Positions 1-64,000 of a DNA stretch of 64,000 nt are shown piece after piece. Source of the DNA: Clostridiaceae bacterium (GTDB lineage Bacteria > Bacillota > Clostridia > DSM-8532); contig JAAYNA010000122.1 in NCBI GenBank assembly GCA_012521105.1, positions 1-64,000 on the forward strand, given 5' to 3'. Under the pieces are notes generated by a model. That model ran no database searches and was not told where the DNA came from. It saw nothing but the letters and a program-made list of their open reading frames with translations. Position numbers and translations under genes: made by a program. Position 1 is the stretch's first letter, and each line of letters begins with the position of its first letter.

Positions 1-401
1 ATGATGGAAGCTGGAAGATACCATAAATGATAAAACGTACCGTCAAGTACAATGTCCTTTAACAGAGCGGGCAAATATGCCCATTCCCGTATAGTGCCGG
101 CATAAGCGTTTATAGGCAAATATAGGACGGTAGAGATACCATAGATAACTGCTGTCCTTTTAATAAAAATCATGGTTTTGCTAAATTTAAAGCAAGAATC
201 TTCTTCCCCGGAAAACAGGAAAAACCCCGAAGTCATAAGGAAGAACGGAACTGCGATACGGGCTGTCACTCTGGTCAGAATAAAATCAAAAGTCTGGCTA
301 AGATCCTTTAAAGGCGAAGTGTGGATTGCAATCACAAGAAGAGAAGCTATAACTCTAAAAATATCAATTCCGGTATAATCCTTCTTACTGGCAGTTGTCA
401 T
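1..401 (-). CDS. vanT: VanT-type membrane serine racemase, N-terminal part (runs off the window edge)
   Basis: Reading begins at an ATG at 401, behind a GGAGGGAG ribosome binding site, and stays open for 133 codons to the edge. The fragment is hydrophobic and resembles the acyltransferase-like membrane domain of VanT: an N-terminal GIDIFRVIASLLVIAIH segment, an RIAVPFFLMTSGFF segment and a YHLWYLPAS motif near the end. In VanT proteins this domain precedes a cytoplasmic PLP-dependent racemase that makes D-Ser for the altered peptidoglycan precursor; that half lies outside the window. The start overlaps the vanXY stop as ATGA, so translation is probably coupled. If the racemase domain were absent, the gene would only be a generic acyltransferase-3 family member. 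The gene is too incomplete to appear as a closed ORF. Confidence 0.75.
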   Translation of the reverse strand, partial: MTTASKKDYTGIDIFRVIASLLVIAIHTSPLKDLSQTFDFILTRVTARIAVPFFLMTSGFFLFSGEEDSCFKFSKTMIFIKRTAVIYGISTVLYLPINAYAGTIREWAYLPALLKDIVLDGTFYHLWYLPASI

Positions 402-1162
402 AGCCTCTCCCTCCATAATGTCAATACAACTCCGTCTATGTTGTTTCCTGAACTCTGATAAGGCATACCTTCAGGAATTTCTACAAAAATATCCTTATTA
501 GCCTGAACAGGAACATAGAAAATTTCAAAATCACCCCTATGGTTTCTGAAGCGCAGATGATTTTTTTGGTAGCAAAACTGTTTCAGATAGATTGTGTATT
601 CCTCCAGTGTAAAACACTTATCTTTCATTATTTCCGAATGGGGATAACCTACATATCGAAAATGCCAGGGTTCATGAGCTATTTTTGTGATTTTCTCACG
701 ATTGGCCGGATAGCGCTCAATGAAACCATATCGAACAGAAATCTCGCGAAAGTACCCGTATATGCCGGTGTATGGAAACTCAGGCCGGATAAAATCAATT
801 TCTTTGCTGTTTTTTGCAAGATCAACCGCAAGGCCGGTCTGGTGTTCACTGCAACCGGGAATGGCAACAAATTTTTTAGTAAAACTCTTCCCGTTCTTCT
901 GCAGGGAGTCTGCATAAATTTTTTGTTGTTCATCTATGGATCTGTAGCCACTTACCGGAACAATTTCATGCTTGCAGTCCAAAAAATGCATGACAGACAA
1001 AAGCATTTTTGCAGTTTGACGTTCTAACAGAATATGTTCGGCATATGGATGTAATGATGTAAGTTCTTTTTGCTGTATATCATGCTTTATGGGATGGGAA
1101 GGATTTACAAGAATTAAATGACCTTTTGAAATATCTGCTGTGCCAAATCTTAGCTTTTTCAT
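398..1162 (-). CDS. vanXY: VanXY-type D,D-dipeptidase / D,D-carboxypeptidase
   Basis: A zinc peptidase of the VanY/VanXY family, 254 residues, the length I recall for VanXY-G. It would remove D-Ala-D-Ala ends from dipeptide or pentapeptide precursors so that only the D-Ser form remains. Visible motifs are SGYRS (71-75), SEHQTGLAVD (105-114) with presumed zinc ligands His107 and Asp114, and EPWH (164-167) with the catalytic Glu164 and ligand His167. No signal peptide or membrane segment is seen, which agrees with a cytoplasmic VanXY rather than a membrane VanY. It overlaps vanG upstream and vanT downstream by four bases each (ATGA), a tightly coupled operon. All key residues are present. Confidence 0.9.
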   Translation of the reverse strand: MKKLRFGTADISKGHLILVNPSHPIKHDIQQKELTSLHPYAEHILLERQTAKMLLSVMHFLDCKHEIVPVSGYRSIDEQQKIYADSLQKNGKSFTKKFVAIPGCSEHQTGLAVDLAKNSKEIDFIRPEFPYTGIYGYFREISVRYGFIERYPANREKITKIAHEPWHFRYVGYPHSEIMKDKCFTLEEYTIYLKQFCYQKNHLRFRNHRGDFEIFYVPVQANKDIFVEIPEGMPYQSSGNNIDGVVLTLWRERL

Positions 1163-2208
1163 GGTTCCATCGCCAGCCTTATCAGTTCATCTATTATCTC
1201 AGGAAAAGTCATTCCAATACCCTTCAGCATATTGGGATAGCGACTGTTGGCGGTAAATCCGGGGATGGTATTTACTTCATTGAAGACAATTTCATTTTCA
1301 GGTGTCAGAAAAAAATCTACCCGTGCAAAACCCCTGCAGCCAAGAGCCCGGTAAATAATCACTGCCGTTTCCTTAATACGCCTGGCAGTATAAGAATCGA
1401 TGCGTGCCGGCATATGAATTTTCGATGTTTTTAACGTATATTTTTCCGTATAATCAAAAAAATCCTGCGACAGTTCAATTTCATCTATTTCTCCAATTGT
1501 GAGAATCTCATTACCAAGGATGGCGCATCCCACTTCGAATCCGTCAACGGCTTCCTCTATAAGCACCTTTCGGTCATGCTGAAAAGCGATGTATAACGCA
1601 TCTTTTAGCTTATTTTGATTGAAAACCTTTGTAATACCAATAGACGATCCCGAATTGGACGGCTTTACAAATAAGGGGTATTTCAAACAGGCTGTCCGTT
1701 CAAATAATTCCTTATCAGATATTGAAGAAAACACAACAACAGATTTTGGTGTATTAACGCCTGCCAGGTTTGCCAGTCTGTGTGCCACATCTTTATCCAT
1801 GCACAAAGCCGAGCTTAGCATACCACATCCAACACAGGGGATACCTGCGATCTCCAGCAGGCCCTGCACCGTACCGTCCTCCCCGTTTCTTCCATGCAAT
1901 ATCGGGAAAACCACATCAACAGGAATTGTTGTTATGTTTCTGCCATTCAAAACAAGGATACCGTGAGCACTGGGATCTGGTGAAATAATAGCAGGAACAC
2001 AGGAAGGATGTTTATGCCATGTATCGTTTTGAATGCATTGAACATCCCCGTTATATTTCAACCATTCTCCCTTACGAGTAATGCCAATTAAAACAACACG
2101 GTACTTTTCTGCATCAATACTTTCTATCACTGAGCCGGCAGATTGTAATGATACTTCGTATTCGGCGGAACGGCCTCCAAACAAAATTACCACCGTTGTT
2201 TTTTTCAT
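1159..2208 (-). CDS. vanG: D-alanine--D-serine ligase, VanG type
   Basis: An ATP-grasp ligase of 349 residues, the same length I recall for VanG. It joins D-Ala to D-Ser, giving a precursor end with low vancomycin affinity. Visible motifs are the N-terminal FGGRSAEYEVSLQSA, FPILHGRNGEDG (101-112), KPSNSGSSIG (182-191), an omega-loop region FDYTEKYTLK (251-260), ARVDFF (295-300) and FNEVNTIPGFT (309-319). The EYEVSLQSA form and the EKYTLK loop match VanG-type enzymes as I remember them; housekeeping Ddl enzymes usually read differently here. The gene is preceded by about 210 bases after vanS, so it may have its own promoter controlled by VanR, and its stop overlaps vanXY. Substrate choice (D-Ser over D-Ala or D-Lac) is inferred from family resemblance. 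Confidence 0.9.
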   Translation of the reverse strand: MKKTTVVILFGGRSAEYEVSLQSAGSVIESIDAEKYRVVLIGITRKGEWLKYNGDVQCIQNDTWHKHPSCVPAIISPDPSAHGILVLNGRNITTIPVDVVFPILHGRNGEDGTVQGLLEIAGIPCVGCGMLSSALCMDKDVAHRLANLAGVNTPKSVVVFSSISDKELFERTACLKYPLFVKPSNSGSSIGITKVFNQNKLKDALYIAFQHDRKVLIEEAVDGFEVGCAILGNEILTIGEIDEIELSQDFFDYTEKYTLKTSKIHMPARIDSYTARRIKETAVIIYRALGCRGFARVDFFLTPENEIVFNEVNTIPGFTANSRYPNMLKGIGMTFPEIIDELIRLAMEP

Positions 2209-2420
2209 AAAATCACCCTTTTGCTTTTTTACCTGCTTATTTTTATTTGCGAAAGCAGAACTTTCTACAGAAGCAGAAATATCTGTGTCATATCGGAATA
2301 AAAAAAAACGGCTTCGGTATTTTCATCCTACCAAAACCAGACAGGCCATTTTTGACTTTTAACTTATCAAAATCTTAAGAAAACCTTATGAAAAGCTTAT
2401 TTTTTTGGAATCACCGTTTT

Positions 2421-3533
2421 TTAACCCATTACGAATTCAAAGATCGGAAGTGTAACCGAAAAAGTAGTTTTTTCACCATTGCATTGAGCTGTGATTGTGC
2501 CACCATGAGCATCAACAATCTCCTTTGCAATTGCAAGGCCAAGCCCCGCCCCTCCTGTTTGGGAAGATCGAGAAGTATCCAGTCGGAAAAATCTTTCAAA
2601 TATTGTTTCCAGCTTTTGTGGCGGAATGGGATCACCATAATTTGAAAATTCAATGATCGTGCTTTTTTCCTGTTCATAGGCCTTTATGTCAATCACACTT
2701 CCTTCGTAGCTATACGCTATGGCATTTTTCAGAATATTATTAAAAACGCGGGATAGTTTATCTGCGTCTCCCCATGCGATCAAATTCTCTGGTGCATGAA
2801 CAGCTGCCTTTTTATTTTGTGGTGCCAGCATTGGGTAAAACTCATCGGCAATTTGCTGCAACATAAAGGTAAGATTGATTTTTCCCTTGTTCAGTATGAT
2901 GGAACTTAAGTTATAGCGGGTTATTTCAAATAGTTCTTCGATGAGATGTTCCAATCTGAATGCCTTTTCAAGTGTAATTTCGGTATACTTTTTGCGCTGT
3001 TCGAAAGGCATATCATGTGCTTCATTTAAAAGGCTCAGGTATCCGATCACAGACGAAAGCGGTGTTCTGATATCATGAGCAAGATTTACAACCAGATCGT
3101 TCTTACGTTGTTCAGCTTCTCTTGCATCCCGTTCATTTCGAAGAGCCGTTCTTTTTATTTGATTCATTCTGTCTTCAATTTCCCTGAGTTCTTCGGGCAG
3201 CCTGATGTCTTCATCTTCCGGCTGCACTAAAGCTATGCTGGCTACAGCAATGTCTTCGATAAAACCTACTGTCTTTTTCCAATGAATGTAAATAATAAAC
3301 AGCACCATTATAAACCACGCGCCGGGAACAAGCAGAGTTTCATAAGGTATGAGAGACTTTAAAATATAATATAATAAGGAGGGTTGCCAATTAATCCTGT
3401 AAGCAATGTTGTATACAGCAATAACTGCAATTATATACAGAACAGATGCTATAAATACTGTTATGGCGCAACGAAAGATGATTTTCCTTGTTAATTTGGA
3501 ACTGAACTTTTTATCCTTCAATTTTATAGCCAA
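2421..3533 (-). CDS. vanS: VanS-type sensor histidine kinase
   Basis: A membrane sensor kinase of 370 residues. Two hydrophobic segments (about 19-41 and 68-84) flank a short external stretch, the VanS pattern of a small sensor. The H-box VVNLAHDIRTPLS has its phosphoacceptor His at 153; the N-box lies in DADKLSRVFNNILKNA and the G-box in GGAGLGLAIAKEI near the end. The kinase would phosphorylate the neighbouring VanR when cell-wall synthesis is disturbed. Its start lies inside the end of vanR (23-base overlap), so the pair is co-translated. The assignment to VanS rather than a generic OmpR-partner kinase rests on position upstream of vanG-vanXY-vanT. Confidence 0.85.
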   Translation of the reverse strand: MAIKLKDKKFSSKLTRKIIFRCAITVFIASVLYIIAVIAVYNIAYRINWQPSLLYYILKSLIPYETLLVPGAWFIMVLFIIYIHWKKTVGFIEDIAVASIALVQPEDEDIRLPEELREIEDRMNQIKRTALRNERDAREAEQRKNDLVVNLAHDIRTPLSSVIGYLSLLNEAHDMPFEQRKKYTEITLEKAFRLEHLIEELFEITRYNLSSIILNKGKINLTFMLQQIADEFYPMLAPQNKKAAVHAPENLIAWGDADKLSRVFNNILKNAIAYSYEGSVIDIKAYEQEKSTIIEFSNYGDPIPPQKLETIFERFFRLDTSRSSQTGGAGLGLAIAKEIVDAHGGTITAQCNGEKTTFSVTLPIFEFVMG

Positions 3534-4209
3534 CCCCCCATACTGTTTTAATGTATTTAGGATTCTCTGCGCTGTCGTTCATTTTTTCTCTTAAATGCCG
3601 TATATGTACCATTACTGTGTTGTTGCTGTTGGAAAAATACTTTTCGCCCCATACCTTTTGAAATAACTCTTCAGAGCTGACCACACGTCCCCGGTTTGAT
3701 GCCAGGACCCATAGGATGGAAAACTCTGTTGGAGTAAGTGAGAGAGGTTTTTCATTCAGCGTGCATTCGTGCTTGTCCCTGTCTAAAACCAAACCTGAAA
3801 ATACAATTACGTTTTCTTCCTGCGCAGGGTAAGCCATATTATATTTCTTAAATCTTCGTAATTGTGCCTTAACACGGGCAACCAGTTCAAGAGGCCGGAA
3901 AGGTTTTGTTATATAATCGTCGGCACCTAATGTAAGCCCGGTAATCTTGTCAATTTCTTCGTCCTTTGCAGTTAACATAATTATTGGGAAGTTGTTCTTT
4001 TCCCTGATCTGCTGACAGACTGAAAAGCCATTTACATCGGGAAGCATTACATCCAGTATCGCCAAATCTATTTTTTCATTCTCTACACATTGCAAAGCAC
4101 CATGTCCATTATAGAACTTAAAAACATTATAGTCCTCATTTTTTAAATATACTTCAATCAAATCAGCTATGGACTGTTCATCATCTACCACTAAAATGTT
4201 CTCTACCAT
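3511..4209 (-). CDS. vanR: VanR-type response regulator (OmpR family)
   Basis: A 232-residue OmpR/PhoB-type regulator. The receiver domain carries the acidic pair Asp9-Asp10, the phosphorylation site Asp53 (LAILDVMLPDVNG) and Lys in YITKPF near residue 102. The C-terminal winged helix includes LTPTEFSILWVLASNRGRVVSSEEL and ends at VWGVGYKIEG, complete for the family. It is the first gene of the van operon. In known vanG clusters VanR activates the resistance promoter; the likely target here is the gap 2209-2420 upstream of vanG, although no clear repeat could be named there. Confidence 0.87.
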   Translation of the reverse strand: MVENILVVDDEQSIADLIEVYLKNEDYNVFKFYNGHGALQCVENEKIDLAILDVMLPDVNGFSVCQQIREKNNFPIIMLTAKDEEIDKITGLTLGADDYITKPFRPLELVARVKAQLRRFKKYNMAYPAQEENVIVFSGLVLDRDKHECTLNEKPLSLTPTEFSILWVLASNRGRVVSSEELFQKVWGEKYFSNSNNTVMVHIRHLREKMNDSAENPKYIKTVWGVGYKIEG

Positions 4210-4310
4210 GTATATTCAACTCCTCTTTCACCAATATCGGCTGAAACAATCTGCAATAATTGGGTGCCCGCCACCCGTCAGAGATGGGAAATACTTTGGA
4301 CACTGTTTTA

Positions 4311-4319
4311 ATTATACCA
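4311..4319 (-). promoter_or_regulatory. Possible extended -10 promoter of vanRS
   Basis: On the minus strand the sequence TGGTATAAT carries a perfect -10 hexamer with the TGn extension, about 100 bases upstream of the vanR start. No good -35 box is seen at the expected distance, as is common for extended -10 promoters. The rest of 4210-4443 is AT-rich and shows no gene. Confidence 0.35.
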
Positions 4320-4443
4320 AATATTTAAAATATTCCTCTATAAGCGTTTAATGTAATGAAAGAAATTAATAAAATTAAGGCAATTATAGTCTTATATGGC
4401 ATGTGGTATGAAATGTAAACAATATATTTTTTTGCTATGCTAC

Positions 4444-4471
4444 TTGACATGATAAGAAATTGTACTATAAT
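4444..4471 (+). promoter_or_regulatory. Consensus sigma-A promoter in front of the CIRCE operator
   Basis: TTGACA (4444-4449) and TATAAT (4466-4471) are both perfect matches to the vegetative consensus, separated by 16 bases. The CIRCE palindrome begins at the next base, so repressor bound there would cover the transcription start. Confidence 0.8.
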
Positions 4472-4506
4472 ATTACTAGCACTCGTTTCTTTTGAGTGCT
4501 AGTAAT
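4472..4506 (+). promoter_or_regulatory. CIRCE operator (HrcA binding site)
   Basis: A perfect inverted repeat with 13-base arms, ATTACTAGCACTC and GAGTGCTAGTAAT, and exactly nine bases between them. This matches the known CIRCE element (TTAGCACTC-N9-GAGTGCTAA), the site of the heat-shock repressor HrcA. It sits directly after a consensus promoter on the plus strand. No chaperone gene follows; the next intact gene on that strand is the L25/Ctc gene 730 bases on, with a broken gene in between. Confidence 0.9.
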
Positions 4507-4805
4507 ATATCCTTTTTGTGATATGTATACCGGTAATATTCAGCTGTTAAAGATTTTGTTTCATAAAATTGAAAGAATCTTAAAGCGCTTTATGACAGTG
4601 GAATATAAAAACGCCGTATTAAAAATTGAATTTATGAAAGGTAAGGTGGGGTTATAACAATTATAGTCAAGCCTTTGTTTAAAGAAATATAGAAATCCTG
4701 AAATGGTTTGGTATTAACTAAATTGTATTAAGTACATGCTACAAACTCAAATTAAAAAACCATTAAGAATGCTAAAAATTTTACAATGATGCTTTTCTAT
4801 TTTTC

Positions 4806-5165
4806 AATGCAGATATTTTATGTGATTTTGACATTTCGGAAATGATAAGCTTCCATAAGAAAACGGGAGCACTCGCAGCAATAGCGGTAACTCAGGTTAA
4901 TAATATTCCGGCATACGGGGTGAAAAAATTATAAAGATGGGTTTACAACCGCATTCAAGGAAAAGCTAAAACCTTATGAGCTGATTTGAATTTTATAGAT
5001 GCAGGATGTACATTTTTGATCCGGAGCTTTTAGATGAAATACGAGGGATAGTTTCTATTGAAACGTGAACCTTACCTCTTGCTGCTTAGAATTGGTGCAG
5101 TATGGGAATTTGCAACCGCTGTCCACATTGCCTTGACCTGGGTACAACGGCTGTTTTAATTTGCA
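4806..5165 (+). pseudogene. Decayed sugar-nucleotidyltransferase (pseudogene)
   Basis: The stretch reads as pieces of a nucleotidyltransferase of the glucose-1-phosphate thymidylyl- / mannose-1-phosphate guanylyltransferase type, spread over several frames. From 4806 the reading is NADILCDFDISEMISFHKK followed by TGALAAIAVTQVNNIPAYGV, a typical mid-domain sequence, then a stop. Later pieces in other frames are YIFDPELLDEIRGIVSIE, then REPYLLLL and GAVWEF, and finally a CLDLGTT segment like the usual W(I/L)D(I/L)GTP motif. Stops and at least three frame changes make a functional product impossible. The N-terminal nucleotide-binding part is not recognisable upstream; 4507-4805 shows no other gene. 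Function is inferred from remembered family motifs. Confidence 0.6.
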
Positions 5166-5234
5166 TTGCGTATGAAGTAACAGATATTAAATTCAATTTC
5201 AGCTGATAAATTTTAAATTGAAAGGGGAATTTCT

Positions 5235-5831
5235 ATGAGTAATTTATTAGTCGCTGCAGAACGAAAAGATAGCACTAAAAAAATCAGAAAGTCAGGTTAT
5301 ATTCCAGGTAATATTTACGGGCCTGGGGTTGAGGGCAACCTCAATGTTCAGTTCGAAGGAAAGGTAATAAACAAATTTCTTAAAAACAATTCAACAGGAT
5401 CGAAAGCAAAAGTGAAAGTAAAGGACAAAGAGCTGCTTTGTGTGGTGAAGGACATACAGTATGGAATAACTAATAAAAATCCTCTACATATTGATTTTTA
5501 TGCCTCTTCGGAAGACAGTCCTGTTAAGGTAACAGTACCTTTTAGGTTTAATGGAAGAGAAAAACATACTGCAAGTAAGCTTGTGTTAAATATCCTTCAG
5601 GACGAAATAGAAATTCAGGGGTTATTAAAGGATTTACCCAGTGTTGTTGAGATAGATGTTTCAGAAATGACAGATGGCAGTGAGATAACAATGGCTGATA
5701 TAGCCCTGCCCGAAGGCGTTAAGCTGTTATCAAAGGAAGATGTAGTTGTGGCTAATGTGGTTAATGCAGAACCTGACGTTGCAACTGAAACCGAAACAGA
5801 AGGTGAAATTGAGGGCGAAGAGTCCGTATAA
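5235..5831 (+). CDS. rplY: 50S ribosomal protein L25 / general stress protein Ctc
   Basis: A 198-residue protein of the long L25 (TL5/CTC) family, which binds 5S rRNA. The N-terminal L25 domain (about 1-90) has the hallmark RKSGYIPGNIYGPG and KNPLHIDFY; the C-terminal beta domain (about 95-180) contains LPSVVEIDVSEM and LPEGVKLL, and an acidic tail (ETETEGEIEGEE) follows. The ATG at 5235 has an AAAGGGG ribosome binding site. In Bacillus the ctc gene is a sigma-B stress gene; here the nearest upstream control element is a CIRCE operator, so stress control by HrcA is possible but would need read-through of the decayed gene. One of only four intact genes on the plus strand. Confidence 0.93.
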   Translation: MSNLLVAAERKDSTKKIRKSGYIPGNIYGPGVEGNLNVQFEGKVINKFLKNNSTGSKAKVKVKDKELLCVVKDIQYGITNKNPLHIDFYASSEDSPVKVTVPFRFNGREKHTASKLVLNILQDEIEIQGLLKDLPSVVEIDVSEMTDGSEITMADIALPEGVKLLSKEDVVVANVVNAEPDVATETETEGEIEGEESV

Positions 5832-5845
5832 TTTCCAATAAATCA

Positions 5846-5890
5846 GGGGATGCTTTAGATGTCTATACAGGCATCCCCATTATGTTAATA
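5846..5890. terminator. Probable terminator between convergent genes
   Basis: GGGGATGC (5846-5853) and GCATCCCC (5871-5878) form an eight-base stem between the ends of the L25 gene (plus) and the 5914 gene (minus). The downstream T tract is weak on the plus strand; on the minus strand a T-rich run lies before the stem rather than after it. Confidence 0.5.
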
Positions 5891-5913
5891 CAAAAAAATT
5901 ATCAGAGGATGTT

Positions 5914-6312
5914 CTATACTCCAAATTCCTCAAGCCATTTAAGGGCTTCTTCCTTCGTTCGGAAATGTCCGGTTACAATCCCTGTTTGAGAAGCCTGCTG
6001 GTGGCGTTTTGCCTGAACCTTAATAGCTGCCATTCCTCCCGAAACAAAAGCCATAGCCACGCAACCAGACTCTTTACAACATTTGTGAAATTTTGCAAAC
6101 TCCTGCTGCGTTTCAGGGTCAAGAATGGGATCCATCTTCTCGATTATCGGGATATAACCCCATTTGCCACTAAAGCTTTTGCCCTTTTCAACAACATAGT
6201 TGATGGTTTCACGAACCCCCTGTACGTCAGCCTGGCCAATCCCTTCAGTCATAACCACATTTCTACCCGGAACATCATATTTTTTTAATTCCCATGTCCT
6301 GTTTTCTCCCAA
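5914..6312 (-). CDS. Hypothetical protein, possibly a SpoIIAA/STAS-like fold
   Basis: I do not firmly recognise this 132-residue protein. It has no signal peptide or membrane segment. The opening WELKKYDVPGRNVVMTEGIG, the middle with two Cys in HKCCKES, and the ending TKEEALKWLEEFGV resemble small SpoIIAA-like/STAS-like proteins, whose last helix often has such a sequence; this is a weak impression. The start is a TTG at 6312, chosen because GGAGGTG lies six bases before it. It follows the chemoreceptor gene by 34 bases on the same strand, so the two are probably one transcription unit and may work together. Confidence 0.6.
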   Translation of the reverse strand: MGENRTWELKKYDVPGRNVVMTEGIGQADVQGVRETINYVVEKGKSFSGKWGYIPIIEKMDPILDPETQQEFAKFHKCCKESGCVAMAFVSGGMAAIKVQAKRHQQASQTGIVTGHFRTKEEALKWLEEFGV

Positions 6313-6346
6313 AATTTACACCTCCAACTTTATATAAATTTTTTTA

Positions 6347-7573
6347 TCATACTTTATCCATACCGCTTTCAATATTTAGTCTTTCAAGAACCTGTCTGTA
6401 TTTGTCATATACAAAGGTTAACTGCTCTTTTATTTTAAATGCATTTTCAACACCATCGCTTGAAGACTGTGAGATGTTATCAATATCATTTAATACATTA
6501 CTTACAGTTGTAAGGAGTTCATTTGAAGTGGAATTGAAATCTGAAACCATGCTATTGACAAATGCAGCATCATCATCATATTTTTGTGCTATTTCAAGTG
6601 CTGCCATATAATTATTATTAACATCGGTGGACATGAATTCCAGTAATTTGATTGAGCTGTTTGCCAGATGATTCACTGATTCTTCAACCTGAACTGTGAA
6701 TTTTTGAATTTTAGAGACGACATTTTTTGATTGTTCAGCCAGCTTCCGTATTTCATCCGCTACAACAGTGAACCCTTTTCCCGCTTCTCCTGCCCTTGTA
6801 GCCTCTATAGATGCATTCAGGGCAAGAAGATTTGTTTGTGTAGTTATCTGAAGAATGGATTCAGACAAAATTGTAATTTGTTCAACAACTCTGGAGTTTT
6901 CTATTGCTTTTTCAAGCTCCACCTTTGTTGCATCAAAGACCTCTTGTGCTGTCTCTATGGCTTCAATTACCTGTTTTTTAAGATTTTCTGCCCGTGTTTG
7001 GATTTCCTTAACGGTTGAAACACCCTGTGAGGTTTTTTTGTTTATAAACTGGACCGAACTAACAATATCGAGTGCCGAAGCCGCAATATTTTCGGAAGTG
7101 TCAGCAGTTTCTTTTATAACTCTGGCAAAATTCTCAAATATCTTAGTTGTATTTCCAATTTCCGAACTGAGTGTTAGCAAATTATCTGAAATGCTTTTAG
7201 AAGTATCTGTAGTGGTGATCTGATTTTCTTTTTTCATGGAATTTTGAAATATTTGTTCCAATGCATATACAATTTTTCCTATATCATCGTCCCTGTTCTT
7301 AAGCGTCTTTGGAGTTGCCTGTTGTATCCCGTGTTCGGCTACTGATTGAAGAAAATCACTTAATGTTCTTATAGATTTTTTCATAGAATTGAAACTGGTC
7401 AGTACGATAAAATAAACAATAAGAGCTACAATCGAAATTAATAAGATAATAATAAGCATGATATCTTTGTTACCCGTTATTAACTTCCATAAGCTCAGAA
7501 TTAAGTTTATAAAAAGCAGAGTCGGAACAAAGATCGGCAGTAAGGAAACTTTTACTTTAATCCCCCCATGCAA
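6347..7573 (-). CDS. Methyl-accepting chemotaxis-like protein without a sensor domain
   Basis: A 408-residue receptor. Two hydrophobic segments (about 11-30 and 37-60) lie almost back to back, leaving only a few residues outside the membrane, so there is no extracellular ligand domain. A short linker leads to a long coiled coil; the highly conserved signalling tip [19 protein letters not shown] and [20 protein letters not shown] lies at about 240-280. The tip normally binds CheA and CheW. A receptor of this shape could sense membrane state, internal signals or a partner protein; the small gene just downstream is a candidate partner. GAGGTG stands eleven bases before the ATG. The preceding gap 7574-7734 is AT-rich with no recognised gene. 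Confidence 0.87.
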
Positions 7574-7734
7574 AACAATACACCTCGGTTCCCAATGATT
7601 TCATTATTTTAGATGTGTTTGATATAATTATATATTTGTCGCCATAAAATTGCAAATTTTTCAGGAATTTTGTTAATTCTGGCGGTAATTATATAGATAT
7701 AATTGTGCAATCTTTACAATTTTTTATCTGTAAG

Positions 7735-7786
7735 AAAAACAGAGCTGCCTATACAAGCCTTTGGCCTGACAGACAGCTCTGTTTTT
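7735..7786 (-). terminator. Terminator of the first sugar-importer operon
   Basis: AAAAACAGAGCTG (7735-7747) and CAGCTCTGTTTTT (7774-7786) pair over 13 bases with a 26-base loop. Read on the minus strand, the stem ends in a run of five T. It lies 50 bases after the stop of the binding-protein gene. Confidence 0.8.
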
Positions 7787-7835
7787 ATCTGATTTTTGAA
7801 TCAAAGCAGTGATTATCTGTTTATAATGTTACTTC

Positions 7836-9614
7836 TTAATTATTTTTAAGAAACTCATATACTTCTTTTGCATGTTCAACATTCCATTTGAAAACCTCGT
7901 CATAACCCAGGCCTTTTGCCTTTGATGTCATTTCGTTCAGCAGCTGGTTAAACTCTGCTTCGTCTTTCGCATACATCATTCTCCATGAATACTGTTTTAT
8001 AACTGTAGCAACCTGACCCTGCTTCTGCAATAATTCATCAGGCATCACTTCGGGAGCTTTCCCCATAAACACCGGTTTCTTTACAGAAATCATGTTGTTC
8101 TTTATTAAATAATCCTTTGTTGTTAAAGCTCCCATTGCAGCTCTCCAGTTTTTTACCAGTGTACTTGCGCTTTCTTCAAGAACTGAAGTCCAAAGCCTGA
8201 AATCATATGGTTCATTAGTTTCAGGATTTATTGCATTTCTATGTACAAACTCAAAGTTCATTTGATTCTGGCCGTCCTGGTATGAACCACCACCGAATTC
8301 CGCAGGAACATCCACTGCGTTGTTAGGAAGTGCCTGTCTGCCGAAATCTGTAAGCACAGGTCTTCCATCCTTCATTTCCCATGTAAGGCCTTCAGGCCCG
8401 TTGTAATTGGTCATAACACCTTCTGGTGTATACAACCAGTTTATTAGCTCCATCAGGCGTTCAGGATGTTCTGCCTTCGCACCTATACTGATAATTCTGT
8501 GGCCACCACGTTCGTCAAAACCATAAGATATTATTTTCTGACCCTTTATGGGTACGTACCTGAATCCCTTACCCTCATTTACGCGTTCGGGAGTATTATA
8601 CACATTACAGGCCCATGGGAATAATGAGAACAATATTGCACCGTCCTGAAATTTTCTGACAACATCATCATATTTCTGAGATATTGAGTCAGGATCTAAA
8701 AGTCCCATCTGATTGGCATTATAAAACAGTTTCAATGTTCTTATATACCAACCATCGGGATCCAAAGCTCCCTGGCAATCCCCGTCATCTGGGGAATATA
8801 ACAGGAATCCGGCGTTGTTGAAGCCATCCCCTTCATCATATCCAAACAAAGCAGCAAATGCTTTAACGTACATAACCATGTTTCCGTCCCAGTCGGACCA
8901 TATGCTGAAGCCATAGGTGGGCATGCCTGATTCCGAGGTAGGTTCTACTTCCTGCATCCTCTTTAATACATGGAGCAGATCTTCCGGAGATTCTATCTCG
9001 GGCATTCCAATCTTTTCATACAAATCCCAGCGCATTTCCGAATGGTATGTCATCTCCTCTCCCTCTGACGGGCCATCGGGCATGTTTGCAACTGTATGAC
9101 CAATACCATAAACGCTTTTGCCTTTACCAAAGCTAATCCTGTTTTTCTCAATTGCTTTTGAATAGTTCTCAACAATATATTTACCGTAGGTATCCAGTAT
9201 CTGGTCTGTGGTCCAGTCAAACAGGGCATTGGCTTTAAGTGCGTCCAGCCATTTATTGTCTGAGTCGCTTCCAAATATAACAATATCGCCCAGGTCACCT
9301 GCTGCCATCATTGTGGCAAACTTTGTATCTCCGCCTTCGACGTTAGATGCAATCATGTTCATTTCAATATTGAACTTGTCCTTAACAATCTTTGCGAACC
9401 ATCCTGTTTGTTCGCCTGCTTTGTTACCGAGCATTGTAAATACGTCTATCTTATATAGTTCTTTTCCAGCAGGCTCAGTTGTTGCAGGAGTGCTGGCTGA
9501 TTGTGTTGGTGCAGGAGTATCAGCATCCTTTCCTGTATCTGTAATTTTACAGGCAGTCATACTCAAAAGAAGAGCAATAGTTAACAAAGCTGCAAAAATA
9601 CGTTTTACCTTCAT
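7836..9614 (-). CDS. Sugar-binding lipoprotein of a CUT1 ABC importer (LplA/LipO type)
   Basis: An extracellular solute-binding protein of 592 residues, longer than classic maltose-binding proteins and typical of the LplA/LipO group that serves oligosaccharide importers in Paenibacillus-like and clostridial genomes. The signal peptide ends in the lipobox LSMTAC with the lipidated Cys at 22, followed by a Thr/Pro/Ala-rich spacer (about 30-50). AAAGGAGG precedes the ATG. It is the last gene of the unit permease-permease-binding protein, 78 bases after the second permease, and is followed by a strong terminator. The substrate cannot be told from sequence; oligosaccharides derived from plant polymers are usual for the group. 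The nearby YesM/YesN pair is the likely regulator. Confidence 0.9.
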   Translation of the reverse strand: MKVKRIFAALLTIALLLSMTACKITDTGKDADTPAPTQSASTPATTEPAGKELYKIDVFTMLGNKAGEQTGWFAKIVKDKFNIEMNMIASNVEGGDTKFATMMAAGDLGDIVIFGSDSDNKWLDALKANALFDWTTDQILDTYGKYIVENYSKAIEKNRISFGKGKSVYGIGHTVANMPDGPSEGEEMTYHSEMRWDLYEKIGMPEIESPEDLLHVLKRMQEVEPTSESGMPTYGFSIWSDWDGNMVMYVKAFAALFGYDEGDGFNNAGFLLYSPDDGDCQGALDPDGWYIRTLKLFYNANQMGLLDPDSISQKYDDVVRKFQDGAILFSLFPWACNVYNTPERVNEGKGFRYVPIKGQKIISYGFDERGGHRIISIGAKAEHPERLMELINWLYTPEGVMTNYNGPEGLTWEMKDGRPVLTDFGRQALPNNAVDVPAEFGGGSYQDGQNQMNFEFVHRNAINPETNEPYDFRLWTSVLEESASTLVKNWRAAMGALTTKDYLIKNNMISVKKPVFMGKAPEVMPDELLQKQGQVATVIKQYSWRMMYAKDEAEFNQLLNEMTSKAKGLGYDEVFKWNVEHAKEVYEFLKNN

Positions 9615-9692
9615 TTTTTTAACCTCCTTTAAATCATTTATATAAAAAACTTTTAAATGCGCAAATAATATTAAATGAGTGATACGTCAGCC

Positions 9693-10592
9693 TTACCCCT
9701 TTACAGCACCAATCATGATTCCCTTTACAAAGTACCGCTGGAAATATGGATAAACCAAAAGTATTGGTGCAACAACAATCATGGAAACGGTCATTCTTAC
9801 AGAAGTAGGAGTCTGCATATTCTGAAGATTTACATTTATAGGACCCTGAGAGCTTTTTATAATCGATGCAAGTGCTGTTGCTTCATTTAAATACCTGTAA
9901 AGCACAAACTGCAAAGTATAATACTTTGAGTCGGTCATAAGGAACAGGGTATCGGTAAAGGAATTCCACTGGTTCACCGCTGAGAACACTGCTACTGTTG
10001 CCAGAATTGGAGTAATTAATGGGAGGATTATTTTGAAAAATATAACCAAATAACCTGCTCCATCAAGCTGTGCCGATTCCTGCAGCGAATTAGGCATAGC
10101 CTCTATATAAGTTTTAATCAATATAATATTAAAGGGCTGGACAATATAGGGCAGTATGTATGCGAGAAAATTGTTAGTGAGGCCTAAATTCATCATGGTG
10201 ATAAACCATGGGAGAATTCCTGCGTTAAAATACATTGTGACTATTACAAACCGGTACCAAACCTTTCTTCCCCACATTTCTTTCTTTGTAAAAAGATAAC
10301 CCAAAAAGGCAGAAGCTAAAACCGTAAGTAATGTTCCAATAACCGTTCTTGCAAGGGACACTAATGCAGCATTGGGCAGACCCTTTATTTTTAACACCTG
10401 GACATAATTACTGAAATGAATCCCTTTTGGATAAAAGGTAATCAGGCCAAGGCCTGTTAATTCGTTGCTGCTTATTGTATTTATAAATAAATAGTAAAAA
10501 GGAAAAACACATATTAAGGTATAAACTATAAACACAAAATAGTTGATTACATTAAATATTTTTTCCTGACTGCTGTGATTTCCTCTTCTCAT
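9693..10592 (-). CDS. CUT1 sugar ABC importer permease (LplC/YtcP type)
   Basis: An inner-membrane permease of 299 residues with about six hydrophobic segments. The cytoplasmic EAA loop reads ESAQLDGAGYLVIFFKIILPL and would contact the ATPase; the C-terminus FVKGIMIGAVKG is typical of this half of the pair. An in-frame ATG at 10664 would overlap the upstream gene, but the ATG at 10592 has GGAGGC six bases before it and gives the usual N-terminus, so it is chosen. The gene lies 25 bases after its partner permease. Confidence 0.9.
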   Translation of the reverse strand: MRRGNHSSQEKIFNVINYFVFIVYTLICVFPFYYLFINTISSNELTGLGLITFYPKGIHFSNYVQVLKIKGLPNAALVSLARTVIGTLLTVLASAFLGYLFTKKEMWGRKVWYRFVIVTMYFNAGILPWFITMMNLGLTNNFLAYILPYIVQPFNIILIKTYIEAMPNSLQESAQLDGAGYLVIFFKIILPLITPILATVAVFSAVNQWNSFTDTLFLMTDSKYYTLQFVLYRYLNEATALASIIKSSQGPINVNLQNMQTPTSVRMTVSMIVVAPILLVYPYFQRYFVKGIMIGAVKG

Positions 10593-10617
10593 TTTTTGCC
10601 TCCATTTAATTTTATAT

Positions 10618-11547
10618 TCACAGTATTGTTTCACCACGGCCAAACTTTGACAAACCATTTGCAAACATTAATAAAAATACACTTACCAGTGACTTCAAGG
10701 CACTTACAGCTGTTGCAAAGGAAAAGCTTGTGCCCATCATACCAATGTTATATACATACAGATCCAAAACTTCTATATAATCTTTATTTATTGCATTCTG
10801 AAATACATAGTACTGCTCCATGCCATTGTTGATGAAATTGGCTATCTGCAGAAGAAGCAGAACAAAATAAGTCGGCATTATTCCGGGAACTGTAATATGC
10901 CACATCATTCTGAACCTTCCTGCACCATCTACTTTTGCTGCTTCATACAGTTCAGGATCTATGCTTGTAATGGCAGCAAGGTACATAATTGCACTCCAGC
11001 CCAGACCTTTCCATGTACTCCATAAAATCATGGTAAGCCAAACATGTTTATTTGAAGCAAGAAAATTAATTCCCCGATCAATAGCCCCAAGTTGCATTAA
11101 AATACGGTTTACAAAACCGGTGTTAGTTGAAAATAAGGCAAAGGCAAAGGAATAAACCAGCACCCAGCTAATAAAGTTGGGCAGCGTGGTTAATACCTGA
11201 ACAGTTTTCTTAAGCCAGTTTAATTTTATTTCCGACAGGAATATTGCGAAAATTACAGGCAGAACCGAAGTTAATATGCCAAGAGTGCTCATTGCAAAGG
11301 TGTTTCTTAAAACCCTCAGAACCTCTGCAGTTTGTGTCGGATTAGATATAATTGATGTAAACCAGTAAAACCCAACAAACTCATTTTCTCTTAAAGGTAT
11401 CCCCGGCCTGTAATTGTAAAAGGCATACAGCCACCCATGCAGTGGAAGATAGGAAAACAGGAATGTAAGAATTAAAAATGGCAACGCCATAAGAAACAAT
11501 CGGTATTTATCCTTAATATTTATTTTTCTTTTATGCTTGAGCTGCAT
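10618..11547 (-). CDS. CUT1 sugar ABC importer permease (LplB/YteP type)
   Basis: A 309-residue membrane protein, first gene of the importer operon. It has about six hydrophobic segments, starting with FLMALPFLILTFLFSYLPLHG, and the EAA loop YEAAKVDGAGRFRMMWHITV. It pairs with the downstream permease to form the translocation channel. GGAGGC precedes the ATG by seven bases. No ATP-binding gene is in the operon, so a shared MsmX-like ATPase is expected elsewhere on the chromosome. Confidence 0.9.
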   Translation of the reverse strand: MQLKHKRKINIKDKYRLFLMALPFLILTFLFSYLPLHGWLYAFYNYRPGIPLRENEFVGFYWFTSIISNPTQTAEVLRVLRNTFAMSTLGILTSVLPVIFAIFLSEIKLNWLKKTVQVLTTLPNFISWVLVYSFAFALFSTNTGFVNRILMQLGAIDRGINFLASNKHVWLTMILWSTWKGLGWSAIMYLAAITSIDPELYEAAKVDGAGRFRMMWHITVPGIMPTYFVLLLLQIANFINNGMEQYYVFQNAINKDYIEVLDLYVYNIGMMGTSFSFATAVSALKSLVSVFLLMFANGLSKFGRGETIL

Positions 11548-11627
11548 TGATATAGCCTCCAGACAGATTATAGTTTTTCTGGTCTACCAATATTTTATTA
11601 TGACGACCTGGAAATTTATATAATAAT

Positions 11628-11654
11628 AATCAACACTTATTATAAAAATCAACA
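11628..11654 (-). promoter_or_regulatory. Direct repeats upstream of the importer operon, possible YesN site
   Basis: On the minus strand TGTTGATT occurs twice, 19 bases apart (plus-strand positions 11647-11654 and 11628-11635), about 80-100 bases before the first permease gene and within TATAAT-like AT-rich sequence. AraC-type regulators commonly bind two direct half-sites about two helical turns apart. The link to the adjacent YesN-type gene is inference. Confidence 0.35.
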
Positions 11655-11762
11655 GACTTTTCAAATTCACTCAGCGGGGGATTGAAGGTGCCATGAAACA
11701 AAGAGCGGTTCTTCCCTGTTTACAGGAAGGGGCTTTGGGAATTTTGACAGAATCAGTATCAA

Positions 11763-13346
11763 TTATACCGCATTGTTTTTTTGATATTCTCCCGGAGCCA
11801 CACCAAAAAAGTTCTTAAACACAGAGCAGAAATATGACGGATTTTGGAACCCAACTCTGGCAGCAACAGTTGCTACTTTGTTTTTTGGGGATTTTAACAG
11901 TTCTCTTGCCTTTTCCATTCTATATTCGGTTATATACTCATTGAACCTTTTACCGGTGAAATTTTTAAAAATGCTCCCTAAATAGTTTGGCGAGAGAAAA
12001 ACTTCATTCGCTATGGTTTTTATGCTTAGAGGCTCCATGTAACGTTCTTCAATAATAGCTATTACCTTTTTAACGGTTTGTTCGTCATAGCTTAACCTGC
12101 TTTTGTGTACAGACAGAACACTTTCAAAAAAGATCTTCATTTTATTTTTTAAATCCTTAACTGTACACCCGTTCCACATCTTTTCATAAAGATAGTTTCT
12201 TGTAAAGTCGCTATGAATCTTGTATATAAAGATATAAAGGTCGTTGACAATGTTTTTAACAAAATTAATTATAAAATCCATGCTTGCCCCGCGGGCTTCG
12301 TAAACAAAATCAAACAATTCATTCAGCAGTTCAAATACTCTGTTTTCATTTATTGAACCTACAGCGTGTATAAACTGTTTCGAAAAGTAATCTCCATGGA
12401 CCAGAAATTCATTGGCTTTTTCCATGAAGCTTTCCTGTAATTGATGTATCTCACTGTATAGAACCAATTGGTAATCATTCCAGAATATTTGATGCTTTAT
12501 TGCCTCTTTCGCCTGGTTATATGAAACATGCAGTTCTAAAGGACTTGACCCGTTTCCCACACCTATAACAAAATTGTTGCCATATTCGATCTGATTCTTG
12601 GAAATACCGTTATTAAGCCATTCGATTATGGAACCATCCCACTCAAAACATAGGATTATTTCATGGTCTTTTTGATTTTCAGTTAAAAACAGGTAATCTC
12701 TCAGCATAGATTTTTCAGCTAAAAATTCTGATATGTCTTTAAGCCGGTTTGAAGATTCAGTTTTGCTTTCACAGCCATAAGCTTTAATCAGGGCTACTGC
12801 ATACATGCCTTCGGCTTTAACATAAATGTTAAATTCCTGAAGCCCCTTCTGCAAATCTTCTTTCTTGATCATTCCCGAAGCCCATTCAAATAAAAAATTT
12901 GTTTTTGCCGTTTTCCTGCTTTTGTTCAACTGGCTGACCACTCTTTTTTCCCAGCTTGCTTTTTCCCTTTCTTTACGGCATAAAGAAACCACTTCCTCAA
13001 TTATTGGTATTAACTCATCTTCTTCGAAAGGTTTCAGAACATAAGCGTTGGCACTGAAACTAATGGCTTCCTTTGCATATCTGAAATCATCGTACCCGGT
13101 CAGAATTATTATTTTAGTGTGGGGCATAACCTCTTTTATTTTCTTCGACATTTCAATGCCGTCCATACCGGGCATCTTTATATCGGTTAAAATAATATCA
13201 GGTCTAAGTCTTAAGGCTTCCTGATATCCTTCCTCTCCGTCACGGGCTGTTCCGGCTATCTCAATTCCAAAACTTTTCCAGTCCAGGAAATCTATCAGGC
13301 CTTCCCTTTCCCATTTTTCATCCTCAACAATCAAAAGTCGTAGCAA
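11763..13346 (-). CDS. YesN-type response regulator with AraC DNA-binding domain
   Basis: A cytoplasmic response regulator of about 527 residues. The receiver domain has LLIVEDE at the start, the phosphorylation site Asp in DIILTDIKMPGMDG (about residue 55) and Lys in YVLKPF. A long middle region without a known motif follows, then a C-terminal AraC HTH pair (last 100 residues: LSIKTIANEVFLSPNYLGSIF and VATVAARVGFQNPSYFCSVFK). The reading frame opens at a GTG at 13355, but GGGGGTG stands six bases before a TTG at 13346, and starting there gives MLRLLIVEDE, the usual N-terminus, so TTG is preferred. It follows the sensor kinase gene by about 20 bases and probably activates the sugar-importer operon just downstream. 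Confidence 0.88.
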   Translation of the reverse strand: MLRLLIVEDEKWEREGLIDFLDWKSFGIEIAGTARDGEEGYQEALRLRPDIILTDIKMPGMDGIEMSKKIKEVMPHTKIIILTGYDDFRYAKEAISFSANAYVLKPFEEDELIPIIEEVVSLCRKEREKASWEKRVVSQLNKSRKTAKTNFLFEWASGMIKKEDLQKGLQEFNIYVKAEGMYAVALIKAYGCESKTESSNRLKDISEFLAEKSMLRDYLFLTENQKDHEIILCFEWDGSIIEWLNNGISKNQIEYGNNFVIGVGNGSSPLELHVSYNQAKEAIKHQIFWNDYQLVLYSEIHQLQESFMEKANEFLVHGDYFSKQFIHAVGSINENRVFELLNELFDFVYEARGASMDFIINFVKNIVNDLYIFIYKIHSDFTRNYLYEKMWNGCTVKDLKNKMKIFFESVLSVHKSRLSYDEQTVKKVIAIIEERYMEPLSIKTIANEVFLSPNYLGSIFKNFTGKRFNEYITEYRMEKARELLKSPKNKVATVAARVGFQNPSYFCSVFKNFFGVAPGEYQKNNAV

Positions 13347-13368
13347 CAGATTCACCCCCGCTTAAAAC

Positions 13369-15147
13369 TTAAATGTTCTTATCCACTTCAATAGAAACGG
13401 TGGTCCCTATTCCGGGTTTACTGAATATATTAATTGAAAAATTATCACCATAATACGCCCTAAGCCTCTGCATTATATTCTTAACTGCGTATCCACTGCC
13501 TTTTGAGCGTTCTACCATGCCAAGCCTGACCCTGCTTAAGGTGTTACTGTTCATTCCAACACCGTCGTCTATAACTTTTAGACAAATCCTGTCTTCGGTT
13601 AAACCCATATATATAATAATTGTACCATGATACCTTTTAGGTTCTATACCGTGACTCAATGCGTTTTCTACAAGGGGTTGCAAAATGTTTTTAACAATAT
13701 TATACCTATACACCCTTTCATCTATTTTATACACCACATCAAACAAATCATCAAACCTGGTTTTCTGAATTTCAAGATATGACTTTACCATTTCCACTTC
13801 TTCCTCAATACTGATTATTGTAACTCCCTTACTTAATACCAGCCTGTAAAACTTTGCAAGGGAATTGGAGATCTTCATCACTCCGGGGGCTTTTTCCTTT
13901 CTAGCAACCCATGATATTGTAGCTAAAGTATTGTATAAAAAGTGCGGGTTAATTTGTGCTTCCAGGGCTTTTAATTCTGCTTCTCGTTCCATCAGCTGAA
14001 TTTTATAAACGGTTTCAACCAGTTCATAAATCCGCTGCGTCATACGGTTAAAGTTCATTGCCAGTACCCCAAACTCATCCATTGATTTTACAGGGACCGA
14101 GACATTCAAGTTATCGTCTCTTACCTTTTTCATTGCGCTTACAAGCTTTTTTACCCTGTGAAGCAGCATGTTTGTAGTGAAGTATATAATTAAACCCAGA
14201 ACAATTGATGAGGCAGCCAGAACAATAATAATATCCTTAAGGGATTTTCTGATTTCACTGTTGAAATTTTCTACCGGAAAAATACCAACAATTGTACAGT
14301 TTATCTGCTCAATGGGTATCGTTATAATTATTGCCTCGATATCATTTACTTCGCCGATTGTTCTTTTTTGCGATCTGCCCTGAAAATCTTTTAAACCTGT
14401 TTCCGAAACATCGGCCAAATAATATTCGGGGATATTGTTTGACACTATTCTGTTTTTGCTGTCTACTATAAAAACATCTCCCATTTCATTAATTACGGGA
14501 TCTCTCAGCATACCGAACAGAACTTCCTCTTTGACCTCTATTTCCAGCATGCCAAGATATTTTTGCCTTTGCGAAAAAAGTTCCCTGTTATATGAAAACA
14601 CCTGGGTATTGTCGACAACGTTGCGAAAAACATGGGTTTTAGCAGTATGTGAGCTTACCCAACCTTTTTGCTGTGGTTTATCTTCAATCATTTCCATAAA
14701 CCGCTCACTTGCTTTTGTAACGGTAACGCTGTAATAGCTGCTCAGCATTTCACTTATAATAATATTATCAAGGTAGATACGAATGGAATATATACTGTTA
14801 TTCTGAATAAGAATATTTTCAATCAGGGGTGAGTAATTAAACTGATACTGTTCAACCTTTTCATCCAGGTTTTCATATTCATACTCAAGGAAATTCATAA
14901 AATCCGAGTTTAAAGCAAGAATTGCAGAGATGTTTTCAATGACCTTTTCATTCTGAAGGATACTGGCCTTGGTTTGAAGCAGGTTTTGCTCCATAACCAG
15001 TGAAGCCTGGGCAATTGTTGATTCTGAAACCTGATAATGTAAATAAAAGCCTGTGAGTATAATGGGAAGAATAAGAATTGAAAAATACGCAAAAACAAAC
15101 TTCCAGCTTACACTAAGATTTGAAATATAGCGAATCAGCCTTTTCAC
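13369..15147 (-). CDS. YesM-type sensor histidine kinase
   Basis: A membrane sensor kinase of 592 residues. Membrane segments lie at about 17-38 and 303-325 and enclose a large extracellular domain of about 260 residues (Cache-like in length). A HAMP-type linker follows (VKKLVSAMKKVRDDNLNVSV), then the His_kinase motif LEAQINPHFLYNTL with the phosphoacceptor His and a HATPase domain (LQPLVENALSHGIEP, DDGVGMN, GSGYAVKNI). The start is GTG with AGGAG eight bases before. It would detect a sugar or the loaded binding protein outside the cell and phosphorylate the downstream YesN-type regulator. Confidence 0.9.
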   Translation of the reverse strand: MKRLIRYISNLSVSWKFVFAYFSILILPIILTGFYLHYQVSESTIAQASLVMEQNLLQTKASILQNEKVIENISAILALNSDFMNFLEYEYENLDEKVEQYQFNYSPLIENILIQNNSIYSIRIYLDNIIISEMLSSYYSVTVTKASERFMEMIEDKPQQKGWVSSHTAKTHVFRNVVDNTQVFSYNRELFSQRQKYLGMLEIEVKEEVLFGMLRDPVINEMGDVFIVDSKNRIVSNNIPEYYLADVSETGLKDFQGRSQKRTIGEVNDIEAIIITIPIEQINCTIVGIFPVENFNSEIRKSLKDIIIVLAASSIVLGLIIYFTTNMLLHRVKKLVSAMKKVRDDNLNVSVPVKSMDEFGVLAMNFNRMTQRIYELVETVYKIQLMEREAELKALEAQINPHFLYNTLATISWVARKEKAPGVMKISNSLAKFYRLVLSKGVTIISIEEEVEMVKSYLEIQKTRFDDLFDVVYKIDERVYRYNIVKNILQPLVENALSHGIEPKRYHGTIIIYMGLTEDRICLKVIDDGVGMNSNTLSRVRLGMVERSKGSGYAVKNIMQRLRAYYGDNFSINIFSKPGIGTTVSIEVDKNI

Positions 15148-15199
15148 ATTTCTTTCTCCTTACAACTCAAGTTGCATGGGACAGAATATACAGTCGTTG

Positions 15200-15355
15200 T
15201 CAACTTACTAGCCCATAAAAGTAACTGTCAGTGGTATTTGCATTACTTTCTTTAACTGAAGGTTCAATATTTTTAACTGTTATGTATAAAACCAGACCTA
15301 TGAGTGCAAAGAAAATGACTATGGTTAACATGATTTTCAAAAAGTTCTTATACAT
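15200..15355 (-). CDS. Small single-span membrane peptide, 51 residues
   Basis: A short gene on the same strand as the sensor kinase, 52 bases upstream of it. It begins MYKNFLKIMLTIVIFFALIG, continues through a second half of one membrane helix (about 6-26), then has a polar tail of about 25 residues ending YFYGLVS. A CAGGGTGA ribosome binding site precedes the ATG. A Lys-containing N-terminus and a single hydrophobic stretch fit a membrane peptide with the tail outside. It has no recognised family. The position at the head of the yesM-yesN unit suggests an accessory of the sensor kinase. The remaining part of 15148-15543 shows no further gene. Confidence 0.5.
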   Translation of the reverse strand: MYKNFLKIMLTIVIFFALIGLVLYITVKNIEPSVKESNANTTDSYFYGLVS

Positions 15356-15543
15356 AACTATTCACCCTGAACTTCGGATACTTTATACTGATAATATTTT
15401 CCTATATTGAGGATTAATTGTCAACTTACCCATTCCACCCGTTGAAAAAGAAATTTCCTGCAAAATGATATATAATAAATATATACTGCAAGATGCAGGT
15501 TGACACTGTCCAAAACACAGTTATGAAAATAGGGGAGATTAAT

Positions 15544-16473
15544 ATGGGATTTAAAGAAGAAGTGCTTAAATGTCTTGGAACTTTTCCGGAGCCCTGTGAA
15601 TTAAACGCCAGGGTTGTGTCCACTAAAGAACTGGATACTCACGTCCTACAACTGGTGCAATACAATGTTGAAAAGGACGACCGGATTTCTGCCTGGCTGC
15701 TTATACCAAAAAACATAAAGGGTAAAGCACCGGCAATTATTGCTTCCCATCAGCATGCAGGCGAGTTCTATCTTGGTAAATCCGAGCCAGCAGGACTGAG
15801 CAGGAATAAAATGTATCATTACGGTCTGGATCTGTGTCTTCGTGGCTTTGTGGTTTTATGCCCCGATCATCTGGGCTTTGAAGACAGAAGACCTCCTGAA
15901 TATCAAAGGAAAGAAAATCCGCATATTGACGGTGAAGGTTATGAGAGAATATTATTTTTCAAATACCTGTCGTATGGTTCCTCTTTGCAGGCTAAATATC
16001 TGTCGGATTTAACCCGTGGTGTAGACTTTCTTGAATCATTAGACTATGTTGACAGCAGCCGTATAGGTGCCATAGGTCATTCACTTGGCGGGCAGGAAAC
16101 AATGTGGCTTACCTGGTTTGATAAAAGAATAAAGGCAGCAGTATGCTCCTGTGGAATCAGTCAGATGAAGTCTATTTTCAGGGACAATATTAACCATAAT
16201 TTTGCCATGTACTCCTTTGGCATTTTAAATGTGGGGGATATTGCTGATCTTGTTTGCGATATTGCACCAAGACCTTTTATGATGACCAGCGGTAGCAGCG
16301 ATTATATTTTTCCTATGGACGGAGTTATGGAAATACGCGAAAAGGCTGAAAAGAAGTATAAAGAGCTTGGAGTTTCTGATCATTTCCGTTCAGTTTTATT
16401 TAATGGAGGGCATTCCTTCCCCGATGATGTGAAAGATAAAGCCTATGATTTCTTAGACAGGTTTCTTAAATAG
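15544..16473 (+). CDS. Alpha/beta hydrolase, dienelactone-hydrolase / acetyl-xylan-esterase-like
   Basis: A cytoplasmic hydrolase of 309 residues. The nucleophile elbow is GHSLGG with Ser at about 180, the preceding oxyanion region reads IIASHQHAGE and VLCPDHLGFEDR, an acidic residue lies in SGSSDYIFPMDG and the catalytic His in FNGGHSFPDD. Proteins of this shape remove acyl groups from sugars or cleave small esters; the exact substrate is unknown. The start at 15544 is chosen over an upstream in-frame ATG at 15493 because GGGGAG stands six bases before it. It is transcribed away from the adjacent sugar-importer regulatory genes, so a role in deacetylating the imported oligosaccharide is possible. 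Confidence 0.85.
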   Translation: MGFKEEVLKCLGTFPEPCELNARVVSTKELDTHVLQLVQYNVEKDDRISAWLLIPKNIKGKAPAIIASHQHAGEFYLGKSEPAGLSRNKMYHYGLDLCLRGFVVLCPDHLGFEDRRPPEYQRKENPHIDGEGYERILFFKYLSYGSSLQAKYLSDLTRGVDFLESLDYVDSSRIGAIGHSLGGQETMWLTWFDKRIKAAVCSCGISQMKSIFRDNINHNFAMYSFGILNVGDIADLVCDIAPRPFMMTSGSSDYIFPMDGVMEIREKAEKKYKELGVSDHFRSVLFNGGHSFPDDVKDKAYDFLDRFLK

Positions 16474-16488
16474 TATATCAGATATTAA

Positions 16489-16530
16489 AATGCCAGATCG
16501 CTTCATTTGAAGCTCTGATCTGGCATTGTT
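16489..16530. terminator. Terminator between convergent hydrolase and metQ genes
   Basis: ATGCCAGATC (16490-16499) and GATCTGGCAT (16517-16526) form a perfect ten-base stem with a 17-base loop, followed on the plus strand by TGTTT. It lies between the converging ends at 16473 and 16572 and may serve both. Confidence 0.7.
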
Positions 16531-16571
16531 TACGGCTTTATATTAAGGGGGAATAATCAGGAAATATATAC

Positions 16572-17378
16572 TTAAAAAATTGGAATAACCGCACCTTCGT
16601 AATTCTCATTGATGAATTTTCTGACCTTTTCACTTTCCAGTGCTTCCACCAATGCTTTAATTGCCTCGTTGTTTTCATTTCCTTCTTTCACAGCTACTAT
16701 ATTTGCATAGGTTTGAGCTGCCTCCGATTCTTTGTCTTCAACTGCTAAAGCATCTTTGCCAACGTTTAATCCTGCTTCAATGGCATAGTTACCATTAATT
16801 ACAGCCAAATCTACATCCTGCAGTGCCCGGGCAAGCTGAGCTGCTTCGAGTTCTTTAATTACCAGATTTTTTGGATTCGACTCGATATCAAGAACTGTAG
16901 CGGTAAAGCTAACACCTTCTTTTAACTTAATTAATCCTTGGGCTTCCAAAAGCAATAGCGCTCTTGCTTCATTAGTGCCATCATTGGGAACTGCTATGGT
17001 TGCTCCGTCAGGAAGCTCGTCCAGGGATTTTGTCTTTCCCGGATAAATACCAAAGGGTTCATAATGAATGGCTGCAACAGAAACGAGTTTTGTCCCGTTC
17101 TCTTCATTGAAGTTTTTCAAATATGGAAGATGCTGAAAGTAGTTTGCGTCAAGCTCACCATTGTCGGTGGCAATGTTAGGAATAACATAATCGTTGTATT
17201 CCACTATTTCCAGTGTATATCCTTTTTCAGCCAGTATTTCTTTTGCTATTGCCAGAATTTCTGCATGGGGTGTAACACTGGCACCTACCTTTATTGCTGT
17301 TTTTTCTGCCTTGCCGCAGCCTGTAAGTAAAACAGTAAGTAATGTGATTGTAATTAAAATTGTTGTAATTTTTTTCAT
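16572..17378 (-). CDS. metQ: Methionine-binding lipoprotein MetQ (NlpA family)
   Basis: The substrate-binding lipoprotein of a MetNIQ methionine importer, 268 residues. The signal peptide ends in LLTGC with the lipidated Cys at 21. Family signatures include VGASVTPHAEIL, a central DANYFQHLPYL and VPNDGTNEARALLLLE. The ORF opens at 17441, but the ATG at 17378 has AAGGAGG six bases before it and begins a normal signal peptide. It is the last gene of metN-metI-metQ, 31 bases after metI. Substrates of the family include L- and D-Met and sometimes small Met-like compounds or dipeptides. Confidence 0.92.
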   Translation of the reverse strand: MKKITTILITITLLTVLLTGCGKAEKTAIKVGASVTPHAEILAIAKEILAEKGYTLEIVEYNDYVIPNIATDNGELDANYFQHLPYLKNFNEENGTKLVSVAAIHYEPFGIYPGKTKSLDELPDGATIAVPNDGTNEARALLLLEAQGLIKLKEGVSFTATVLDIESNPKNLVIKELEAAQLARALQDVDLAVINGNYAIEAGLNVGKDALAVEDKESEAAQTYANIVAVKEGNENNEAIKALVEALESEKVRKFINENYEGAVIPIF

Positions 17379-17409
17379 ATAAATCCTCCTTTTATATATT
17401 AAATTTATT

Positions 17410-18072
17410 TTATTTAATTCTTTTATCCGAAAGTCTTGCAATTCTCATCCCAATCTCCTGAAAAACCTGCACAATTATTACTAGCAGTATTACCGTAACT
17501 GTCATTACGTCTCTTTGGTATCTGTAGTAACCATAATTTACAGCTATTGTACCAAGACCTCCACCTCCAACAAACCCTGCCATTGCGGAATGACCAAGTA
17601 TTGTTGTAATCGCAATTGCAGCTCCTACTATAAGCGAAGGCTTAGCCTCCGGAATAAGAACCTTGTATACGATTTGAAAGGTTGAACTTCCCATGGACTG
17701 GGCTGCCTCTATAACACCGCCGTCAACTTCTTTCAGTGAAGATTCAACCATTCTTGCAACAAAGGGGAAAGCAGCAACAACAAGGGGAACAATTGTAGCT
17801 GTGGAACCTATAGTGGTCCCCACTATAGCCCGCGTAAACGGCAGAATAAAAACCAGCAGTATCAGGAATGGAACCGACCTTAAAAAGTTAATTATAAAGC
17901 CCAGTAATTTGTTAACAGCGGGTATTGGAAACACTCCGTTTTTATCGGTTATGCATAATACCACACCAAGGGGCAGGCCAAACACATATGCCAATGCAGT
18001 AGAAACAACTGTCATATATAACGTTTCCAAAATGCCTTTACCAAGTAATTCAAGCATTCCTGTATCAAACAT
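17410..18072 (-). CDS. metI: Methionine ABC importer permease MetI
   Basis: A 220-residue permease with five or so membrane segments, the MetI size. The coupling loop region reads EVDGGVIEAAQSMGSSTFQIV. The longer frame from 18120 is rejected because the ATG at 18072 has AAGGAGG before it and gives the usual N-terminus MFDTGMLELLGKG. The start overlaps the end of metN by eight bases, so the two are translationally coupled. Confidence 0.92.
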   Translation of the reverse strand: MFDTGMLELLGKGILETLYMTVVSTALAYVFGLPLGVVLCITDKNGVFPIPAVNKLLGFIINFLRSVPFLILLVFILPFTRAIVGTTIGSTATIVPLVVAAFPFVARMVESSLKEVDGGVIEAAQSMGSSTFQIVYKVLIPEAKPSLIVGAAIAITTILGHSAMAGFVGGGGLGTIAVNYGYYRYQRDVMTVTVILLVIIVQVFQEIGMRIARLSDKRIK

Positions 18073-19063
18073 TGAGCTCTTCCTCCTTATAAAAAATTCC
18101 TTTATCGTCGAGATATGCAAATATTCTTTTTATCGATACATCATCGTCGGGAAGCTGCAGCAGCATCTCGCCATAAGCCTTCCCGTCAATACTTTTTGTG
18201 TTTGCATACAAAATATTTACTACTGCCCTGCATTCAAGTGTCATGTTTGAAATAATGGGTTCAAATGCAGAATTACCGTCAAAGATAATGCGAAGGCATC
18301 TTTTGCCCGTCATATTGCGGATTTCCTTTCCCTTAGGCAAAATTAGCTGCTTTGCAGTGTCTGATCGGGGCCTTAGGAAAACCTCCCTGACTTCGCCGGT
18401 TTCAACCACCTTACCTTCGTGAATTACAGCCACACGATTGCATATTTGATCAATAACTTCCATCTCATGGGTTATAATCAGGATTGTAACACCTAAAGTA
18501 CGGTTTATATTTTGCAACAGCTCTAAAATTGATCGGGTTGTGTTTGGATCAAGCGCACTGGTAATCTCATCGCAAAGTAAGACCTTTGGTTCTGTTGCCA
18601 ATGCTCTTGCTATTGCAACCCTTTGCTTTTGGCCCCCGGACAATTGGGATGGATAAGCATTCAGTTTATCAGACAGACCGACAAGTTCCAAAAGCTTTAT
18701 AGCTTTCGCTCTTGCCTCGTCCTTGGGAACCCAGGCTATTTCCAGCGGATAGCATACATTTCTTAAAGCCGTCCGTTGCTGCAGAAGATTAAAGCTTTGA
18801 AAAACCATGCCCATGGACTGCCTGACCTTAAGAAGCTCTTTTGAACTTAAATCTCCCATATGCATGCTGTCGAAAATTATCTCACCCGACGCAGGCTTCT
18901 CCAGCAGGTTAATACACCGCACCAGCGTACTTTTGCCTGCACCGCTTAACCCAATAATTCCAAAGATCTCTCCTTTTTTAATTTTCAGATTGATATTTTT
19001 CAGAACTTCAATTTTTCCTTCACTTGTATCAAAGGTTTTGCATAAGTTTCGTAAGACTATCAA
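18065..19063 (-). CDS. metN: Methionine ABC importer ATP-binding protein MetN
   Basis: The ATPase of the importer, 332 residues. Walker A is GLSGAGKST (38-46), Q-loop in MVFQSFNLL, signature LSGGQKQR, Walker B VLLCDEITSALDP and the H-loop in ITHEM. The C-terminal 75 residues form the NIL domain that in E. coli MetN binds methionine and shuts transport when the cell is full. The start is a TTG at 19063 with GAGGGGGG six bases before it. The gene begins 40 bases after an intrinsic terminator in the leader, so its expression depends on read-through. Confidence 0.93.
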   Translation of the reverse strand: MIVLRNLCKTFDTSEGKIEVLKNINLKIKKGEIFGIIGLSGAGKSTLVRCINLLEKPASGEIIFDSMHMGDLSSKELLKVRQSMGMVFQSFNLLQQRTALRNVCYPLEIAWVPKDEARAKAIKLLELVGLSDKLNAYPSQLSGGQKQRVAIARALATEPKVLLCDEITSALDPNTTRSILELLQNINRTLGVTILIITHEMEVIDQICNRVAVIHEGKVVETGEVREVFLRPRSDTAKQLILPKGKEIRNMTGKRCLRIIFDGNSAFEPIISNMTLECRAVVNILYANTKSIDGKAYGEMLLQLPDDDVSIKRIFAYLDDKGIFYKEEELNV

Positions 19064-19101
19064 TTAGTTCCCCCCTCAAATAAAAGAGATTCCCGAAAAA
19101 A

Positions 19102-19134
19102 TAAAAAAGTAGGAAACTTTCTGCTTCCTACTTT
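19102..19134 (-). terminator. Leader terminator (attenuator) of metNIQ
   Basis: On the minus strand AAAGTAGGAA and TTCCTACTTT form a perfect ten-base stem with a nine-base loop, followed at once by T runs (19108-19103, then 19100-19096 after one interruption). It lies between the Met/Cys leader peptide and metN. Its 5' arm is also part of the competing antiterminator. Confidence 0.8.
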
Positions 19135-19192
19135 GAAAATATTGTATAATAAATTTTATAAGTATTATATCATTACAGATAGGAGCAGAAAG
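19117..19192 (-). promoter_or_regulatory. Predicted antiterminator of the metNIQ leader
   Basis: The end of the leader peptide gene (minus-strand CTTTCTGCTCCTA, 19192-19180) is complementary over 13 base pairs with one bulge to TAGGAAGCAGAAAG (19130-19117), which contains part of the terminator's 5' arm. The two structures exclude each other. A ribosome finishing the peptide at the stop codon (19175-19173) would cover the first arm and allow termination; one held at the Met codons would leave it free. Confidence 0.65.
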
Positions 19193-19298
19193 CAATATGA
19201 GAACAGCACAGCATAGACATGTACATACACATGTACATGTTAGACTGACACATACCAATAGCACTGATATTTAAATGTGCTGATATTTTGGTTCTCAT
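19173..19298 (-). CDS. Met/Cys-rich leader peptide, 41 residues
   Basis: A short gene between the metNIQ promoter and its attenuator. The ATG at 19298-19296 has AAAAAGGAG seven bases before it, a near-ideal ribosome binding site. The product begins MRTKISAHLN; Met occurs at 1, 16, 21, 23, 25, 27 and 29 and Cys at 17, 24, 31, 32 and 38, so 12 of 41 residues are sulfur amino acids, with the core MYMCMYMSML. This composition is what a transcription-attenuation leader peptide looks like, by analogy with trp or leu leaders in other bacteria. The start codon itself can pair with a later segment (TATGAGAAC at 19299-19291 with GTTCTCATA at 19204-19196). Another frame across the same bases also opens but has no ribosome binding site. 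Confidence 0.75.
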   Translation of the reverse strand: MRTKISAHLNISAIGMCQSNMYMCMYMSMLCCSHIAFCSYL

Positions 19299-19333
19299 AG
19301 TGCAACTCCTTTTTGACAATACTGATTAGTGAG

Positions 19334-19362
19334 ATAATATAACAGTTTTTCTTAGATGTCAA
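19334..19362 (-). promoter_or_regulatory. Sigma-A promoter of the metNIQ leader
   Basis: On the minus strand TTGACA (19362-19357) and TATTAT (19339-19334) are 17 bases apart, an almost perfect vegetative promoter. Transcription should begin near 19327, about 30 bases before the leader peptide start. Confidence 0.8.
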
Positions 19363-19388
19363 TAGGCTTTTAATGTTTTTTTATGTAA

Positions 19389-19467
19389 CAAAAGGGCGAT
19401 TTGCAAAACACTTCATACATTCCCTTACCCCCCCATTACGGAAATGTATGCGCAGAACGCCCTTTTG
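19389..19467 (-). terminator. Long nested hairpin ending the patB-opp operon
   Basis: CAAAAGGGCG (19389-19398) and CGCCCTTTTG (19458-19467) form a perfect outer stem; inside it CATACATT and AATGTATG form a second stem with a G-rich loop. It lies just after the amidohydrolase stop and before the metNIQ promoter. The minus-strand stem ends in TTTTG followed by an A/T-rich stretch. Confidence 0.65.
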
Positions 19468-19476
19468 GTTCTAAAA

Positions 19477-20691
19477 TTAAAACATAGTTTTTTCTATAAC
19501 ACCATTTTTCATGACAAATTTTATATGATCTTTATCAGCAAGACAACTTATGTCTTCCAGAGGATTTCCATCTGTAATTACTATATCTGCAAGTTTATTA
19601 GCCTCAAGGCTTCCAAGCTTATCCTGGCACTTCATAAGGTATGCTCCGTTAATAGTTCCGGCTTTAATGGCCTCCATAGGAGTCATTCCTGCCTGAACCA
19701 TCGCTGCAAATTCCCTGCCATGCTTTGCATAGGGTGTGTTTTCGGAGTTACTGAAGTCTGTTCCCAAAGCTATACGGATACCTGCTTTTCTTGCCATTTC
19801 AATGGTTTTTATGTTTGCCTCGGCGCATAGTTTTGCCTTTTCTGCAACAACAGGATGTAAGCCCGGAAAATTCGCCACATTTAGCGAAATATACAGTGTT
19901 GTTACAAGAGAAACATCGTTTTCAGCCATTAAATCTATGGTTTCAGGCCCGAGCATTACCCCGTGTTCAATACATTTAACCCCTGCCTTAACAGCCTGAA
20001 GCGCTCCGGTATTTCCGGTGCAGTGTGCTGCCACATAGGTACCATGCCTTTTTGCTTCATCGACAATTGCCTTTAATTCCTCGAATGAAAACTGCACATC
20101 ATCAACATTGTCGGTAATTGACGATACTCCACCTGTTGCGCACACCTTTATAAACTTAGCGCCCTGCCTGAAGTTTTCTCTGGTTGCGAGAATACATTCA
20201 TCAACACCATCGCATAATCTTCCGGTTAAATTAGTTGCATTTACCTCTTCTTTTGTAGCATCGCCTGCTGTATCGCAGTGACCGCCTGTTATACTTAAAA
20301 GCCTTCCACCGGGCATTATACGGGGGCCCCGAAGATAGCTCCGGTTAACAGCACGCTGTAGTGCAAACCCGTTTACACTCATGTCCCTTAAACCTGTAAA
20401 TCCTGCATCAAGCAGAATTCCAATCTCGTATGCCGCACCCAGCAGCTTATCGTATCTCGTGCTTTTCTGTCCGGCGGTTACTTCCCCACAAAGATGTATA
20501 TGACAGTCGATAAACCCCGGCATTATAGTGCCGTTCCCGGCGTCTATTATTTCAGCCTTTTCGGGTATTTCTTTTTCATTATATATTCCAGCATATTTAA
20601 TTGTATCATTAATAACAACAACAAGTCCATTTTCTATTGCTGTATCCGATACACCATCTATTACTCTTCCTTTTAAAGCATAAAAACCCAT
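19477..20691 (-). CDS. Metal-dependent amidohydrolase (imidazolonepropionase / Xaa-Pro dipeptidase-like)
   Basis: A cytoplasmic amidohydrolase-superfamily enzyme of 404 residues. Metal-binding HxH is in DCHIHL (64-66), a probable carboxylated Lys in AKFIKVCATGG, further metal His in AAHCTGNTG and IEHG, and the catalytic Asp in LGTDFSN. The family member type usually called amidohydrolase or imidazolonepropionase-like includes dipeptidases that cleave Xaa-Pro or acyl-amino acids. As the last gene of an operon with a peptide importer and a C-S lyase it most likely hydrolyses the imported dipeptide or N-acyl conjugate; that is inference from context. GGAGG lies before the ATG. Confidence 0.85.
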   Translation of the reverse strand: MGFYALKGRVIDGVSDTAIENGLVVVINDTIKYAGIYNEKEIPEKAEIIDAGNGTIMPGFIDCHIHLCGEVTAGQKSTRYDKLLGAAYEIGILLDAGFTGLRDMSVNGFALQRAVNRSYLRGPRIMPGGRLLSITGGHCDTAGDATKEEVNATNLTGRLCDGVDECILATRENFRQGAKFIKVCATGGVSSITDNVDDVQFSFEELKAIVDEAKRHGTYVAAHCTGNTGALQAVKAGVKCIEHGVMLGPETIDLMAENDVSLVTTLYISLNVANFPGLHPVVAEKAKLCAEANIKTIEMARKAGIRIALGTDFSNSENTPYAKHGREFAAMVQAGMTPMEAIKAGTINGAYLMKCQDKLGSLEANKLADIVITDGNPLEDISCLADKDHIKFVMKNGVIEKTMF

Positions 20692-20730
20692 TTCCTGTCC
20701 TCCATTATAAATACTAAAGGTGTACCAGCC

Positions 20731-21192
20731 TCATTCTTCTACTTCAATAATGCCTTCTATTTCAACGGTAACATTCAGTGGCAGCTGGTTTACACCAATT
20801 GCAGACCTGGCAGCACATCCATCCGGGCCAAATATGTCTATTAACAACTGGGATGCACCATTTGCAACTATGTGTTGTTTATCAAAACCTGTTTCACTGC
20901 TGACCATAACGGTAAGTTTTACTATCTGCTTAATTTTATCCAGATCACCAATCGCATTTTTAACCGCAGCCAGCATATTTAATATACAAAGCCTTGCTGC
21001 CTCCTGGGCGTATTCAATATTGCGTTCATTACCTACCTTGCCCGAGTATTTAACTTCTCCATCCAGCCAGGGTATTTGCCCTGAAACATAAAGTACGTTT
21101 CCTACCCTTCTCACCGGTGTATATAAGCCACCGGCAGGCGATGATTCTGGAAGTGTGTAACCAAGTTCAATTATTCTGTTTTCAATTCTCAT
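20731..21192 (-). CDS. ridA: RidA/YjgF-family enamine/imine deaminase
   Basis: A 153-residue member of the RidA (YjgF/YER057c) family. Signatures include GNVLYVSGQIPW, the region LAAVKNAIGDLDKI and the last strand PLNVTVEIEGIIEV. RidA enzymes speed the hydrolysis of reactive 2-aminoacrylate and related imines that PLP enzymes release. The length is nearer the longer subfamily than the 128-residue E. coli RidA. The ATG at 21192 is chosen because AGGAGGG lies six bases before it; it overlaps the oppF stop as ATGA. Being next to a PatB-type C-S lyase, whose reaction produces an aminoacrylate intermediate, the role makes sense. Confidence 0.87.
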   Translation of the reverse strand: MRIENRIIELGYTLPESSPAGGLYTPVRRVGNVLYVSGQIPWLDGEVKYSGKVGNERNIEYAQEAARLCILNMLAAVKNAIGDLDKIKQIVKLTVMVSSETGFDKQHIVANGASQLLIDIFGPDGCAARSAIGVNQLPLNVTVEIEGIIEVEE

Positions 21193-22160
21193 ACCCATCC
21201 CTCCTGTATTTTAAAGCAGGCCACATAATGATTGTTCCCAATATCCTTTAATTCCGGAGCTTCCTCGGTACACTTTAGCCTGGCATGTGGGCAGCGGGAT
21301 GAAAACCTGCAGACAGGTGCCGGATTGATTGGACTTGGAACCTCTCCTGACATAAGCATGTGCGGGCGGCTTCTTTCATAGTCAGGATCGGCCTCCGGAG
21401 CTGCCGCAAGCAGGCCTATTGTATACGGATGCATTGGGTTATTAAAAAGTTCGTTGGTTTCGGCCATCTCAATTATCTGTCCAAGGTACATTACGGCAGT
21501 GTCGTCGGAAATATGCCTCACCACATTTAAGTCATGAGCTATAAATAAATAAGTTAGTTTTAATTTTTCCTGAAGTTCTACAAGCAGGTTTATTATCTGG
21601 GCCTGTATTGAAACGTCGAGCGCCGAGATTGCCTCGTCGCAAACAATGAACTTTGGATTTACAGCCAGCGCACGGGCAATTCCTACCCGCTGACGCTGTC
21701 CGCCTGAAAATTCATGAGGAAAGCGGTTTGCATGTTCCCTCGACAGGCCTACAATCTCCAACAGTTCATAAATACGTTCGGTATATTCCTGTTTTGTTTT
21801 GCAAAGCCTGTGTATTTTCAAGCCTTCTCCGATTATTGCACCCACTGTCTTCCTGGGATCCAGGCTTGCATAAGGGTCCTGGAAAATCATCTGCATTTTT
21901 CTTGTAAATTGCTTATATTCCTTACCCTTCAGTTTATGAACATCCATACCATCGAACAATACCTTGCCTTCATCTGCATCGTAAAGTCTAATGATAGTGC
22001 GTCCGACAGTGGTTTTACCACAACCTGATTCTCCCACCAGACCGAAGGTTTTTCCTTCATCTATATAAAAGCTAACATCGTCAACTGCATGCAGCACCTG
22101 GTTTCTTCCCAGGCGAAAATATTTTTTCAGTCCTTTTACTTCAAGCAAATGCTCTGCCAT
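21189..22160 (-). CDS. oppF: Oligopeptide/dipeptide ABC importer ATP-binding protein OppF/DppF
   Basis: The second ATPase of the peptide importer, 323 residues. Walker A is GESGCGKTT, Q-loop in MIFQDPYASLDP, signature FSGGQRQRVG, Walker B FIVCDEAISALD and H-loop AHDLNVV. The C-terminal oligo_HPY region has the Cys pair CRFSSRCPHARLKC. It follows oppD with no gap and overlaps ridA by four bases. Confidence 0.93.
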   Translation of the reverse strand: MAEHLLEVKGLKKYFRLGRNQVLHAVDDVSFYIDEGKTFGLVGESGCGKTTVGRTIIRLYDADEGKVLFDGMDVHKLKGKEYKQFTRKMQMIFQDPYASLDPRKTVGAIIGEGLKIHRLCKTKQEYTERIYELLEIVGLSREHANRFPHEFSGGQRQRVGIARALAVNPKFIVCDEAISALDVSIQAQIINLLVELQEKLKLTYLFIAHDLNVVRHISDDTAVMYLGQIIEMAETNELFNNPMHPYTIGLLAAAPEADPDYERSRPHMLMSGEVPSPINPAPVCRFSSRCPHARLKCTEEAPELKDIGNNHYVACFKIQEGWV

Positions 22161-23201
22161 TTACAAATCCCCCTTCAGGTCCGGTGTTTTTAATCTGCTC
22201 TTCCTTCCAGGCAGTTCATATTTCGGGGCCTGCGGATGCATAAGCCAGCAAAAAACACTATGCCCGTTTTCCAGTTCGGTAGCTTCAGGCGGCATTTCCT
22301 GGCAGATTTTCATGCAGTATCTGCATCGTGGTGCAAAGGCACAGCCTTTAGGCGGTGCAAACAGATCGGGAGGAGTGCCGGGAATAGATGCTAATGTCTT
22401 TCCTGTCTCCCCGCCCGAGGGCATACTTTCCAGCAAGCCCGATGTATAGGGATGCTTTGGATTGTAGAAAATATCCCGGGCAAGGCCTGTCTCAACAACT
22501 TTGCCGGCGTACATTACTGCAATGCGCTCAGCAGTCCGCGCAACAACACCGAGGTCATGAGTTATTATTACCACCGAGGTTCCCAGTTCTTCTTTTAATT
22601 CATTAATCAATTCAAGAATTTGTGCCTGGGTTGTAACATCCAGGGCAGTTGTTGGTTCGTCAGCAAACAAAACCTTGGGGTTACATACAAGGGCCATTGC
22701 AATCATAACACGCTGGCGCATGCCTCCCGAGAACTGGTGAGGATATCGCCTGTAGCTTTTTTCGGGGTTGGAAATACCCACCTTTTTAAGCATTTCTATT
22801 GCCCTTTGTTTTGCTTCTTTTGCAGATATTTTCTCGTGTTTAAGTATTCCCTCTGCTATCTGTCTGCCGATACGCATGGTTGGATTCAGGCTTGTCATTG
22901 GATCCTGAAATATCATGGACATTTCGTTTCCCCTAAGCCTTTGCATTTGCTTTTGGGAATAATGGGTTATGTTTTCACCGCAATAATAGATTTTACCGCT
23001 TTTAAGCCTTCCGGGCGGTGTTGGTATAAGCTTCATAACGCTTTGAACAGTAACACTTTTACCACAACCCGACTCTCCGACAACAGCAAGGGTTTCACCT
23101 TTATTTACATACAGCGAGACTCCTCTGACTGCATGAACCTCTCCTGCATATGTATCAAAGGAAAAATGTAAATCTTCTATTTCCAAAATTCTTTCCTGCA
23201 T
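22161..23201 (-). CDS. oppD: Oligopeptide/dipeptide ABC importer ATP-binding protein OppD/DppD
   Basis: The first ATPase of the importer, 346 residues. Walker A is GESGCGKSV, signature FSGGMRQRV, Walker [14 protein letters not shown]-loop ITHDLGVV. The C-terminus carries the Cys cluster [14 protein letters not shown] that in OppD-type ATPases can hold an iron-sulfur cluster. It lies 18 bases after oppC. Confidence 0.93.
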
Positions 23202-23219
23202 CAGATTAAGTTCTCCTTT

Positions 23220-24149
23220 CTACATACGCAGCTTTGGATCTAACGCATCTCTTAATCCATCGCCAAAAAGATTGAATGACAACATAGTAACAGATATTAA
23301 AACCGCGGGTATTAAAAGCTGTGACGGATAGACGCGGAATACCGATATACCCATATTTGCAAGTTGACCCCAACTTGGAATAGGCGGAGCAATTCCAAGC
23401 CCGATAAAACTTAAAAAAGCCTCTTGGAATATTGCTGCAGGTACGCCCATTGTCATGCTTACAACAACAATTCCCAGAGTATTGGGAATCAAATGCTGAA
23501 ATATAAGTGTCGCAGAAGATGCACCGAGAGTACGTGATGCAAGAACAAATTCCTGTTCTTTCAGTTGAAGTATCATACCGCGTACACTTCTTGCGGTACC
23601 CATCCAGCCTGTTAATGCAAAAGCTATAACAAGAGCAACTGGTCCTGTGCCGATATATATGGTTATTAAAATTATATAAATCATATTTGGCACGCACATC
23701 ACTATATCTATAAACCGCATAATAATCATGTCAACTTTTCCACCGAAATACCCGGATATTCCGCCGATCACAACACCTATTATTCCTGGTATTACCGAAC
23801 CAAAAATACCAACTGCCAGCGATACCCTTGCGCCAACCCATACACGTACCCACAGATCCCTTCCGTGAGAATCGGTTCCGAATGGGTGTTCTATGGAAGG
23901 TGGTGCATTGGTATTCGTAAGATCCTGTTTTGTATACGAATACTGTGAGAAAATTGGAACAAATATAGCCAGCATTGTAATAATAATTATTATTGACAGG
24001 CCAATCATTGCTACCTTATTTTTAAATAACCTGCGGCGTGCATCGGCCCAAAATGTAATACTGGGCCGGGTAATAATCTCACTTTCCGTACTACCGGCGT
24101 TCATATGCGAAAAGGCATCCTTGGGCAGATCAATTGGTATGTTACTCAT
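23220..24149 (-). CDS. oppC: Peptide ABC importer permease OppC/DppC
   Basis: A 309-residue permease. An N-terminal cytoplasmic stretch of about 40 residues is followed by one membrane segment (IGLSIIIIITMLAIFVPIF), the OppC_N region with PPSIEHPFGTDSHGRD, and five more segments. The coupling loop reads ASRTLGASSATLIFQHLIP and the C-terminus GDGLRDALDPKLRM is the standard DppC/OppC ending. It lies 11 bases after oppB. Confidence 0.92.
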   Translation of the reverse strand: MSNIPIDLPKDAFSHMNAGSTESEIITRPSITFWADARRRLFKNKVAMIGLSIIIIITMLAIFVPIFSQYSYTKQDLTNTNAPPSIEHPFGTDSHGRDLWVRVWVGARVSLAVGIFGSVIPGIIGVVIGGISGYFGGKVDMIIMRFIDIVMCVPNMIYIILITIYIGTGPVALVIAFALTGWMGTARSVRGMILQLKEQEFVLASRTLGASSATLIFQHLIPNTLGIVVVSMTMGVPAAIFQEAFLSFIGLGIAPPIPSWGQLANMGISVFRVYPSQLLIPAVLISVTMLSFNLFGDGLRDALDPKLRM

Positions 24150-24160
24150 ATTGGCCTCCT

Positions 24161-25081
24161 TTATTTTGTAATCCTAATCCGGGGATCCACGATTCCATAT
24201 GCAATATCCACAAGGAAGTTTGCAAATACAAGGAAGGTTCCGTAAAAGATTGTTAAACCCATTGTCATGGTATAATCCAGACCTGTAATGGAATTAACAA
24301 AATGCTGGCCAAGCCCCGGAATTGCAAATATTTTCTCTATAACAAATGTTCCCATGAGCACGCTTGTAACCATAGGGCCAAGCATTGTTAAAACGGGAAT
24401 CAACGCATTTCTTATTTGATGGCTCCAAACTATCCGGCCTTCGCTAAGCCCCTTTGCTTTTGCTGTTTTAACATAGTCCTGCATTACCACCTCAAGCATA
24501 CTGGCGCGCATAACACGGGTTAAAGTAGCCATTAAAGACAGTGCCAGTGCTACCGTGGGTAAAACTGTATGTGCAGGTGTTTGCCATTGGGAGACCGGCA
24601 GTATTTTAAGTTTTATAGCAAAAATATACTGTAAAAAGGAACCCATGATGAAACTGGGTATTGATACACCAATTACAGCTACAATTACACAAATATAGTC
24701 GACAGCCTTTCCGCGCTTCCTGGCTGATGCAACCCCCAATGCAAGACCTATTGGCAGTGCAATGGCAAGAGACCTGAGCCCAAGCTCGGCAGAGATTGGA
24801 AAGGTGGATGCAATTATACTGTTCACTGTGCGGTTCGTATATTTCAGAGAATACCCCATATTTCCACGAAGCAGATTTTTCATATAGGTAAAGTACTGTT
24901 CGATTAAAGGTCTGTCAAGCCCGTAATAGGCCATCATTCTCTCCTGTACTTCAACAGACAAGAGCTTTTCTGTTTGAAACGGGTTACCGGGCAATGTGCG
25001 CAACAGGAAAAACGATATTGTTGCCAGAAGCCATATCGTTATTATTGAAATAATCAAACGCTTAAAAATATACTTTACCAT
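24161..25081 (-). CDS. oppB: Peptide ABC importer permease OppB/DppB
   Basis: A 306-residue permease with six membrane segments. The opening MVKYIFKRLIISIITIWLLA and the LPGNPF segment are typical of DppB/OppB, as are the loop YVKTAKAKGLSEGRIVWSH and the end YGIVDPRIRI. It pairs with OppC. It is separated from the binding-protein gene by 261 bases that contain a 22-base palindrome. Confidence 0.92.
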   Translation of the reverse strand: MVKYIFKRLIISIITIWLLATISFFLLRTLPGNPFQTEKLLSVEVQERMMAYYGLDRPLIEQYFTYMKNLLRGNMGYSLKYTNRTVNSIIASTFPISAELGLRSLAIALPIGLALGVASARKRGKAVDYICVIVAVIGVSIPSFIMGSFLQYIFAIKLKILPVSQWQTPAHTVLPTVALALSLMATLTRVMRASMLEVVMQDYVKTAKAKGLSEGRIVWSHQIRNALIPVLTMLGPMVTSVLMGTFVIEKIFAIPGLGQHFVNSITGLDYTMTMGLTIFYGTFLVFANFLVDIAYGIVDPRIRITK

Positions 25082-25258
25082 TTTTTGTCCCTTCTCTGTT
25101 TATCGGTTTACAAGCTTTTAAGCAGCTGTGAATACTAAATTATAACAGGTGAAATAACTGATTTGCCTTTTCAGTTCCCTCATCTGTTATAATATAATCT
25201 TGGCTGGTTAATTTCAATTGCCTTTATTTCTCAAAACAGCCTTGCGTATTACAGCTCA

Positions 25259-25280
25259 GAGCCTGTGAATTCACAGGCTC
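25259..25280 (-). promoter_or_regulatory. Perfect 22-base palindrome between oppA and oppB
   Basis: GAGCCTGTGAA and its mirror TTCACAGGCTC join without a spacer. It follows the oppA stop by 63 bases, without a T tract in either direction. In RNA it would fold into a stable hairpin that may protect the oppA 3' end or cause partial termination before the permease genes. Confidence 0.5.
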
Positions 25281-25342
25281 CAAGTGTAAATTACCCCCCC
25301 ACCGAAAAGGAAATAAAAACTTGTTATTTTCTATGGAAGGTA

Positions 25343-27043
25343 TTAGTGCTCAAGGATCTTTGCGTATATAAATTCTATTGAACCTGTCTGACGTCCATAG
25401 AAAATTCCATCCACATAATCCCTGAATAAATATGCTGTTCCAGGCAGCCATAGTGGTGATACAGGACATTCATCCAGAATTAACTGATGCGCCTGTTGAA
25501 GCTTTGTAAAACGTTCTTCAAGGTTATCAGCATTCATTGATTCGTTAAACAGATCGGTATATTCCTGGTTCGACCACTTAGCATAGTTATTGGGGTTATG
25601 TAACGTGTAATTGTCCAGAAGTGTTTCAGGAGCCACTCCTGTACTCATACCGTTGAGGAATATATCAAACTCACCTGCCAGCAGGCTTCCAATAGCCTGT
25701 GGAACCGGCATAATATTAATGTCTACGTTTACTCCCAGCACATCCTGCCATTGTGCCTGCAGCGCTTCCGCATAAGCTCTGTGAGTTGGGGAATCCAGGC
25801 ATACATAATTGATTGCCGGAAGTTCTGAGGGTGATGAAAGACCCATTTCGGATAAAGCAGCGTTCAGGTATTCCTTAGCTTTTGCCGGGTCTCCGCTGAT
25901 ATGAACATTGTTGGAAGCAGGATATTTCTCCACTATGGATTCACCATCCAAAGATATTTCGGGATCAATCATACTGTCCGCAACAACTGTTCCAGGGGAA
26001 GCTATTGCCTTTACTATAGAATCACGGTTTATTGCATAGCTGAGTGCCAAACGAAGATTTTTGTTTGATAAAACAGCGCCTTCCCTTGACATAAATACAA
26101 GGTGCTGTAACGTACCTCCTGCACGGGTTCTGAAAGAGTCGCTGTATTTTACTGTTTGAACGGCTGAGATACTGTAAATACCGTCAACTTCACCCAGGTC
26201 ATACATACCGACGCGGGTATTTTCATCAGCAACAATATACTCAACAACCTGTTCAAGAATTATGCTGTCAGCATCCCAATACCCGGGGTTCTTCTCCATA
26301 GTAATTTTTGAACCCTGAGCCCATTCAGTAAGAACAAAAGGTCCGCACCCAATGAAACTTTCAGGGCTTGATCCGTAATTCTGCCCATACTTTTCAACAT
26401 AATCCTTCCGGATGGGATAGAAATTTATACCCTGTGCCATTTCTTCAAGGAAGAAGGGTTCGGGCTTTGTAAGAGTAATAACCAGTGTTTTATCATCCAC
26501 TGCTTTAATACCAACCTGAGATGTATCTGTTATTTCCCCTCTTGCATATTCCATGGCATTTAACACCGCACTGAATGATTCAATCTGCGTTGAGCCGGTT
26601 TCGGGGCTTAACAGACGTAAATAAGCGTATTCAAAGTCATAAGCTGTTACGGGCTTTCCGTCAGACCAATTAGCATCGCGCAAATGGAAAGTGTAAACAA
26701 TACCATCATCCGAGACATCATATTTCTCTGCTATACCAGGAATTATTTCACCTCTGCTGTAGCGTATAAGAGCTTCATTTACTGCATACATCACTAATGC
26801 TGACATTTCGTCATTCATAAGGCTTACATCAAGTGTCATCATATCGTTGTGGCCAACGAAGGTCAAAATTTGCTCATCTGCTAATTTGGGTTCTCCCGAA
26901 GGAGTATCTGTTTTTTCTCCAGTGTCATTGCTTTCCGTCACATCGGTATCGATATTCTTTTGATCACCGGTAGTGGTACAACCTGCAAGGACACTGCAAA
27001 GTAAGGCAATTATTAATAATAATGCAGACAGCTTTTTCTTCAT
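25343..27043 (-). CDS. oppA: Peptide-binding lipoprotein of the Opp/Dpp importer
   Basis: An SBP family 5 (peptide/nickel-binding) lipoprotein of 566 residues. The signal peptide ends in SVLAGC with lipidated Cys22 and a Thr/Asp-rich spacer. Family signatures include YTFHLRDANWSDGKPVTAYD, GCGPFVLTEW, a NPGYWDAD segment and LRLALSYAINRDSIV. The size and motifs fit oligopeptide or dipeptide binding; the exact ligand is unknown. GGAGGAGAG lies before the ATG. It follows patB by 70 bases, so patB and the importer share one transcript. Confidence 0.92.
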   Translation of the reverse strand: MKKKLSALLLIIALLCSVLAGCTTTGDQKNIDTDVTESNDTGEKTDTPSGEPKLADEQILTFVGHNDMMTLDVSLMNDEMSALVMYAVNEALIRYSRGEIIPGIAEKYDVSDDGIVYTFHLRDANWSDGKPVTAYDFEYAYLRLLSPETGSTQIESFSAVLNAMEYARGEITDTSQVGIKAVDDKTLVITLTKPEPFFLEEMAQGINFYPIRKDYVEKYGQNYGSSPESFIGCGPFVLTEWAQGSKITMEKNPGYWDADSIILEQVVEYIVADENTRVGMYDLGEVDGIYSISAVQTVKYSDSFRTRAGGTLQHLVFMSREGAVLSNKNLRLALSYAINRDSIVKAIASPGTVVADSMIDPEISLDGESIVEKYPASNNVHISGDPAKAKEYLNAALSEMGLSSPSELPAINYVCLDSPTHRAYAEALQAQWQDVLGVNVDINIMPVPQAIGSLLAGEFDIFLNGMSTGVAPETLLDNYTLHNPNNYAKWSNQEYTDLFNESMNADNLEERFTKLQQAHQLILDECPVSPLWLPGTAYLFRDYVDGIFYGRQTGSIEFIYAKILEH

Positions 27044-27113
27044 TTCTCTCTCCTCCTGACATATTCTGGTTATATTACAGCTCCCTTTACGCCGGTTATA
27101 TTAAATGCTGTTC

Positions 27114-28331
27114 TTAAAAGTCGTGGCATAGTTCGGAAGCAATTTCTGAACCTGTTGTTTCTTTAATAATGCCGTATTTTATTCCGGCTTTTAATAACTT
27201 ATTTAAAGCAGTTTTAAGCTCGCTTCGGGGTATGCCAACCTGAAAGCGGCAAAAACCCTCACCGCCGGGACCGTATTGACTTCCACGATCTACTGAAATA
27301 CCGGCATCATTTATAAAAAAGTCATGCAGCTCATCTTCAGTAAGACCAAGTCTTCTAAAGTCAGCCCACAAAAGAGTTCCTGCCCTGTGCCTGCATATGG
27401 TCACATCGGGTAAGTACCTGTTAAAGAAATCTTTAACAATTTTTATGTTTTCAGATACAAATTCGATCAATGCATCAATCCATTTTTTCCCCTCTTCCGA
27501 GTATGCTGCAATTATAGCGTTATACATAAATGGATCAAGACTTCCATAGTGTTCAGCATCCCGTTGAATGGTGTATGCTTTACGAATTTTTTCATTGGGA
27601 ATTATAACGTTTGAGTGGCTCATTCCTGTAAAATTAAAGGATTTTCCTATTGATGTACAAATAATACAATTATCCCTGGCTTCGGGTATTGTTGGGTAGG
27701 GTATAACTTTGTGCCCATAAAATGCATGCTCTGCAAAAATTTCGTCTGCGATTACCAAAACATCATATTTTTTCGCAAGCTTTGCTACTCTATGTAAATC
27801 TTCTTCTTCCCAGATATCCATAATAGGATTATGAGGATTACAAAGAATCATCATTTTATTCTCGGGCTTAGCCATCAAACGCTCGAGGTTCTCAAAGTCC
27901 ATTTCATAATAGCCATCCCTGTATATTAAAGGATTGCAGACCTTTTTGCGTTTTGCATTATTGATTACCCGATCATACAGTACATAAACAGGAGGTTGCA
28001 CAATAATACCATCCTGCTCATTTGTAAAAGCACGTATTGACGTACTTATGGCCCGAAGGGTTCCGTAAGACGGAACTATCCATTCTTTTTCTATCTCATA
28101 GTCTCGTACCGTACGCATCCAATTCTGAATAGCATTTAAGTAAGCCGGACGATCGGAAGGTGTCCACCCATAAAGCCCCGATGCGGCTCTTTTTGTAAGA
28201 GCTTCTATTATGCAGGGGGCTGTCTTTAAATGTAATTGTGCCCCCGACAAAACAACTAAATCGGGGTTATAGTCTGTACCAAAATCTATGTCCTGTGCAT
28301 CTGCTAATGTTTTAAAATCAAAATTCTTCAC
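27114..28331 (-). CDS. patB: PatB/MalY-family PLP-dependent C-S beta-lyase or aminotransferase
   Basis: A fold-type-I PLP enzyme of 405 residues. Signatures are GLYGWTPSDRPAY near the start, NPHNPIMDIW, the aspartate in VIADEIFAEH and the PLP lysine in TSIGKSFNFTGM. MalY/PatB enzymes cleave the C-S bond of cystathionine and S-substituted cysteines, giving a thiol, pyruvate and ammonia; a plain class-I/II aminotransferase cannot be excluded. It is the first gene of the operon that continues with the peptide importer, RidA and an amidohydrolase. The start is GTG at 28331 with a weak ribosome binding site. A consensus promoter and a palindromic operator lie directly upstream. Confidence 0.87.
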   Translation of the reverse strand: MKNFDFKTLADAQDIDFGTDYNPDLVVLSGAQLHLKTAPCIIEALTKRAASGLYGWTPSDRPAYLNAIQNWMRTVRDYEIEKEWIVPSYGTLRAISTSIRAFTNEQDGIIVQPPVYVLYDRVINNAKRKKVCNPLIYRDGYYEMDFENLERLMAKPENKMMILCNPHNPIMDIWEEEDLHRVAKLAKKYDVLVIADEIFAEHAFYGHKVIPYPTIPEARDNCIICTSIGKSFNFTGMSHSNVIIPNEKIRKAYTIQRDAEHYGSLDPFMYNAIIAAYSEEGKKWIDALIEFVSENIKIVKDFFNRYLPDVTICRHRAGTLLWADFRRLGLTEDELHDFFINDAGISVDRGSQYGPGGEGFCRFQVGIPRSELKTALNKLLKAGIKYGIIKETTGSEIASELCHDF

Positions 28332-28356
28332 TTATATCTCAGCCTTTGTGGATAAT

Positions 28357-28375
28357 TTACTGAACATTTCAGTAA
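28357..28375 (-). promoter_or_regulatory. Palindromic operator in the patB promoter
   Basis: TTACTGAACATTTCAGTAA is a near-perfect palindrome (TTACTGAA/TTCAGTAA around three bases) that begins about 14 bases after the -10 box, over the probable transcription start. The same core ACTGAACATTT(C/T)AGT occurs at the same distance from the tldD promoter. The neighbouring GntR regulators are the likely binders. Confidence 0.65.
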
Positions 28376-28388
28376 GTTAATTAGTTAC

Positions 28389-28418
28389 ATTATATTGCTC
28401 TTAACAGCCAATTGTCAA
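28389..28418 (-). promoter_or_regulatory. Sigma-A promoter of the patB-opp operon
   Basis: On the minus strand TTGACA (28418-28413) and TATAAT (28394-28389) are perfect, 18 bases apart, about 58 bases before the patB start. Confidence 0.8.
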
Positions 28419-28440
28419 TGCAATTTTAAAAATCACGGGG

Positions 28441-28930
28441 AGCATGGGAACGGTTTCTTTGCTTCCTCAGCTTCTCAAAAAGACTAAACACCCGAAGCAG
28501 GACCCGCGTACAGAGCTTTTGCGGATTTCAGCCTGTCTGAGCTGAACTGCACAGCTTAGAGATGTATAGTCAGAGCGAGGACAAGCAAGCCGTTACAAAA
28601 GTTAAAAGACGCGGGTGGTTCGGGTGTTTTTGGAGGCGCAGAGCAACACGCTTCGAAGCCTTGCTGCATTGCTGTAAGTTAAGAGCGTGAAGTTGAGCCA
28701 CCCGGATATGGAGACCTCTATGCAGAATTATTTTTATACAAAGGAGCGTGCGTGCCGGTAGGTGCTTTGTTGCTCAAAAAGACAAAACGCCCGAAGCTGG
28801 ACCCGCGTACAGAGCTTTTGCGGGTTTCGGCTTGCTTGCCCGAGCTGAACTATACAGCTCTTGCAAATGGAACGTTTGTTATTGCACTATATTTTTACTT
28901 CGAAGGAAGCAAAAGAACCGTTCCCATGCT
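28441..28930. repeat. 490-base repeat element with 27-base inverted ends
   Basis: The ends AGCATGGGAACGGTT... (28441-28467) and its mirror (28904-28930) match at 25 of 27 positions. Inside are two direct copies of a unit that starts GACAAAAC/GACTAAAC, runs through ACCCGCGTACAGAGC and contains the small hairpin GAGCTG...CAGCTC (copy A about 28478-28604, copy B about 28775-28864), and an inverted piece of the same unit at 28607-28632. No protein of plausible composition is encoded; two short frames here lack ribosome binding sites. The shape is that of a non-autonomous, MITE-like or palindromic repeat. No target-site duplication is seen. It fills the whole gap between the patB promoter and the GntR gene. 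Confidence 0.65.
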
Positions 28931-28938
28931 TCATTTGC

Positions 28939-29526
28939 TTATCTGCTGAAATTTGAATTTCCAAGCTCCAGGTCCATTTTCAAATATTCCAGGGCTTTTT
29001 CTTCGTCACGGCTTTCTATTGCGTCAACAATTTCACAATGAAAGGTTTTCAGATTTTCGCCATTTGACTGATTTTTTAAATTAAGAGTACGTGTTGAAAT
29101 GTCAAGAAGATGAGTTACTATTTCCTTTAAGAAATTATTCCCGGTCAGATCGGCCATTTTACAGTGAAATTCACTGTTTGATGCACAATCACTTTTAACG
29201 GCGAGGTTACGAAGTATTTTTATGTCTTCGGGATCAGCTTTCTTAATTAAAGTTCTTACAGCAAATCCTTCATTAATTAAACGCAACTGCTGGGTTTGAT
29301 AAAACTCTACCTCACTTAATGAAACTATAAGATAGCCTTTTCTAGGATAACTTATAAGACGCCCTTCTCTGCATAAGCGATGAAGCGCTTCTCGTACCGG
29401 AGCTTTGCTAACACCATATCGTTTAGCCATTACCCGTTCCACAATGAACTCATCAGGGCTTAACTTAAAATTGTTAATATCTTCCTTTATTGCTTTATAC
29501 ACTTTATCGCTTAACGTTTCTTTCAC
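28939..29526 (-). CDS. GntR-family regulator (FadR/FCD type), copy 1
   Basis: A 195-residue transcription factor. The N-terminal winged helix (about 5-70) contains YGVSKAPVREALHRLCREG and YPRKGYLIV; the C-terminal all-helical FCD-like domain (about 80-190) has the ligand-pocket motif FHCKMADLTGN with a His. Such proteins usually repress a neighbouring catabolic operon until a small carboxylate or amino acid binds. It is transcribed toward patB but is separated from it by the repeat element. The start is GTG with GGGGGG before it. It shares YPRKGYL and much of the HTH with the regulator at 29868, so the two are paralogues. Confidence 0.88.
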   Translation of the reverse strand: MKETLSDKVYKAIKEDINNFKLSPDEFIVERVMAKRYGVSKAPVREALHRLCREGRLISYPRKGYLIVSLSEVEFYQTQQLRLINEGFAVRTLIKKADPEDIKILRNLAVKSDCASNSEFHCKMADLTGNNFLKEIVTHLLDISTRTLNLKNQSNGENLKTFHCEIVDAIESRDEEKALEYLKMDLELGNSNFSR

Positions 29527-29544
29527 ATAATCCCCCCTGAAAGG

Positions 29545-29583
29545 AAATCGACGCAGAGGTATGCTCTTCTGCTTCCTCGATTT
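29545..29583 (-). promoter_or_regulatory. Hairpin in the leader of the first GntR gene
   Basis: AAATCGA (29545-29551) and TCGATTT (29577-29583) with inner GCAGA/TCTGC form a stem just upstream of the ribosome binding site of the GntR gene at 29526. It may be an operator for self-control or a leader structure; no T tract follows. Confidence 0.35.
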
Positions 29584-29689
29584 TGGGTAATATTATATAA
29601 CGAAAGTAAAAGTAAAAAAGCAATTTATAACAGATAAATTAAGTTTAACCCAGAACAGAGTTAACTGCAAGGATTAAGGCATTTTTGAA

Positions 29690-29770
29690 CTTTTGTAACG
29701 GCTTGCTTGCCCTCGCTCTGGCTATACATCTCTGAACTGTGTAGTTCAGCTCAGGCAGGCTGAAACCGGC
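29690..29770 (-). repeat. Partial repeat copy C, inverted
   Basis: About 80 bases that, read on the minus strand, match 28522-28604 of the large repeat element nearly base for base: GTTTCAGCCTG.CTGAGCTGAACT, then AGAGATGTATAG and AGAGCGAGG.CAAGCAAGCC. It lies between the two GntR genes in the opposite orientation to copy A. Apart from this and the two promoters, 29527-29867 holds nothing recognised. Confidence 0.7.
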
Positions 29771-29804
29771 AATAATGCGTCGGGAATATAATACGAAAAG
29801 CTGT

Positions 29805-29833
29805 TTGATCTGGATTCTAAAAACTGATATAAT
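29805..29833 (+). promoter_or_regulatory. Promoter of the second GntR gene
   Basis: TTGATC (29805-29810) and TATAAT (29828-29833) are 17 bases apart on the plus strand, 34 bases before the ATG at 29868. Confidence 0.65.
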
Positions 29834-29867
29834 CTTCTTGCATATGGTGAAAGGATGAGCAAATCAT

Positions 29868-30470
29868 ATGAGCCAGTCAATTTCAGATAAAGTGTACATA
29901 AAGCTACGTGACAGCATCATTACGGGAGAGATATCAAACAGGGAAATAATCCTTGAACAATCAATTGCTGATAAATTTGGAATAAGTAAAATAACTGCAC
30001 GGGGTATCCTTAAACAGCTTTGCCACGAGAAGTATCTGAATTGTTATCCTAGAAAAGGTTATCTGGTTAACGAGATTACTCATGAACAATGCAGGAAAAT
30101 CCAGCAGTTACGTTACCAGATTGAAGCACTGGCACTTCGTTTAATTGCATCACAGAATCTTAGTAAAGGGCTGACAACCCTAAAGCAAATATTGGAGAAA
30201 CAGAATTTTTCAAAGGATCCTTATCAAACAATAAATACCCAATTTCACCTGGCTCTTGCAAAATTGTCGGGCAACCAGTATATATACGATGTTCTTTATC
30301 CCTACTTAGGATACGTTGCCCGCTATGCCATAACGAGTATTGAACGGGGGCGTTTCTCGCGGGAAAATAACTATCACCACGAAATTGTTTCTTCTTTGGA
30401 GAATAATGACATTAATGCTGCATTAAACTATCTGCGTCTAGATCTGCAATTAAAGGAAAATGAGATATAA
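29868..30470 (+). CDS. GntR-family regulator (FadR/FCD type), copy 2
   Basis: A 200-residue paralogue of the GntR protein at 28939. Winged helix about 5-70 with FGISKITARGILKQLCHEKYL and YPRKGYLV; the C-terminal domain has FHLALAKLSGNQYI with the equivalent His. In the recognition helix the usual PVREAL is TARGIL, so the two paralogues may read different DNA or bind with different strength. It converges on tldE with one base between the stop codons. It may control tldD-tldE, whose promoter carries the same palindrome as patB. Confidence 0.87.
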   Translation: MSQSISDKVYIKLRDSIITGEISNREIILEQSIADKFGISKITARGILKQLCHEKYLNCYPRKGYLVNEITHEQCRKIQQLRYQIEALALRLIASQNLSKGLTTLKQILEKQNFSKDPYQTINTQFHLALAKLSGNQYIYDVLYPYLGYVARYAITSIERGRFSRENNYHHEIVSSLENNDINAALNYLRLDLQLKENEI

Positions 30471-30471
30471 C

Positions 30472-31839
30472 CTACTTTCCATTCACCTGCAGCTTGCTTA
30501 AGCGAATACTGGGTGAACCGACACAGTAACTTCTAAGTAAAAATTCATCAATTAGCAAATCGTTACCTGTCTCTTCAATATTATTAAAAAGATTTATAAG
30601 GTTTCCGCATATGGTTAAAGCTGTAACAGAGTGATGTGGCTTTCCGTCCTTTATAACAATACCCCTGCATGGTATAGCAAAATCGCCCGAACCAATGTTT
30701 ATTGAATGGAAAATATCATAGGATTCAGTTATATATACACCATCGCCCATATCCTTAAGCATTTCTTCCACCGAACGAACCCCCGGCTGGATAAAGCATA
30801 TCTTTGGAGTAACAATTACATCGGTTGGTACATTCCCGGTCAGCAATGCAACTCGTCCGGCATTTCCAGAGGGCTGGGCATTTAAATGTGACGAGCTGGA
30901 CAAGTTATGCATAAGACCCGTGAATTTACCCTTATCTACAAGTATTGTTTCCTTTCCCGGCGTGCCCTCACAATCGAAGGGGAAACAATAGCCTGTGCCG
31001 GAATGGAAGGGTGTATCTATAATACTTAATGCCGATGAACCTATATATTCACCAAGCCTTCCCTTCAGTACGGTAGAGCCATCAAAGTATTTTATACCGC
31101 TGAATAGCTGCCACGCTGTCATCATAATATTTACCCCGACATTGTGGCTAAGAATAACGGGGTATTCTCCCGGCTGAAAGTTTCCAGGTTTTATTTTATT
31201 CCTTAATATGTTGTTAATCTGACTTACCAAAGAGTCCGGATCAATCTCTTCGATAGATGATGCAGACACCGAGCAGGCAGCGTCAACACTATCCCCCAGG
31301 ATTTCTGCAGTAACCTTTACTTGAGCATAAACAACATTCCTTGTGAAATATACATCAACACCTTTTGAATTAATAACCCGGGATGAAAAAGTATCCACTC
31401 TGATATTTGCAAAAGCAGTATTTATTGACGGAACAGCAGAACGAACCAAATTTTCCAGCAGCATTGCCTTTGCTACAATATCCGAAAAATTTATTATATT
31501 AGCCGTACCTGCACATTTTGCAGCATTAAGTGAATTATAGGCCGTTTCAGGTGAATTTAATATGTCTCTTTTATAGCTGTCCGAAACAATGCCGTTATTG
31601 TAAGCTTTTAAAATTACCTTATTCGGATCTTCACTGAGATCTTCGGTATAGGCATATCCTGTTTTATCTCCTGAAGCCCGGACATACACAGAAGTAACAT
31701 CCGAAACATCGGTTTTAACAATCTGCCCGCAACTTACACCTATCAGCACGCTGATTTTTTGCTCTGCATTAACCTCGGCTTCGGTTATATGTTCAGGTAA
31801 ATTATTTATCGCTCTTTTATAGTTTTCAAGAAAATTCAT
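30472..31839 (-). CDS. tldE: TldE/PmbA, partner subunit of the TldD/E peptidase
   Basis: The TldE (PmbA) half of the TldD/TldE metallopeptidase, 455 residues. It lacks the HExxxH motif of its partner, as expected. Typical stretches are AYTEDLSED near the start, a PSGNAGRV segment, and the end with FAIPCRGIVIKDGK. In E. coli the pair cuts unfolded small peptides, matures microcin B17 and degrades CcdA. The longer frame from 31929 is rejected; the ATG at 31839 has GGGGAGGGCG before it and overlaps the tldD stop as ATGA. Confidence 0.88.
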   Translation of the reverse strand: MNFLENYKRAINNLPEHITEAEVNAEQKISVLIGVSCGQIVKTDVSDVTSVYVRASGDKTGYAYTEDLSEDPNKVILKAYNNGIVSDSYKRDILNSPETAYNSLNAAKCAGTANIINFSDIVAKAMLLENLVRSAVPSINTAFANIRVDTFSSRVINSKGVDVYFTRNVVYAQVKVTAEILGDSVDAACSVSASSIEEIDPDSLVSQINNILRNKIKPGNFQPGEYPVILSHNVGVNIMMTAWQLFSGIKYFDGSTVLKGRLGEYIGSSALSIIDTPFHSGTGYCFPFDCEGTPGKETILVDKGKFTGLMHNLSSSSHLNAQPSGNAGRVALLTGNVPTDVIVTPKICFIQPGVRSVEEMLKDMGDGVYITESYDIFHSINIGSGDFAIPCRGIVIKDGKPHHSVTALTICGNLINLFNNIEETGNDLLIDEFLLRSYCVGSPSIRLSKLQVNGK

Positions 31840-33227
31840 ACTTCGCCCTCCCCGCCTACTGTCATAGAAGATATGCGTATTCTCGGCTGAAAGCTTGTTG
31901 TAGTGACAAGCCCGGAAATTGAACCGCAAAAACCTCCGCCTTCGGTTTTTATTTTACTTCCAACCCGGTCCACCAGTTTAATTAAATCGATACCTCTGGC
32001 ATTAAGCATCAGACCTTTAACCCTATGAGCTATTTTTCCGTTTTTTATCCAATAACCTTCACTTACAGATACCGAGAATTCTCTTCCGCTGTTGCCACCA
32101 CCAAGACGTTTAACAAAAAGACCCTCATCTATTGAACTAATCATTTCATCCTCATCGTCGGTACCCGGCGCCAGATAGGTATTAGTCATCCGGGCAGCTG
32201 GAGGGAACATATATCCCTGGCGTCTTCCGCTTCCCGTTGAAGGCATGTTTAGTTTTCTGCCACCCAGTCTGTCACAGAGATAGCCTTTTAAAACGCCATT
32301 TTCAATTAATACATTTTTTTGTGTTGGATGCCCTTCGTCGTCAATTCCTGCAGTTCCATAAAGCCCCGGTATGGAACCGTCATCAATAACGGTAACTTTT
32401 GAAGAAGCAACTTTTTGGCCCAGCTTCCCTGCAAAATCGCTGTTATTTGCAGCTATTGCAGTTGCTTCAAGAGGGTGACCACACGCCTCATGCCATATAA
32501 CTCCACACGAGCCTGCCTCCAATACAACGGGCACAACACATGAAGGAACAGATACAGCATTCATGCTGTCTGCAATATCACGGATAAAATTCTGTGCAAA
32601 TGAAATGTAGTCATTTCTCTCTTTAAAAGCTTCAAATCCGTAAGGTCGTGGAAAATCTGTCCATTCATAATGGCTTGTTTTACCGTCCTCAACGGTGGCC
32701 TGAAGGCGCAGACGAGTTGTAACTCGCCTGTCTTCGGTATATAATCCTTCACTGTTTACTACAAGAATTCGTTGATCTGTATCAAAATAATCAACATTTA
32801 ATTGCCGAATAGTATGTCCTGCACTTCTTGCGGCTGAATCGGTTTCACGGATTACCTCTATTTTTTTGGAATGAGGTACCGTACCTGGATATTGAATCAC
32901 TGAATTAGGGTTTTTCACAGGTTGCATAGAAAAAACAATGCGGCGTTTTTCCAACTTTTCGCAGGCGTTCAGTAATTCGGCCGCCCTTTTTGCAGCATCC
33001 ATCAGGCCGCTAAAAGATAGATTGTTGGTATAAACATATACACTTCGCGTGCCCAAAAGCACATATATTCCGGCACCAAAAATATGAACACTTGTAATAC
33101 CTTTAAGTATCTGCTGCGAGCATTTAATATTAAGCTCGTCCTTATCTTCGAAAAACAGCTCTGCAAAGTCTCCTCCGCTTGAAAGAGCAGTTTGAAGGAC
33201 TTTTTCCATTTCATTAGTGGTTATCAC
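31836..33227 (-). CDS. tldD: TldD, zinc metallopeptidase subunit
   Basis: The catalytic subunit of TldD/TldE, 463 residues. The metal site is HEACGHPLEA (HExxxH form) in the middle of the protein, followed by GIDDEGHPTQKN and the C-terminal CGSISGLVTTTSFQPRIR that closes the family. The peptidase accepts short unfolded peptides inside the cell. The start is GTG at 33227 with AGGGGG seven bases before. It is the first gene of tldD-tldE and has a consensus promoter with an operator shared with patB. Confidence 0.9.
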   Translation of the reverse strand: MITTNEMEKVLQTALSSGGDFAELFFEDKDELNIKCSQQILKGITSVHIFGAGIYVLLGTRSVYVYTNNLSFSGLMDAAKRAAELLNACEKLEKRRIVFSMQPVKNPNSVIQYPGTVPHSKKIEVIRETDSAARSAGHTIRQLNVDYFDTDQRILVVNSEGLYTEDRRVTTRLRLQATVEDGKTSHYEWTDFPRPYGFEAFKERNDYISFAQNFIRDIADSMNAVSVPSCVVPVVLEAGSCGVIWHEACGHPLEATAIAANNSDFAGKLGQKVASSKVTVIDDGSIPGLYGTAGIDDEGHPTQKNVLIENGVLKGYLCDRLGGRKLNMPSTGSGRRQGYMFPPAARMTNTYLAPGTDDEDEMISSIDEGLFVKRLGGGNSGREFSVSVSEGYWIKNGKIAHRVKGLMLNARGIDLIKLVDRVGSKIKTEGGGFCGSISGLVTTTSFQPRIRISSMTVGGEGEV

Positions 33228-33240
33228 TGTGAAGCCCCCT

Positions 33241-33259
33241 AACTAAAATGTTCAGTGAA
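33241..33259 (-). promoter_or_regulatory. Operator in the tldD promoter, same as in patB
   Basis: On the minus strand TTCACTGAACATTTTAGTT, beginning about 13 bases after the -10 box. It shares the core ACTGAACATTT(C/T)AGT with the patB operator and lies at the same position relative to the promoter. Confidence 0.65.
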
Positions 33260-33271
33260 TAGTTTAAGTAT

Positions 33272-33301
33272 AGTATATTGTCGTTCTGTTCTCCTTGTCA
33301 A
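33272..33301 (-). promoter_or_regulatory. Sigma-A promoter of tldD-tldE
   Basis: TTGACA (33301-33296) and TATACT (33277-33272) on the minus strand, 18 bases apart, the same spacing as in the patB promoter. Confidence 0.75.
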
Positions 33302-33335
33302 CAGTTTATCTGACAGTTTTACCAGCATCAGACCC

Positions 33336-33387
33336 TTCATTTGCAATAGCTGTACAGTTCAGCCCGGGCAGATCGAACTTGCTTCCT
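33336..33387 (-). repeat. Partial repeat copy D, inverted
   Basis: Read on the minus strand, TGCCCGGGCTGAACTGTACA and the following GCTATTGCAAATG match copy B of the large repeat (28837-28869) with few changes, and the block begins with AGGAAGC as in the inverted ends. The rest of 33302-33510 shows nothing recognised. Confidence 0.55.
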
Positions 33388-33510
33388 GTTACACATTTAA
33401 GCTGCATTTCTCTAAAGTTTTCCTTTCATTGCACTGTGTCCGCAAAGTCCTGACAGTGACCATGGTAATACTGTAAGAATAAATATTAAATAAATTGTAA
33501 GCTGTCTATT

Positions 33511-33545
33511 CAAAAAAGAAGCAGGAGAACCGCACCCTGCTTCTT
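33511..33545 (-). terminator. Terminator of the sugar-gene operon
   Basis: Minus-strand AAGAAGCAGG and CCTGCTTCTT pair over ten bases with a ten-base loop and are followed by TTTTTT. The stem begins at the stop codon of the TIM-barrel gene. Confidence 0.85.
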
Positions 33546-34291
33546 CAGATTAATTTTTTCAGCGTTATGGCATCCTCGAAAAATTGTTCTACACTATTAT
33601 CTCTTACAAATTCCAGCATAGCATAGCGTTCTCCGGGTGCCTGCCTGATTATTTCTATGTACTGTTCCCACTCTTCAGCGCCTGATTCCAGGGGAAGCTT
33701 TTTCCCGTCAATCCAATGAAATACATGAATATTTGAAAGATAGGGCAAAATGGAATGCAAACCATTAATACGCTCTTCAACATTCATTTCCTGTGACGGC
33801 TGCCAATATGTTCTTATATTATCATGGTTAATTTCCTTTAATAATTTCAGGCACGAATCATTTGTGTCGGTAAGGGTTTTTTTATGGAACTCAAATGCTA
33901 TCTGAATATTTTCTTTTTTTGCAGCATTAGTTATTCGCTGTGAATCTGTTACTACATTGTTCCAATACTCTTCATTTGCATCGGAAGACCCAACAGTACC
34001 TGCCCATACACGTATAACCGGGGATTCCAAAGCTTTAGCTGTTTTAAGTACATCACCGAAACTAAACTCGTTTTGCTCTCCAACCCTGTAATATGAACCA
34101 TATGCAGCAACTTTCAGTCCTGCATCTTTTGTTAACTTTAATACTCGCTTTGCGCAATCAGTATCGCCGTGGGGAACATGCTTATCTCCTCCCCATTCGA
34201 TACCATCCAGCCCTGCCTTTTTGGCAAGTTCTATAACTTCTTCGGGTGTAAATTGTCTGAATGTTACAGAAACAAGACCTGAATAAATCAT
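33545..34291 (-). CDS. Sugar phosphate isomerase/epimerase-like TIM barrel
   Basis: A 248-residue xylose-isomerase-like (AP endonuclease 2 fold) protein. Visible: an EVIELAKKAGLDGIEWGGD start, metal-site residues in IQIAFEFHKKT and the end NIHVFHWI and GERYAMLEFV. Such enzymes isomerise or epimerise free sugars and inositol or keto-sugar derivatives with a divalent metal. It overlaps the oxidoreductase gene at 34288 by four bases (ATGA), suggesting that they act on the same substrate in sequence. The precise reaction is unknown. Confidence 0.83.
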   Translation of the reverse strand: MIYSGLVSVTFRQFTPEEVIELAKKAGLDGIEWGGDKHVPHGDTDCAKRVLKLTKDAGLKVAAYGSYYRVGEQNEFSFGDVLKTAKALESPVIRVWAGTVGSSDANEEYWNNVVTDSQRITNAAKKENIQIAFEFHKKTLTDTNDSCLKLLKEINHDNIRTYWQPSQEMNVEERINGLHSILPYLSNIHVFHWIDGKKLPLESGAEEWEQYIEIIRQAPGERYAMLEFVRDNSVEQFFEDAITLKKLI

Positions 34292-35532
34292 AGCTGCTCC
34301 TTTCTATCATTTTCAGCTTGCGGATAATATGAATAATTGGTAAGGTTTATTTTCTTTCCGGGTTTTGCCCACGCAATATCCATTTCGCTCGGCAATTTCC
34401 ATAGGTCATAGCATTCTGTTAAAGCTTCAGCCAATCCTTCCACATAAATTATTTCATCATCCGACTTGAATGCCCTCTTTTTGACCAAATTTTCAGGAAA
34501 GACAGTAATCTCGGGCATTGATTCCTGCATTCCATTAATAGATAAGATATGCGAAAATGCTGCTTCCGGACCGCATGAAACAGGTTTACCTTCCTGAACC
34601 TGATTAATAAACCTTAATAATTTCGTGTAACTGTCAATACGCGGGATATTGTAGGGAATAATGGTTCCATCGTTTAAGTGAGCTTCGAAGGAAATTTCTC
34701 CTTTTATATCAGAATAGAAAATCTTCCCTTCTGTAAACTCATAGCAAAACTTAAGTATGTTCCCTGTCTCTTTTCCATGGGCATGAGAAGCAACAAACAT
34801 TATCTCCACATCTTCATCGGTGAAAATCCTGGCTGCTACAGTATCATAGTTTTCAATGTTATTTGCCCGGTATAACTCGGCCTGTACTGTTACCGGAACA
34901 GAGCTTGTGTATTTGCTTTTGCCTGTAACAAAGAACATATTATGCAGGTAGTGAGCAGTAGCGTTATTTGCAATACTATCAAGCACCCATCTTCCTGAAG
35001 CATCTTTCTTTTTTCCGGCCCAGTTTCTACTGTAATACTTTAGTCCTCTAGGCCATAATGCAATTGTCTTTAGCCTTTTTGCACGCCCGAAAACACCTGA
35101 CTGTATGTCTTGTTTCAATTGCTGAATTTCATCGCTGAATGACCACTGATAGCCGATTGCAAGAATTTTCCCCGACTTGTCTCTTGCTTCCATCATCTTT
35201 TTTGCATCCTGCACCGTTGCACTGATGGGTTTTTCGCACAAAACGTGGCTTCCCATTTCTAACGCGTAACAAACCTGTTCACAATGAAATTGTATTGGAG
35301 ATGCAATAATTGCGTAATCTGCAGAGCAACTCGAATAGAAATCTTTTAAACTTCTGAAAACAGGAATTTCTCTTTTTCTTACTTCGTCCATACATGCACA
35401 ATTTTCCGGGTAAGGCTCAACAACGCCTGCTATTTTTATTCTATCCCTGTCACAATTGTTAATAATTCCGTTAAAATAAGTATGTCCGAACCCTCCGATT
35501 CCGACAATAACAACCGAAACTGAATGCTCCAT
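34288..35532 (-). CDS. Gfo/Idh/MocA-family sugar oxidoreductase (long form)
   Basis: An NAD(P)-dependent dehydrogenase-like protein of 414 residues, longer than most of the family. The Rossmann start has VVIVGIGGFGHTY, the conserved CEKPIS motif lies near residue 98 and the substrate domain follows. The usual active-site EGGG segment is not seen; WVLDSIANNATAHYLHNMFF stands where a His-bearing helix is expected. The family oxidises or reduces sugars, inositol and cleaved keto-sugars. GGAGG precedes the ATG. It forms a unit with the TIM-barrel gene downstream and a second dehydrogenase upstream. Confidence 0.83.
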   Translation of the reverse strand: MEHSVSVVIVGIGGFGHTYFNGIINNCDRDRIKIAGVVEPYPENCACMDEVRKREIPVFRSLKDFYSSCSADYAIIASPIQFHCEQVCYALEMGSHVLCEKPISATVQDAKKMMEARDKSGKILAIGYQWSFSDEIQQLKQDIQSGVFGRAKRLKTIALWPRGLKYYSRNWAGKKKDASGRWVLDSIANNATAHYLHNMFFVTGKSKYTSSVPVTVQAELYRANNIENYDTVAARIFTDEDVEIMFVASHAHGKETGNILKFCYEFTEGKIFYSDIKGEISFEAHLNDGTIIPYNIPRIDSYTKLLRFINQVQEGKPVSCGPEAAFSHILSINGMQESMPEITVFPENLVKKRAFKSDDEIIYVEGLAEALTECYDLWKLPSEMDIAWAKPGKKINLTNYSYYPQAENDRKEQL

Positions 35533-35563
35533 TGCTTAATTCCTCCAAAATTATGTTAAGTAA

Positions 35564-36571
35564 TTATGCTTCTATACGAACTAAACGTCCATTGGATCTT
35601 TTTATGGCATCTACAATTAAAACAGCTCTAATTGCCGAATGTCCATCAACAAAAAAGGGCTTATTCTCCAAAATGCAGTTGTAAAATAACTGTATTATCC
35701 TGCTATGAGACATCCCCCATTCGGATTTTTTCCCTTTCGGGCTATCACCGGTATAAATTTTTGTTTCATTTTCGGTGATAATTTCCAGCTTGCACTGATC
35801 GACAATAATTTTTGCTTTTTCACAGATTATTTCAACCTGTGCCAGTTTACCACATGTATAGCAATTTGTAAAATGTCCTACCGCACTGCCACCGTTACAC
35901 AGACCAAAATTGGCCATGCAGCTGTCATCAACCTCGTAATCATCGGTATCACGAAGTTTTGTTGCAATGGCTGTAACTGTGCTAATTCCGCCACATAAAT
36001 AATCGAGCAAATCAATTGTATGAATGGCCTGGTTAATGATTACGCCCCCTCCCTCGGTTGCATATTTCCCCCGCCAGCTGGATTCTGTATAATAAGCGCC
36101 ATGCCGGTCCCAAGCCACTCTTGCCATTGCAGATAAAATTTTCCCGTATCTACCGCTTTCAATTGTTTTTTTTGCCATAACAGTAGTAGGGTTCATGCGG
36201 TTTTGGAAGCATACACCCAGGTAGCGATGATTCTTTTCCGAAACTTCAATCATTTTTTTAGCATCACCGGGATGTATGGACATAGGTTTTTCACAAAATA
36301 CATGCTTACCATGTTCCAGGGCTTCAATGGCAAGTGCAGGATGCGTATGATGAGGGGTACAGATATGAACAATATCTACGTTGGGATCAGCAAGTATTCC
36401 TTTATGATCATTTAAAGGAATGCCTCCATACCGCTTTGAAAACTCTTTTGCTTTTTCTTCAATAATATCCATACAGTATAATAATTCGCCATTGGTGCTT
36501 TTTAAAACTGCATCACCGTGGTTTTTAGATATTGCCCCACAGCCTATAATGGCTATACCCAGTTTCTTCAT
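35564..36571 (-). CDS. Gfo/Idh/MocA-family sugar oxidoreductase
   Basis: A 335-residue standard member. The NAD-binding start reads IAIIGCGAISKNH, the catalytic-lysine motif is FCEKPMS, and the C-terminal domain has the typical EGGGVIINQAIHTIDLLDYL, with the active-site His. It acts on a sugar or sugar acid; the exact substrate is unknown. GGAGATG precedes the ATG. It lies 34 bases after the AraC regulator gene and 31 bases before the next dehydrogenase. Confidence 0.88.
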   Translation of the reverse strand: MKKLGIAIIGCGAISKNHGDAVLKSTNGELLYCMDIIEEKAKEFSKRYGGIPLNDHKGILADPNVDIVHICTPHHTHPALAIEALEHGKHVFCEKPMSIHPGDAKKMIEVSEKNHRYLGVCFQNRMNPTTVMAKKTIESGRYGKILSAMARVAWDRHGAYYTESSWRGKYATEGGGVIINQAIHTIDLLDYLCGGISTVTAIATKLRDTDDYEVDDSCMANFGLCNGGSAVGHFTNCYTCGKLAQVEIICEKAKIIVDQCKLEIITENETKIYTGDSPKGKKSEWGMSHSRIIQLFYNCILENKPFFVDGHSAIRAVLIVDAIKRSNGRLVRIEA

Positions 36572-36605
36572 ATGTACATCTCCGTTTCATTCATATTGTA
36601 TTTCT

Positions 36606-38939
36606 TCAGGTGCAAAGCTCTTTTTCCATTGCTTCTTTAAATTGTCCGGGGGTTATACCTTCACTTTTTTTAAACACACGCATAAAAGTACGCAGACTTC
36701 CATAACCTACCCGCTCAGAAACCGTCTCCAGCTTATGTCCGGCTAATATCAGCTTTTTTGCTTCTTTCAGGCGCATACTGTTTATGTAGTTTGAAAGACT
36801 TTGACCTTCATATTCCATAAAGGTACGTGAAAGGTTAACCACATGTACTCCCAGCTTATCTGCAATCATACTCACATTCAGGTTCTTGTCATTAAATTTA
36901 CTTTTTACTATGGCAATACACTGCTTATGAAGAGCAGCTCCCTCAAGTTTGTTTTTCTCTGAGCTTTGTTCCCGAATCAGTTTACAGACAACATGAACGT
37001 TCTTTTCTATTTCACTGCACATCACATTAAGGTTATTTTCCTGCAACAGAGCCTGGAAGGATAATTGCGGAAAATTGTACTTCTTCTTTTCCAATTGATT
37101 AATTACCTTAATTATGGTTCCAACTATATTAACAACTAAATAGCGTATAGTTACGGGAGTTGAATTGTTTTCTATATTTAAGTTTATCACTTTTTCTATG
37201 GTTTCAATGACAGCCTGTTCATTGCCTATTTTCAAATTATTAATAATATGGTTCTCCATTTCCACAGGGTAATAGAAATTCTGTTCCATTGGCAGATTAA
37301 CAAGTTCATGATAAAACACAACTTTATCCATATTGAGCATGCTGTTGTATTCAATTACCTGAAGCGCTTCGGAATACGCTGCAGGTATGTTCTTCCATGA
37401 CTTATGAATATTGCTGCAGGCTGATACAAAACGTATTAAAAAATATTTATTAATGGAGTTAGTTATTTGATCAATCTTTTCAGCAACTGTTTCCAATATA
37501 ACATCTTCATTTTCTTTTTGAGGATTAATGATAAAACCTATCAGCCTTCCAATGTGAAAGAAGTATGCTTTCATGTTTTTTTCTCCCAAAAGCTCTTCTG
37601 TGATATTTTGGAAGATTAATCTTATCATTTTATTTTTCTCTCTATCATCAATAACCTCGTTGTCATTAGGGAAAGGCCCCTCTCCATCATATACCAGGAA
37701 GGTTAAAACCAGGAAAAGATCGGACTGGAACCGGATATCATACTTCTCAAGCATATGCAAATCAACCTCATTAATAGCATCCCGGTTCTCGACCAGGCTA
37801 AGCACCAGCTGAGATTTCAGAGTGTTTGTCTGCTGTTTTATAATATCACTTGTGGCTTTCTTTTCGTGCTGAAGCTGTTTTATGGTTTGACTGATATACT
37901 GGAATTCATTCATTGTACTTCCGGCTAAACGCATAGCTGAGTCTTCTATAGATTTCACCACCGATTTAAGCGGCGAATAGTTCTGCCTTAATAGATAATA
38001 AATGGTAATGCCTCCTACAACACAGCACAGGATAATGCTAATAATCATTGTATTCTTAGTGACATTAAATTTGGCTAGGTAGGTCTTTTCTTCCATTAGT
38101 ATTATATATTTCAATTTGGAAGCACTGGAGCTGGTATGTGACGCTATAACTTTTTCCCGGGATAAAGTCATGTTCAAACTGTTTAAACCCGGTTCAAACA
38201 TTGTATAATCCAAATCATGATCATTTATCTGCATATCACCTGATTTATATAACACATTATTTTCATTATCGATAATAAGAAAAGTACCCCGCCCAAAAAA
38301 CTGGTTTTTATAGTTAAGAAAAAGGCTTTCATCCAGAAAAATTAAAATGTTGGCATACATTGAATTATGTTTTGCAAGCATTATCGGACTTACCATTATT
38401 ATTCGGGTTATAGTTTTTCCCGAAGACTCTTTGTCTTCATATGAGAAAAAAACAGTTGATGAATATTTATTATTTATAATATTGTCCCACAAATTTTGGG
38501 GCAGTCCATATTGAGAAATATAAATGTGATAGAAGTCTTCTGAGTTGTTATACGAATAATTAGTTATAGCAATATCGGGACGCGGGAAATAAATCAGAAA
38601 TTCAAATTGCTCTTTTGTGGTAAGCATCAGACGGTTCAGCGTGGTTGTGGCCTGATACAGGTCGTATGCTGAAACTTCGCTCTTGTCTTTTATTGCAAGA
38701 AGCCTTTGAATCATTGGTTCAATGGAAATTTCCGATATAAATGTGTTCGCTTCATGAAGGGCCTGATCCATTTTCATTCGTGCCTGTTCTAAGATTAGTG
38801 AATTTGAATACTTAATCTCATCCTCATATACTGTTAAAAACTTCATCATACTTGCTGTGAAAATAATTAACGGAAGTATTAGTATGGCAATGTATGATAA
38901 AAGCCACTTGTATATAACACTTTTATTATATTTTGACAT
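36606..38939 (-). CDS. Membrane-bound AraC-family regulator (one-component sensor)
   Basis: A 777-residue regulator that joins an extracellular sensor and a DNA-binding domain in one chain. Membrane segments lie at about 10-32 and 295-318 with an external domain of about 260 residues between them; a cytoplasmic stretch follows and the last 100 residues are an AraC HTH pair (LNVSMIADKLGVHVVNLSRTF and LETVSERVGYGSLRTFMRVFK). It has no kinase domain. Proteins of this shape control nearby polysaccharide-use genes. The ATG at 38939 with AGGTGGGGGGC before it is chosen over an upstream in-frame start at 38975. The three genes downstream are within 35 bases of each other, so they probably share its transcript. 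The upstream gap 38940-39272 contains only the hairpin at 39159. Confidence 0.87.
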   Translation of the reverse strand: MSKYNKSVIYKWLLSYIAILILPLIIFTASMMKFLTVYEDEIKYSNSLILEQARMKMDQALHEANTFISEISIEPMIQRLLAIKDKSEVSAYDLYQATTTLNRLMLTTKEQFEFLIYFPRPDIAITNYSYNNSEDFYHIYISQYGLPQNLWDNIINNKYSSTVFFSYEDKESSGKTITRIIMVSPIMLAKHNSMYANILIFLDESLFLNYKNQFFGRGTFLIIDNENNVLYKSGDMQINDHDLDYTMFEPGLNSLNMTLSREKVIASHTSSSASKLKYIILMEEKTYLAKFNVTKNTMIISIILCCVVGGITIYYLLRQNYSPLKSVVKSIEDSAMRLAGSTMNEFQYISQTIKQLQHEKKATSDIIKQQTNTLKSQLVLSLVENRDAINEVDLHMLEKYDIRFQSDLFLVLTFLVYDGEGPFPNDNEVIDDREKNKMIRLIFQNITEELLGEKNMKAYFFHIGRLIGFIINPQKENEDVILETVAEKIDQITNSINKYFLIRFVSACSNIHKSWKNIPAAYSEALQVIEYNSMLNMDKVVFYHELVNLPMEQNFYYPVEMENHIINNLKIGNEQAVIETIEKVINLNIENNSTPVTIRYLVVNIVGTIIKVINQLEKKKYNFPQLSFQALLQENNLNVMCSEIEKNVHVVCKLIREQSSEKNKLEGAALHKQCIAIVKSKFNDKNLNVSMIADKLGVHVVNLSRTFMEYEGQSLSNYINSMRLKEAKKLILAGHKLETVSERVGYGSLRTFMRVFKKSEGITPGQFKEAMEKELCT

Positions 38940-39158
38940 ATTGCCCCCCACCTTTGCTTTCTGCATAATTTTCACGTTTCAATCTAACCCCTCTGGTTGC
39001 TGTCTGATAATCGGTTTATACACAGTATGGAGGTTTTTGCTATAACAGGTCGTATGGATCGTAAACAAACAGAGTTTATAGCCGGTCCCCTGACCCAGGC
39101 AGGTTATTTTGACTTTCGGTCTGTTGTGGGAAACAGATACGCATAATTTTATATCAGA

Positions 39159-39203
39159 GCCTTCCTCCGGCTTACCTGCACAGAAGGCTTACCGGAGGAA
39201 GGC
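39159..39203 (-). terminator. Strong hairpin after the Gfo/Idh gene
   Basis: GCCTTCCTCCGG (39159-39170) and CCGGAGGAAGGC (39192-39203) form a perfect 12-base stem. It lies 70 bases after the end of the operon that finishes at 39273. A clear T run is missing on the minus strand, so a processing or stabilising role is also possible. Confidence 0.5.
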
Positions 39204-39272
39204 CACCTCCCCTGTCGCACCTTATACCGCCAGTATATATGTAAGTTTTAATTTCGCACGAATCGGGTTATA

Positions 39273-40382
39273 TTAAATTTTCCCACCTGCTTTTTCCTTA
39301 AGCATTTTGTAAAACAGCTCACCATCTACCGGAATATCAACCCAGTCACCGCCTGTCCAGGAAGAAAGGTGTATTGCATTGGAAATTTGCAGTCCTTTAA
39401 TCCCGTCAAGACCGGGAGCAATCAGCTCGGTGCCGTTTAATATAGCGTCACAGAAGTTTTGTGTTATGCCAATATGACTGGTCATTTTACCTTCTACCGT
39501 TATTTCTGTTTTTGTACATTCGGGTTTACCAAGCCCTTTTTTGTAACGCTTGTTGAATTCGGGTTCGGGTTCGGATAATTTCCAAAATTCTATTTTTCCG
39601 TCTTCTACAACTAACTTTCCACACTGCCCGGTTATTTCCAGTCTGTTTGTTCCCGGCGCATCTGCTATAGTTGTGATATAACAGCCCGTCGCACCATTTT
39701 CATACTCAACAATGGCATAAACATCATCCTCTACTTCTATATTGCGGTGCTTGCCATAATAAACAACAGACTTAACTCTTTTGGGCATACCACATATCCA
39801 TTGCCACAGATCAAGATTATGAGGATTTTGGTTTAATAACACCCCGCCGCCTTCCCCGGCCCAGGTTGCACGCCATCCACCCTGATCATAGTAGCTCTGC
39901 GATCTGTACCAGTTAGTTATTATCCAGTTTGTACGTGTAATTTCACCCAATTCTCCAGCCTTAATAATTTCTCGTACCTTTTGATAAACAGGGCTTGTTC
40001 TTTGGTTATACATGATTCCGAACACCTTACCACTTTTTTGGGCAACGGCATTCATTTCTTCAACCTGTTTTGTATATACCCCGGCGGGTTTTTCCACCAA
40101 AACATGCAATCCGGCTTCAAACCCTTTTATAGCGTATTCCGGGTGAAAATAGTGCGGGGCAGATACAATAATTGCATCGCACTTCCCCGATTCAATCAAA
40201 TCCTCTGCTCTTTCAAAGGTAGATATCTCCCCACTAATTTTTTTTGCTTCTTCAAGCCTGGCTGGATCAATATCGGCGACTGCTGTTAATTCAGCATTGC
40301 TTACAGCGTTTTCCACCAGATATTTTCCATGCTTTGAACCCATTACACCAAAGCCGATTATTCCAATTCTCACTCTTTCCAT
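39273..40382 (-). CDS. Gfo/Idh/MocA-family sugar oxidoreductase
   Basis: A 369-residue dehydrogenase-like protein. The NAD site is IGIIGFGVMGSKHG, the EKPAGVYTKQ motif lies near residue 98, and the C-terminal active-site segment reads EGGGVLLNQNPHNLDLWQWI. It is the last gene of the long importer-lyase operon and lies 19 bases after a TIM-barrel isomerase gene, mirroring the pair at 33545-35532. GGGGTGG precedes the ATG. Confidence 0.88.
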   Translation of the reverse strand: MERVRIGIIGFGVMGSKHGKYLVENAVSNAELTAVADIDPARLEEAKKISGEISTFERAEDLIESGKCDAIIVSAPHYFHPEYAIKGFEAGLHVLVEKPAGVYTKQVEEMNAVAQKSGKVFGIMYNQRTSPVYQKVREIIKAGELGEITRTNWIITNWYRSQSYYDQGGWRATWAGEGGGVLLNQNPHNLDLWQWICGMPKRVKSVVYYGKHRNIEVEDDVYAIVEYENGATGCYITTIADAPGTNRLEITGQCGKLVVEDGKIEFWKLSEPEPEFNKRYKKGLGKPECTKTEITVEGKMTSHIGITQNFCDAILNGTELIAPGLDGIKGLQISNAIHLSSWTGGDWVDIPVDGELFYKMLKEKAGGKI

Positions 40383-40401
40383 AGTACCACCCCGAATAAG
40401 T

Positions 40402-41166
40402 TTATTTCAAGTCTAATTCTTTCAATATCTTTAAGGCTTTAGCAGCATCATTTTCAAAATCTTCTGTTTTACCTTCAATACTCATCCTGCCCTGATAATT
40501 AATTTCTTTCAATGCACCAAAAAATTGTTCAAGAAGGTTGTCTGAAGAGACAGGATATCTTCTTCCATCACGTGTTGCAATATGTGTATGCATTAGGGTT
40601 CCAACCCTTGTTATATTACTCATTGGTTCATTTTCGGTGAACATATGAAAACTATCTGCCAAAAGCCCAACATTGTCCATATTCACTTCTGCCTGTATCA
40701 TTGCTCCCTCTGCAACAGAGTTTATTGTGTTGGATTCATTTCTGTTAAGAGGTTCTATCACAACGGTGATCCCATATTCCCCGGCTATTTCACCGGTCTT
40801 ACCGATAACATCCACTAATCTCCTATGTCCTTCGCCAAAGCTCATCCCTGCGGGAATTGTTCTGCATTTACCGCTTCCAAAAACAACTATCTGGCCGGAT
40901 AATCTTTTAACACGTTCAAAAGCTCGGTGCAGATAGTCATGAATAGTCATCCAGTCTGTAGATTGATCCAATAGATTCATTGTTTTTGGAAACAGGATAT
41001 TAAAACATTCCACTTTTATTTCTGAGCTATCTGCTCGTTTTGCAAGCTCTTCAAAATCTGCCTTTTCCATTTGAGCCAATTTGGATATGTTGGCTTCAAT
41101 GTAGTCAAAACCAAGCTGCTGCAGTTTTTCAATATTTTCAATTGATGTACATACACCAAATCTCAT
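40402..41166 (-). CDS. Sugar phosphate isomerase/epimerase-like TIM barrel
   Basis: A 254-residue xylose-isomerase-like TIM barrel. Metal-ligand stretches include ITVVIEPLNRNESNT with a conserved Glu, NVGLLADSFHMF with Asp and His, and MSIEGKTEDF near the end. These match the keto-sugar 3-epimerase / hydroxypyruvate-isomerase-like part of the family. It stands between the lyase gene and a Gfo/Idh dehydrogenase, so a role in converting the released sugar or uronate is likely. Confidence 0.85.
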   Translation of the reverse strand: MRFGVCTSIENIEKLQQLGFDYIEANISKLAQMEKADFEELAKRADSSEIKVECFNILFPKTMNLLDQSTDWMTIHDYLHRAFERVKRLSGQIVVFGSGKCRTIPAGMSFGEGHRRLVDVIGKTGEIAGEYGITVVIEPLNRNESNTINSVAEGAMIQAEVNMDNVGLLADSFHMFTENEPMSNITRVGTLMHTHIATRDGRRYPVSSDNLLEQFFGALKEINYQGRMSIEGKTEDFENDAAKALKILKELDLK

Positions 41167-41194
41167 TATCTTAACCCCCCTACAAAGGTAAATA

Positions 41195-43234
41195 TTATTT
41201 CATGCAAGCCTTCTCAATACTGATATCTTCAGTTAACAATACAACCTTTCCTGTTCCGTCTATTTCAACATCAACCCTGTCCAAATCCCCGCTGCCTTTG
41301 ATATTAACACCATTTGGTGCTACCACCGAAACAAAACGTATTGGAACAGGACCTTTTGCACTAAGAAAAATTTGCGGAATTGGACTGCGGACTGAATAAC
41401 CATATGATACCCAACCGCCTATTGGGTCTTCGCTCCCTTTAAGGTAAACTGAGGACACACCTTCATTCAGTAAACTTATATAGTTAAATTCAGTACCCTT
41501 TGGTGTTGTATACCGGTAATTATTTCCGCCGATATTCTTAAGTTCACCGGGAGCAAAATTGAAATACAACCTGAAATCATGCTCCTTTTCCCCAAGGCCT
41601 GTCAATTGATCATCTATTATATAAATGTCACCATTTAGTCGAATTACACGGCGCCTGTGAAATACAGGGTCCTCCATAAATGCATATCCATTATGGGACA
41701 AATCAATAATGCTATAATTTTCAGTTTCTTCAAAACGGTGGCAGTATGTTCTCACTCCACGTATTCGTTCCACACCAGGCATACTACCCATTTCATGGTC
41801 ATCTATGTACAGTGTGTTGTGAGCACACGCTGAAAGGAAATAATGCCTCCAGTTTCTCCAACACGAGCTGTTGTAAATATATCTTCCGCTATCAATAAGA
41901 ATATCTTCACCTTTTATATGCAGCTCAAAATGCAACTGGTCATTATGGGAATGAGTGCTTCTTTCGCCTCTTTCCAGTTGAATTCCATGCAAATGAAAAT
42001 AACTGTCGTGTTTTTCCCATCCTGTACGCATAACATAAATTCCCTGATCTATCATGGGGTAATTACGCTGTTTCGGGGGTTCACCCTGAGTTCCTCCCGA
42101 TGCAAAATATAAGAAGTCTTTTCTTCCTGTCAGGTCATAAAATTTTCTGAAATAAGCTCTTATTTCGTTCAGATCCTGTGGGTAAAAGGATAAATTCATT
42201 CCCTCATACGGTGAGGTATCACAGCGGCGGGCCAGAAGATCATTTCTGTCGGCATCACCTATCATTGGTGTGGAAAAATCCGGCTTTACAAGTTTCATAA
42301 GAAATTCTGCTGATTTTTCTAATGTAGGAAATCCATAGGGAGGCACCGGAATATTATTTTTTACGCACATTTCCCATGCCTGCAGAAAGGCAATACTTGA
42401 CACCATATGATATATAGGGGTGCGCTCCATATGTACACCATCATTGTCAAAAGAATATTTAAGTTCATGCATAACACGGCGGTAACCGGTATTAAACCAG
42501 GTCCCTGAGTTTTTCATTTCGGGGAACATTATACCCAATTGAAGCAGCGCACTGGATTCCATGGTAAGCCAATTACTTGAACTTCTGTGATTGCTGTAAT
42601 GGGATACTAAAAAGTCTCCGTGATCGCATATCATATTGAGGAAAACAATCCAGCCTTCCCTGTCCCATTCTTTTGAAAATCTGAAGGCTATATAGCATGG
42701 AAGCCAGGTTGTATAAATACGAATTCCAGCTTCTATTTCTCGCCAAGGATGTGATGGGTACTTCAAGTCTGGAGTTTTATTCTGAACATATTCATCATAA
42801 CTTTCAATTGGCCATGCTTTCGAAAAGCTTTTAAGTTGATCTACAAATCCCCGGGTATACTTTTCATCCCCTGTTAAGACATAAGCTCTGGCCAACACCT
42901 GCCATTGTAAAGTTCTAAAAAGTGTCCAGCTCCACTCATTATCTTTAGATGTTTCAACAGTGGGATTAAAGGTCCAGTCTATTTCACCATCAAACTGATG
43001 TCCGTATAGATTAAGGTTTAATACATCTTCAGCCTCTTCGAATATTTTATCATCCTTTAACTTCTCCATATCTTCTCTTTTAAACAGGTATTCGGGCTTT
43101 TTCCGGGTGGAAAAATGCTTGATAACCTCATCTATGCATCCATCTAAGTCCTTATTCTGATACTTTTGCCTGGCAGAAGCAAGCTCAGGAAAATCTAAAT
43201 TTATACGCTCAAGAAGCTTTACAATCGTCTCCAT
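41195..43234 (-). CDS. Heparinase II/III-type polysaccharide lyase
   Basis: A 679-residue lyase without a signal peptide. The N-terminal alpha/alpha toroid (about 60-360) contains SHPWREIEAGIRIYTTW and NWLTMESSALLQLGIMFPE; the C-terminal beta domain (heparinase II/III-like) contains STHSHNDQLHFELHIKGEDI and GRYIYN. Lyases of this class cut uronic-acid polymers or oligomers (heparin, alginate, other acidic glycans) by beta-elimination. The lack of a secretion signal implies action on imported oligosaccharides in the cytoplasm. The ORF opens at 43330, but the ATG at 43234 with AAAGGA six bases before is chosen. The true substrate is unknown. Confidence 0.85.
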   Translation of the reverse strand: METIVKLLERINLDFPELASARQKYQNKDLDGCIDEVIKHFSTRKKPEYLFKREDMEKLKDDKIFEEAEDVLNLNLYGHQFDGEIDWTFNPTVETSKDNEWSWTLFRTLQWQVLARAYVLTGDEKYTRGFVDQLKSFSKAWPIESYDEYVQNKTPDLKYPSHPWREIEAGIRIYTTWLPCYIAFRFSKEWDREGWIVFLNMICDHGDFLVSHYSNHRSSSNWLTMESSALLQLGIMFPEMKNSGTWFNTGYRRVMHELKYSFDNDGVHMERTPIYHMVSSIAFLQAWEMCVKNNIPVPPYGFPTLEKSAEFLMKLVKPDFSTPMIGDADRNDLLARRCDTSPYEGMNLSFYPQDLNEIRAYFRKFYDLTGRKDFLYFASGGTQGEPPKQRNYPMIDQGIYVMRTGWEKHDSYFHLHGIQLERGERSTHSHNDQLHFELHIKGEDILIDSGRYIYNSSCWRNWRHYFLSACAHNTLYIDDHEMGSMPGVERIRGVRTYCHRFEETENYSIIDLSHNGYAFMEDPVFHRRRVIRLNGDIYIIDDQLTGLGEKEHDFRLYFNFAPGELKNIGGNNYRYTTPKGTEFNYISLLNEGVSSVYLKGSEDPIGGWVSYGYSVRSPIPQIFLSAKGPVPIRFVSVVAPNGVNIKGSGDLDRVDVEIDGTGKVVLLTEDISIEKACMK

Positions 43235-43314
43235 AAACATTCCTTTCCTACATTTTTCTATATTTAATGATCCATACTTAATTCCCAGCATATCGAAAAT
43301 TCTAAACATGAATA

Positions 43315-43347
43315 CCTGACCTGATTGCATTAAGCAATAAGGTCAGG
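43315..43347 (-). promoter_or_regulatory. Stable hairpin after the binding-protein gene
   Basis: CCTGACCTGATTGC (43315-43328) and GCAATAAGGTCAGG (43334-43347) pair with one mismatch around a five-base loop. It lies between the binding-protein stop (43378) and the lyase start (43234) with no T tract, so it may raise the level of the binding-protein RNA relative to downstream genes. Confidence 0.6.
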
Positions 43348-43377
43348 CTTTGCATTATTTATTATTTTAAAAGGTAA

Positions 43378-44994
43378 TTATCTGGCCATATATCTGTCGT
43401 AGCAGTTCTGCATAATTTCAATTGCTCTTTCAATATTGAAAGCTTTCAATTGTTCAACATATTCATCAAATTTACTTAATGATTCTACCCCAGTAATGAA
43501 TTTACTTTCCATTTCTTTGCTGTATATATTAATATTGTTCATGATCTGTGCAAGCTCTTCACTTTCGGCTGATGTTGCAGAAACAGGTGGTAACAGGTGT
43601 TTACCCATATCGGTTTGTGTCCACATTCTAAGAGCTTCCTGCTGCTGGGGAAGTCTGTAATACTGCTCAATATAGCGTGGATCCTGAATAAAGGCACCAT
43701 TTGTATGGCAGCGCATATAAATGGACATTGCATTCGTCATAGACAGACCATCGGGGTTGTCGGTTATTACTTCTGTATATTCGGGATTGCCGTTAACCAT
43801 TTCATAGCTTACACCTTCAATACCGAAATTCACCAACATATGACCTTCTTCACCGTATGAAAAATCCAGAAGTCTTGCAGCTGCTTCAACGTTTTTACAT
43901 GCTGTTGAGATAGCAGCACTTGGCCCGCTGTTGCCGTATATGGTGTTCATTCTGGAAAATTTCGCCAATCTTCCTTTTTCAGGACTCATAGGTGGTGCAG
44001 AACAAAAATCTACAGTTGGATCTATTTCCTGGAATGCAGGAATCCATGTTCCCATTCCGGAACCGCCAGGCGCATAGGTTGCTCCAACCTGACTGTTCAT
44101 AACCTTTGTAGCTTGAGTGTTTTTATCAACAACCAGGAATTCACTATCCAGAAGACCTTCTTCATACCACTTTCTGGCTTCGGTCAGGTAGTCAAGGCGG
44201 TTAGGTTCAATCAATCCATGTTTTACAACGCCATCATCAACATAGAAATCATTCCAGCTGTCAAAACCAGGTGCGAGAAGACGATTAAGGTGATCGGTTC
44301 CACGAATGGTAATTGGAATTTCTACATTTAACTGATCCTTAAATCCTTTAAGCATTGCATACCATTCACCAGGTGTTTCAGGTATTGACATTCCGAGCTT
44401 GTCCAGCAAATCCTTCCTTATCGCAGCACCTTCCGAGAATACAAGAGGGTTATTATCCTGTGTTGTACCTCTAAGGAAAGGATATACATAATAATGACCT
44501 TCGTCTGTACGAATCATTTTCTTGATTTCCGGATATTTTTCAAGTAATGCGGTAACATTGGGGCTGTATTTTTCAAAAACTTCACTCAATTCAATTATTA
44601 CACCATTCTCAATTGCAGATACGGGGCTGCCTGGATAATCAATCCACTTATACTCTATTATGTCCGGATAATCTGCCGATGCTATAAGGATACTGAAGGC
44701 ATCATCAGCCTGTCCTGCAGGCGGGTGAAGATAGTTTACCTTTATACCTGTTTTCCCCTGCAGTACCTTAGCATACTCTGTTTCTCCTAAATTCTTAACA
44801 ACCTGAGCAGTATTAGCATTCAACTCTGTCCAATATGTAAGTTCCGGAACTTCCTGTGGCTTAGAATCTACTGGCTTGTCTGCCTGCTGCTGTGTTCCAC
44901 CGGAATTACCGGAGCCAGACTGTTTTGGCTGGCATGCTACAAAGGTAAAAACCATGGCAAATACTAGAATGCATGTTAATAATTTTTTCATCAT
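43378..44994 (-). CDS. Sugar-binding lipoprotein of a CUT1 ABC importer
   Basis: A 538-residue extracellular binding protein of the LplA/LipO group. The signal peptide ends in TFVAC with lipidated Cys21, followed by a Ser/Gly/Gln-rich spacer. Its two permeases are at the head of the same operon (47375-49262), separated from it by two oxidoreductase genes, an unusual order. AGGAG lies seven bases before the first of two adjacent ATG codons. From its neighbours (lyase, YiaK, epimerase) the ligand is probably an acidic oligosaccharide. Confidence 0.9.
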   Translation of the reverse strand: MMKKLLTCILVFAMVFTFVACQPKQSGSGNSGGTQQQADKPVDSKPQEVPELTYWTELNANTAQVVKNLGETEYAKVLQGKTGIKVNYLHPPAGQADDAFSILIASADYPDIIEYKWIDYPGSPVSAIENGVIIELSEVFEKYSPNVTALLEKYPEIKKMIRTDEGHYYVYPFLRGTTQDNNPLVFSEGAAIRKDLLDKLGMSIPETPGEWYAMLKGFKDQLNVEIPITIRGTDHLNRLLAPGFDSWNDFYVDDGVVKHGLIEPNRLDYLTEARKWYEEGLLDSEFLVVDKNTQATKVMNSQVGATYAPGGSGMGTWIPAFQEIDPTVDFCSAPPMSPEKGRLAKFSRMNTIYGNSGPSAAISTACKNVEAAARLLDFSYGEEGHMLVNFGIEGVSYEMVNGNPEYTEVITDNPDGLSMTNAMSIYMRCHTNGAFIQDPRYIEQYYRLPQQQEALRMWTQTDMGKHLLPPVSATSAESEELAQIMNNINIYSKEMESKFITGVESLSKFDEYVEQLKAFNIERAIEIMQNCYDRYMAR

Positions 44995-45062
44995 TCTTTC
45001 ACTCCTTTAATTTAATATTTCAATGCACAAGGCGTGCAAATTGAACCATGGATATTTATTGT

Positions 45063-46298
45063 TTATATACCGTGCTTTTTAAAGACAGAGGACAGAATGC
45101 TTCCGGCATCCACATACAGTGCCTTTGTAGGACAAACCTGGAAACAATAGCCGCAGCCTATGCACGCATCTGTTTTTCTGGCTTTTTTACCCACCATTTC
45201 AATGCCTTCAAGCCAGCACACATCAACACAATTACCGCAACCGATACATTCATCAGAAACAACATCGGTATTTTTGTAGGCTTTACCCAACAGCTCAGTA
45301 CGTTCGTTGGCAATCTCAGGAGACATATTGAACAGTTTCAGTGCATCACCGCAAAGACTGTCAATATCCTTATAACCGTTATCATCCATCCATTTATCCA
45401 GATTCTTTATCATTCTTTCGCATGCAGATACACCACCTGCGCATGCGAGCGCTCCAACCTGAACACATTGACTGCCTGCCATTAGAATACGGGCTGCCTG
45501 TTCATACGAAAATACCCCTCCGCCCGCATACATTGGTGTTTTAATACCGGCACTTCGTGTTTCTGCAATTGTGTAGCATACAATCGGTGTTGCCTGTGTA
45601 CCTCCGTAGCCTCCACCCGGGCGGGCCTGCGTTGCTCTCCAGTCAAGATCAAAATAGAAAGCTTTCCATCTGGCTGTAGGACCAACTGCATCAGCACCGG
45701 CAAGGTTTGCAACCTGAATTGATGTAAAGGGATCACAGCCCTCAACAGCAAGCTTTACCATAATCGGAACACCCGGAACTTCTTCTTTCATCATTTTTGT
45801 ACAATTGTAAATTAGTTGGTAATAGTTAAATGAACGGTTTTTCATAGTTGCTACCCCAGGAGTGTTAAAATGCAGCTCCAGAGCATCTGCACCGGCATTT
45901 TTTATTTCTCTGGCCTGGTTTATCCAGTCTTTTTCCCAGTTACCGCCTTTAACTATGTCACTGTAATGGCCTACCGAGACCCAAAGCTTTATATCACTAT
46001 CCATATTCTTTTTAATTTTTCGAATTTCTTCACAATACTGTTCCAGACTGTTAATATGGTCTGTTATCCTTGTACCAATTGCATGGCTGTGGAAGGCCTG
46101 CTTACCCGTGTACATAGCATTGGCATCCGGGCCAATAAAACTACCGCCACCGGCACCATGCCCGAAATTTCTAAGCACTATTGCCCCCGGACGACACTTC
46201 GCAATTTTCAGTACATTTTTTGCCCATTGTGTCGCCGGACTCGACGCAATAACAAAAGGATTAATCATATCGAGTTCTTTTACGTATAAATTAGCCAT
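45063..46298 (-). CDS. PreA-like flavoprotein with two 4Fe-4S sites
   Basis: A 411-residue cytoplasmic protein. Residues 1-320 form a dihydroorotate-dehydrogenase-like FMN barrel similar to PreA, the catalytic subunit of bacterial dihydropyrimidine dehydrogenase; NFGHGAGGGSFIGPD, VPIMVKLAVEG and MYAGGGVFSYEQAARIL fit the FMN phosphate loops. Residues 340-400 carry a ferredoxin domain with CIGCGNCVDVC and CIGCGYCFQVCP, two complete 4Fe-4S motifs. No PreT partner (NAD(P)H/FAD subunit) is in the window, so electrons probably come from ferredoxin. Its position between a sugar-acid reductase and a sugar-binding protein is unexpected for a pyrimidine enzyme; it may reduce or oxidise a ring or double bond in the imported compound. 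Confidence 0.83.
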   Translation of the reverse strand: MANLYVKELDMINPFVIASSPATQWAKNVLKIAKCRPGAIVLRNFGHGAGGGSFIGPDANAMYTGKQAFHSHAIGTRITDHINSLEQYCEEIRKIKKNMDSDIKLWVSVGHYSDIVKGGNWEKDWINQAREIKNAGADALELHFNTPGVATMKNRSFNYYQLIYNCTKMMKEEVPGVPIMVKLAVEGCDPFTSIQVANLAGADAVGPTARWKAFYFDLDWRATQARPGGGYGGTQATPIVCYTIAETRSAGIKTPMYAGGGVFSYEQAARILMAGSQCVQVGALACAGGVSACERMIKNLDKWMDDNGYKDIDSLCGDALKLFNMSPEIANERTELLGKAYKNTDVVSDECIGCGNCVDVCWLEGIEMVGKKARKTDACIGCGYCFQVCPTKALYVDAGSILSSVFKKHGI

Positions 46299-46327
46299 TT
46301 TTATCTCCTTTCCTTCAGTTAAAAGTT

Positions 46328-47326
46328 TTATAATGATAACACCTTATTCCACACACTCTCTTCAACAGGAATTCCAAGTCTTGAATTCTCTTCCCGGGTT
46401 CGAAGCATACCTTCCCCAGGGTACCGGACATTTTGATCCGGATTGATAGGTTCGGATTTACGTAGATCTTCAAGGGTTTCTGAAATTGTTGCCTTAATTT
46501 TACTTTCATCGGGAAAACCTGACAAATCAATTGCTACAAATACCTGCGACAGTTCTGTCTCATATGGCAGCTTACCGACCTGGCAGGTACTTCTGCCTCC
46601 GGCCAGAGTCGAGGCAATTAAATCAAGTGCCAGTGAAAGACCTGAACCTTTCCAGAAACCAATAGGTAATGGCTGATGGGTTTCAAGAATTTCAGCCGCA
46701 TTCTTGGTTATTTTTCCTTCTTTATTAAAGCCTCCATCAACGGGAAGCGGTTTACCCTGACGTGCATATGACTCAAGTTTACCGTATGAAAACATTGACA
46801 TGGCTATGTCAACAAGTACATGTCCATTTTCATTGGGAATACAGAAAACCACAGGGTTATTTCCAAGCTTTGCATTCTTACCTCCCCAGGCAGGCATATT
46901 GGGTATGGTGTTTGTCCATAAAACTCCTATACAGTTTTTATCTGCAGCCATTAACCCATATGCTCCCGGACGCATCCAATGGTTGGTGTTTGAAATCGCC
47001 GTTATTCCGATAACATTTTCTTTTGCCAGTTGTATGGCCCGGTCCATGCAAAAATATGCATTTAAATTACCAGGACCTCTTTGCCCGTCATAGCGTTCCA
47101 AAAAACCAATCCGTTCTTTTAAGACAGGCTCTGCATCAACTACTACACTGCCATTCTCAATACTATTAATAAATTTGGGGAAACGGTTTAATCCATGGGT
47201 ATAAACACCATCAAGACTTGCGTCTGCAAAAAGCTTTGCTGCTAATTCAGCCCGCTCTTTGCTAAAACCGTATTTCAGAAGAACCCGTACAAATTCGTCA
47301 TACATTATTTGATAAGATACTCTCAC
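46328..47326 (-). CDS. yiaK: YiaK-like 2,3-diketo-L-gulonate reductase (Ldh2 family)
   Basis: A 332-residue member of the malate/L-lactate dehydrogenase-2 family, the same length as E. coli YiaK (DlgD). Matching stretches are GVYTHGLNRFPKFINSIENG, NTNHWMRPGAYG, LPVDGGFNKEGKIT and LPIGFWKGSGLSLALDLIA, which I recall almost word for word from YiaK. YiaK reduces 2,3-diketo-L-gulonate with NADH. Relatives act on ureidoglycolate or sulfolactate, so a related 2-keto acid from uronate breakdown is possible. The start is GTG with GAGGAGG seven bases before. Confidence 0.85.
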   Translation of the reverse strand: MRVSYQIMYDEFVRVLLKYGFSKERAELAAKLFADASLDGVYTHGLNRFPKFINSIENGSVVVDAEPVLKERIGFLERYDGQRGPGNLNAYFCMDRAIQLAKENVIGITAISNTNHWMRPGAYGLMAADKNCIGVLWTNTIPNMPAWGGKNAKLGNNPVVFCIPNENGHVLVDIAMSMFSYGKLESYARQGKPLPVDGGFNKEGKITKNAAEILETHQPLPIGFWKGSGLSLALDLIASTLAGGRSTCQVGKLPYETELSQVFVAIDLSGFPDESKIKATISETLEDLRKSEPINPDQNVRYPGEGMLRTREENSRLGIPVEESVWNKVLSL

Positions 47327-47374
47327 ACCGGAACCTCCTCATTTTATTTTCTGCAACTTTTTGTGTACGTGGCC

Positions 47375-48268
47375 TTATCCTTTAATCGCACCTATTAAAA
47401 CACCTTTTACAAAATAGCGCTGCAGGAAAGGATAGACGCATAAAACCGGAACGGTGGCAACAACTATTGTTGCATATTTTATGGTCTCACCTATTAATGC
47501 AACATCTTCTCCAGAACCTGATGTCATCATGGTTGTATCACCCTGTATCAGAATTTCACGAAGAATCAGCTGAAGCGGGAACAACTCTCTTTTCCTTAAG
47601 AATATCATGGCATGGAACCATGAATTCCAATGGTGAACAGCATAATAAAGTGTGAGCACCGCAATGGTGGCCTTTGTCAGGGGCACCATTATAGTGAACA
47701 GGATGCGCATATGGCTTGCACCGTCAATTTTTGCTGATTCACACATGCTTTCGGGCACATTAATCATGGCTGTTCTCATAATAATTAAATTAAAAGTATT
47801 TATCGCACTGGGAATAATTAATGCCCATATTGTTCCGTCTAGTTTAACCGATTTGACCGTTAGATAAAAAGGAATCATTCCTCCGTCAAAATACATGGTA
47901 ATAACAATTAATACTGTGAGCACGTTTTTCCACATAAATTCTCTTCTTGATATCACATAGGCGGCAAGGACCGTAAGGAACAGATTTATTGCTGTACCTA
48001 CAAACACTATAAACATGGTGTTCCGATATCCTGTAAAAATATTCGGGTTTTTCGCGACAGCTTTGTAAGAATCCAACGTAAAGCTCAACGGTTTGAGAAT
48101 CATGCCCTTATGTCTCATTACCAGTATAGGATCACTGAAGGATGCAGATAAAATATGCAACAAAGGTACAATTATAACCAGTATCACCATAATAAAGAAT
48201 ATTATATTAAATACATCAAAAATTCTTCCGCCCAGGCTTTCTTTAATTTTGTTGTCCTTAACCTTCAC
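47375..48268 (-). CDS. CUT1 sugar ABC importer permease (LplC/YtcP type)
   Basis: A 297-residue permease with about six membrane segments. The EAA loop reads CESAKIDGASHMRILFTIMV, and the C-terminus FVKGVLIGAIKG is typical of this half. The frame opens at a GTG at 48301 inside the upstream gene; the GTG at 48268 has AGGGGGGG seven bases before it and is preferred. Second gene of its operon. Confidence 0.9.
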   Translation of the reverse strand: MKVKDNKIKESLGGRIFDVFNIIFFIMVILVIIVPLLHILSASFSDPILVMRHKGMILKPLSFTLDSYKAVAKNPNIFTGYRNTMFIVFVGTAINLFLTVLAAYVISRREFMWKNVLTVLIVITMYFDGGMIPFYLTVKSVKLDGTIWALIIPSAINTFNLIIMRTAMINVPESMCESAKIDGASHMRILFTIMVPLTKATIAVLTLYYAVHHWNSWFHAMIFLRKRELFPLQLILREILIQGDTTMMTSGSGEDVALIGETIKYATIVVATVPVLCVYPFLQRYFVKGVLIGAIKG

Positions 48269-48281
48269 AGGTCTTCCCCCC

Positions 48282-49262
48282 CTACCATAAGCTTGTTTCA
48301 CTTACCTTTTTACTTATTTTGTTAGTGGTATAAACCAGAATAAAGCAAACTATTGAATTAAATAACCCAACTGCCGCACTATAACTCCAATTGAACTGTA
48401 ATAAACCTTTACGGTATACATATGTACTGATAACTTCTGCTCTTTCATAGGTGAGTTCATTATACAGAAGTATAATTTTTTCATGTCCTACGTTAAACAT
48501 TTTACCTATTCGAAGTATAAGCATTATTATAATGGTGCTGGCCAATCCGGGTAATGTAATATGAATCAGTTGTCTAAACCTGCCCGCCCCATCAATTTTT
48601 GCAGCTGTATATAATTCAGGATCAATACTTGTTAATGCTGACAGATATACTATAGAATTCCACCCCATATCCTGCCATATGCCTGAGATTACATATATAG
48701 GTACAAAGTATTTTGGCTGGTTTAGCATGGTAACCGGCTCGAAACCAAAGAAGGAGAGAAATTGATTTATTCCGCCATCTTTTACTGTTAGCTGGATAAT
48801 CATGCTGCATATAACAACTGTGGAAATGAAATGTGGCATATATGTAACTGTCTGTACAACACGGGAAAATTTCCTGCTTTTCAATTCATTAATCAATAAA
48901 GCTAATATAATTGGTACAGGAAAGCTGAAGATCAAAGTACTTACACTAATAACAACCGTATTTCTGAGTACTCTGGTAAAATAATAGTCATTAAAAAAGG
49001 CTTTAAAATGCTTCAGTCCTACCCAATTACTACCTAAAAACCCTTTGTCAGGTGTATAATCCTTGAATGCAATTGATATTCCAAACATAGGTCCATATCT
49101 GAAAATAAGATAAAAGGCCAGGACCGGAAGAGCCATTAAATACAGTTCCTTATTTTTAATAAAATCTTTTTTTACACGTTCAGAAAACTTTATTTTTTTC
49201 TTACGTGCCGGCATAGCTGTGACAGATAAACAATCTTTTTTTATAGCGATGTTTTTTCCCAC
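48282..49262 (-). CDS. CUT1 sugar ABC importer permease (LplB/YteP type)
   Basis: A 326-residue permease and the first gene of the importer-lyase operon that ends at 39273. A charged N-terminal tail precedes about six membrane segments; the EAA loop is YTAAKIDGAGRFRQLIHITL. The GTG start has GAGGTG five bases before it. Repeated TGACA boxes lie upstream (49354-49417). Confidence 0.9.
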   Translation of the reverse strand: MGKNIAIKKDCLSVTAMPARKKKIKFSERVKKDFIKNKELYLMALPVLAFYLIFRYGPMFGISIAFKDYTPDKGFLGSNWVGLKHFKAFFNDYYFTRVLRNTVVISVSTLIFSFPVPIILALLINELKSRKFSRVVQTVTYMPHFISTVVICSMIIQLTVKDGGINQFLSFFGFEPVTMLNQPKYFVPIYVISGIWQDMGWNSIVYLSALTSIDPELYTAAKIDGAGRFRQLIHITLPGLASTIIIMLILRIGKMFNVGHEKIILLYNELTYERAEVISTYVYRKGLLQFNWSYSAAVGLFNSIVCFILVYTTNKISKKVSETSLW

Positions 49263-49332
49263 GATAACACCTCATTTAAACTAAATAGCTGTTTAATTTT
49301 AATTCTTAATTTGAAGTGGATGTCATTTTTTT

Positions 49333-49417
49333 GGTTCTGAACCGAATTATTTTTGACACAAATCATCCTAGCACAGTAAAATTTAAAGGTAAATTGACAC
49401 TATTTTTTAATATGACA
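49333..49417 (-). promoter_or_regulatory. Possible regulator sites upstream of the importer-lyase operon
   Basis: The sequence TGACA occurs three times on the plus strand (starting 49354, 49395 and 49413; the last two are 18 bases apart), and GGTTCTGAACC is an 11-base palindrome at 49333-49343. The gap holds the operon's promoter but no clear -35/-10 pair could be assigned. The divergent AraC-type regulators are candidates for binding. Confidence 0.25.
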
Positions 49418-49485
49418 ATTTTTTAAATTGAAACATCACGTACTGGACAATTCTTTCAGGACAGGACATTCTTTTCGAACTGTCT

Positions 49486-50406
49486 CTAACCCTTAAAAGA
49501 AGCATGATGGCGGTCCTTCAGCTTCCTTTTGGCAGGACTGGAGGAAGCCGTGAAACCATCCCCATGCTCCTCGTGCTGCCTGTATTTTTTTCTATACTGT
49601 AGAGGTGTTATATTCTCAATTTTCTTAAAACTTCTAATAAAATGATTCACATTATTAAAGCCCGAATTCATACAAACCCATGTAATATCCTCATCTGTAT
49701 ATAAAAGAAGATCCTTTGCTTTTGAAATCCTCTGCATAATCAAATATTCCTTAAAGGTAAAACCTGTTATGGCTTTAAACCTGTGAGAAATATAGTATTT
49801 ATTCAGGTAAAACAACTTTGAGACTTCATCAAGACTAACGGGACCAGTAAAATTCTCTTCAATATATCTTTGAATTTTAACTATTACATCATCTGAACTG
49901 CTAAGATTATTTATTGGGAAATACTTCGGATAACTTCTGTATAATTGAACAAAAATAAGGTATAAAATGGATTTTGTTGCATCTTGCCAGTAATTCTTTT
50001 TTTGCTTTATTTCGGTGTACAGATACTCCAGATATTTAATAATCCTATCCTTCATTTCGCCATCATTTTTAAGAACATGCCGGAAATTCTCGGATCGATT
50101 GCTAAAAACCGAGGAAAAAACGGGGTTTTGTATGGAGGTTCTGAAAAAATCGGGTTTAATTAAAATATAATATCGCTTATAAGGATACTCTGAAACTTTT
50201 AGTTTATGGGTTTCCATATTATTTATAAAAATGAAGCTATCCCTGGAGACTGTATAATACTTATTATTTACCCAACATTCAACTTTTCCTTCCAATATGT
50301 ATATGATCTCAAAAGAATTATGAAAATGATCTTTTAGTTCAAGCTCTTCCTTGCTTTCATCATATACAGCATCAATATCAAAGGTATTTATCGGATTATT
50401 AAACAT
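49486..50406 (-). CDS. AraC-family regulator with cupin sensor domain
   Basis: A cytoplasmic one-component regulator of 306 residues. The N-terminal cupin-like domain has HFHNSFEIIYILEGKVECWV, and the AraC HTH pair lies at about 175-275 with VSLDEVSKLFYLNKYYISHRF and TWVCMNSGFNNVNHFIRSFKK. After the usual family ending ITPLQYRKKYR the chain continues for about 27 residues encoded by an inverted-repeat element (49501-49568). The ATG at 50406 is chosen over the GTG at 50415 because AGGTGA lies just before it. It stands divergent to the reductase gene at 50576 and upstream of the importer-lyase operon; either may be its target. Confidence 0.88.
   Translation of the reverse strand: MFNNPINTFDIDAVYDESKEELELKDHFHNSFEIIYILEGKVECWVNNKYYTVSRDSFIFINNMETHKLKVSEYPYKRYYILIKPDFFRTSIQNPVFSSVFSNRSENFRHVLKNDGEMKDRIIKYLEYLYTEIKQKKNYWQDATKSILYLIFVQLYRSYPKYFPINNLSSSDDVIVKIQRYIEENFTGPVSLDEVSKLFYLNKYYISHRFKAITGFTFKEYLIMQRISKAKDLLLYTDEDITWVCMNSGFNNVNHFIRSFKKIENITPLQYRKKYRQHEEHGDGFTASSSPAKRKLKDRHHASFKG
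49501..49568. repeat. 68-base inverted-repeat element inside the araC gene end
   Basis: Two 27-base arms (49501-49527 and 49542-49568) around 14 bases. Both begin AGCATG and end GCTTCCT when read inward. The right arm matches the ends of the 490-base element at 28441 at 22 of 27 positions. The element lies within the coding sequence of the AraC-type regulator and supplies its last residues. Confidence 0.6.
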
Positions 50407-50575
50407 AAAACTCACCTATAAGCAAAAAACGCTAATTTTTCAACAAGTATGTTATAGATTTTCAGGCCTTTCTAGTATATAGTATCAAATAGAGATAATT
50501 TTTCTTTTATCTTACCACAGCTTGTACAGCACATAAAGATAAAAAGTAAATTAATCAGATCAGGGTGGTGAAATA

Positions 50576-51901
50576 ATGGATTTTAAAGAATTCAACTATA
50601 AGAGTGTTGAGGATTTCATTAATGAAATCAAAGAAATGGAACTGGATATTCCTTTTTCGAATAATTTAGAACACTTATCAGAGCAGGTGAATATTGGTGA
50701 CTTTACATTGCCTAACAGGTTGGCTATCCATCCGATGGAAGGTGCAGACGGAAAGCTTGATGGCAGCCCGGATGAATTAACAATCAGAAGGTACGAACGT
50801 TTTTCTCGTGGTGGGGCTGCATTAATCTGGTTTGAGGCAGTGGCTGTTGTACCTGAAGGGAGAACAGGTCCACGCCAGTTACTGATCCATAAAGATAACC
50901 TTTCGGCATATCAGAAGCTATGCAACGACATAATGGAAAATTCCCGCAAGGAATCAGGGTATACACCTTTATTAATTATGCAGCTTACTCACTCCGGAAG
51001 GTTTAGCAAGCCCGAAGGAAAACCCGCTCCAATAATAGCAGCACATAACCCCTACCTGGATCCGCGTTTGAATATTGACGAAAATTATCCGGTAATCAGC
51101 GACAATGAGCTGGAAGAGCTTGAAGATAAATTTGTTGAAGCGGCAGTGCTTGCCAAGGAAGCTGGTTTTCACGGTGTAGATGTTAAATGCTGCCACAGGT
51201 ATCTAAATTCCGAACTTGTTTCGGCATTTACACGTAAAGGAAAATATGGAGAGACCTTTGAAGGTAGAACCAGATTTCTTCTGAATACTGTGAAAAAGAT
51301 CAAAGACAGACTTGGTGATGATTTCATTGTAACCACCAGATTAAACATTTATGATGGTATACCATATCCCTACGGGTTTGGTGTGGATAAGGATGACTAT
51401 TTAAAGCCAGACTTTACAGAACCCCTTCAGCTGGTTAAAAAGTTAAAAGAGCTGGGAGTGCCGCTTATTAATATTACCATGGGAACTCCTTATTACAATC
51501 CGCATGTAAACAGACCATATGACAAGGGCGATTACATACCTCCGGAGCATCAACTAAAGGGAATTTACAGATTAATATCCGGTATTGGAGAAATTCAGAA
51601 GAATGTTCCTGATATTGCTGTTGTTGGCACAGGTTACAGCTGGCCCAGGGAATTCGCACCTTTCGTGGCTGCCGGAGTAATAGAAAAAGGCCTGGCAACA
51701 ATGATAGGCTTTGGTCGTCAGGCTTTTGCATACCCGGATTTTGCAAAGGACATACTTTCAGGTAATGGCTTTGACCGGAAGAAATGCTGTATTGCATGTG
51801 GAAAATGTGCAGAAATAAAGCGTGTAGGAGGAACAACAGGGTGCGTTGTTCGTGATGCTAAAGTATATGCACCGATATATAAAGAATATTGTATGAAATA
51901 G
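50576..51901 (+). CDS. Old-yellow-enzyme-family flavin oxidoreductase with Fe-S motif
   Basis: A 441-residue NADH:flavin oxidoreductase barrel. Typical OYE stretches are NRLAIHPMEGADGKLDGSP, LLIMQLTHSGRFSKP, AKEAGFHGVDVKCCHRYL and GLATMIGFGRQAFAYPDF. A C-terminal cluster CCIACGKCAEIKRVGGTTGC fits the 4Fe-4S site of the 2,4-dienoyl-CoA-reductase subgroup, but the FAD/NAD domain that follows in that subgroup is absent. About 45 extra residues precede the barrel. Such enzymes reduce activated C=C bonds. It is on the plus strand, opposite to all surrounding genes, with AGGGTGGTG before the ATG and its own terminator. Confidence 0.87.
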   Translation: MDFKEFNYKSVEDFINEIKEMELDIPFSNNLEHLSEQVNIGDFTLPNRLAIHPMEGADGKLDGSPDELTIRRYERFSRGGAALIWFEAVAVVPEGRTGPRQLLIHKDNLSAYQKLCNDIMENSRKESGYTPLLIMQLTHSGRFSKPEGKPAPIIAAHNPYLDPRLNIDENYPVISDNELEELEDKFVEAAVLAKEAGFHGVDVKCCHRYLNSELVSAFTRKGKYGETFEGRTRFLLNTVKKIKDRLGDDFIVTTRLNIYDGIPYPYGFGVDKDDYLKPDFTEPLQLVKKLKELGVPLINITMGTPYYNPHVNRPYDKGDYIPPEHQLKGIYRLISGIGEIQKNVPDIAVVGTGYSWPREFAPFVAAGVIEKGLATMIGFGRQAFAYPDFAKDILSGNGFDRKKCCIACGKCAEIKRVGGTTGCVVRDAKVYAPIYKEYCMK

Positions 51902-51927
51902 AAGAAGCGCATTTAACTTTACACTAA

Positions 51928-51967
51928 AGCAGCCGGGTCCCTGTTAACAGGATACCCGGCTGTTTTA
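51928..51967 (+). terminator. Strong terminator after the OYE-type gene
   Basis: CAGCCGGGT (51930-51938) pairs with ACCCGGCTG (51954-51962), and CCTGTTAACAGG continues the stem inside; TTTTAT follows on the plus strand. Confidence 0.85.
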
Positions 51968-52100
51968 TCCGCTTGATGATTTCCACTTCTTAATTATGTT
52001 ATCCCATGATTACGGGAAAAAATATCCGCCCATTTTATCTACATTAGCAATATATCTAAGCTGCTTCGCTGTTGATGATGAAGAACATCCCGCAAATTAT

Positions 52101-55100
52101 CTAGTCAATATATATCAAAGGTGCTGTTAAAATACCTAACTCTCTCAGCTGGTATTCATAGCTAAAAGAATTGCCTTTGGTGCGCCATGTAAAAGGCCCG
52201 TAATATTTCTCAAGCCTGTTGCAGTTGTGAAGCTGCCCGAACATATTAAACCTGTTCCCATACAGTGTTAATTCTATTGTATGGTTACCTGCCGATACAT
52301 AACCTAAATTCAGCCTATAGGGTGAAAATATTATATTACCTTTTATGGTATTATCCAACGCTACTTCTACAAGGGCTCCTTTGTACTGGGGCACCTCAAT
52401 TATCATATTACCTTCGGGTACATCTACATTTACAATGTAGGTGATATTACCGCCATAAAAACTTAGTCCCTGTCTTGTTATATCGCCAAAATATAAATGT
52501 TGTGCAGTTTTGGTAATAATGCTTTTATCACCTTTTACATATGTTCCAAAATTACCGGTAATATAGCACCATTCCAAATCGGTTTTTGCTCCAAAGGGAA
52601 TTTTCAGCACTAAATGGTTAATACCTTTTTTTATTCCGGGTAATTTCACAACATTAAAACATCTGTCTATGAAATAGCTGTTGCTTTTTCCTGTAATAAT
52701 TTCACTATTCCAGAACACAGTAATTCCATTCCCTTCAAAGGCAAGTTCTGCTTCATCAACATCCACTTCGGACTCAATTTCAAAATAGAGTTTCACTGTA
52801 TGAGGATATGTATTTTCACCGGCTGTAAGCCAGGGCTGAGGAAAACTATCGGTTCTGAGCGGAAGCCCCAGTTTCGTTCTGATATTATCGTCAATTCTGA
52901 GTATTTCTTCTTTTTCACAAACTTCTCCATCGTCTATCTGGTATTTTGCCATATCCAGCAATAACACATTCTTTTCAGACAGTCTGTATTCCCATGGGCC
53001 GTTCAAATATTTTTTATATAAGAAATTCTTTTTGAAAGTTAAATGACTCTCAAAAACCTGAGTAACATCATTTACCTCTGTTTTTACCAGCCGGTAAAGA
53101 AAACTGTCATGTTCATATGCAACCTGTTCAAAATATGTATTCCCGTTCTTTATATTTGCCTGTATCCTTTGTTTTTTGCCGGTAACAGTATCATAATGCC
53201 ATACTTCGTAACTTCCCTTAACACATAGGGTAAAAACTGTTTTTCCGGGTAATTTCAATGTTTCTGCAGGTTTACCGGGGGCAATAAACAACCATTTACA
53301 CTCACCTTCATCCCGTAATTGGTACAGGTAATTTTCATTTCTTGATTTATCCACATTAATGATATCCACCCGCCTGTAGAGTTCCAATGCATCCAATAAA
53401 TCATATTTTGAATTGTTTATAACATGTTGATTAAAACAGGAATAGTTAAATTTTTTATTACAATCACCGTCTATTATTTTGGGCAGATTACCTAAAAATA
53501 TAACTTTTCCACCCTTCTCCATGTGCCCTTTAAGTAAACTAATGGTACTTTCCCGAATGGTAATCAGCTCAGGAACAATCAGAACTTCATACTTCATATT
53601 GCCAATTTGAGTGTAATTACCTTCTGAGCCTTCATGCAATTCAGGTACCATTGATTCTGAAATAAAATCAAAATCAAAATTGGAAAACAAAAGCCAATTA
53701 ATAATATTTTCAAAATTCTCCTGCAGTCTCTTTCTCTTCTGTTTTGTCTGGCTGTTCGGGCCCCACATAAGCCAATAACTTTCTATTGGATGAATAACTC
53801 CAATGTTTACGTCGGGCACACCTCTTGTCATGCACACATTTACTCTTGAAAAATGGTCTTCTATTAAATGGTATTTTTTATACCATGGAGAATGGGCATC
53901 AATAGGAGAAGGATAATCTCTTTTTGATTCGCCACCCATACCCATCCAGCTAAGGTGTGGTACCCTTACACTGACACCCATTGCTGCCTGCCAGTCACCC
54001 TGAAGCTTGTGGCCCCTGAAATCAAAGTCCCAGTTCGTAACACCATATAATTCGCTTAGAACACCAGGTTTTCCATATTGCCTGGCCGCACTCTGAGCCT
54101 GTTTAACAGTACTGTACTCGTAACGGTTTGCCAATATATCAACTCCGGGAAGATCGAAACTACGATAGGATCTCATAGCTTCACCAAGGGATCTGGTTTG
54201 AGATTCAAGTGTATCTTCGGCCATCATATGTCCTGTTAGCATAATATTATGCTCTCTGCACCATTTCCCAAGTGTATCTGCAAAGGAGGAGGCGAATAAT
54301 TCGGCTATATGTTCGTGATACCAGTACCTTATACGGGAAACTTTATTATCCTCAAGCTCCCAGAATATTTCAGGAAGGTTATCAAGAAAACTGCATTTGA
54401 ACCTTTGTTTAAAAGATTCTTCGAAAGTGTCGGTGTATGGAATGCCTACTTCCTGTTTACTGTATGGATCGGCCAGGTTTTGTTTCAGTACAAACTGGGG
54501 CTCATCGGTAAAAATGGCAGGTACCGACTTTGAAAATTCCTCACCTAAAACTTTATAATACCTTTCATGGGTAACTTCGATGAATTTTTTAATAGCTTCC
54601 CGGTTAAGTGTATCCACATAGGCCTGATTATTGAACCAGGATAAATCTCCGGACACTATCCTGTATGCATACCAGGTATCACCATCGGTGTCATCATCGT
54701 TACTTTTTATTCTTTTAAATGAGTGAAGGTATCCATTCTTAATTTTAACTTTATATTTAGCAAGTAAAGTAAGGGACCCGTCTATTCCAAGGCGGTTTTC
54801 CCGGGGTATTCCCCGCTCATAATAACCATCTTCATGTAAATATGGTGAAAAAAGAAGATATCTGCTTCTAAAGTCATGGTTTTTTGTAACAAAACCGCCT
54901 CCAAAACCAGAGGGCCATTTATCTTCGTCATAAAGCCAGGTTAACATATCCAGCTCTTTGGCTTTTATATTGCATTTCTTAACATATTCCATGAATTCAT
55001 CGCTTAAATAAGGAGTATTAAGACCTATTCTTGAGTGAATATGAAAACCACCCATGCCCATTTCTTTAAAAATTTCTATCTGATGCTCCATTTCGCTCCA

Positions 55101-55205
55101 ATCAAGTTTTTTATTCCAGGCCCAAAAAGGAGTACATCGATATTCTGAAGTGGGGTTTTGAAAAAGGGAGTTATCAAATTCCTTTTTATTTTTTGGATAC
55201 AGCAT
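52101..55205 (-). CDS. Large glycoside hydrolase, GH106-like alpha-L-rhamnosidase
   Basis: A 1034-residue protein without a signal peptide. The N-terminal catalytic barrel has hallmark stretches TSEYRCTPFWAWNKKLDW, GMGGFHIHSRIGLNTPYLS and WLYDEDKWPSGFGGG, which I associate with GH106-type rhamnosidases; VPAIFTDEPQF and LTGHMMAEDTLESQTRSLG follow. A central helical/linker part and C-terminal beta-sandwich domains complete the usual length of about 1000. The enzyme would cut terminal L-rhamnose from imported oligosaccharides or glycosides. The ATG at 55205 with AAGGAGG eight bases before is chosen over the longer frame from 55277. It lies 135 bases after the response-regulator gene and may share its transcript. 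Rhamnose specificity is inferred from family resemblance. Confidence 0.78.
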   Translation of the reverse strand: MLYPKNKKEFDNSLFQNPTSEYRCTPFWAWNKKLDWSEMEHQIEIFKEMGMGGFHIHSRIGLNTPYLSDEFMEYVKKCNIKAKELDMLTWLYDEDKWPSGFGGGFVTKNHDFRSRYLLFSPYLHEDGYYERGIPRENRLGIDGSLTLLAKYKVKIKNGYLHSFKRIKSNDDDTDGDTWYAYRIVSGDLSWFNNQAYVDTLNREAIKKFIEVTHERYYKVLGEEFSKSVPAIFTDEPQFVLKQNLADPYSKQEVGIPYTDTFEESFKQRFKCSFLDNLPEIFWELEDNKVSRIRYWYHEHIAELFASSFADTLGKWCREHNIMLTGHMMAEDTLESQTRSLGEAMRSYRSFDLPGVDILANRYEYSTVKQAQSAARQYGKPGVLSELYGVTNWDFDFRGHKLQGDWQAAMGVSVRVPHLSWMGMGGESKRDYPSPIDAHSPWYKKYHLIEDHFSRVNVCMTRGVPDVNIGVIHPIESYWLMWGPNSQTKQKRKRLQENFENIINWLLFSNFDFDFISESMVPELHEGSEGNYTQIGNMKYEVLIVPELITIRESTISLLKGHMEKGGKVIFLGNLPKIIDGDCNKKFNYSCFNQHVINNSKYDLLDALELYRRVDIINVDKSRNENYLYQLRDEGECKWLFIAPGKPAETLKLPGKTVFTLCVKGSYEVWHYDTVTGKKQRIQANIKNGNTYFEQVAYEHDSFLYRLVKTEVNDVTQVFESHLTFKKNFLYKKYLNGPWEYRLSEKNVLLLDMAKYQIDDGEVCEKEEILRIDDNIRTKLGLPLRTDSFPQPWLTAGENTYPHTVKLYFEIESEVDVDEAELAFEGNGITVFWNSEIITGKSNSYFIDRCFNVVKLPGIKKGINHLVLKIPFGAKTDLEWCYITGNFGTYVKGDKSIITKTAQHLYFGDITRQGLSFYGGNITYIVNVDVPEGNMIIEVPQYKGALVEVALDNTIKGNIIFSPYRLNLGYVSAGNHTIELTLYGNRFNMFGQLHNCNRLEKYYGPFTWRTKGNSFSYEYQLRELGILTAPLIYID

Positions 55206-55340
55206 CACAGCAGCCTCCTTAATATAACCCTGAAGATAGCGGGTTCTATCTTTATATACGTTATAAATAATAAACAAGTTAAGTATTAAAACAACGAGAG
55301 AAACAGTTTGGCCAGTTCAATACACCATTGATGCCCATTT

Positions 55341-56969
55341 TCAGACAGAACTGTTTAAAATACTCATGCGATATTCGGTAGGTGTTATATTGTAATACTT
55401 TTTGAAACATTTGGTGAAATAGCTTTGGCTGGCATATCCTACCTGCTCTGTCACGTCGCTGATTTTTAAAGAACAGTCGGTTAAAAGCTCTGTTGCTTTT
55501 TTCATCCTTTGATTGGTCAGATACTCGATAAAAGTTTCCCCCGTCTTCTTTTTAAACATCTGTCGCAAATAATTTGGGCTTATATACAGCATTGAAGCCG
55601 CAATATCCAAATTAAAATCCACATTGCCTATGTTCTCTTCTGTTATGGATTTAAGTTTTTCAACAAAATCGTTGCTCTGCCCCTCTTTAAGCTGTGTAAT
55701 CTCGTTTATTGCCAATGCAACGAAATCCTGCAATAAATACATTAAATCAGATATTGAGTCTGCTTTTATAATTTTTTCATAGGGGCTTATATTCTGGTTA
55801 TATAAAAAGTAATCATCACCTTTTGACTCTTCCAGGTATCTTTGTATTGCCAAAACTATCTCTATAACATCTGCTTTTATAAAATTTGGCTTCATTACAA
55901 ACTTGTTTTTATAATATTCAAACAGTTTTTTTGTTTTTTTCATTGCTTCCTCTGAATTTCCGGTTTTTGTATATAGGATTATTTCCTTTAACAATGCTGA
56001 GGGTTTTTCATAAGTTCTTGCTTTATTTAAGAATATATCATCATAATTTATCAGTGTATTGGCTTCAATTGCAAAACTATATGTCATAGCTTCTTTTGCT
56101 TCACAGTAAGATACGGGTAGCTTCAAAATATCTTCATATATTTTACCCACCGATGCAAATATGGTAACGTTATAATAATTAGCCATAGCTTCTATAAGTT
56201 TTGACAAGCTTTTGTTTATATTCTGAAAAAACTGGCGTTTATGCTCATAACAACCGCACATAATAATACCTAACCGATAGTCGGAAATTCCGAAAATAAA
56301 GGTTCTTATATTCGTATCAAAAAGTTCACCTACAATATCGATCAGAAAAAAATGTATAAGTTCTTCCTTAGATAGGTTTCTATTTTCAGCCGCTTCGCTG
56401 CCGTTAATTTTTACTATTGCCACATTGTAAAAGTCAGCAGAAACATCTACTTGTAAAAAACTGCTTCTATGCAGGATTTCCTCATAAGATAATTGATTAG
56501 TAACCAAATCTACAAAAAATCTTTCTCTTAATATCGGCATACTCTCTTCTAACTTATTTTGCAAAACCCTAATATTATTAAAGAAATTTCTTCGCCTGTC
56601 TATGCTGTCCTTAACCTTCAACAATACGTCTGCCAATTGTTGAGGTAAAAAAGGTTTTAGTAAATAATCAGACACATCCAATCTCATAGCACTTTGCGCA
56701 TATGTAAATTCGTCATATCCGCTTATTATTATAAACGAAATATCCCGATTGTCCTTTCTTAATTTTTCTATTAACTGAATACCATCCATCTGGGGCATTA
56801 AAATATCGGTAATTACAATATCAGGCTCCTTTTCCTTATAAATATCCAGGGCCTGCAAGCCGTTTTTGGCATCACCCACTACTTCAAAATCAGGACTAAG
56901 CCTTTTAATGAAACTAACTATATTTTTTCTGATAATATCCTCGTCTTCCACAACAAGCACCTTATACAA
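55341..56969 (-). CDS. YesN-type response regulator with AraC domain, second copy
   Basis: A 542-residue response regulator. The receiver domain has VLVVEDE and the phosphorylation site in PDIVITDILMPQMDG; a long unassigned middle follows, and the C-terminal HTH pair contains LDIAASMLYISPNYLRQMFKK and ISDVTEQVGYASQSYFTKCFK. The frame opens at 57014 within the kinase gene, but a TTG at 56969 with AAGGAGG eight bases before gives the typical start MYKVLVVEDE and is preferred. It lies 13 bases after its partner kinase and between the rhamnosidase and the importer it likely controls. Confidence 0.88.
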   Translation of the reverse strand: MYKVLVVEDEDIIRKNIVSFIKRLSPDFEVVGDAKNGLQALDIYKEKEPDIVITDILMPQMDGIQLIEKLRKDNRDISFIIISGYDEFTYAQSAMRLDVSDYLLKPFLPQQLADVLLKVKDSIDRRRNFFNNIRVLQNKLEESMPILRERFFVDLVTNQLSYEEILHRSSFLQVDVSADFYNVAIVKINGSEAAENRNLSKEELIHFFLIDIVGELFDTNIRTFIFGISDYRLGIIMCGCYEHKRQFFQNINKSLSKLIEAMANYYNVTIFASVGKIYEDILKLPVSYCEAKEAMTYSFAIEANTLINYDDIFLNKARTYEKPSALLKEIILYTKTGNSEEAMKKTKKLFEYYKNKFVMKPNFIKADVIEIVLAIQRYLEESKGDDYFLYNQNISPYEKIIKADSISDLMYLLQDFVALAINEITQLKEGQSNDFVEKLKSITEENIGNVDFNLDIAASMLYISPNYLRQMFKKKTGETFIEYLTNQRMKKATELLTDCSLKISDVTEQVGYASQSYFTKCFKKYYNITPTEYRMSILNSSV

Positions 56970-56982
56970 TTCTTTTTCCTCC

Positions 56983-58794
56983 TTAATGGTCTGCGTAAAC
57001 AACAGGTAATACAATTATGGCTTTTGTTTCATTAAAGGGTTTGCTTACCAATCTGAGGCCATACTGCTGCCCATAAAACAGTTTTATACGTTCGTTGACA
57101 TTGAAGATTCCATATCCCTCAGCAGTTACCTTTTCTCCGTTTTCTAATTTCCTGTTTATACAGTTTAAAACCTCTTCATCAATTCCCGCACCGTTATCAT
57201 ATACAACCAGTTCAAGCTCTTTCCTGTTATTGACTACCGAAACGCTGATACTAATTTCTCCGGATCCATTTATTTTTTTAATACCATGGTATATTGAATT
57301 TTCTACAAGGGGCTGCAATATTAGCTTTATAACTGAAAATTCCATGGCTTCCTCGTCTACATTAAAAGAATATTGAAGTTTATCACCGAACATATATTTT
57401 TGAATGGCAAGATAATTTTCCACATGTCGAATTTCCTCCCTTAACGGTATTACTTCCTTCCCTTTGCTTAAGGCAACCCGGTAGAAATCCCCCAAACTTG
57501 ATGTTATATGGTAGATGTCTGTTTCTCCCCGATTGTAAGCCATCCATGTAACTGCTGAAAGTGTATTGTAAAGAAAATGCGGATTTATTTGAGACTGCAA
57601 GGCTTTTAATTCAGCTGTTCTTTTTAATTCCTGCTCTTCTTCCACTTTCTTTTTCTCTATTTCAAGCTCTTTTATTGACAGGTTCAAACGTTCAATCAGG
57701 TCTCTTATCTTAGAAATCATAAAGTTGAAACTCCTGCCGATTGTTCCAACCTCATTGTCACTTGTATACGAACACCGAACATTAAAATTGCCTGCGGTAA
57801 CTTTATTTATAGTACTTTCAACAACTTTCAAAGGTTTTACTATTGCTTTACTTATAAGAACAGAGGCCACCATGCTCACCGTGACACCGGCAAGAGATAT
57901 AATTAATATATAATTCTTCAGATTATTAGTGCTTTCTAATAAAGTATCCTCAGGTTGAGCATTAACAATTATCCAGGGCACAACCTCAAGATGCTGATAG
58001 GTTAAAATAAAACCATTATTGTTCAGAAATCCCCCTTCCCCGCCTGGAATAATTTTATCCAGAACTTTTTTATCCGAAATAATTCTTTCTGCTGTTTTAG
58101 AGTCGGTACTAACTAATAAATTGCCCGATTCGTTAATCAGAAAAACCTCGTTATTGATATCTATTTTTATACTCTCCAAATAATTTCTCATCTCTGCCAC
58201 GTCAATAAATATCACCATGTACAGCCACTGGCTGTACCCTTCTATCTGATATTTCATGGCCATTGGGATGAAGGATGATTTGCTTTGAAAAATCTCATTT
58301 GGCCCTGAATTACCCAAATATAAGCCTGAAAAATCCGGCCGGTTTAAATGTTTATATATACTTGACCGTTCAAAAGAGAAATCAGGTCTTATAAAGTTAT
58401 TATGATCGTAAAAATCACCCTTTGGCGTGTAAATATAAACAGATGATATAAAATCTTCAGTCCGTTCAACTTCCGATAATATTCTTGCAATATTGGTCAA
58501 AGCAATTCCGTAATTTGCCTGTTCAACAACGAGAAAATTATACAATTCACTGGTAATTTGGGTATTATATTTAAGATCAAAAAAGCATTTAATTAAATCC
58601 TTTATCCCTTTATCATAAAAAATGGCATCCTGCCTGGTAGTTCTGATCGAATGCAGATAGTATTCCTTTGTTATATCATTACATGCGTAATGGTAAAATA
58701 AACAGGATACAACCGCAAGTGTGGCTATAATTAATAATATACTGGTAATGATAATCCTTATACCAAATTTGGTGTTTTTTATTATATGTATCAT
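56983..58794 (-). CDS. YesM-type sensor histidine kinase, second copy
   Basis: A 603-residue membrane kinase. Membrane segments lie at about 12-33 and 294-316 around an external domain of about 260 residues. The HAMP-type linker has VVESTINKVTAGNFNVRCSY, the phosphoacceptor His is in LQSQINPHFLYNTLSAVTW, and the ATPase domain has LQPLVENSIYHGIK, DNGAGID and GYGIFNVNERI. The ligand is unknown, but the neighbours suggest a rhamnose-containing oligosaccharide. GGGGGCTGG precedes the ATG. Confidence 0.9.
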   Translation of the reverse strand: MIHIIKNTKFGIRIIITSILLIIATLAVVSCLFYHYACNDITKEYYLHSIRTTRQDAIFYDKGIKDLIKCFFDLKYNTQITSELYNFLVVEQANYGIALTNIARILSEVERTEDFISSVYIYTPKGDFYDHNNFIRPDFSFERSSIYKHLNRPDFSGLYLGNSGPNEIFQSKSSFIPMAMKYQIEGYSQWLYMVIFIDVAEMRNYLESIKIDINNEVFLINESGNLLVSTDSKTAERIISDKKVLDKIIPGGEGGFLNNNGFILTYQHLEVVPWIIVNAQPEDTLLESTNNLKNYILIISLAGVTVSMVASVLISKAIVKPLKVVESTINKVTAGNFNVRCSYTSDNEVGTIGRSFNFMISKIRDLIERLNLSIKELEIEKKKVEEEQELKRTAELKALQSQINPHFLYNTLSAVTWMAYNRGETDIYHITSSLGDFYRVALSKGKEVIPLREEIRHVENYLAIQKYMFGDKLQYSFNVDEEAMEFSVIKLILQPLVENSIYHGIKKINGSGEISISVSVVNNRKELELVVYDNGAGIDEEVLNCINRKLENGEKVTAEGYGIFNVNERIKLFYGQQYGLRLVSKPFNETKAIIVLPVVYADH

Positions 58795-58962
58795 ATAACC
58801 AGCCCCCGTTTATCTTCTAAACATATAGCAACCCCTGACCATTCTATCTTTAGCAGACTACCAGTTCATCAAAGCAAAACAACCTGCGGGAGCATTATGC
58901 TACCAGGACTTGTATGTTACAGGTAATTCCATCACACTTCTACAAGGTTCTTCCAATACCAT

Positions 58963-58990
58963 ATTATATCTTTATGTATACCAAAGTAAA
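58963..58990 (-). promoter_or_regulatory. Probable promoter of the second YesM/YesN unit
   Basis: On the minus strand TTTACT (58990-58985) and TATAAT (58968-58963) are 16 bases apart, between the permease stop and the kinase start. No other promoter is obvious in 58795-59000. Confidence 0.5.
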
Positions 58991-59000
58991 GAGTATTCTG

Positions 59001-59840
59001 CTATTCTTTTACGGCACCTGCTGTCAACCCCGAAATAAACTGCCTGTTTGTAAAAATATAGAGAATTAGTATTGGTACAATAGCCAACGAGGCCCCTGCA
59101 AGCATAATATGCCACTCTGCAGCAGCATTCATTGAATATTTTAGTTGAACCACCGCCACAGTTATAGGCATTAAATCAGGATTGGAAATAGTCATTATAA
59201 GCCCGATTAAATAATCATTCCACGCATACCGAAAAGCAAACAGGGCAATTACCCCAAGAATCGGCCGGATTAAAGGGATAATAATTTTATAAAAAATTGT
59301 AAGATAACTGCATCCCTCCAGATATGCAGCCTCATCCATTGAAACCGGGATGCTTTTAACAAATCCTACAGTTAAAAAAACATTGGTTGCCTGGCTGCCT
59401 GTTAATGCAAGAGCCAACCCCAGGAAACTTTTTGTTAACCCTATTTTATGAAATAATATATATATGGGATAAATAGACACCGCACCTAACGATATAAACA
59501 TCATTGCCAAATATGATGATATCAGTATTTTTTTGCCGGGAAAGGTATGCCGTGCAAATATATACCCAGCCATAGATGAAGTCAAAAGAGCAACAATCAT
59601 TGATATACCGCTGATTAATATACTGTTAATACTGTATTGAAGAAAATTAGACTGAAGATATGCCTGTGCATAGTTTGAAAACATCCACTTCTTTGGTAAA
59701 AAGCTGCCTCCGGAGGTCAGCTCCCAATTGGTTTTAAATGAACCCAATAATGTATATAGAATCGGATAAACAGTAAAAATCAATATTATACCGATAAAAA
59801 CCCATTTTATTATGTTAATACAGGCTTTAGTAAGCTTCAT
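59001..59840 (-). CDS. CUT1 sugar ABC importer permease (MalG-like)
   Basis: A 279-residue permease with six membrane segments. The EAA loop is MDEAAYLEGCSYLTIFYKII and the C-terminus QFISGLTAGAVKE is typical of MalG-like subunits. It is the last gene of a binding protein-permease-permease unit and starts 18 bases after its partner. AGGAG lies nine bases before the ATG. Confidence 0.91.
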   Translation of the reverse strand: MKLTKACINIIKWVFIGIILIFTVYPILYTLLGSFKTNWELTSGGSFLPKKWMFSNYAQAYLQSNFLQYSINSILISGISMIVALLTSSMAGYIFARHTFPGKKILISSYLAMMFISLGAVSIYPIYILFHKIGLTKSFLGLALALTGSQATNVFLTVGFVKSIPVSMDEAAYLEGCSYLTIFYKIIIPLIRPILGVIALFAFRYAWNDYLIGLIMTISNPDLMPITVAVVQLKYSMNAAAEWHIMLAGASLAIVPILILYIFTNRQFISGLTAGAVKE

Positions 59841-59858
59841 TCAATATAACTCCTTTTA

Positions 59859-60773
59859 TTAGTAAATATCATCCAGTTTTTTTGAAATTCTCAGGTATAA
59901 AACCGTAATAACCCCCACAATACAAGCAGATATGACACTTACTGCCGCCCCATATCCGTATTGAGGCATAAATGTTGCAGTATCGGATGCGCTAACAGGA
60001 AAATACAGTGAATAAACATACAGGGACATTACATTTGTTTTCCCAAAAGGTCCTCCCCCTGTTAACACAAGAATATTCGACATGTCCTGAAATGCAGTTA
60101 TTAATGCAAGCATTAATATGACTTTCAGCATAGGCCCAAGCATTGGAACAGTAATATAGAATAATCTTTGAAAACTGTTTGCTCCGTCTATTGCTCCGCT
60201 TTCATAAATCTCATCCGGAATGCCTTGTAACCCTGCCAGAAAATAAACCATATAATTACCTAACCCTGCCCAAACACTAACTATTATCGTTGACAGCATG
60301 GCATATTTGCTGCCAAGCCAGTTAACAGGTGAATCTACCAACCCTATATTTAATAACAATCGGTTTACTTCACCGTTATATACATTAAGCAGCAGGTAAA
60401 AAACCAATGACATTACTGCAGAACTTATAATAGTAGGACTGAATATTAAAGCCTGCAGCGCACCATGTATTTTTGATTTTCTATTCAGAATAAGAGCCAG
60501 AATAAATGCTAATGGTAAAATAATGAGAATTTTTCCACCGGCATAAATAAAAGTATTTTTTACAGCATTTAAAAACAAGGGATCTCTCTTAAAGGCTCTG
60601 ATAAAATTGTCCAGCCCTATAAATCTTGGATTATTAAAACCATTGTAATCAAAAAAGACATACCTTAAAGCCCACATAATGGGGTATACCGATAATACAG
60701 CAAAAATCAGCAGGCTGGGGAACAGCATTAAATAAATCTGAAAATATGTGCTTGCTTTACTTTGCCGCCACAT
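59859..60773 (-). CDS. CUT1 sugar ABC importer permease (MalF-like)
   Basis: A 304-residue permease. Six or so membrane segments, the first reading IYLMLFPSLLIFAVLSVYPI; the EAA loop is YESGAIDGANSFQRLFYITV. This importer belongs to a shorter, more classic MalFG-like group than the two LplBC-type pairs elsewhere in the window. AAGGGGG precedes the ATG. Confidence 0.91.
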   Translation of the reverse strand: MWRQSKASTYFQIYLMLFPSLLIFAVLSVYPIMWALRYVFFDYNGFNNPRFIGLDNFIRAFKRDPLFLNAVKNTFIYAGGKILIILPLAFILALILNRKSKIHGALQALIFSPTIISSAVMSLVFYLLLNVYNGEVNRLLLNIGLVDSPVNWLGSKYAMLSTIIVSVWAGLGNYMVYFLAGLQGIPDEIYESGAIDGANSFQRLFYITVPMLGPMLKVILMLALITAFQDMSNILVLTGGGPFGKTNVMSLYVYSLYFPVSASDTATFMPQYGYGAAVSVISACIVGVITVLYLRISKKLDDIY

Positions 60774-60829
60774 TAAGCTTAACCCCCTTCAATTCTTAGA
60801 ATCATCCAATGTTACATGTACACATCTAT

Positions 60830-60862
60830 TGGAACGCGATTATTAATTTTAACCGCGTTCCA
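60830..60862 (-). promoter_or_regulatory. Hairpin between binding-protein and permease genes
   Basis: TGGAACGCG (60830-60838) and CGCGTTCCA (60854-60862) form a perfect nine-base stem with a 15-base loop, 14 bases after the binding-protein stop and without a T tract. Confidence 0.6.
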
Positions 60863-60876
60863 GGTATGTATTAATA

Positions 60877-62301
60877 CTATTTGCTAAAAACCGCAGCAGG
60901 ATTTTTAGGATCAAAATCAGGATACTTTATTTCTTTTACCATCCCATTCTCTATAGCATTGTCTAACGCCTTATTATAACGCTCTGTTAAATCCTTTAAT
61001 GTGCTGTCAAAATCTTTTTCAATACCAAAAATTAATTCAGCAAACACGTCATACATTGCTTTTCCTTCGGGAACAATATTGCTCATATCAGAGGGTGCGG
61101 GCGGCCAGATTTTATCGTCGGAAGTGAAAGCTAAATTTGGTCTTTTAGCAATGGTAGCAGGTTGTTGTGTGATTTTATCCAGTACGCTTTTCACTGTTAC
61201 ATTTCCAAGCCCTTTTTCATGATAACCCTTCAAAACCTCATCGCTATATAATTCGGTCATAACCTTCCACGCTTTATCCTTGTTCTTAGAACCCGAATTC
61301 ATCAAAAACCACCTGCCGGCCAGCAGCATGTGCTGTGAACCTTTAACCGTTCCGTCAATTGTTGGCAGCTGGGCCACATCCCAGTCTTCGGTAGTTGGGA
61401 ACTGGCTTTCATATACGCCGGGTTCCGAGTGGGTCCATGATATATACATACCAATTTTTCCATTAGCAAATTGACTTCTGAGCGGATCAATATCCAGCGA
61501 TTCGCAGCCCGGAAAGGCACCGCCATTGGTGAACATTTTTTGGTAAGCCTGCAGGATCGGCTTATATGGCATAAAATCATACCTGCCGGTTGTAAAATCA
61601 TATCCTCTGTAATTGCCCCCGCTTCTCATAAGAATAAAGTCTATAGAGCGGTTTAATCCGCCGGATGGACTCTTCAGATTCTGAGCAAACCCATAAATAC
61701 CTTCGCTTTTAAGTTTTTCGGATATAATGATTGCCGTTTCAGCCATTTCATCAACTGTTCTGGGTACTTCAGCTATACCTGCTTTTTCAAAAATACCTTT
61801 ATTATAAATAAGTCTGGCTGTTGTACCTATTGCAGGCAAAGAATATATTTTCCCGTTATACATGTTAATACCTTCAAGGAAACTGTCTTCACCAAACCGG
61901 GCTTTCATTTCGTCAGTAAGATACTCATCCAATGGTTCGAATTTGCCCTGACCAATAAACTTAGAATAAATGCTTCCGCCATCAAAAAGAATATCGGGAG
62001 CTTCGTTTGTTGCAAAGGCTATTTCAACAGCTTGTTCAAAGTTTTCAGTATAAATCTTATACTCAACATTAATATCAGAATAATCCTCATTTATCTTTTG
62101 TATTACCGAATTCATATAATCTGCGTCATGTCTATTTAATGTCCATATTGTAACAATGGCAGGTTCAGTATTATTATTCGCCTGCTCTTCCCGCTGTTCA
62201 TGCTGTGATTTTGTGTCACTCGAAATGTCGCAACCTGTCATGGTTACTATCAGCAATGAAGCAAGTACCAAATAGCAAAGAATTTTTAATACGGGTTTCA
62301 T
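60877..62301 (-). CDS. Sugar-binding lipoprotein (family 1) of a CUT1 importer
   Basis: A 474-residue extracellular binding protein. The signal peptide ends in VTMTGC with lipidated Cys24, followed by a Gln/Glu-rich spacer. Family 1 stretches include NEAPDILFDGG, the region IYSLPAIGTTARLIYNK and GKIGMYISWTHSEPG. First gene of the importer unit; AGGAGG lies ten bases before the ATG. A TATAAT lies upstream near 62340, but no convincing -35 accompanies it. The next gene upstream (62520) belongs to another system. Confidence 0.9.
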   Translation of the reverse strand: MKPVLKILCYLVLASLLIVTMTGCDISSDTKSQHEQREEQANNNTEPAIVTIWTLNRHDADYMNSVIQKINEDYSDINVEYKIYTENFEQAVEIAFATNEAPDILFDGGSIYSKFIGQGKFEPLDEYLTDEMKARFGEDSFLEGINMYNGKIYSLPAIGTTARLIYNKGIFEKAGIAEVPRTVDEMAETAIIISEKLKSEGIYGFAQNLKSPSGGLNRSIDFILMRSGGNYRGYDFTTGRYDFMPYKPILQAYQKMFTNGGAFPGCESLDIDPLRSQFANGKIGMYISWTHSEPGVYESQFPTTEDWDVAQLPTIDGTVKGSQHMLLAGRWFLMNSGSKNKDKAWKVMTELYSDEVLKGYHEKGLGNVTVKSVLDKITQQPATIAKRPNLAFTSDDKIWPPAPSDMSNIVPEGKAMYDVFAELIFGIEKDFDSTLKDLTERYNKALDNAIENGMVKEIKYPDFDPKNPAAVFSK

Positions 62302-62519
62302 TTTTTCATATCCTCCTTATACCAATATTTACTACAATTTTAATTATAAAGAGGATTGAAGCCTGGGACTATAAAAATCCATTCTATTAATTTGTAATAT
62401 CTTAATATTTGTTGGGATACTGTAATTAAACATCAAAGCTTTTATGAGAAAATTAACGTTTCAGCTTAGTAAAAATAATTAATTGCATGATGGTTGAAAA
62501 ATTATTCATGTCAGAAATT

Positions 62520-63692
62520 TCAGAAAAAATTGAGCTGAACTGTCTTCCCCATATCCTTCATCGCTTTTGCGAGCTCTTCTATAAGGCTTATTTTTATATT
62601 AAATTGAATTGGCAGATCAGGATTTTGGTGAGCCGGATTAATTGCAGTTCCAACAAAAAATGATATATTAGTAGCCTCTTCAAAAAGAATCCTTGCAATT
62701 TTAGACGCTCCGTCCTGTTTTATGCTCCACTCACTGTATAAACTGTTATCATCAAGGTAGTTTTTTGCATACTCCAGAACCTTGCTTATTGTAATAACCC
62801 CTTCGGTTACAAGATCTACACCTTCAATTGTTGCTGTAGGAGGTATTTTAGGATCAACATAATCCAGGGGGATTTCAATTTTTTTATTTAAATATTTGGC
62901 TGCCAAAGTTGAAGTTGTTCCGCCGCAAACTATATGGTACCCTTCTTTTGAAAAGAATAATGACATCATCCTGTCAACATCTTCTGGATTTGCCGGTGGA
63001 CCTATCATAAGGTTGCAATTCCTTTGTTCCCTTACCCTGATCGTTGCAATGGTTGTATCATCACCCGGCTTGTTTGCATATAACTCGGCACATTTTTCAG
63101 TTATAAGATATGTAATTGTTTTAGCGGTAAGTCTGCGATCGTAGTTTGCTTCAATAAACTTAATAATGTTTTCTCTTTTCCAGCCAAAATTCAGTTTCTG
63201 CCCCACGCCTGCATAAACTGCCCCGTCACTCATCGCTATTAAAACGTCGTCCTGTTTTATCCTGACTTTGGATTCATATATCCTCTTATTGCCAATTATG
63301 CGGCTTTGCACGTCATAATCAAAGTTCTTCCCATCACGAAGAAATATAATCATAGGGTTATCGTACTGTATAATTTCAGCCTCGCCGTTTTGATTCACAC
63401 TGATTATTGAGAATGTTGAATATGCTATTCCTCTCATGCTGCACACTGGCAGGGTAGCAGCAATTGTCGACACACAATCCTCCAATGTCATTGAATTAGC
63501 CAGCATTGTGGCTATTATTTTTGAAGTGAGAGTGGACAAAATACTTGCCTTCACCCCGCTTCCAAGCCCATCGGCAAGTACAAGAATCATAGAATCGTCA
63601 TTTTTCTTAACTATTTGAATACTATCTCCGCATAACTGTTCACCATGTTTATTTAAGCTGCGGTATCCAACATCGATGCAAAGCTTATTCAT
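62520..63692 (-). CDS. SpoIIE-like PP2C serine phosphatase
   Basis: A 390-residue protein. The N-terminal 220 residues are a PP2C/SpoIIE-type phosphatase domain with metal-binding LVLADGLGSGVKAS, LIAMSDGAVYAG and KPGDDTTIATIRV. The C-terminal 170 residues (from about NLMIGPPANPEDVDRMMSLF) form a second domain that I cannot name. It begins eight bases inside the preceding gene, which looks like the tail of a sensory [FeFe]-hydrogenase. In many clostridia a PP2C phosphatase stands next to such a hydrogenase and is thought to pass the redox or hydrogen signal on by dephosphorylating a protein; that role is inferred here. Confidence 0.83.
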   Translation of the reverse strand: MNKLCIDVGYRSLNKHGEQLCGDSIQIVKKNDDSMILVLADGLGSGVKASILSTLTSKIIATMLANSMTLEDCVSTIAATLPVCSMRGIAYSTFSIISVNQNGEAEIIQYDNPMIIFLRDGKNFDYDVQSRIIGNKRIYESKVRIKQDDVLIAMSDGAVYAGVGQKLNFGWKRENIIKFIEANYDRRLTAKTITYLITEKCAELYANKPGDDTTIATIRVREQRNCNLMIGPPANPEDVDRMMSLFFSKEGYHIVCGGTTSTLAAKYLNKKIEIPLDYVDPKIPPTATIEGVDLVTEGVITISKVLEYAKNYLDDNSLYSEWSIKQDGASKIARILFEEATNISFFVGTAINPAHQNPDLPIQFNIKISLIEELAKAMKDMGKTVQLNFF

Positions 63693-64000
63693 CTACCAGT
63701 GTCTCCTTTAACCGTGTAAGTGCGATTTTAGTTTCTGCTGTTGTTTCCCCTAAAAGGGAAGCAATTTCCTGAACCAGTCTCATTTGCTTTTCTACAACTC
63801 TATCGGTTATTGTAACAGCCTGTTCAATTTTCTTTTCTCTTAAAATTTTGTTTGTCTCCTTTTCTGTTATGTCTTCCATAATACTCATAATAATGTGATA
63901 AATTCTATCATATATAATTGTTTCTTCAATATATTTTTTATATCGGTCAAGATACTTTCTTTTTCTATAAATATTTCTTTCATTGCTTAACACAAGCCAA
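63685..64000 (-). CDS. C-terminal end of a HydS-type sensory [FeFe]-hydrogenase (5' part outside window)
   Basis: Reading remains open to the window edge; a GTG at 63993 exists but has no ribosome binding site, so this is probably the tail of a longer protein. The visible 100 residues end a PAS-like domain (IMEDITEKE) and finish with VVEKQMRLVQEIASLLGETT and AETKIALTRLKETL. I recall this ending from hydrogenase-PAS fusion proteins (HydS, group C or D) found next to a PP2C phosphatase. The overlap of eight bases with the phosphatase gene supports a functional pair. The hydrogenase domain itself cannot be seen here, so the name is a prediction. Confidence 0.55.
   Translation of the reverse strand, partial: WLVLSNERNIYRKRKYLDRYKKYIEETIIYDRIYHIIMSIMEDITEKETNKILREKKIEQAVTITDRVVEKQMRLVQEIASLLGETTAETKIALTRLKETLVDE

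Follow-up and report, generated by a model that had tools for sequence, protein, structure and literature searches.

How is methionine import controlled in a clostridium whose importer operon carries none of the expected regulatory RNAs? In Firmicutes, control of methionine genes usually is attributed to SAM riboswitches, T-boxes, and repressors. The stretch of DNA analyzed here (the window, 64,000 nucleotides long, whose numbering is used throughout) includes a metNIQ operon preceded by a leader, and every part of both lies on the (-) strand (Table 1). Covariance models bear out the original prediction that neither a SAM riboswitch nor a T-box is present at this site: no Rfam family was matched anywhere in the window, the SAM riboswitch model (RF00162) gave no match at the metN leader, and the T-box model (RF00230) gave none in the window or at loci L001-L004. 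The features of the leader suggest that it very probably functions as a ribosome-mediated transcription attenuator. Judged from its sequence, the best explanation for this design is that it would sense the charging of Met-tRNA, and probably that of Cys-tRNA as well.

Table 1. Positions of the leader elements and structural genes of metNIQ in the window
Feature	Position	Strand	Evidence or remark
Sigma-70-type promoter, TTGACA-17-TATTAT	19334..19362	(-)	11/12 consensus matches
Segment 1, Shine-Dalgarno and start of leader ORF, AGGAGTTGCACTATGAGAAC	19291..19310	(-)	Predicted partner of segment 2 in the ribosome-free leader
Leader peptide ORF, 41 codons and TAA stop, MRTKISAHLNISAIGMCQSNMYMCMYMSMLCCSHIAFCSYL	19173..19298	(-)	Homologues upstream of metN in 3/3 other genus members
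Regulatory ATG codons (alternate positions 21-29)	19212..19238	(-)	Unique in window
Segment 2, 3' end of leader ORF	19181..19204	(-)	Alternative partners: segment 1, or segment 3 (through 19192-19180)
Segment 3, 5' arm and loop of terminator	19117..19131	(-)	Pairs with segment 2 in the antiterminator
Intrinsic terminator (segments 3:4), stem of 12 pairs followed by a T tract, upstream of metN	19096..19134	(-)	Conserved
metN, methionine importer ATPase with NIL domain, TTG start	18065..19063	(-)	NIL domain PF09383 3e-21; start conserved
metI, permease	17410..18120	(-)	NF008049 1.3e-65, above cut-off
metQ, substrate-binding lipoprotein	16572..17441	(-)	PF03180 4.7e-97; TIGR00363 4.4e-67

The best NCBIfam match for metN is MetN (TIGR02314, 1.9e-104), a score under the curated cut-off of that model. 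Upstream of metNIQ, at 19477-24149 on the (-) strand, are genes for an amidohydrolase, a RidA-like protein, and an oligopeptide-type ABC transporter (assigned by eye except for the amidohydrolase), which perhaps constitute a peptide-use operon adjoining the methionine importer. Between the amidohydrolase gene and the leader promoter is a long, terminator-like inverted repeat (AAAAGGGCG...CGCCCTTTTG, with the inner arm ACATTTCC/GGGAATGT; 19384-19470, (-) strand), which also is found in species G002 of the genus (L033, 1325-1415).

The leader has the parts that are expected of an attenuator. Between the promoter and the terminator is a short ORF, conserved in four species, whose ATG at 19298 is preceded at a distance of 7 nucleotides by the Shine-Dalgarno sequence AGGAG. 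Seven of its codons specify Met (1, 16, 21, 23, 25, 27, and 29) and five specify Cys (17, 24, 31, 32, and 38). Its enrichment in codons for the amino acid imported by the operon is evident from counts within the window, from a survey of metN genes, and from the controls for that survey. The pattern of five alternating ATG codons occurs once in the 64 kb, where zero occurrences are expected, and never arose in 100 shuffles. The intrinsic terminator upstream of the first structural gene has a stem of 12 pairs (19134-19106, -14.5 kcal/mol) that includes one G-U pair, with TTTATTTTTT directly 3' of it. The original prediction had named the promoter, the 41-codon ORF with its strong ribosome-binding site, and the seven Met and five Cys codons, and all of these are located where it placed them. 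It also had described a perfect terminator just upstream of metN, which stands as a terminator and falls short of perfect by the single G-U pair.

Three alternative pairings can be drawn among the segments of the leader. The antiterminator, which excludes the terminator and is found in all four species, is formed by CTTTCTGCTCCTA (19192-19180) and TAGGAAGCAGAAAG (19130-19117) through 13 pairs with one bulge, as had been proposed. The wider duplex over its arms has an energy of -16.3 kcal/mol, compared with -10.7 +/- 1.9 in shuffles, of which only 2/500 were as good. To this can be added a pairing that the original prediction had overlooked, in which segment 1 (19310-19291) pairs with segment 2 (19204-19181) through the complements GGAG/CTCC, GCA/TGC, and ATGAGAAC/GTTCTCAT. 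This 1:2 duplex (-22.6 kcal/mol, matched by 1/500 shuffles) offers an alternative structure for the untranslated leader, and it supplies the third state known from classical attenuators, completing the three-way design.

When the entire leader is folded, the structure of lowest energy contains both the 1:2 pairing and the terminator, and it is far more stable than those of shuffled sequences (z = -5.5). Strong folding of this kind might instead point to an unrecognized riboswitch or a protein-binding leader in which the ORF is a by-product. This alternative is extremely unlikely, given that no Rfam family matches the leader, that the hairpins of the 1:2 pairing, the Met run, and the terminator explain how strongly it folds, and that the enrichment in Met and Cys codons recurs in other leaders that have no sequence in common with this one.

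From the anatomy, pairings, conservation, and recurrence of the leader we infer that it is translated and that ribosome stalling would couple transcription to the supply of Met or Cys. When charged Met-tRNA is ample, the leader ribosome would reach the stop codon and cover segment 2, allowing the terminator (3:4) to form. When Met-tRNA is short, the ribosome would stall on Met codons 21-29 and leave segment 2 free to pair with segment 3, and the resulting antiterminator would permit RNA polymerase to enter metNIQ. In the absence of leader translation, segment 2 would pair with the Shine-Dalgarno sequence and start codon, such that the ribosome site is hidden and the terminator is free to form.

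These states were modeled in all four species by masked folding, in which an assumed ribosome footprint is blocked and the transcript is folded up to the start of the terminator 3' arm. In these models, segment 2 is free while the ribosome occupies the regulatory codons and is covered once the ribosome is at the stop codon. In each species the antiterminator formed whichever Met codon occupied the A-site, and it also formed with the A-site at the adjacent Cys codons (31/32 in G000, the window species, and G001; 29/30 in G002). It faded with the A-site at codons 34-35 of G000, or their equivalents, and was gone near the stop codon. With the ribosome on codons 15-28, the model lets segments 1 and 2 re-pair around the ribosome, and a steric block is assumed for these positions. 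For the full-length RNA at equilibrium, the terminator was favored in most stalled states, and thus antitermination must be kinetic and take place during transcription, as it commonly does in attenuators. In G000 and G002, with the ribosome on the second of the adjacent Cys codons, the antiterminator gained on or equaled the terminator even at equilibrium. The ribosome geometry of the original prediction, including loss of the antiterminator near the stop codon, was reproduced in 4/4 species. Its reading of the leader as an attenuator likewise finds support in conservation, masked folding, the absence of T-boxes and SAM riboswitches, and the Met/Cys leaders of seven other families.

If the peptide serves this function, its conservation in relatives becomes a key prediction, and the peptide indeed lies upstream of metN in 4/4 species analyzed from the genus (G000 and three others, G001, G002, and G003), with the promoter and terminator in the same layout. 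All three RNA pairings are kept in every species, including the 1:2 pairing in G001, G002, and G003; the G002 locus is split between two contigs, whose ends overlap within the terminator. The promoter is retained in the three relatives, with TATCAT as the -10 element of G003. An alignment of the four peptides (MRTKISAHLNISAIGMCQSNMYMCMYMSMLCCSHIAFCSYL from G000, followed by MRTNVSAYLNMNASDMCLSDMYMCMCMSMPCCSHIAFCSYL, MRTRISAHLNTGAFGMCSMYMCMCMPGSCCSHNAFCSCL, and, from G003, MGNKASSFSKNSLSVMCLSNMCMCMSMAMPMSMMRCSHIAFYSDK) reveals that Met columns 21, 23, 25, and 27 are invariant and that the Met run is maintained or longer in each species, while codons 2-20 vary freely. The most diverged species, G003, has a Met run of eight codons over positions 21-34 and retains fewer of the Cys positions of the window leader. 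Its terminator carries a two-sided A-U to G-C change, and its antiterminator re-forms in a shifted register. A peptide HMM applied to 391 genomes of the class revealed no convincing member beyond the genus, and a plasmid search returned metN matches only. Five of the seven loci with weak HMM matches were inspected, and all five were judged to be inside or antisense to unrelated genes.

Codons 32-39 provide evidence regarding the role of the peptide itself. They are identical in G000 and G001 and differ by one nonsynonymous change in G002, with no third-position change among these three species. RNA pairing would explain why this stretch is frozen at the nucleotide level, and a peptide motif would not. 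The same observation bears on the proposal that the product of the ORF is itself functional, as a small protein rich in Met and Cys that acts in trans (for example, by binding Cu(I)), with an ordinary terminator downstream. The MxMxM and CC sequences do resemble metal-binding motifs in general, but the proposal is very unlikely because RNA pairing explains why codons 32-39 are conserved as nucleotides, third positions included. Furthermore, the peptide has no match in Pfam or NCBIfam, and leaders from other families share with it only Met/Cys content, position, and a terminator. Similarly improbable is a nascent-chain arrest mechanism, such as that by which TnaC senses tryptophan, wherein the exit tunnel would hold a fixed peptide motif that responds to free methionine or SAM. 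A C-terminal CCSHxAFC stretch that might serve this purpose is conserved in 3/4 species, but it lies within the RNA-pairing strand that is frozen at the nucleotide level. In addition, the number of Met residues varies while their alternation stays, and no motif is common across families.

The same organization is found well beyond this genus. A search that was independent of metN used only the alternate-ATG pattern against the 391 class genomes. Most matches were antisense to His-rich proteins (for example, LarC) or inside genes and are not leaders, and among the matches examined, which were a part of the total, only one in G100 (family f50) proved to be a leader. It is a free-standing ORF with a GTG start (MRVTMRMSVYMLMMSMMMSMLMCMYMCFRAQKRIIVARMNKFTHFLVGY) directly upstream of metN-metI, accompanied by a promoter, a terminator, an 11-nucleotide perfect complement (CTCGAATGAAC/GTTCATTCGAG), and a 1:2 pairing. 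The regions upstream of 103 metN genes also were surveyed, and Met/Cys-rich ORFs followed by terminators were found in families f50, f27, f52, f43, f18, f3, and f79 in addition to the genus of the window. Nine of the 103 regions, four of them from this genus, have a Met/Cys-rich ORF preceded by a Shine-Dalgarno sequence at p<1e-5, a binomial value that assumes 4% Met plus Cys when the measured background is 5.6%, such that the claim rests on empirical controls. These yielded no such ORFs in 50 shuffled sets or in 557 kb of other clostridial and related sequence, and two on the reverse strand of the same metN regions.

Evidence for the antiterminator differs among these leaders. The pairing surpasses shuffles in G312 (2/500 as good) and does so more weakly in G100 (24/500) and G202 (25/500), and no antiterminator better than shuffles was found when G072, G383, G300, G374, and G265 were tested singly. 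Homologous leaders in five genera of f27 all are located upstream of metN (for example, MNQWKAMQMNITLMDSMCMMMCCVSECAKNR), and in five sequences from this family a strand at or after the stop codon pairs and, as judged by eye, covaries with the terminator arm. Segment 2 of the G265 leader, like that of its relatives L332 and L333, is just 3' of the stop codon, and thus its occlusion by a terminating ribosome would be only partial. The loop region of the terminators of the f27 leaders L331-L335 (GTCTGTGCAGG) is nearly invariant, which is more constant than a terminator requires. The leaders of G312 and G374 rest on single genomes, because no homologues were found in their genus or family. Counting the genus of the window, the leaders total 16 genomes in eight families. 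Those of different families have no evident sequence similarity, and what they have in common is Met/Cys content, position, and a terminator. The finding thus is broader than what was originally predicted, in that it is a recurrent design at metNIQ in clostridia rather than a feature of one locus.

Other clostridia place different RNAs at the same gene. T-boxes matching RF00230 and carrying a Met specifier precede metN in the sister genus g2, and 14 loci of the class with T-box features have, by eye, AUG at the specifier position. A T-box of this type shares with the window leader the same gene and presumably the same signal, the charging of Met-tRNA, but T-box RNAs sense tRNA directly and without translation. 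SAM riboswitches (RF00162) lie upstream of metN in family f21, and they differ in being metabolite-binding aptamers. Both RNA classes are used elsewhere within the genus of the window: metK follows a SAM riboswitch in each of the four species, and each genome has 10-13 T-boxes, none of which was matched at metN. A second SAM riboswitch is found only in G002 (L161, contig C35), upstream of a small uncharacterized ORF and an ORF that appears by eye to be S-layer-like, with no met gene. The nearest metN outside the genus (L005 in G012, 69% identical) has no leader ORF, T-box, or SAM riboswitch that could be seen upstream. At L006, L007, and L011 (also L008 and L025), which belong to other genera, the region upstream of metN has motifs of the type CCTATAGGAATAATATGACAACAGATGGGAG or TTCATATATGAA, which are neither T-boxes nor leader peptides and possibly are operators of a transcription factor.

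Whether the leader would respond to Met alone or to both sulfur amino acids is a more difficult question. It is possible, if somewhat doubtful, that only Met-tRNA charging is sensed and that the Cys codons are incidental, arising, for example, as TGT/TGC between ATG codons or being imposed by base pairing of the RNA. Constancy is greatest in the Met columns, the leader of G003 has fewer of the Cys positions of the window leader, metNIQ is a Met importer, and a stall at Cys38 would not be permissive according to masked folding. The same models nevertheless make stalls at Cys31 or Cys32 permissive, and by geometry they are equally so, which implies that the device probably reports both amino acids. 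Moreover, in six unrelated lineages that were picked on Met, Cys accounts for 17/205 residues against a background of 3% (P 1.6e-4), an excess to which ATGTG(T/C) adjacency in Met-chosen leaders may contribute. The Streptomyces MetL peptide likewise reads CMCRRMC (PMC8079986). A joint sensor of sulfur amino acids is plausible on these grounds.

The mechanism is of a known kind. The classical attenuators of the trp, his, leu, and ilv operons in Proteobacteria and Actinobacteria similarly combine regulatory codons in a short ORF with three alternative pairings and an intrinsic terminator before the first gene. The window leader differs from them in that its regulatory codon specifies Met, the initiating amino acid, and is mixed with Cys codons, its target is an importer, and its host is a clostridium. 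A Met leader of metNIQ already has been predicted in Streptomyces lividans, where metL is a predicted Met attenuator (PMC8079986, Table 4). Its peptide, which ends in CMCRRMCAF, also combines Met and Cys, but it is leaderless and, per the authors, lacks a clear Rho-independent terminator (PMC8079986). Furthermore, it is a single annotated case with only two internal Met residues and no similarity to the window peptide that is visible by eye.

Regular leader peptides likewise are known from Firmicutes. Histidine leaders precede hisS/hisZ in bacilli, where the replacement of T-boxes by leader peptides was noted (PMC2965389), and ilv leaders are reported from S. aureus (PMC5794164) and Listeria (PMC5864092). 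These resemble the window leader, in the hisS case also as a substitute for a T-box, but they involve other amino acids and genes and are unrelated in sequence. Cys-codon leader ORFs for sulfur metabolism or Cys-tRNA synthesis are represented by the cysS uORFC-8-2 motif (PMC8632094) and by actinobacterial leaders (PMC1262725), which differ in using Cys only and in their genes and phyla. Comparative work in Actinobacteria reported Cys leaders and no Met leaders (PMC1262725). A literature search of limited reach found no report of Met leader peptides in Firmicutes, and priority is uncertain.

Taken further, these findings raise the possibility, which falls just short of an even chance, that clostridia repeatedly evolved Met- and Cys-sensing leader peptides for Met import, with such leaders, T-boxes, and SAM riboswitches able to stand in for one another at metN. 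Given that Met also is the initiating residue, their response might be two-phase, on at moderate Met limitation and off once initiation fails and the 1:2 pairing forms. The use of Met as the regulatory codon thereby poses a testable puzzle, in that starvation for the signal also starves the initiation of the sensor itself. The mixture of Met and Cys codons suggests a sensor of sulfur supply rather than of a single amino acid. The leaders would represent a third RNA solution at metN, one that is based on translation and that recurs without a common sequence in at least eight clostridial families, making metN a good case for examining how regulatory RNAs replace one another.
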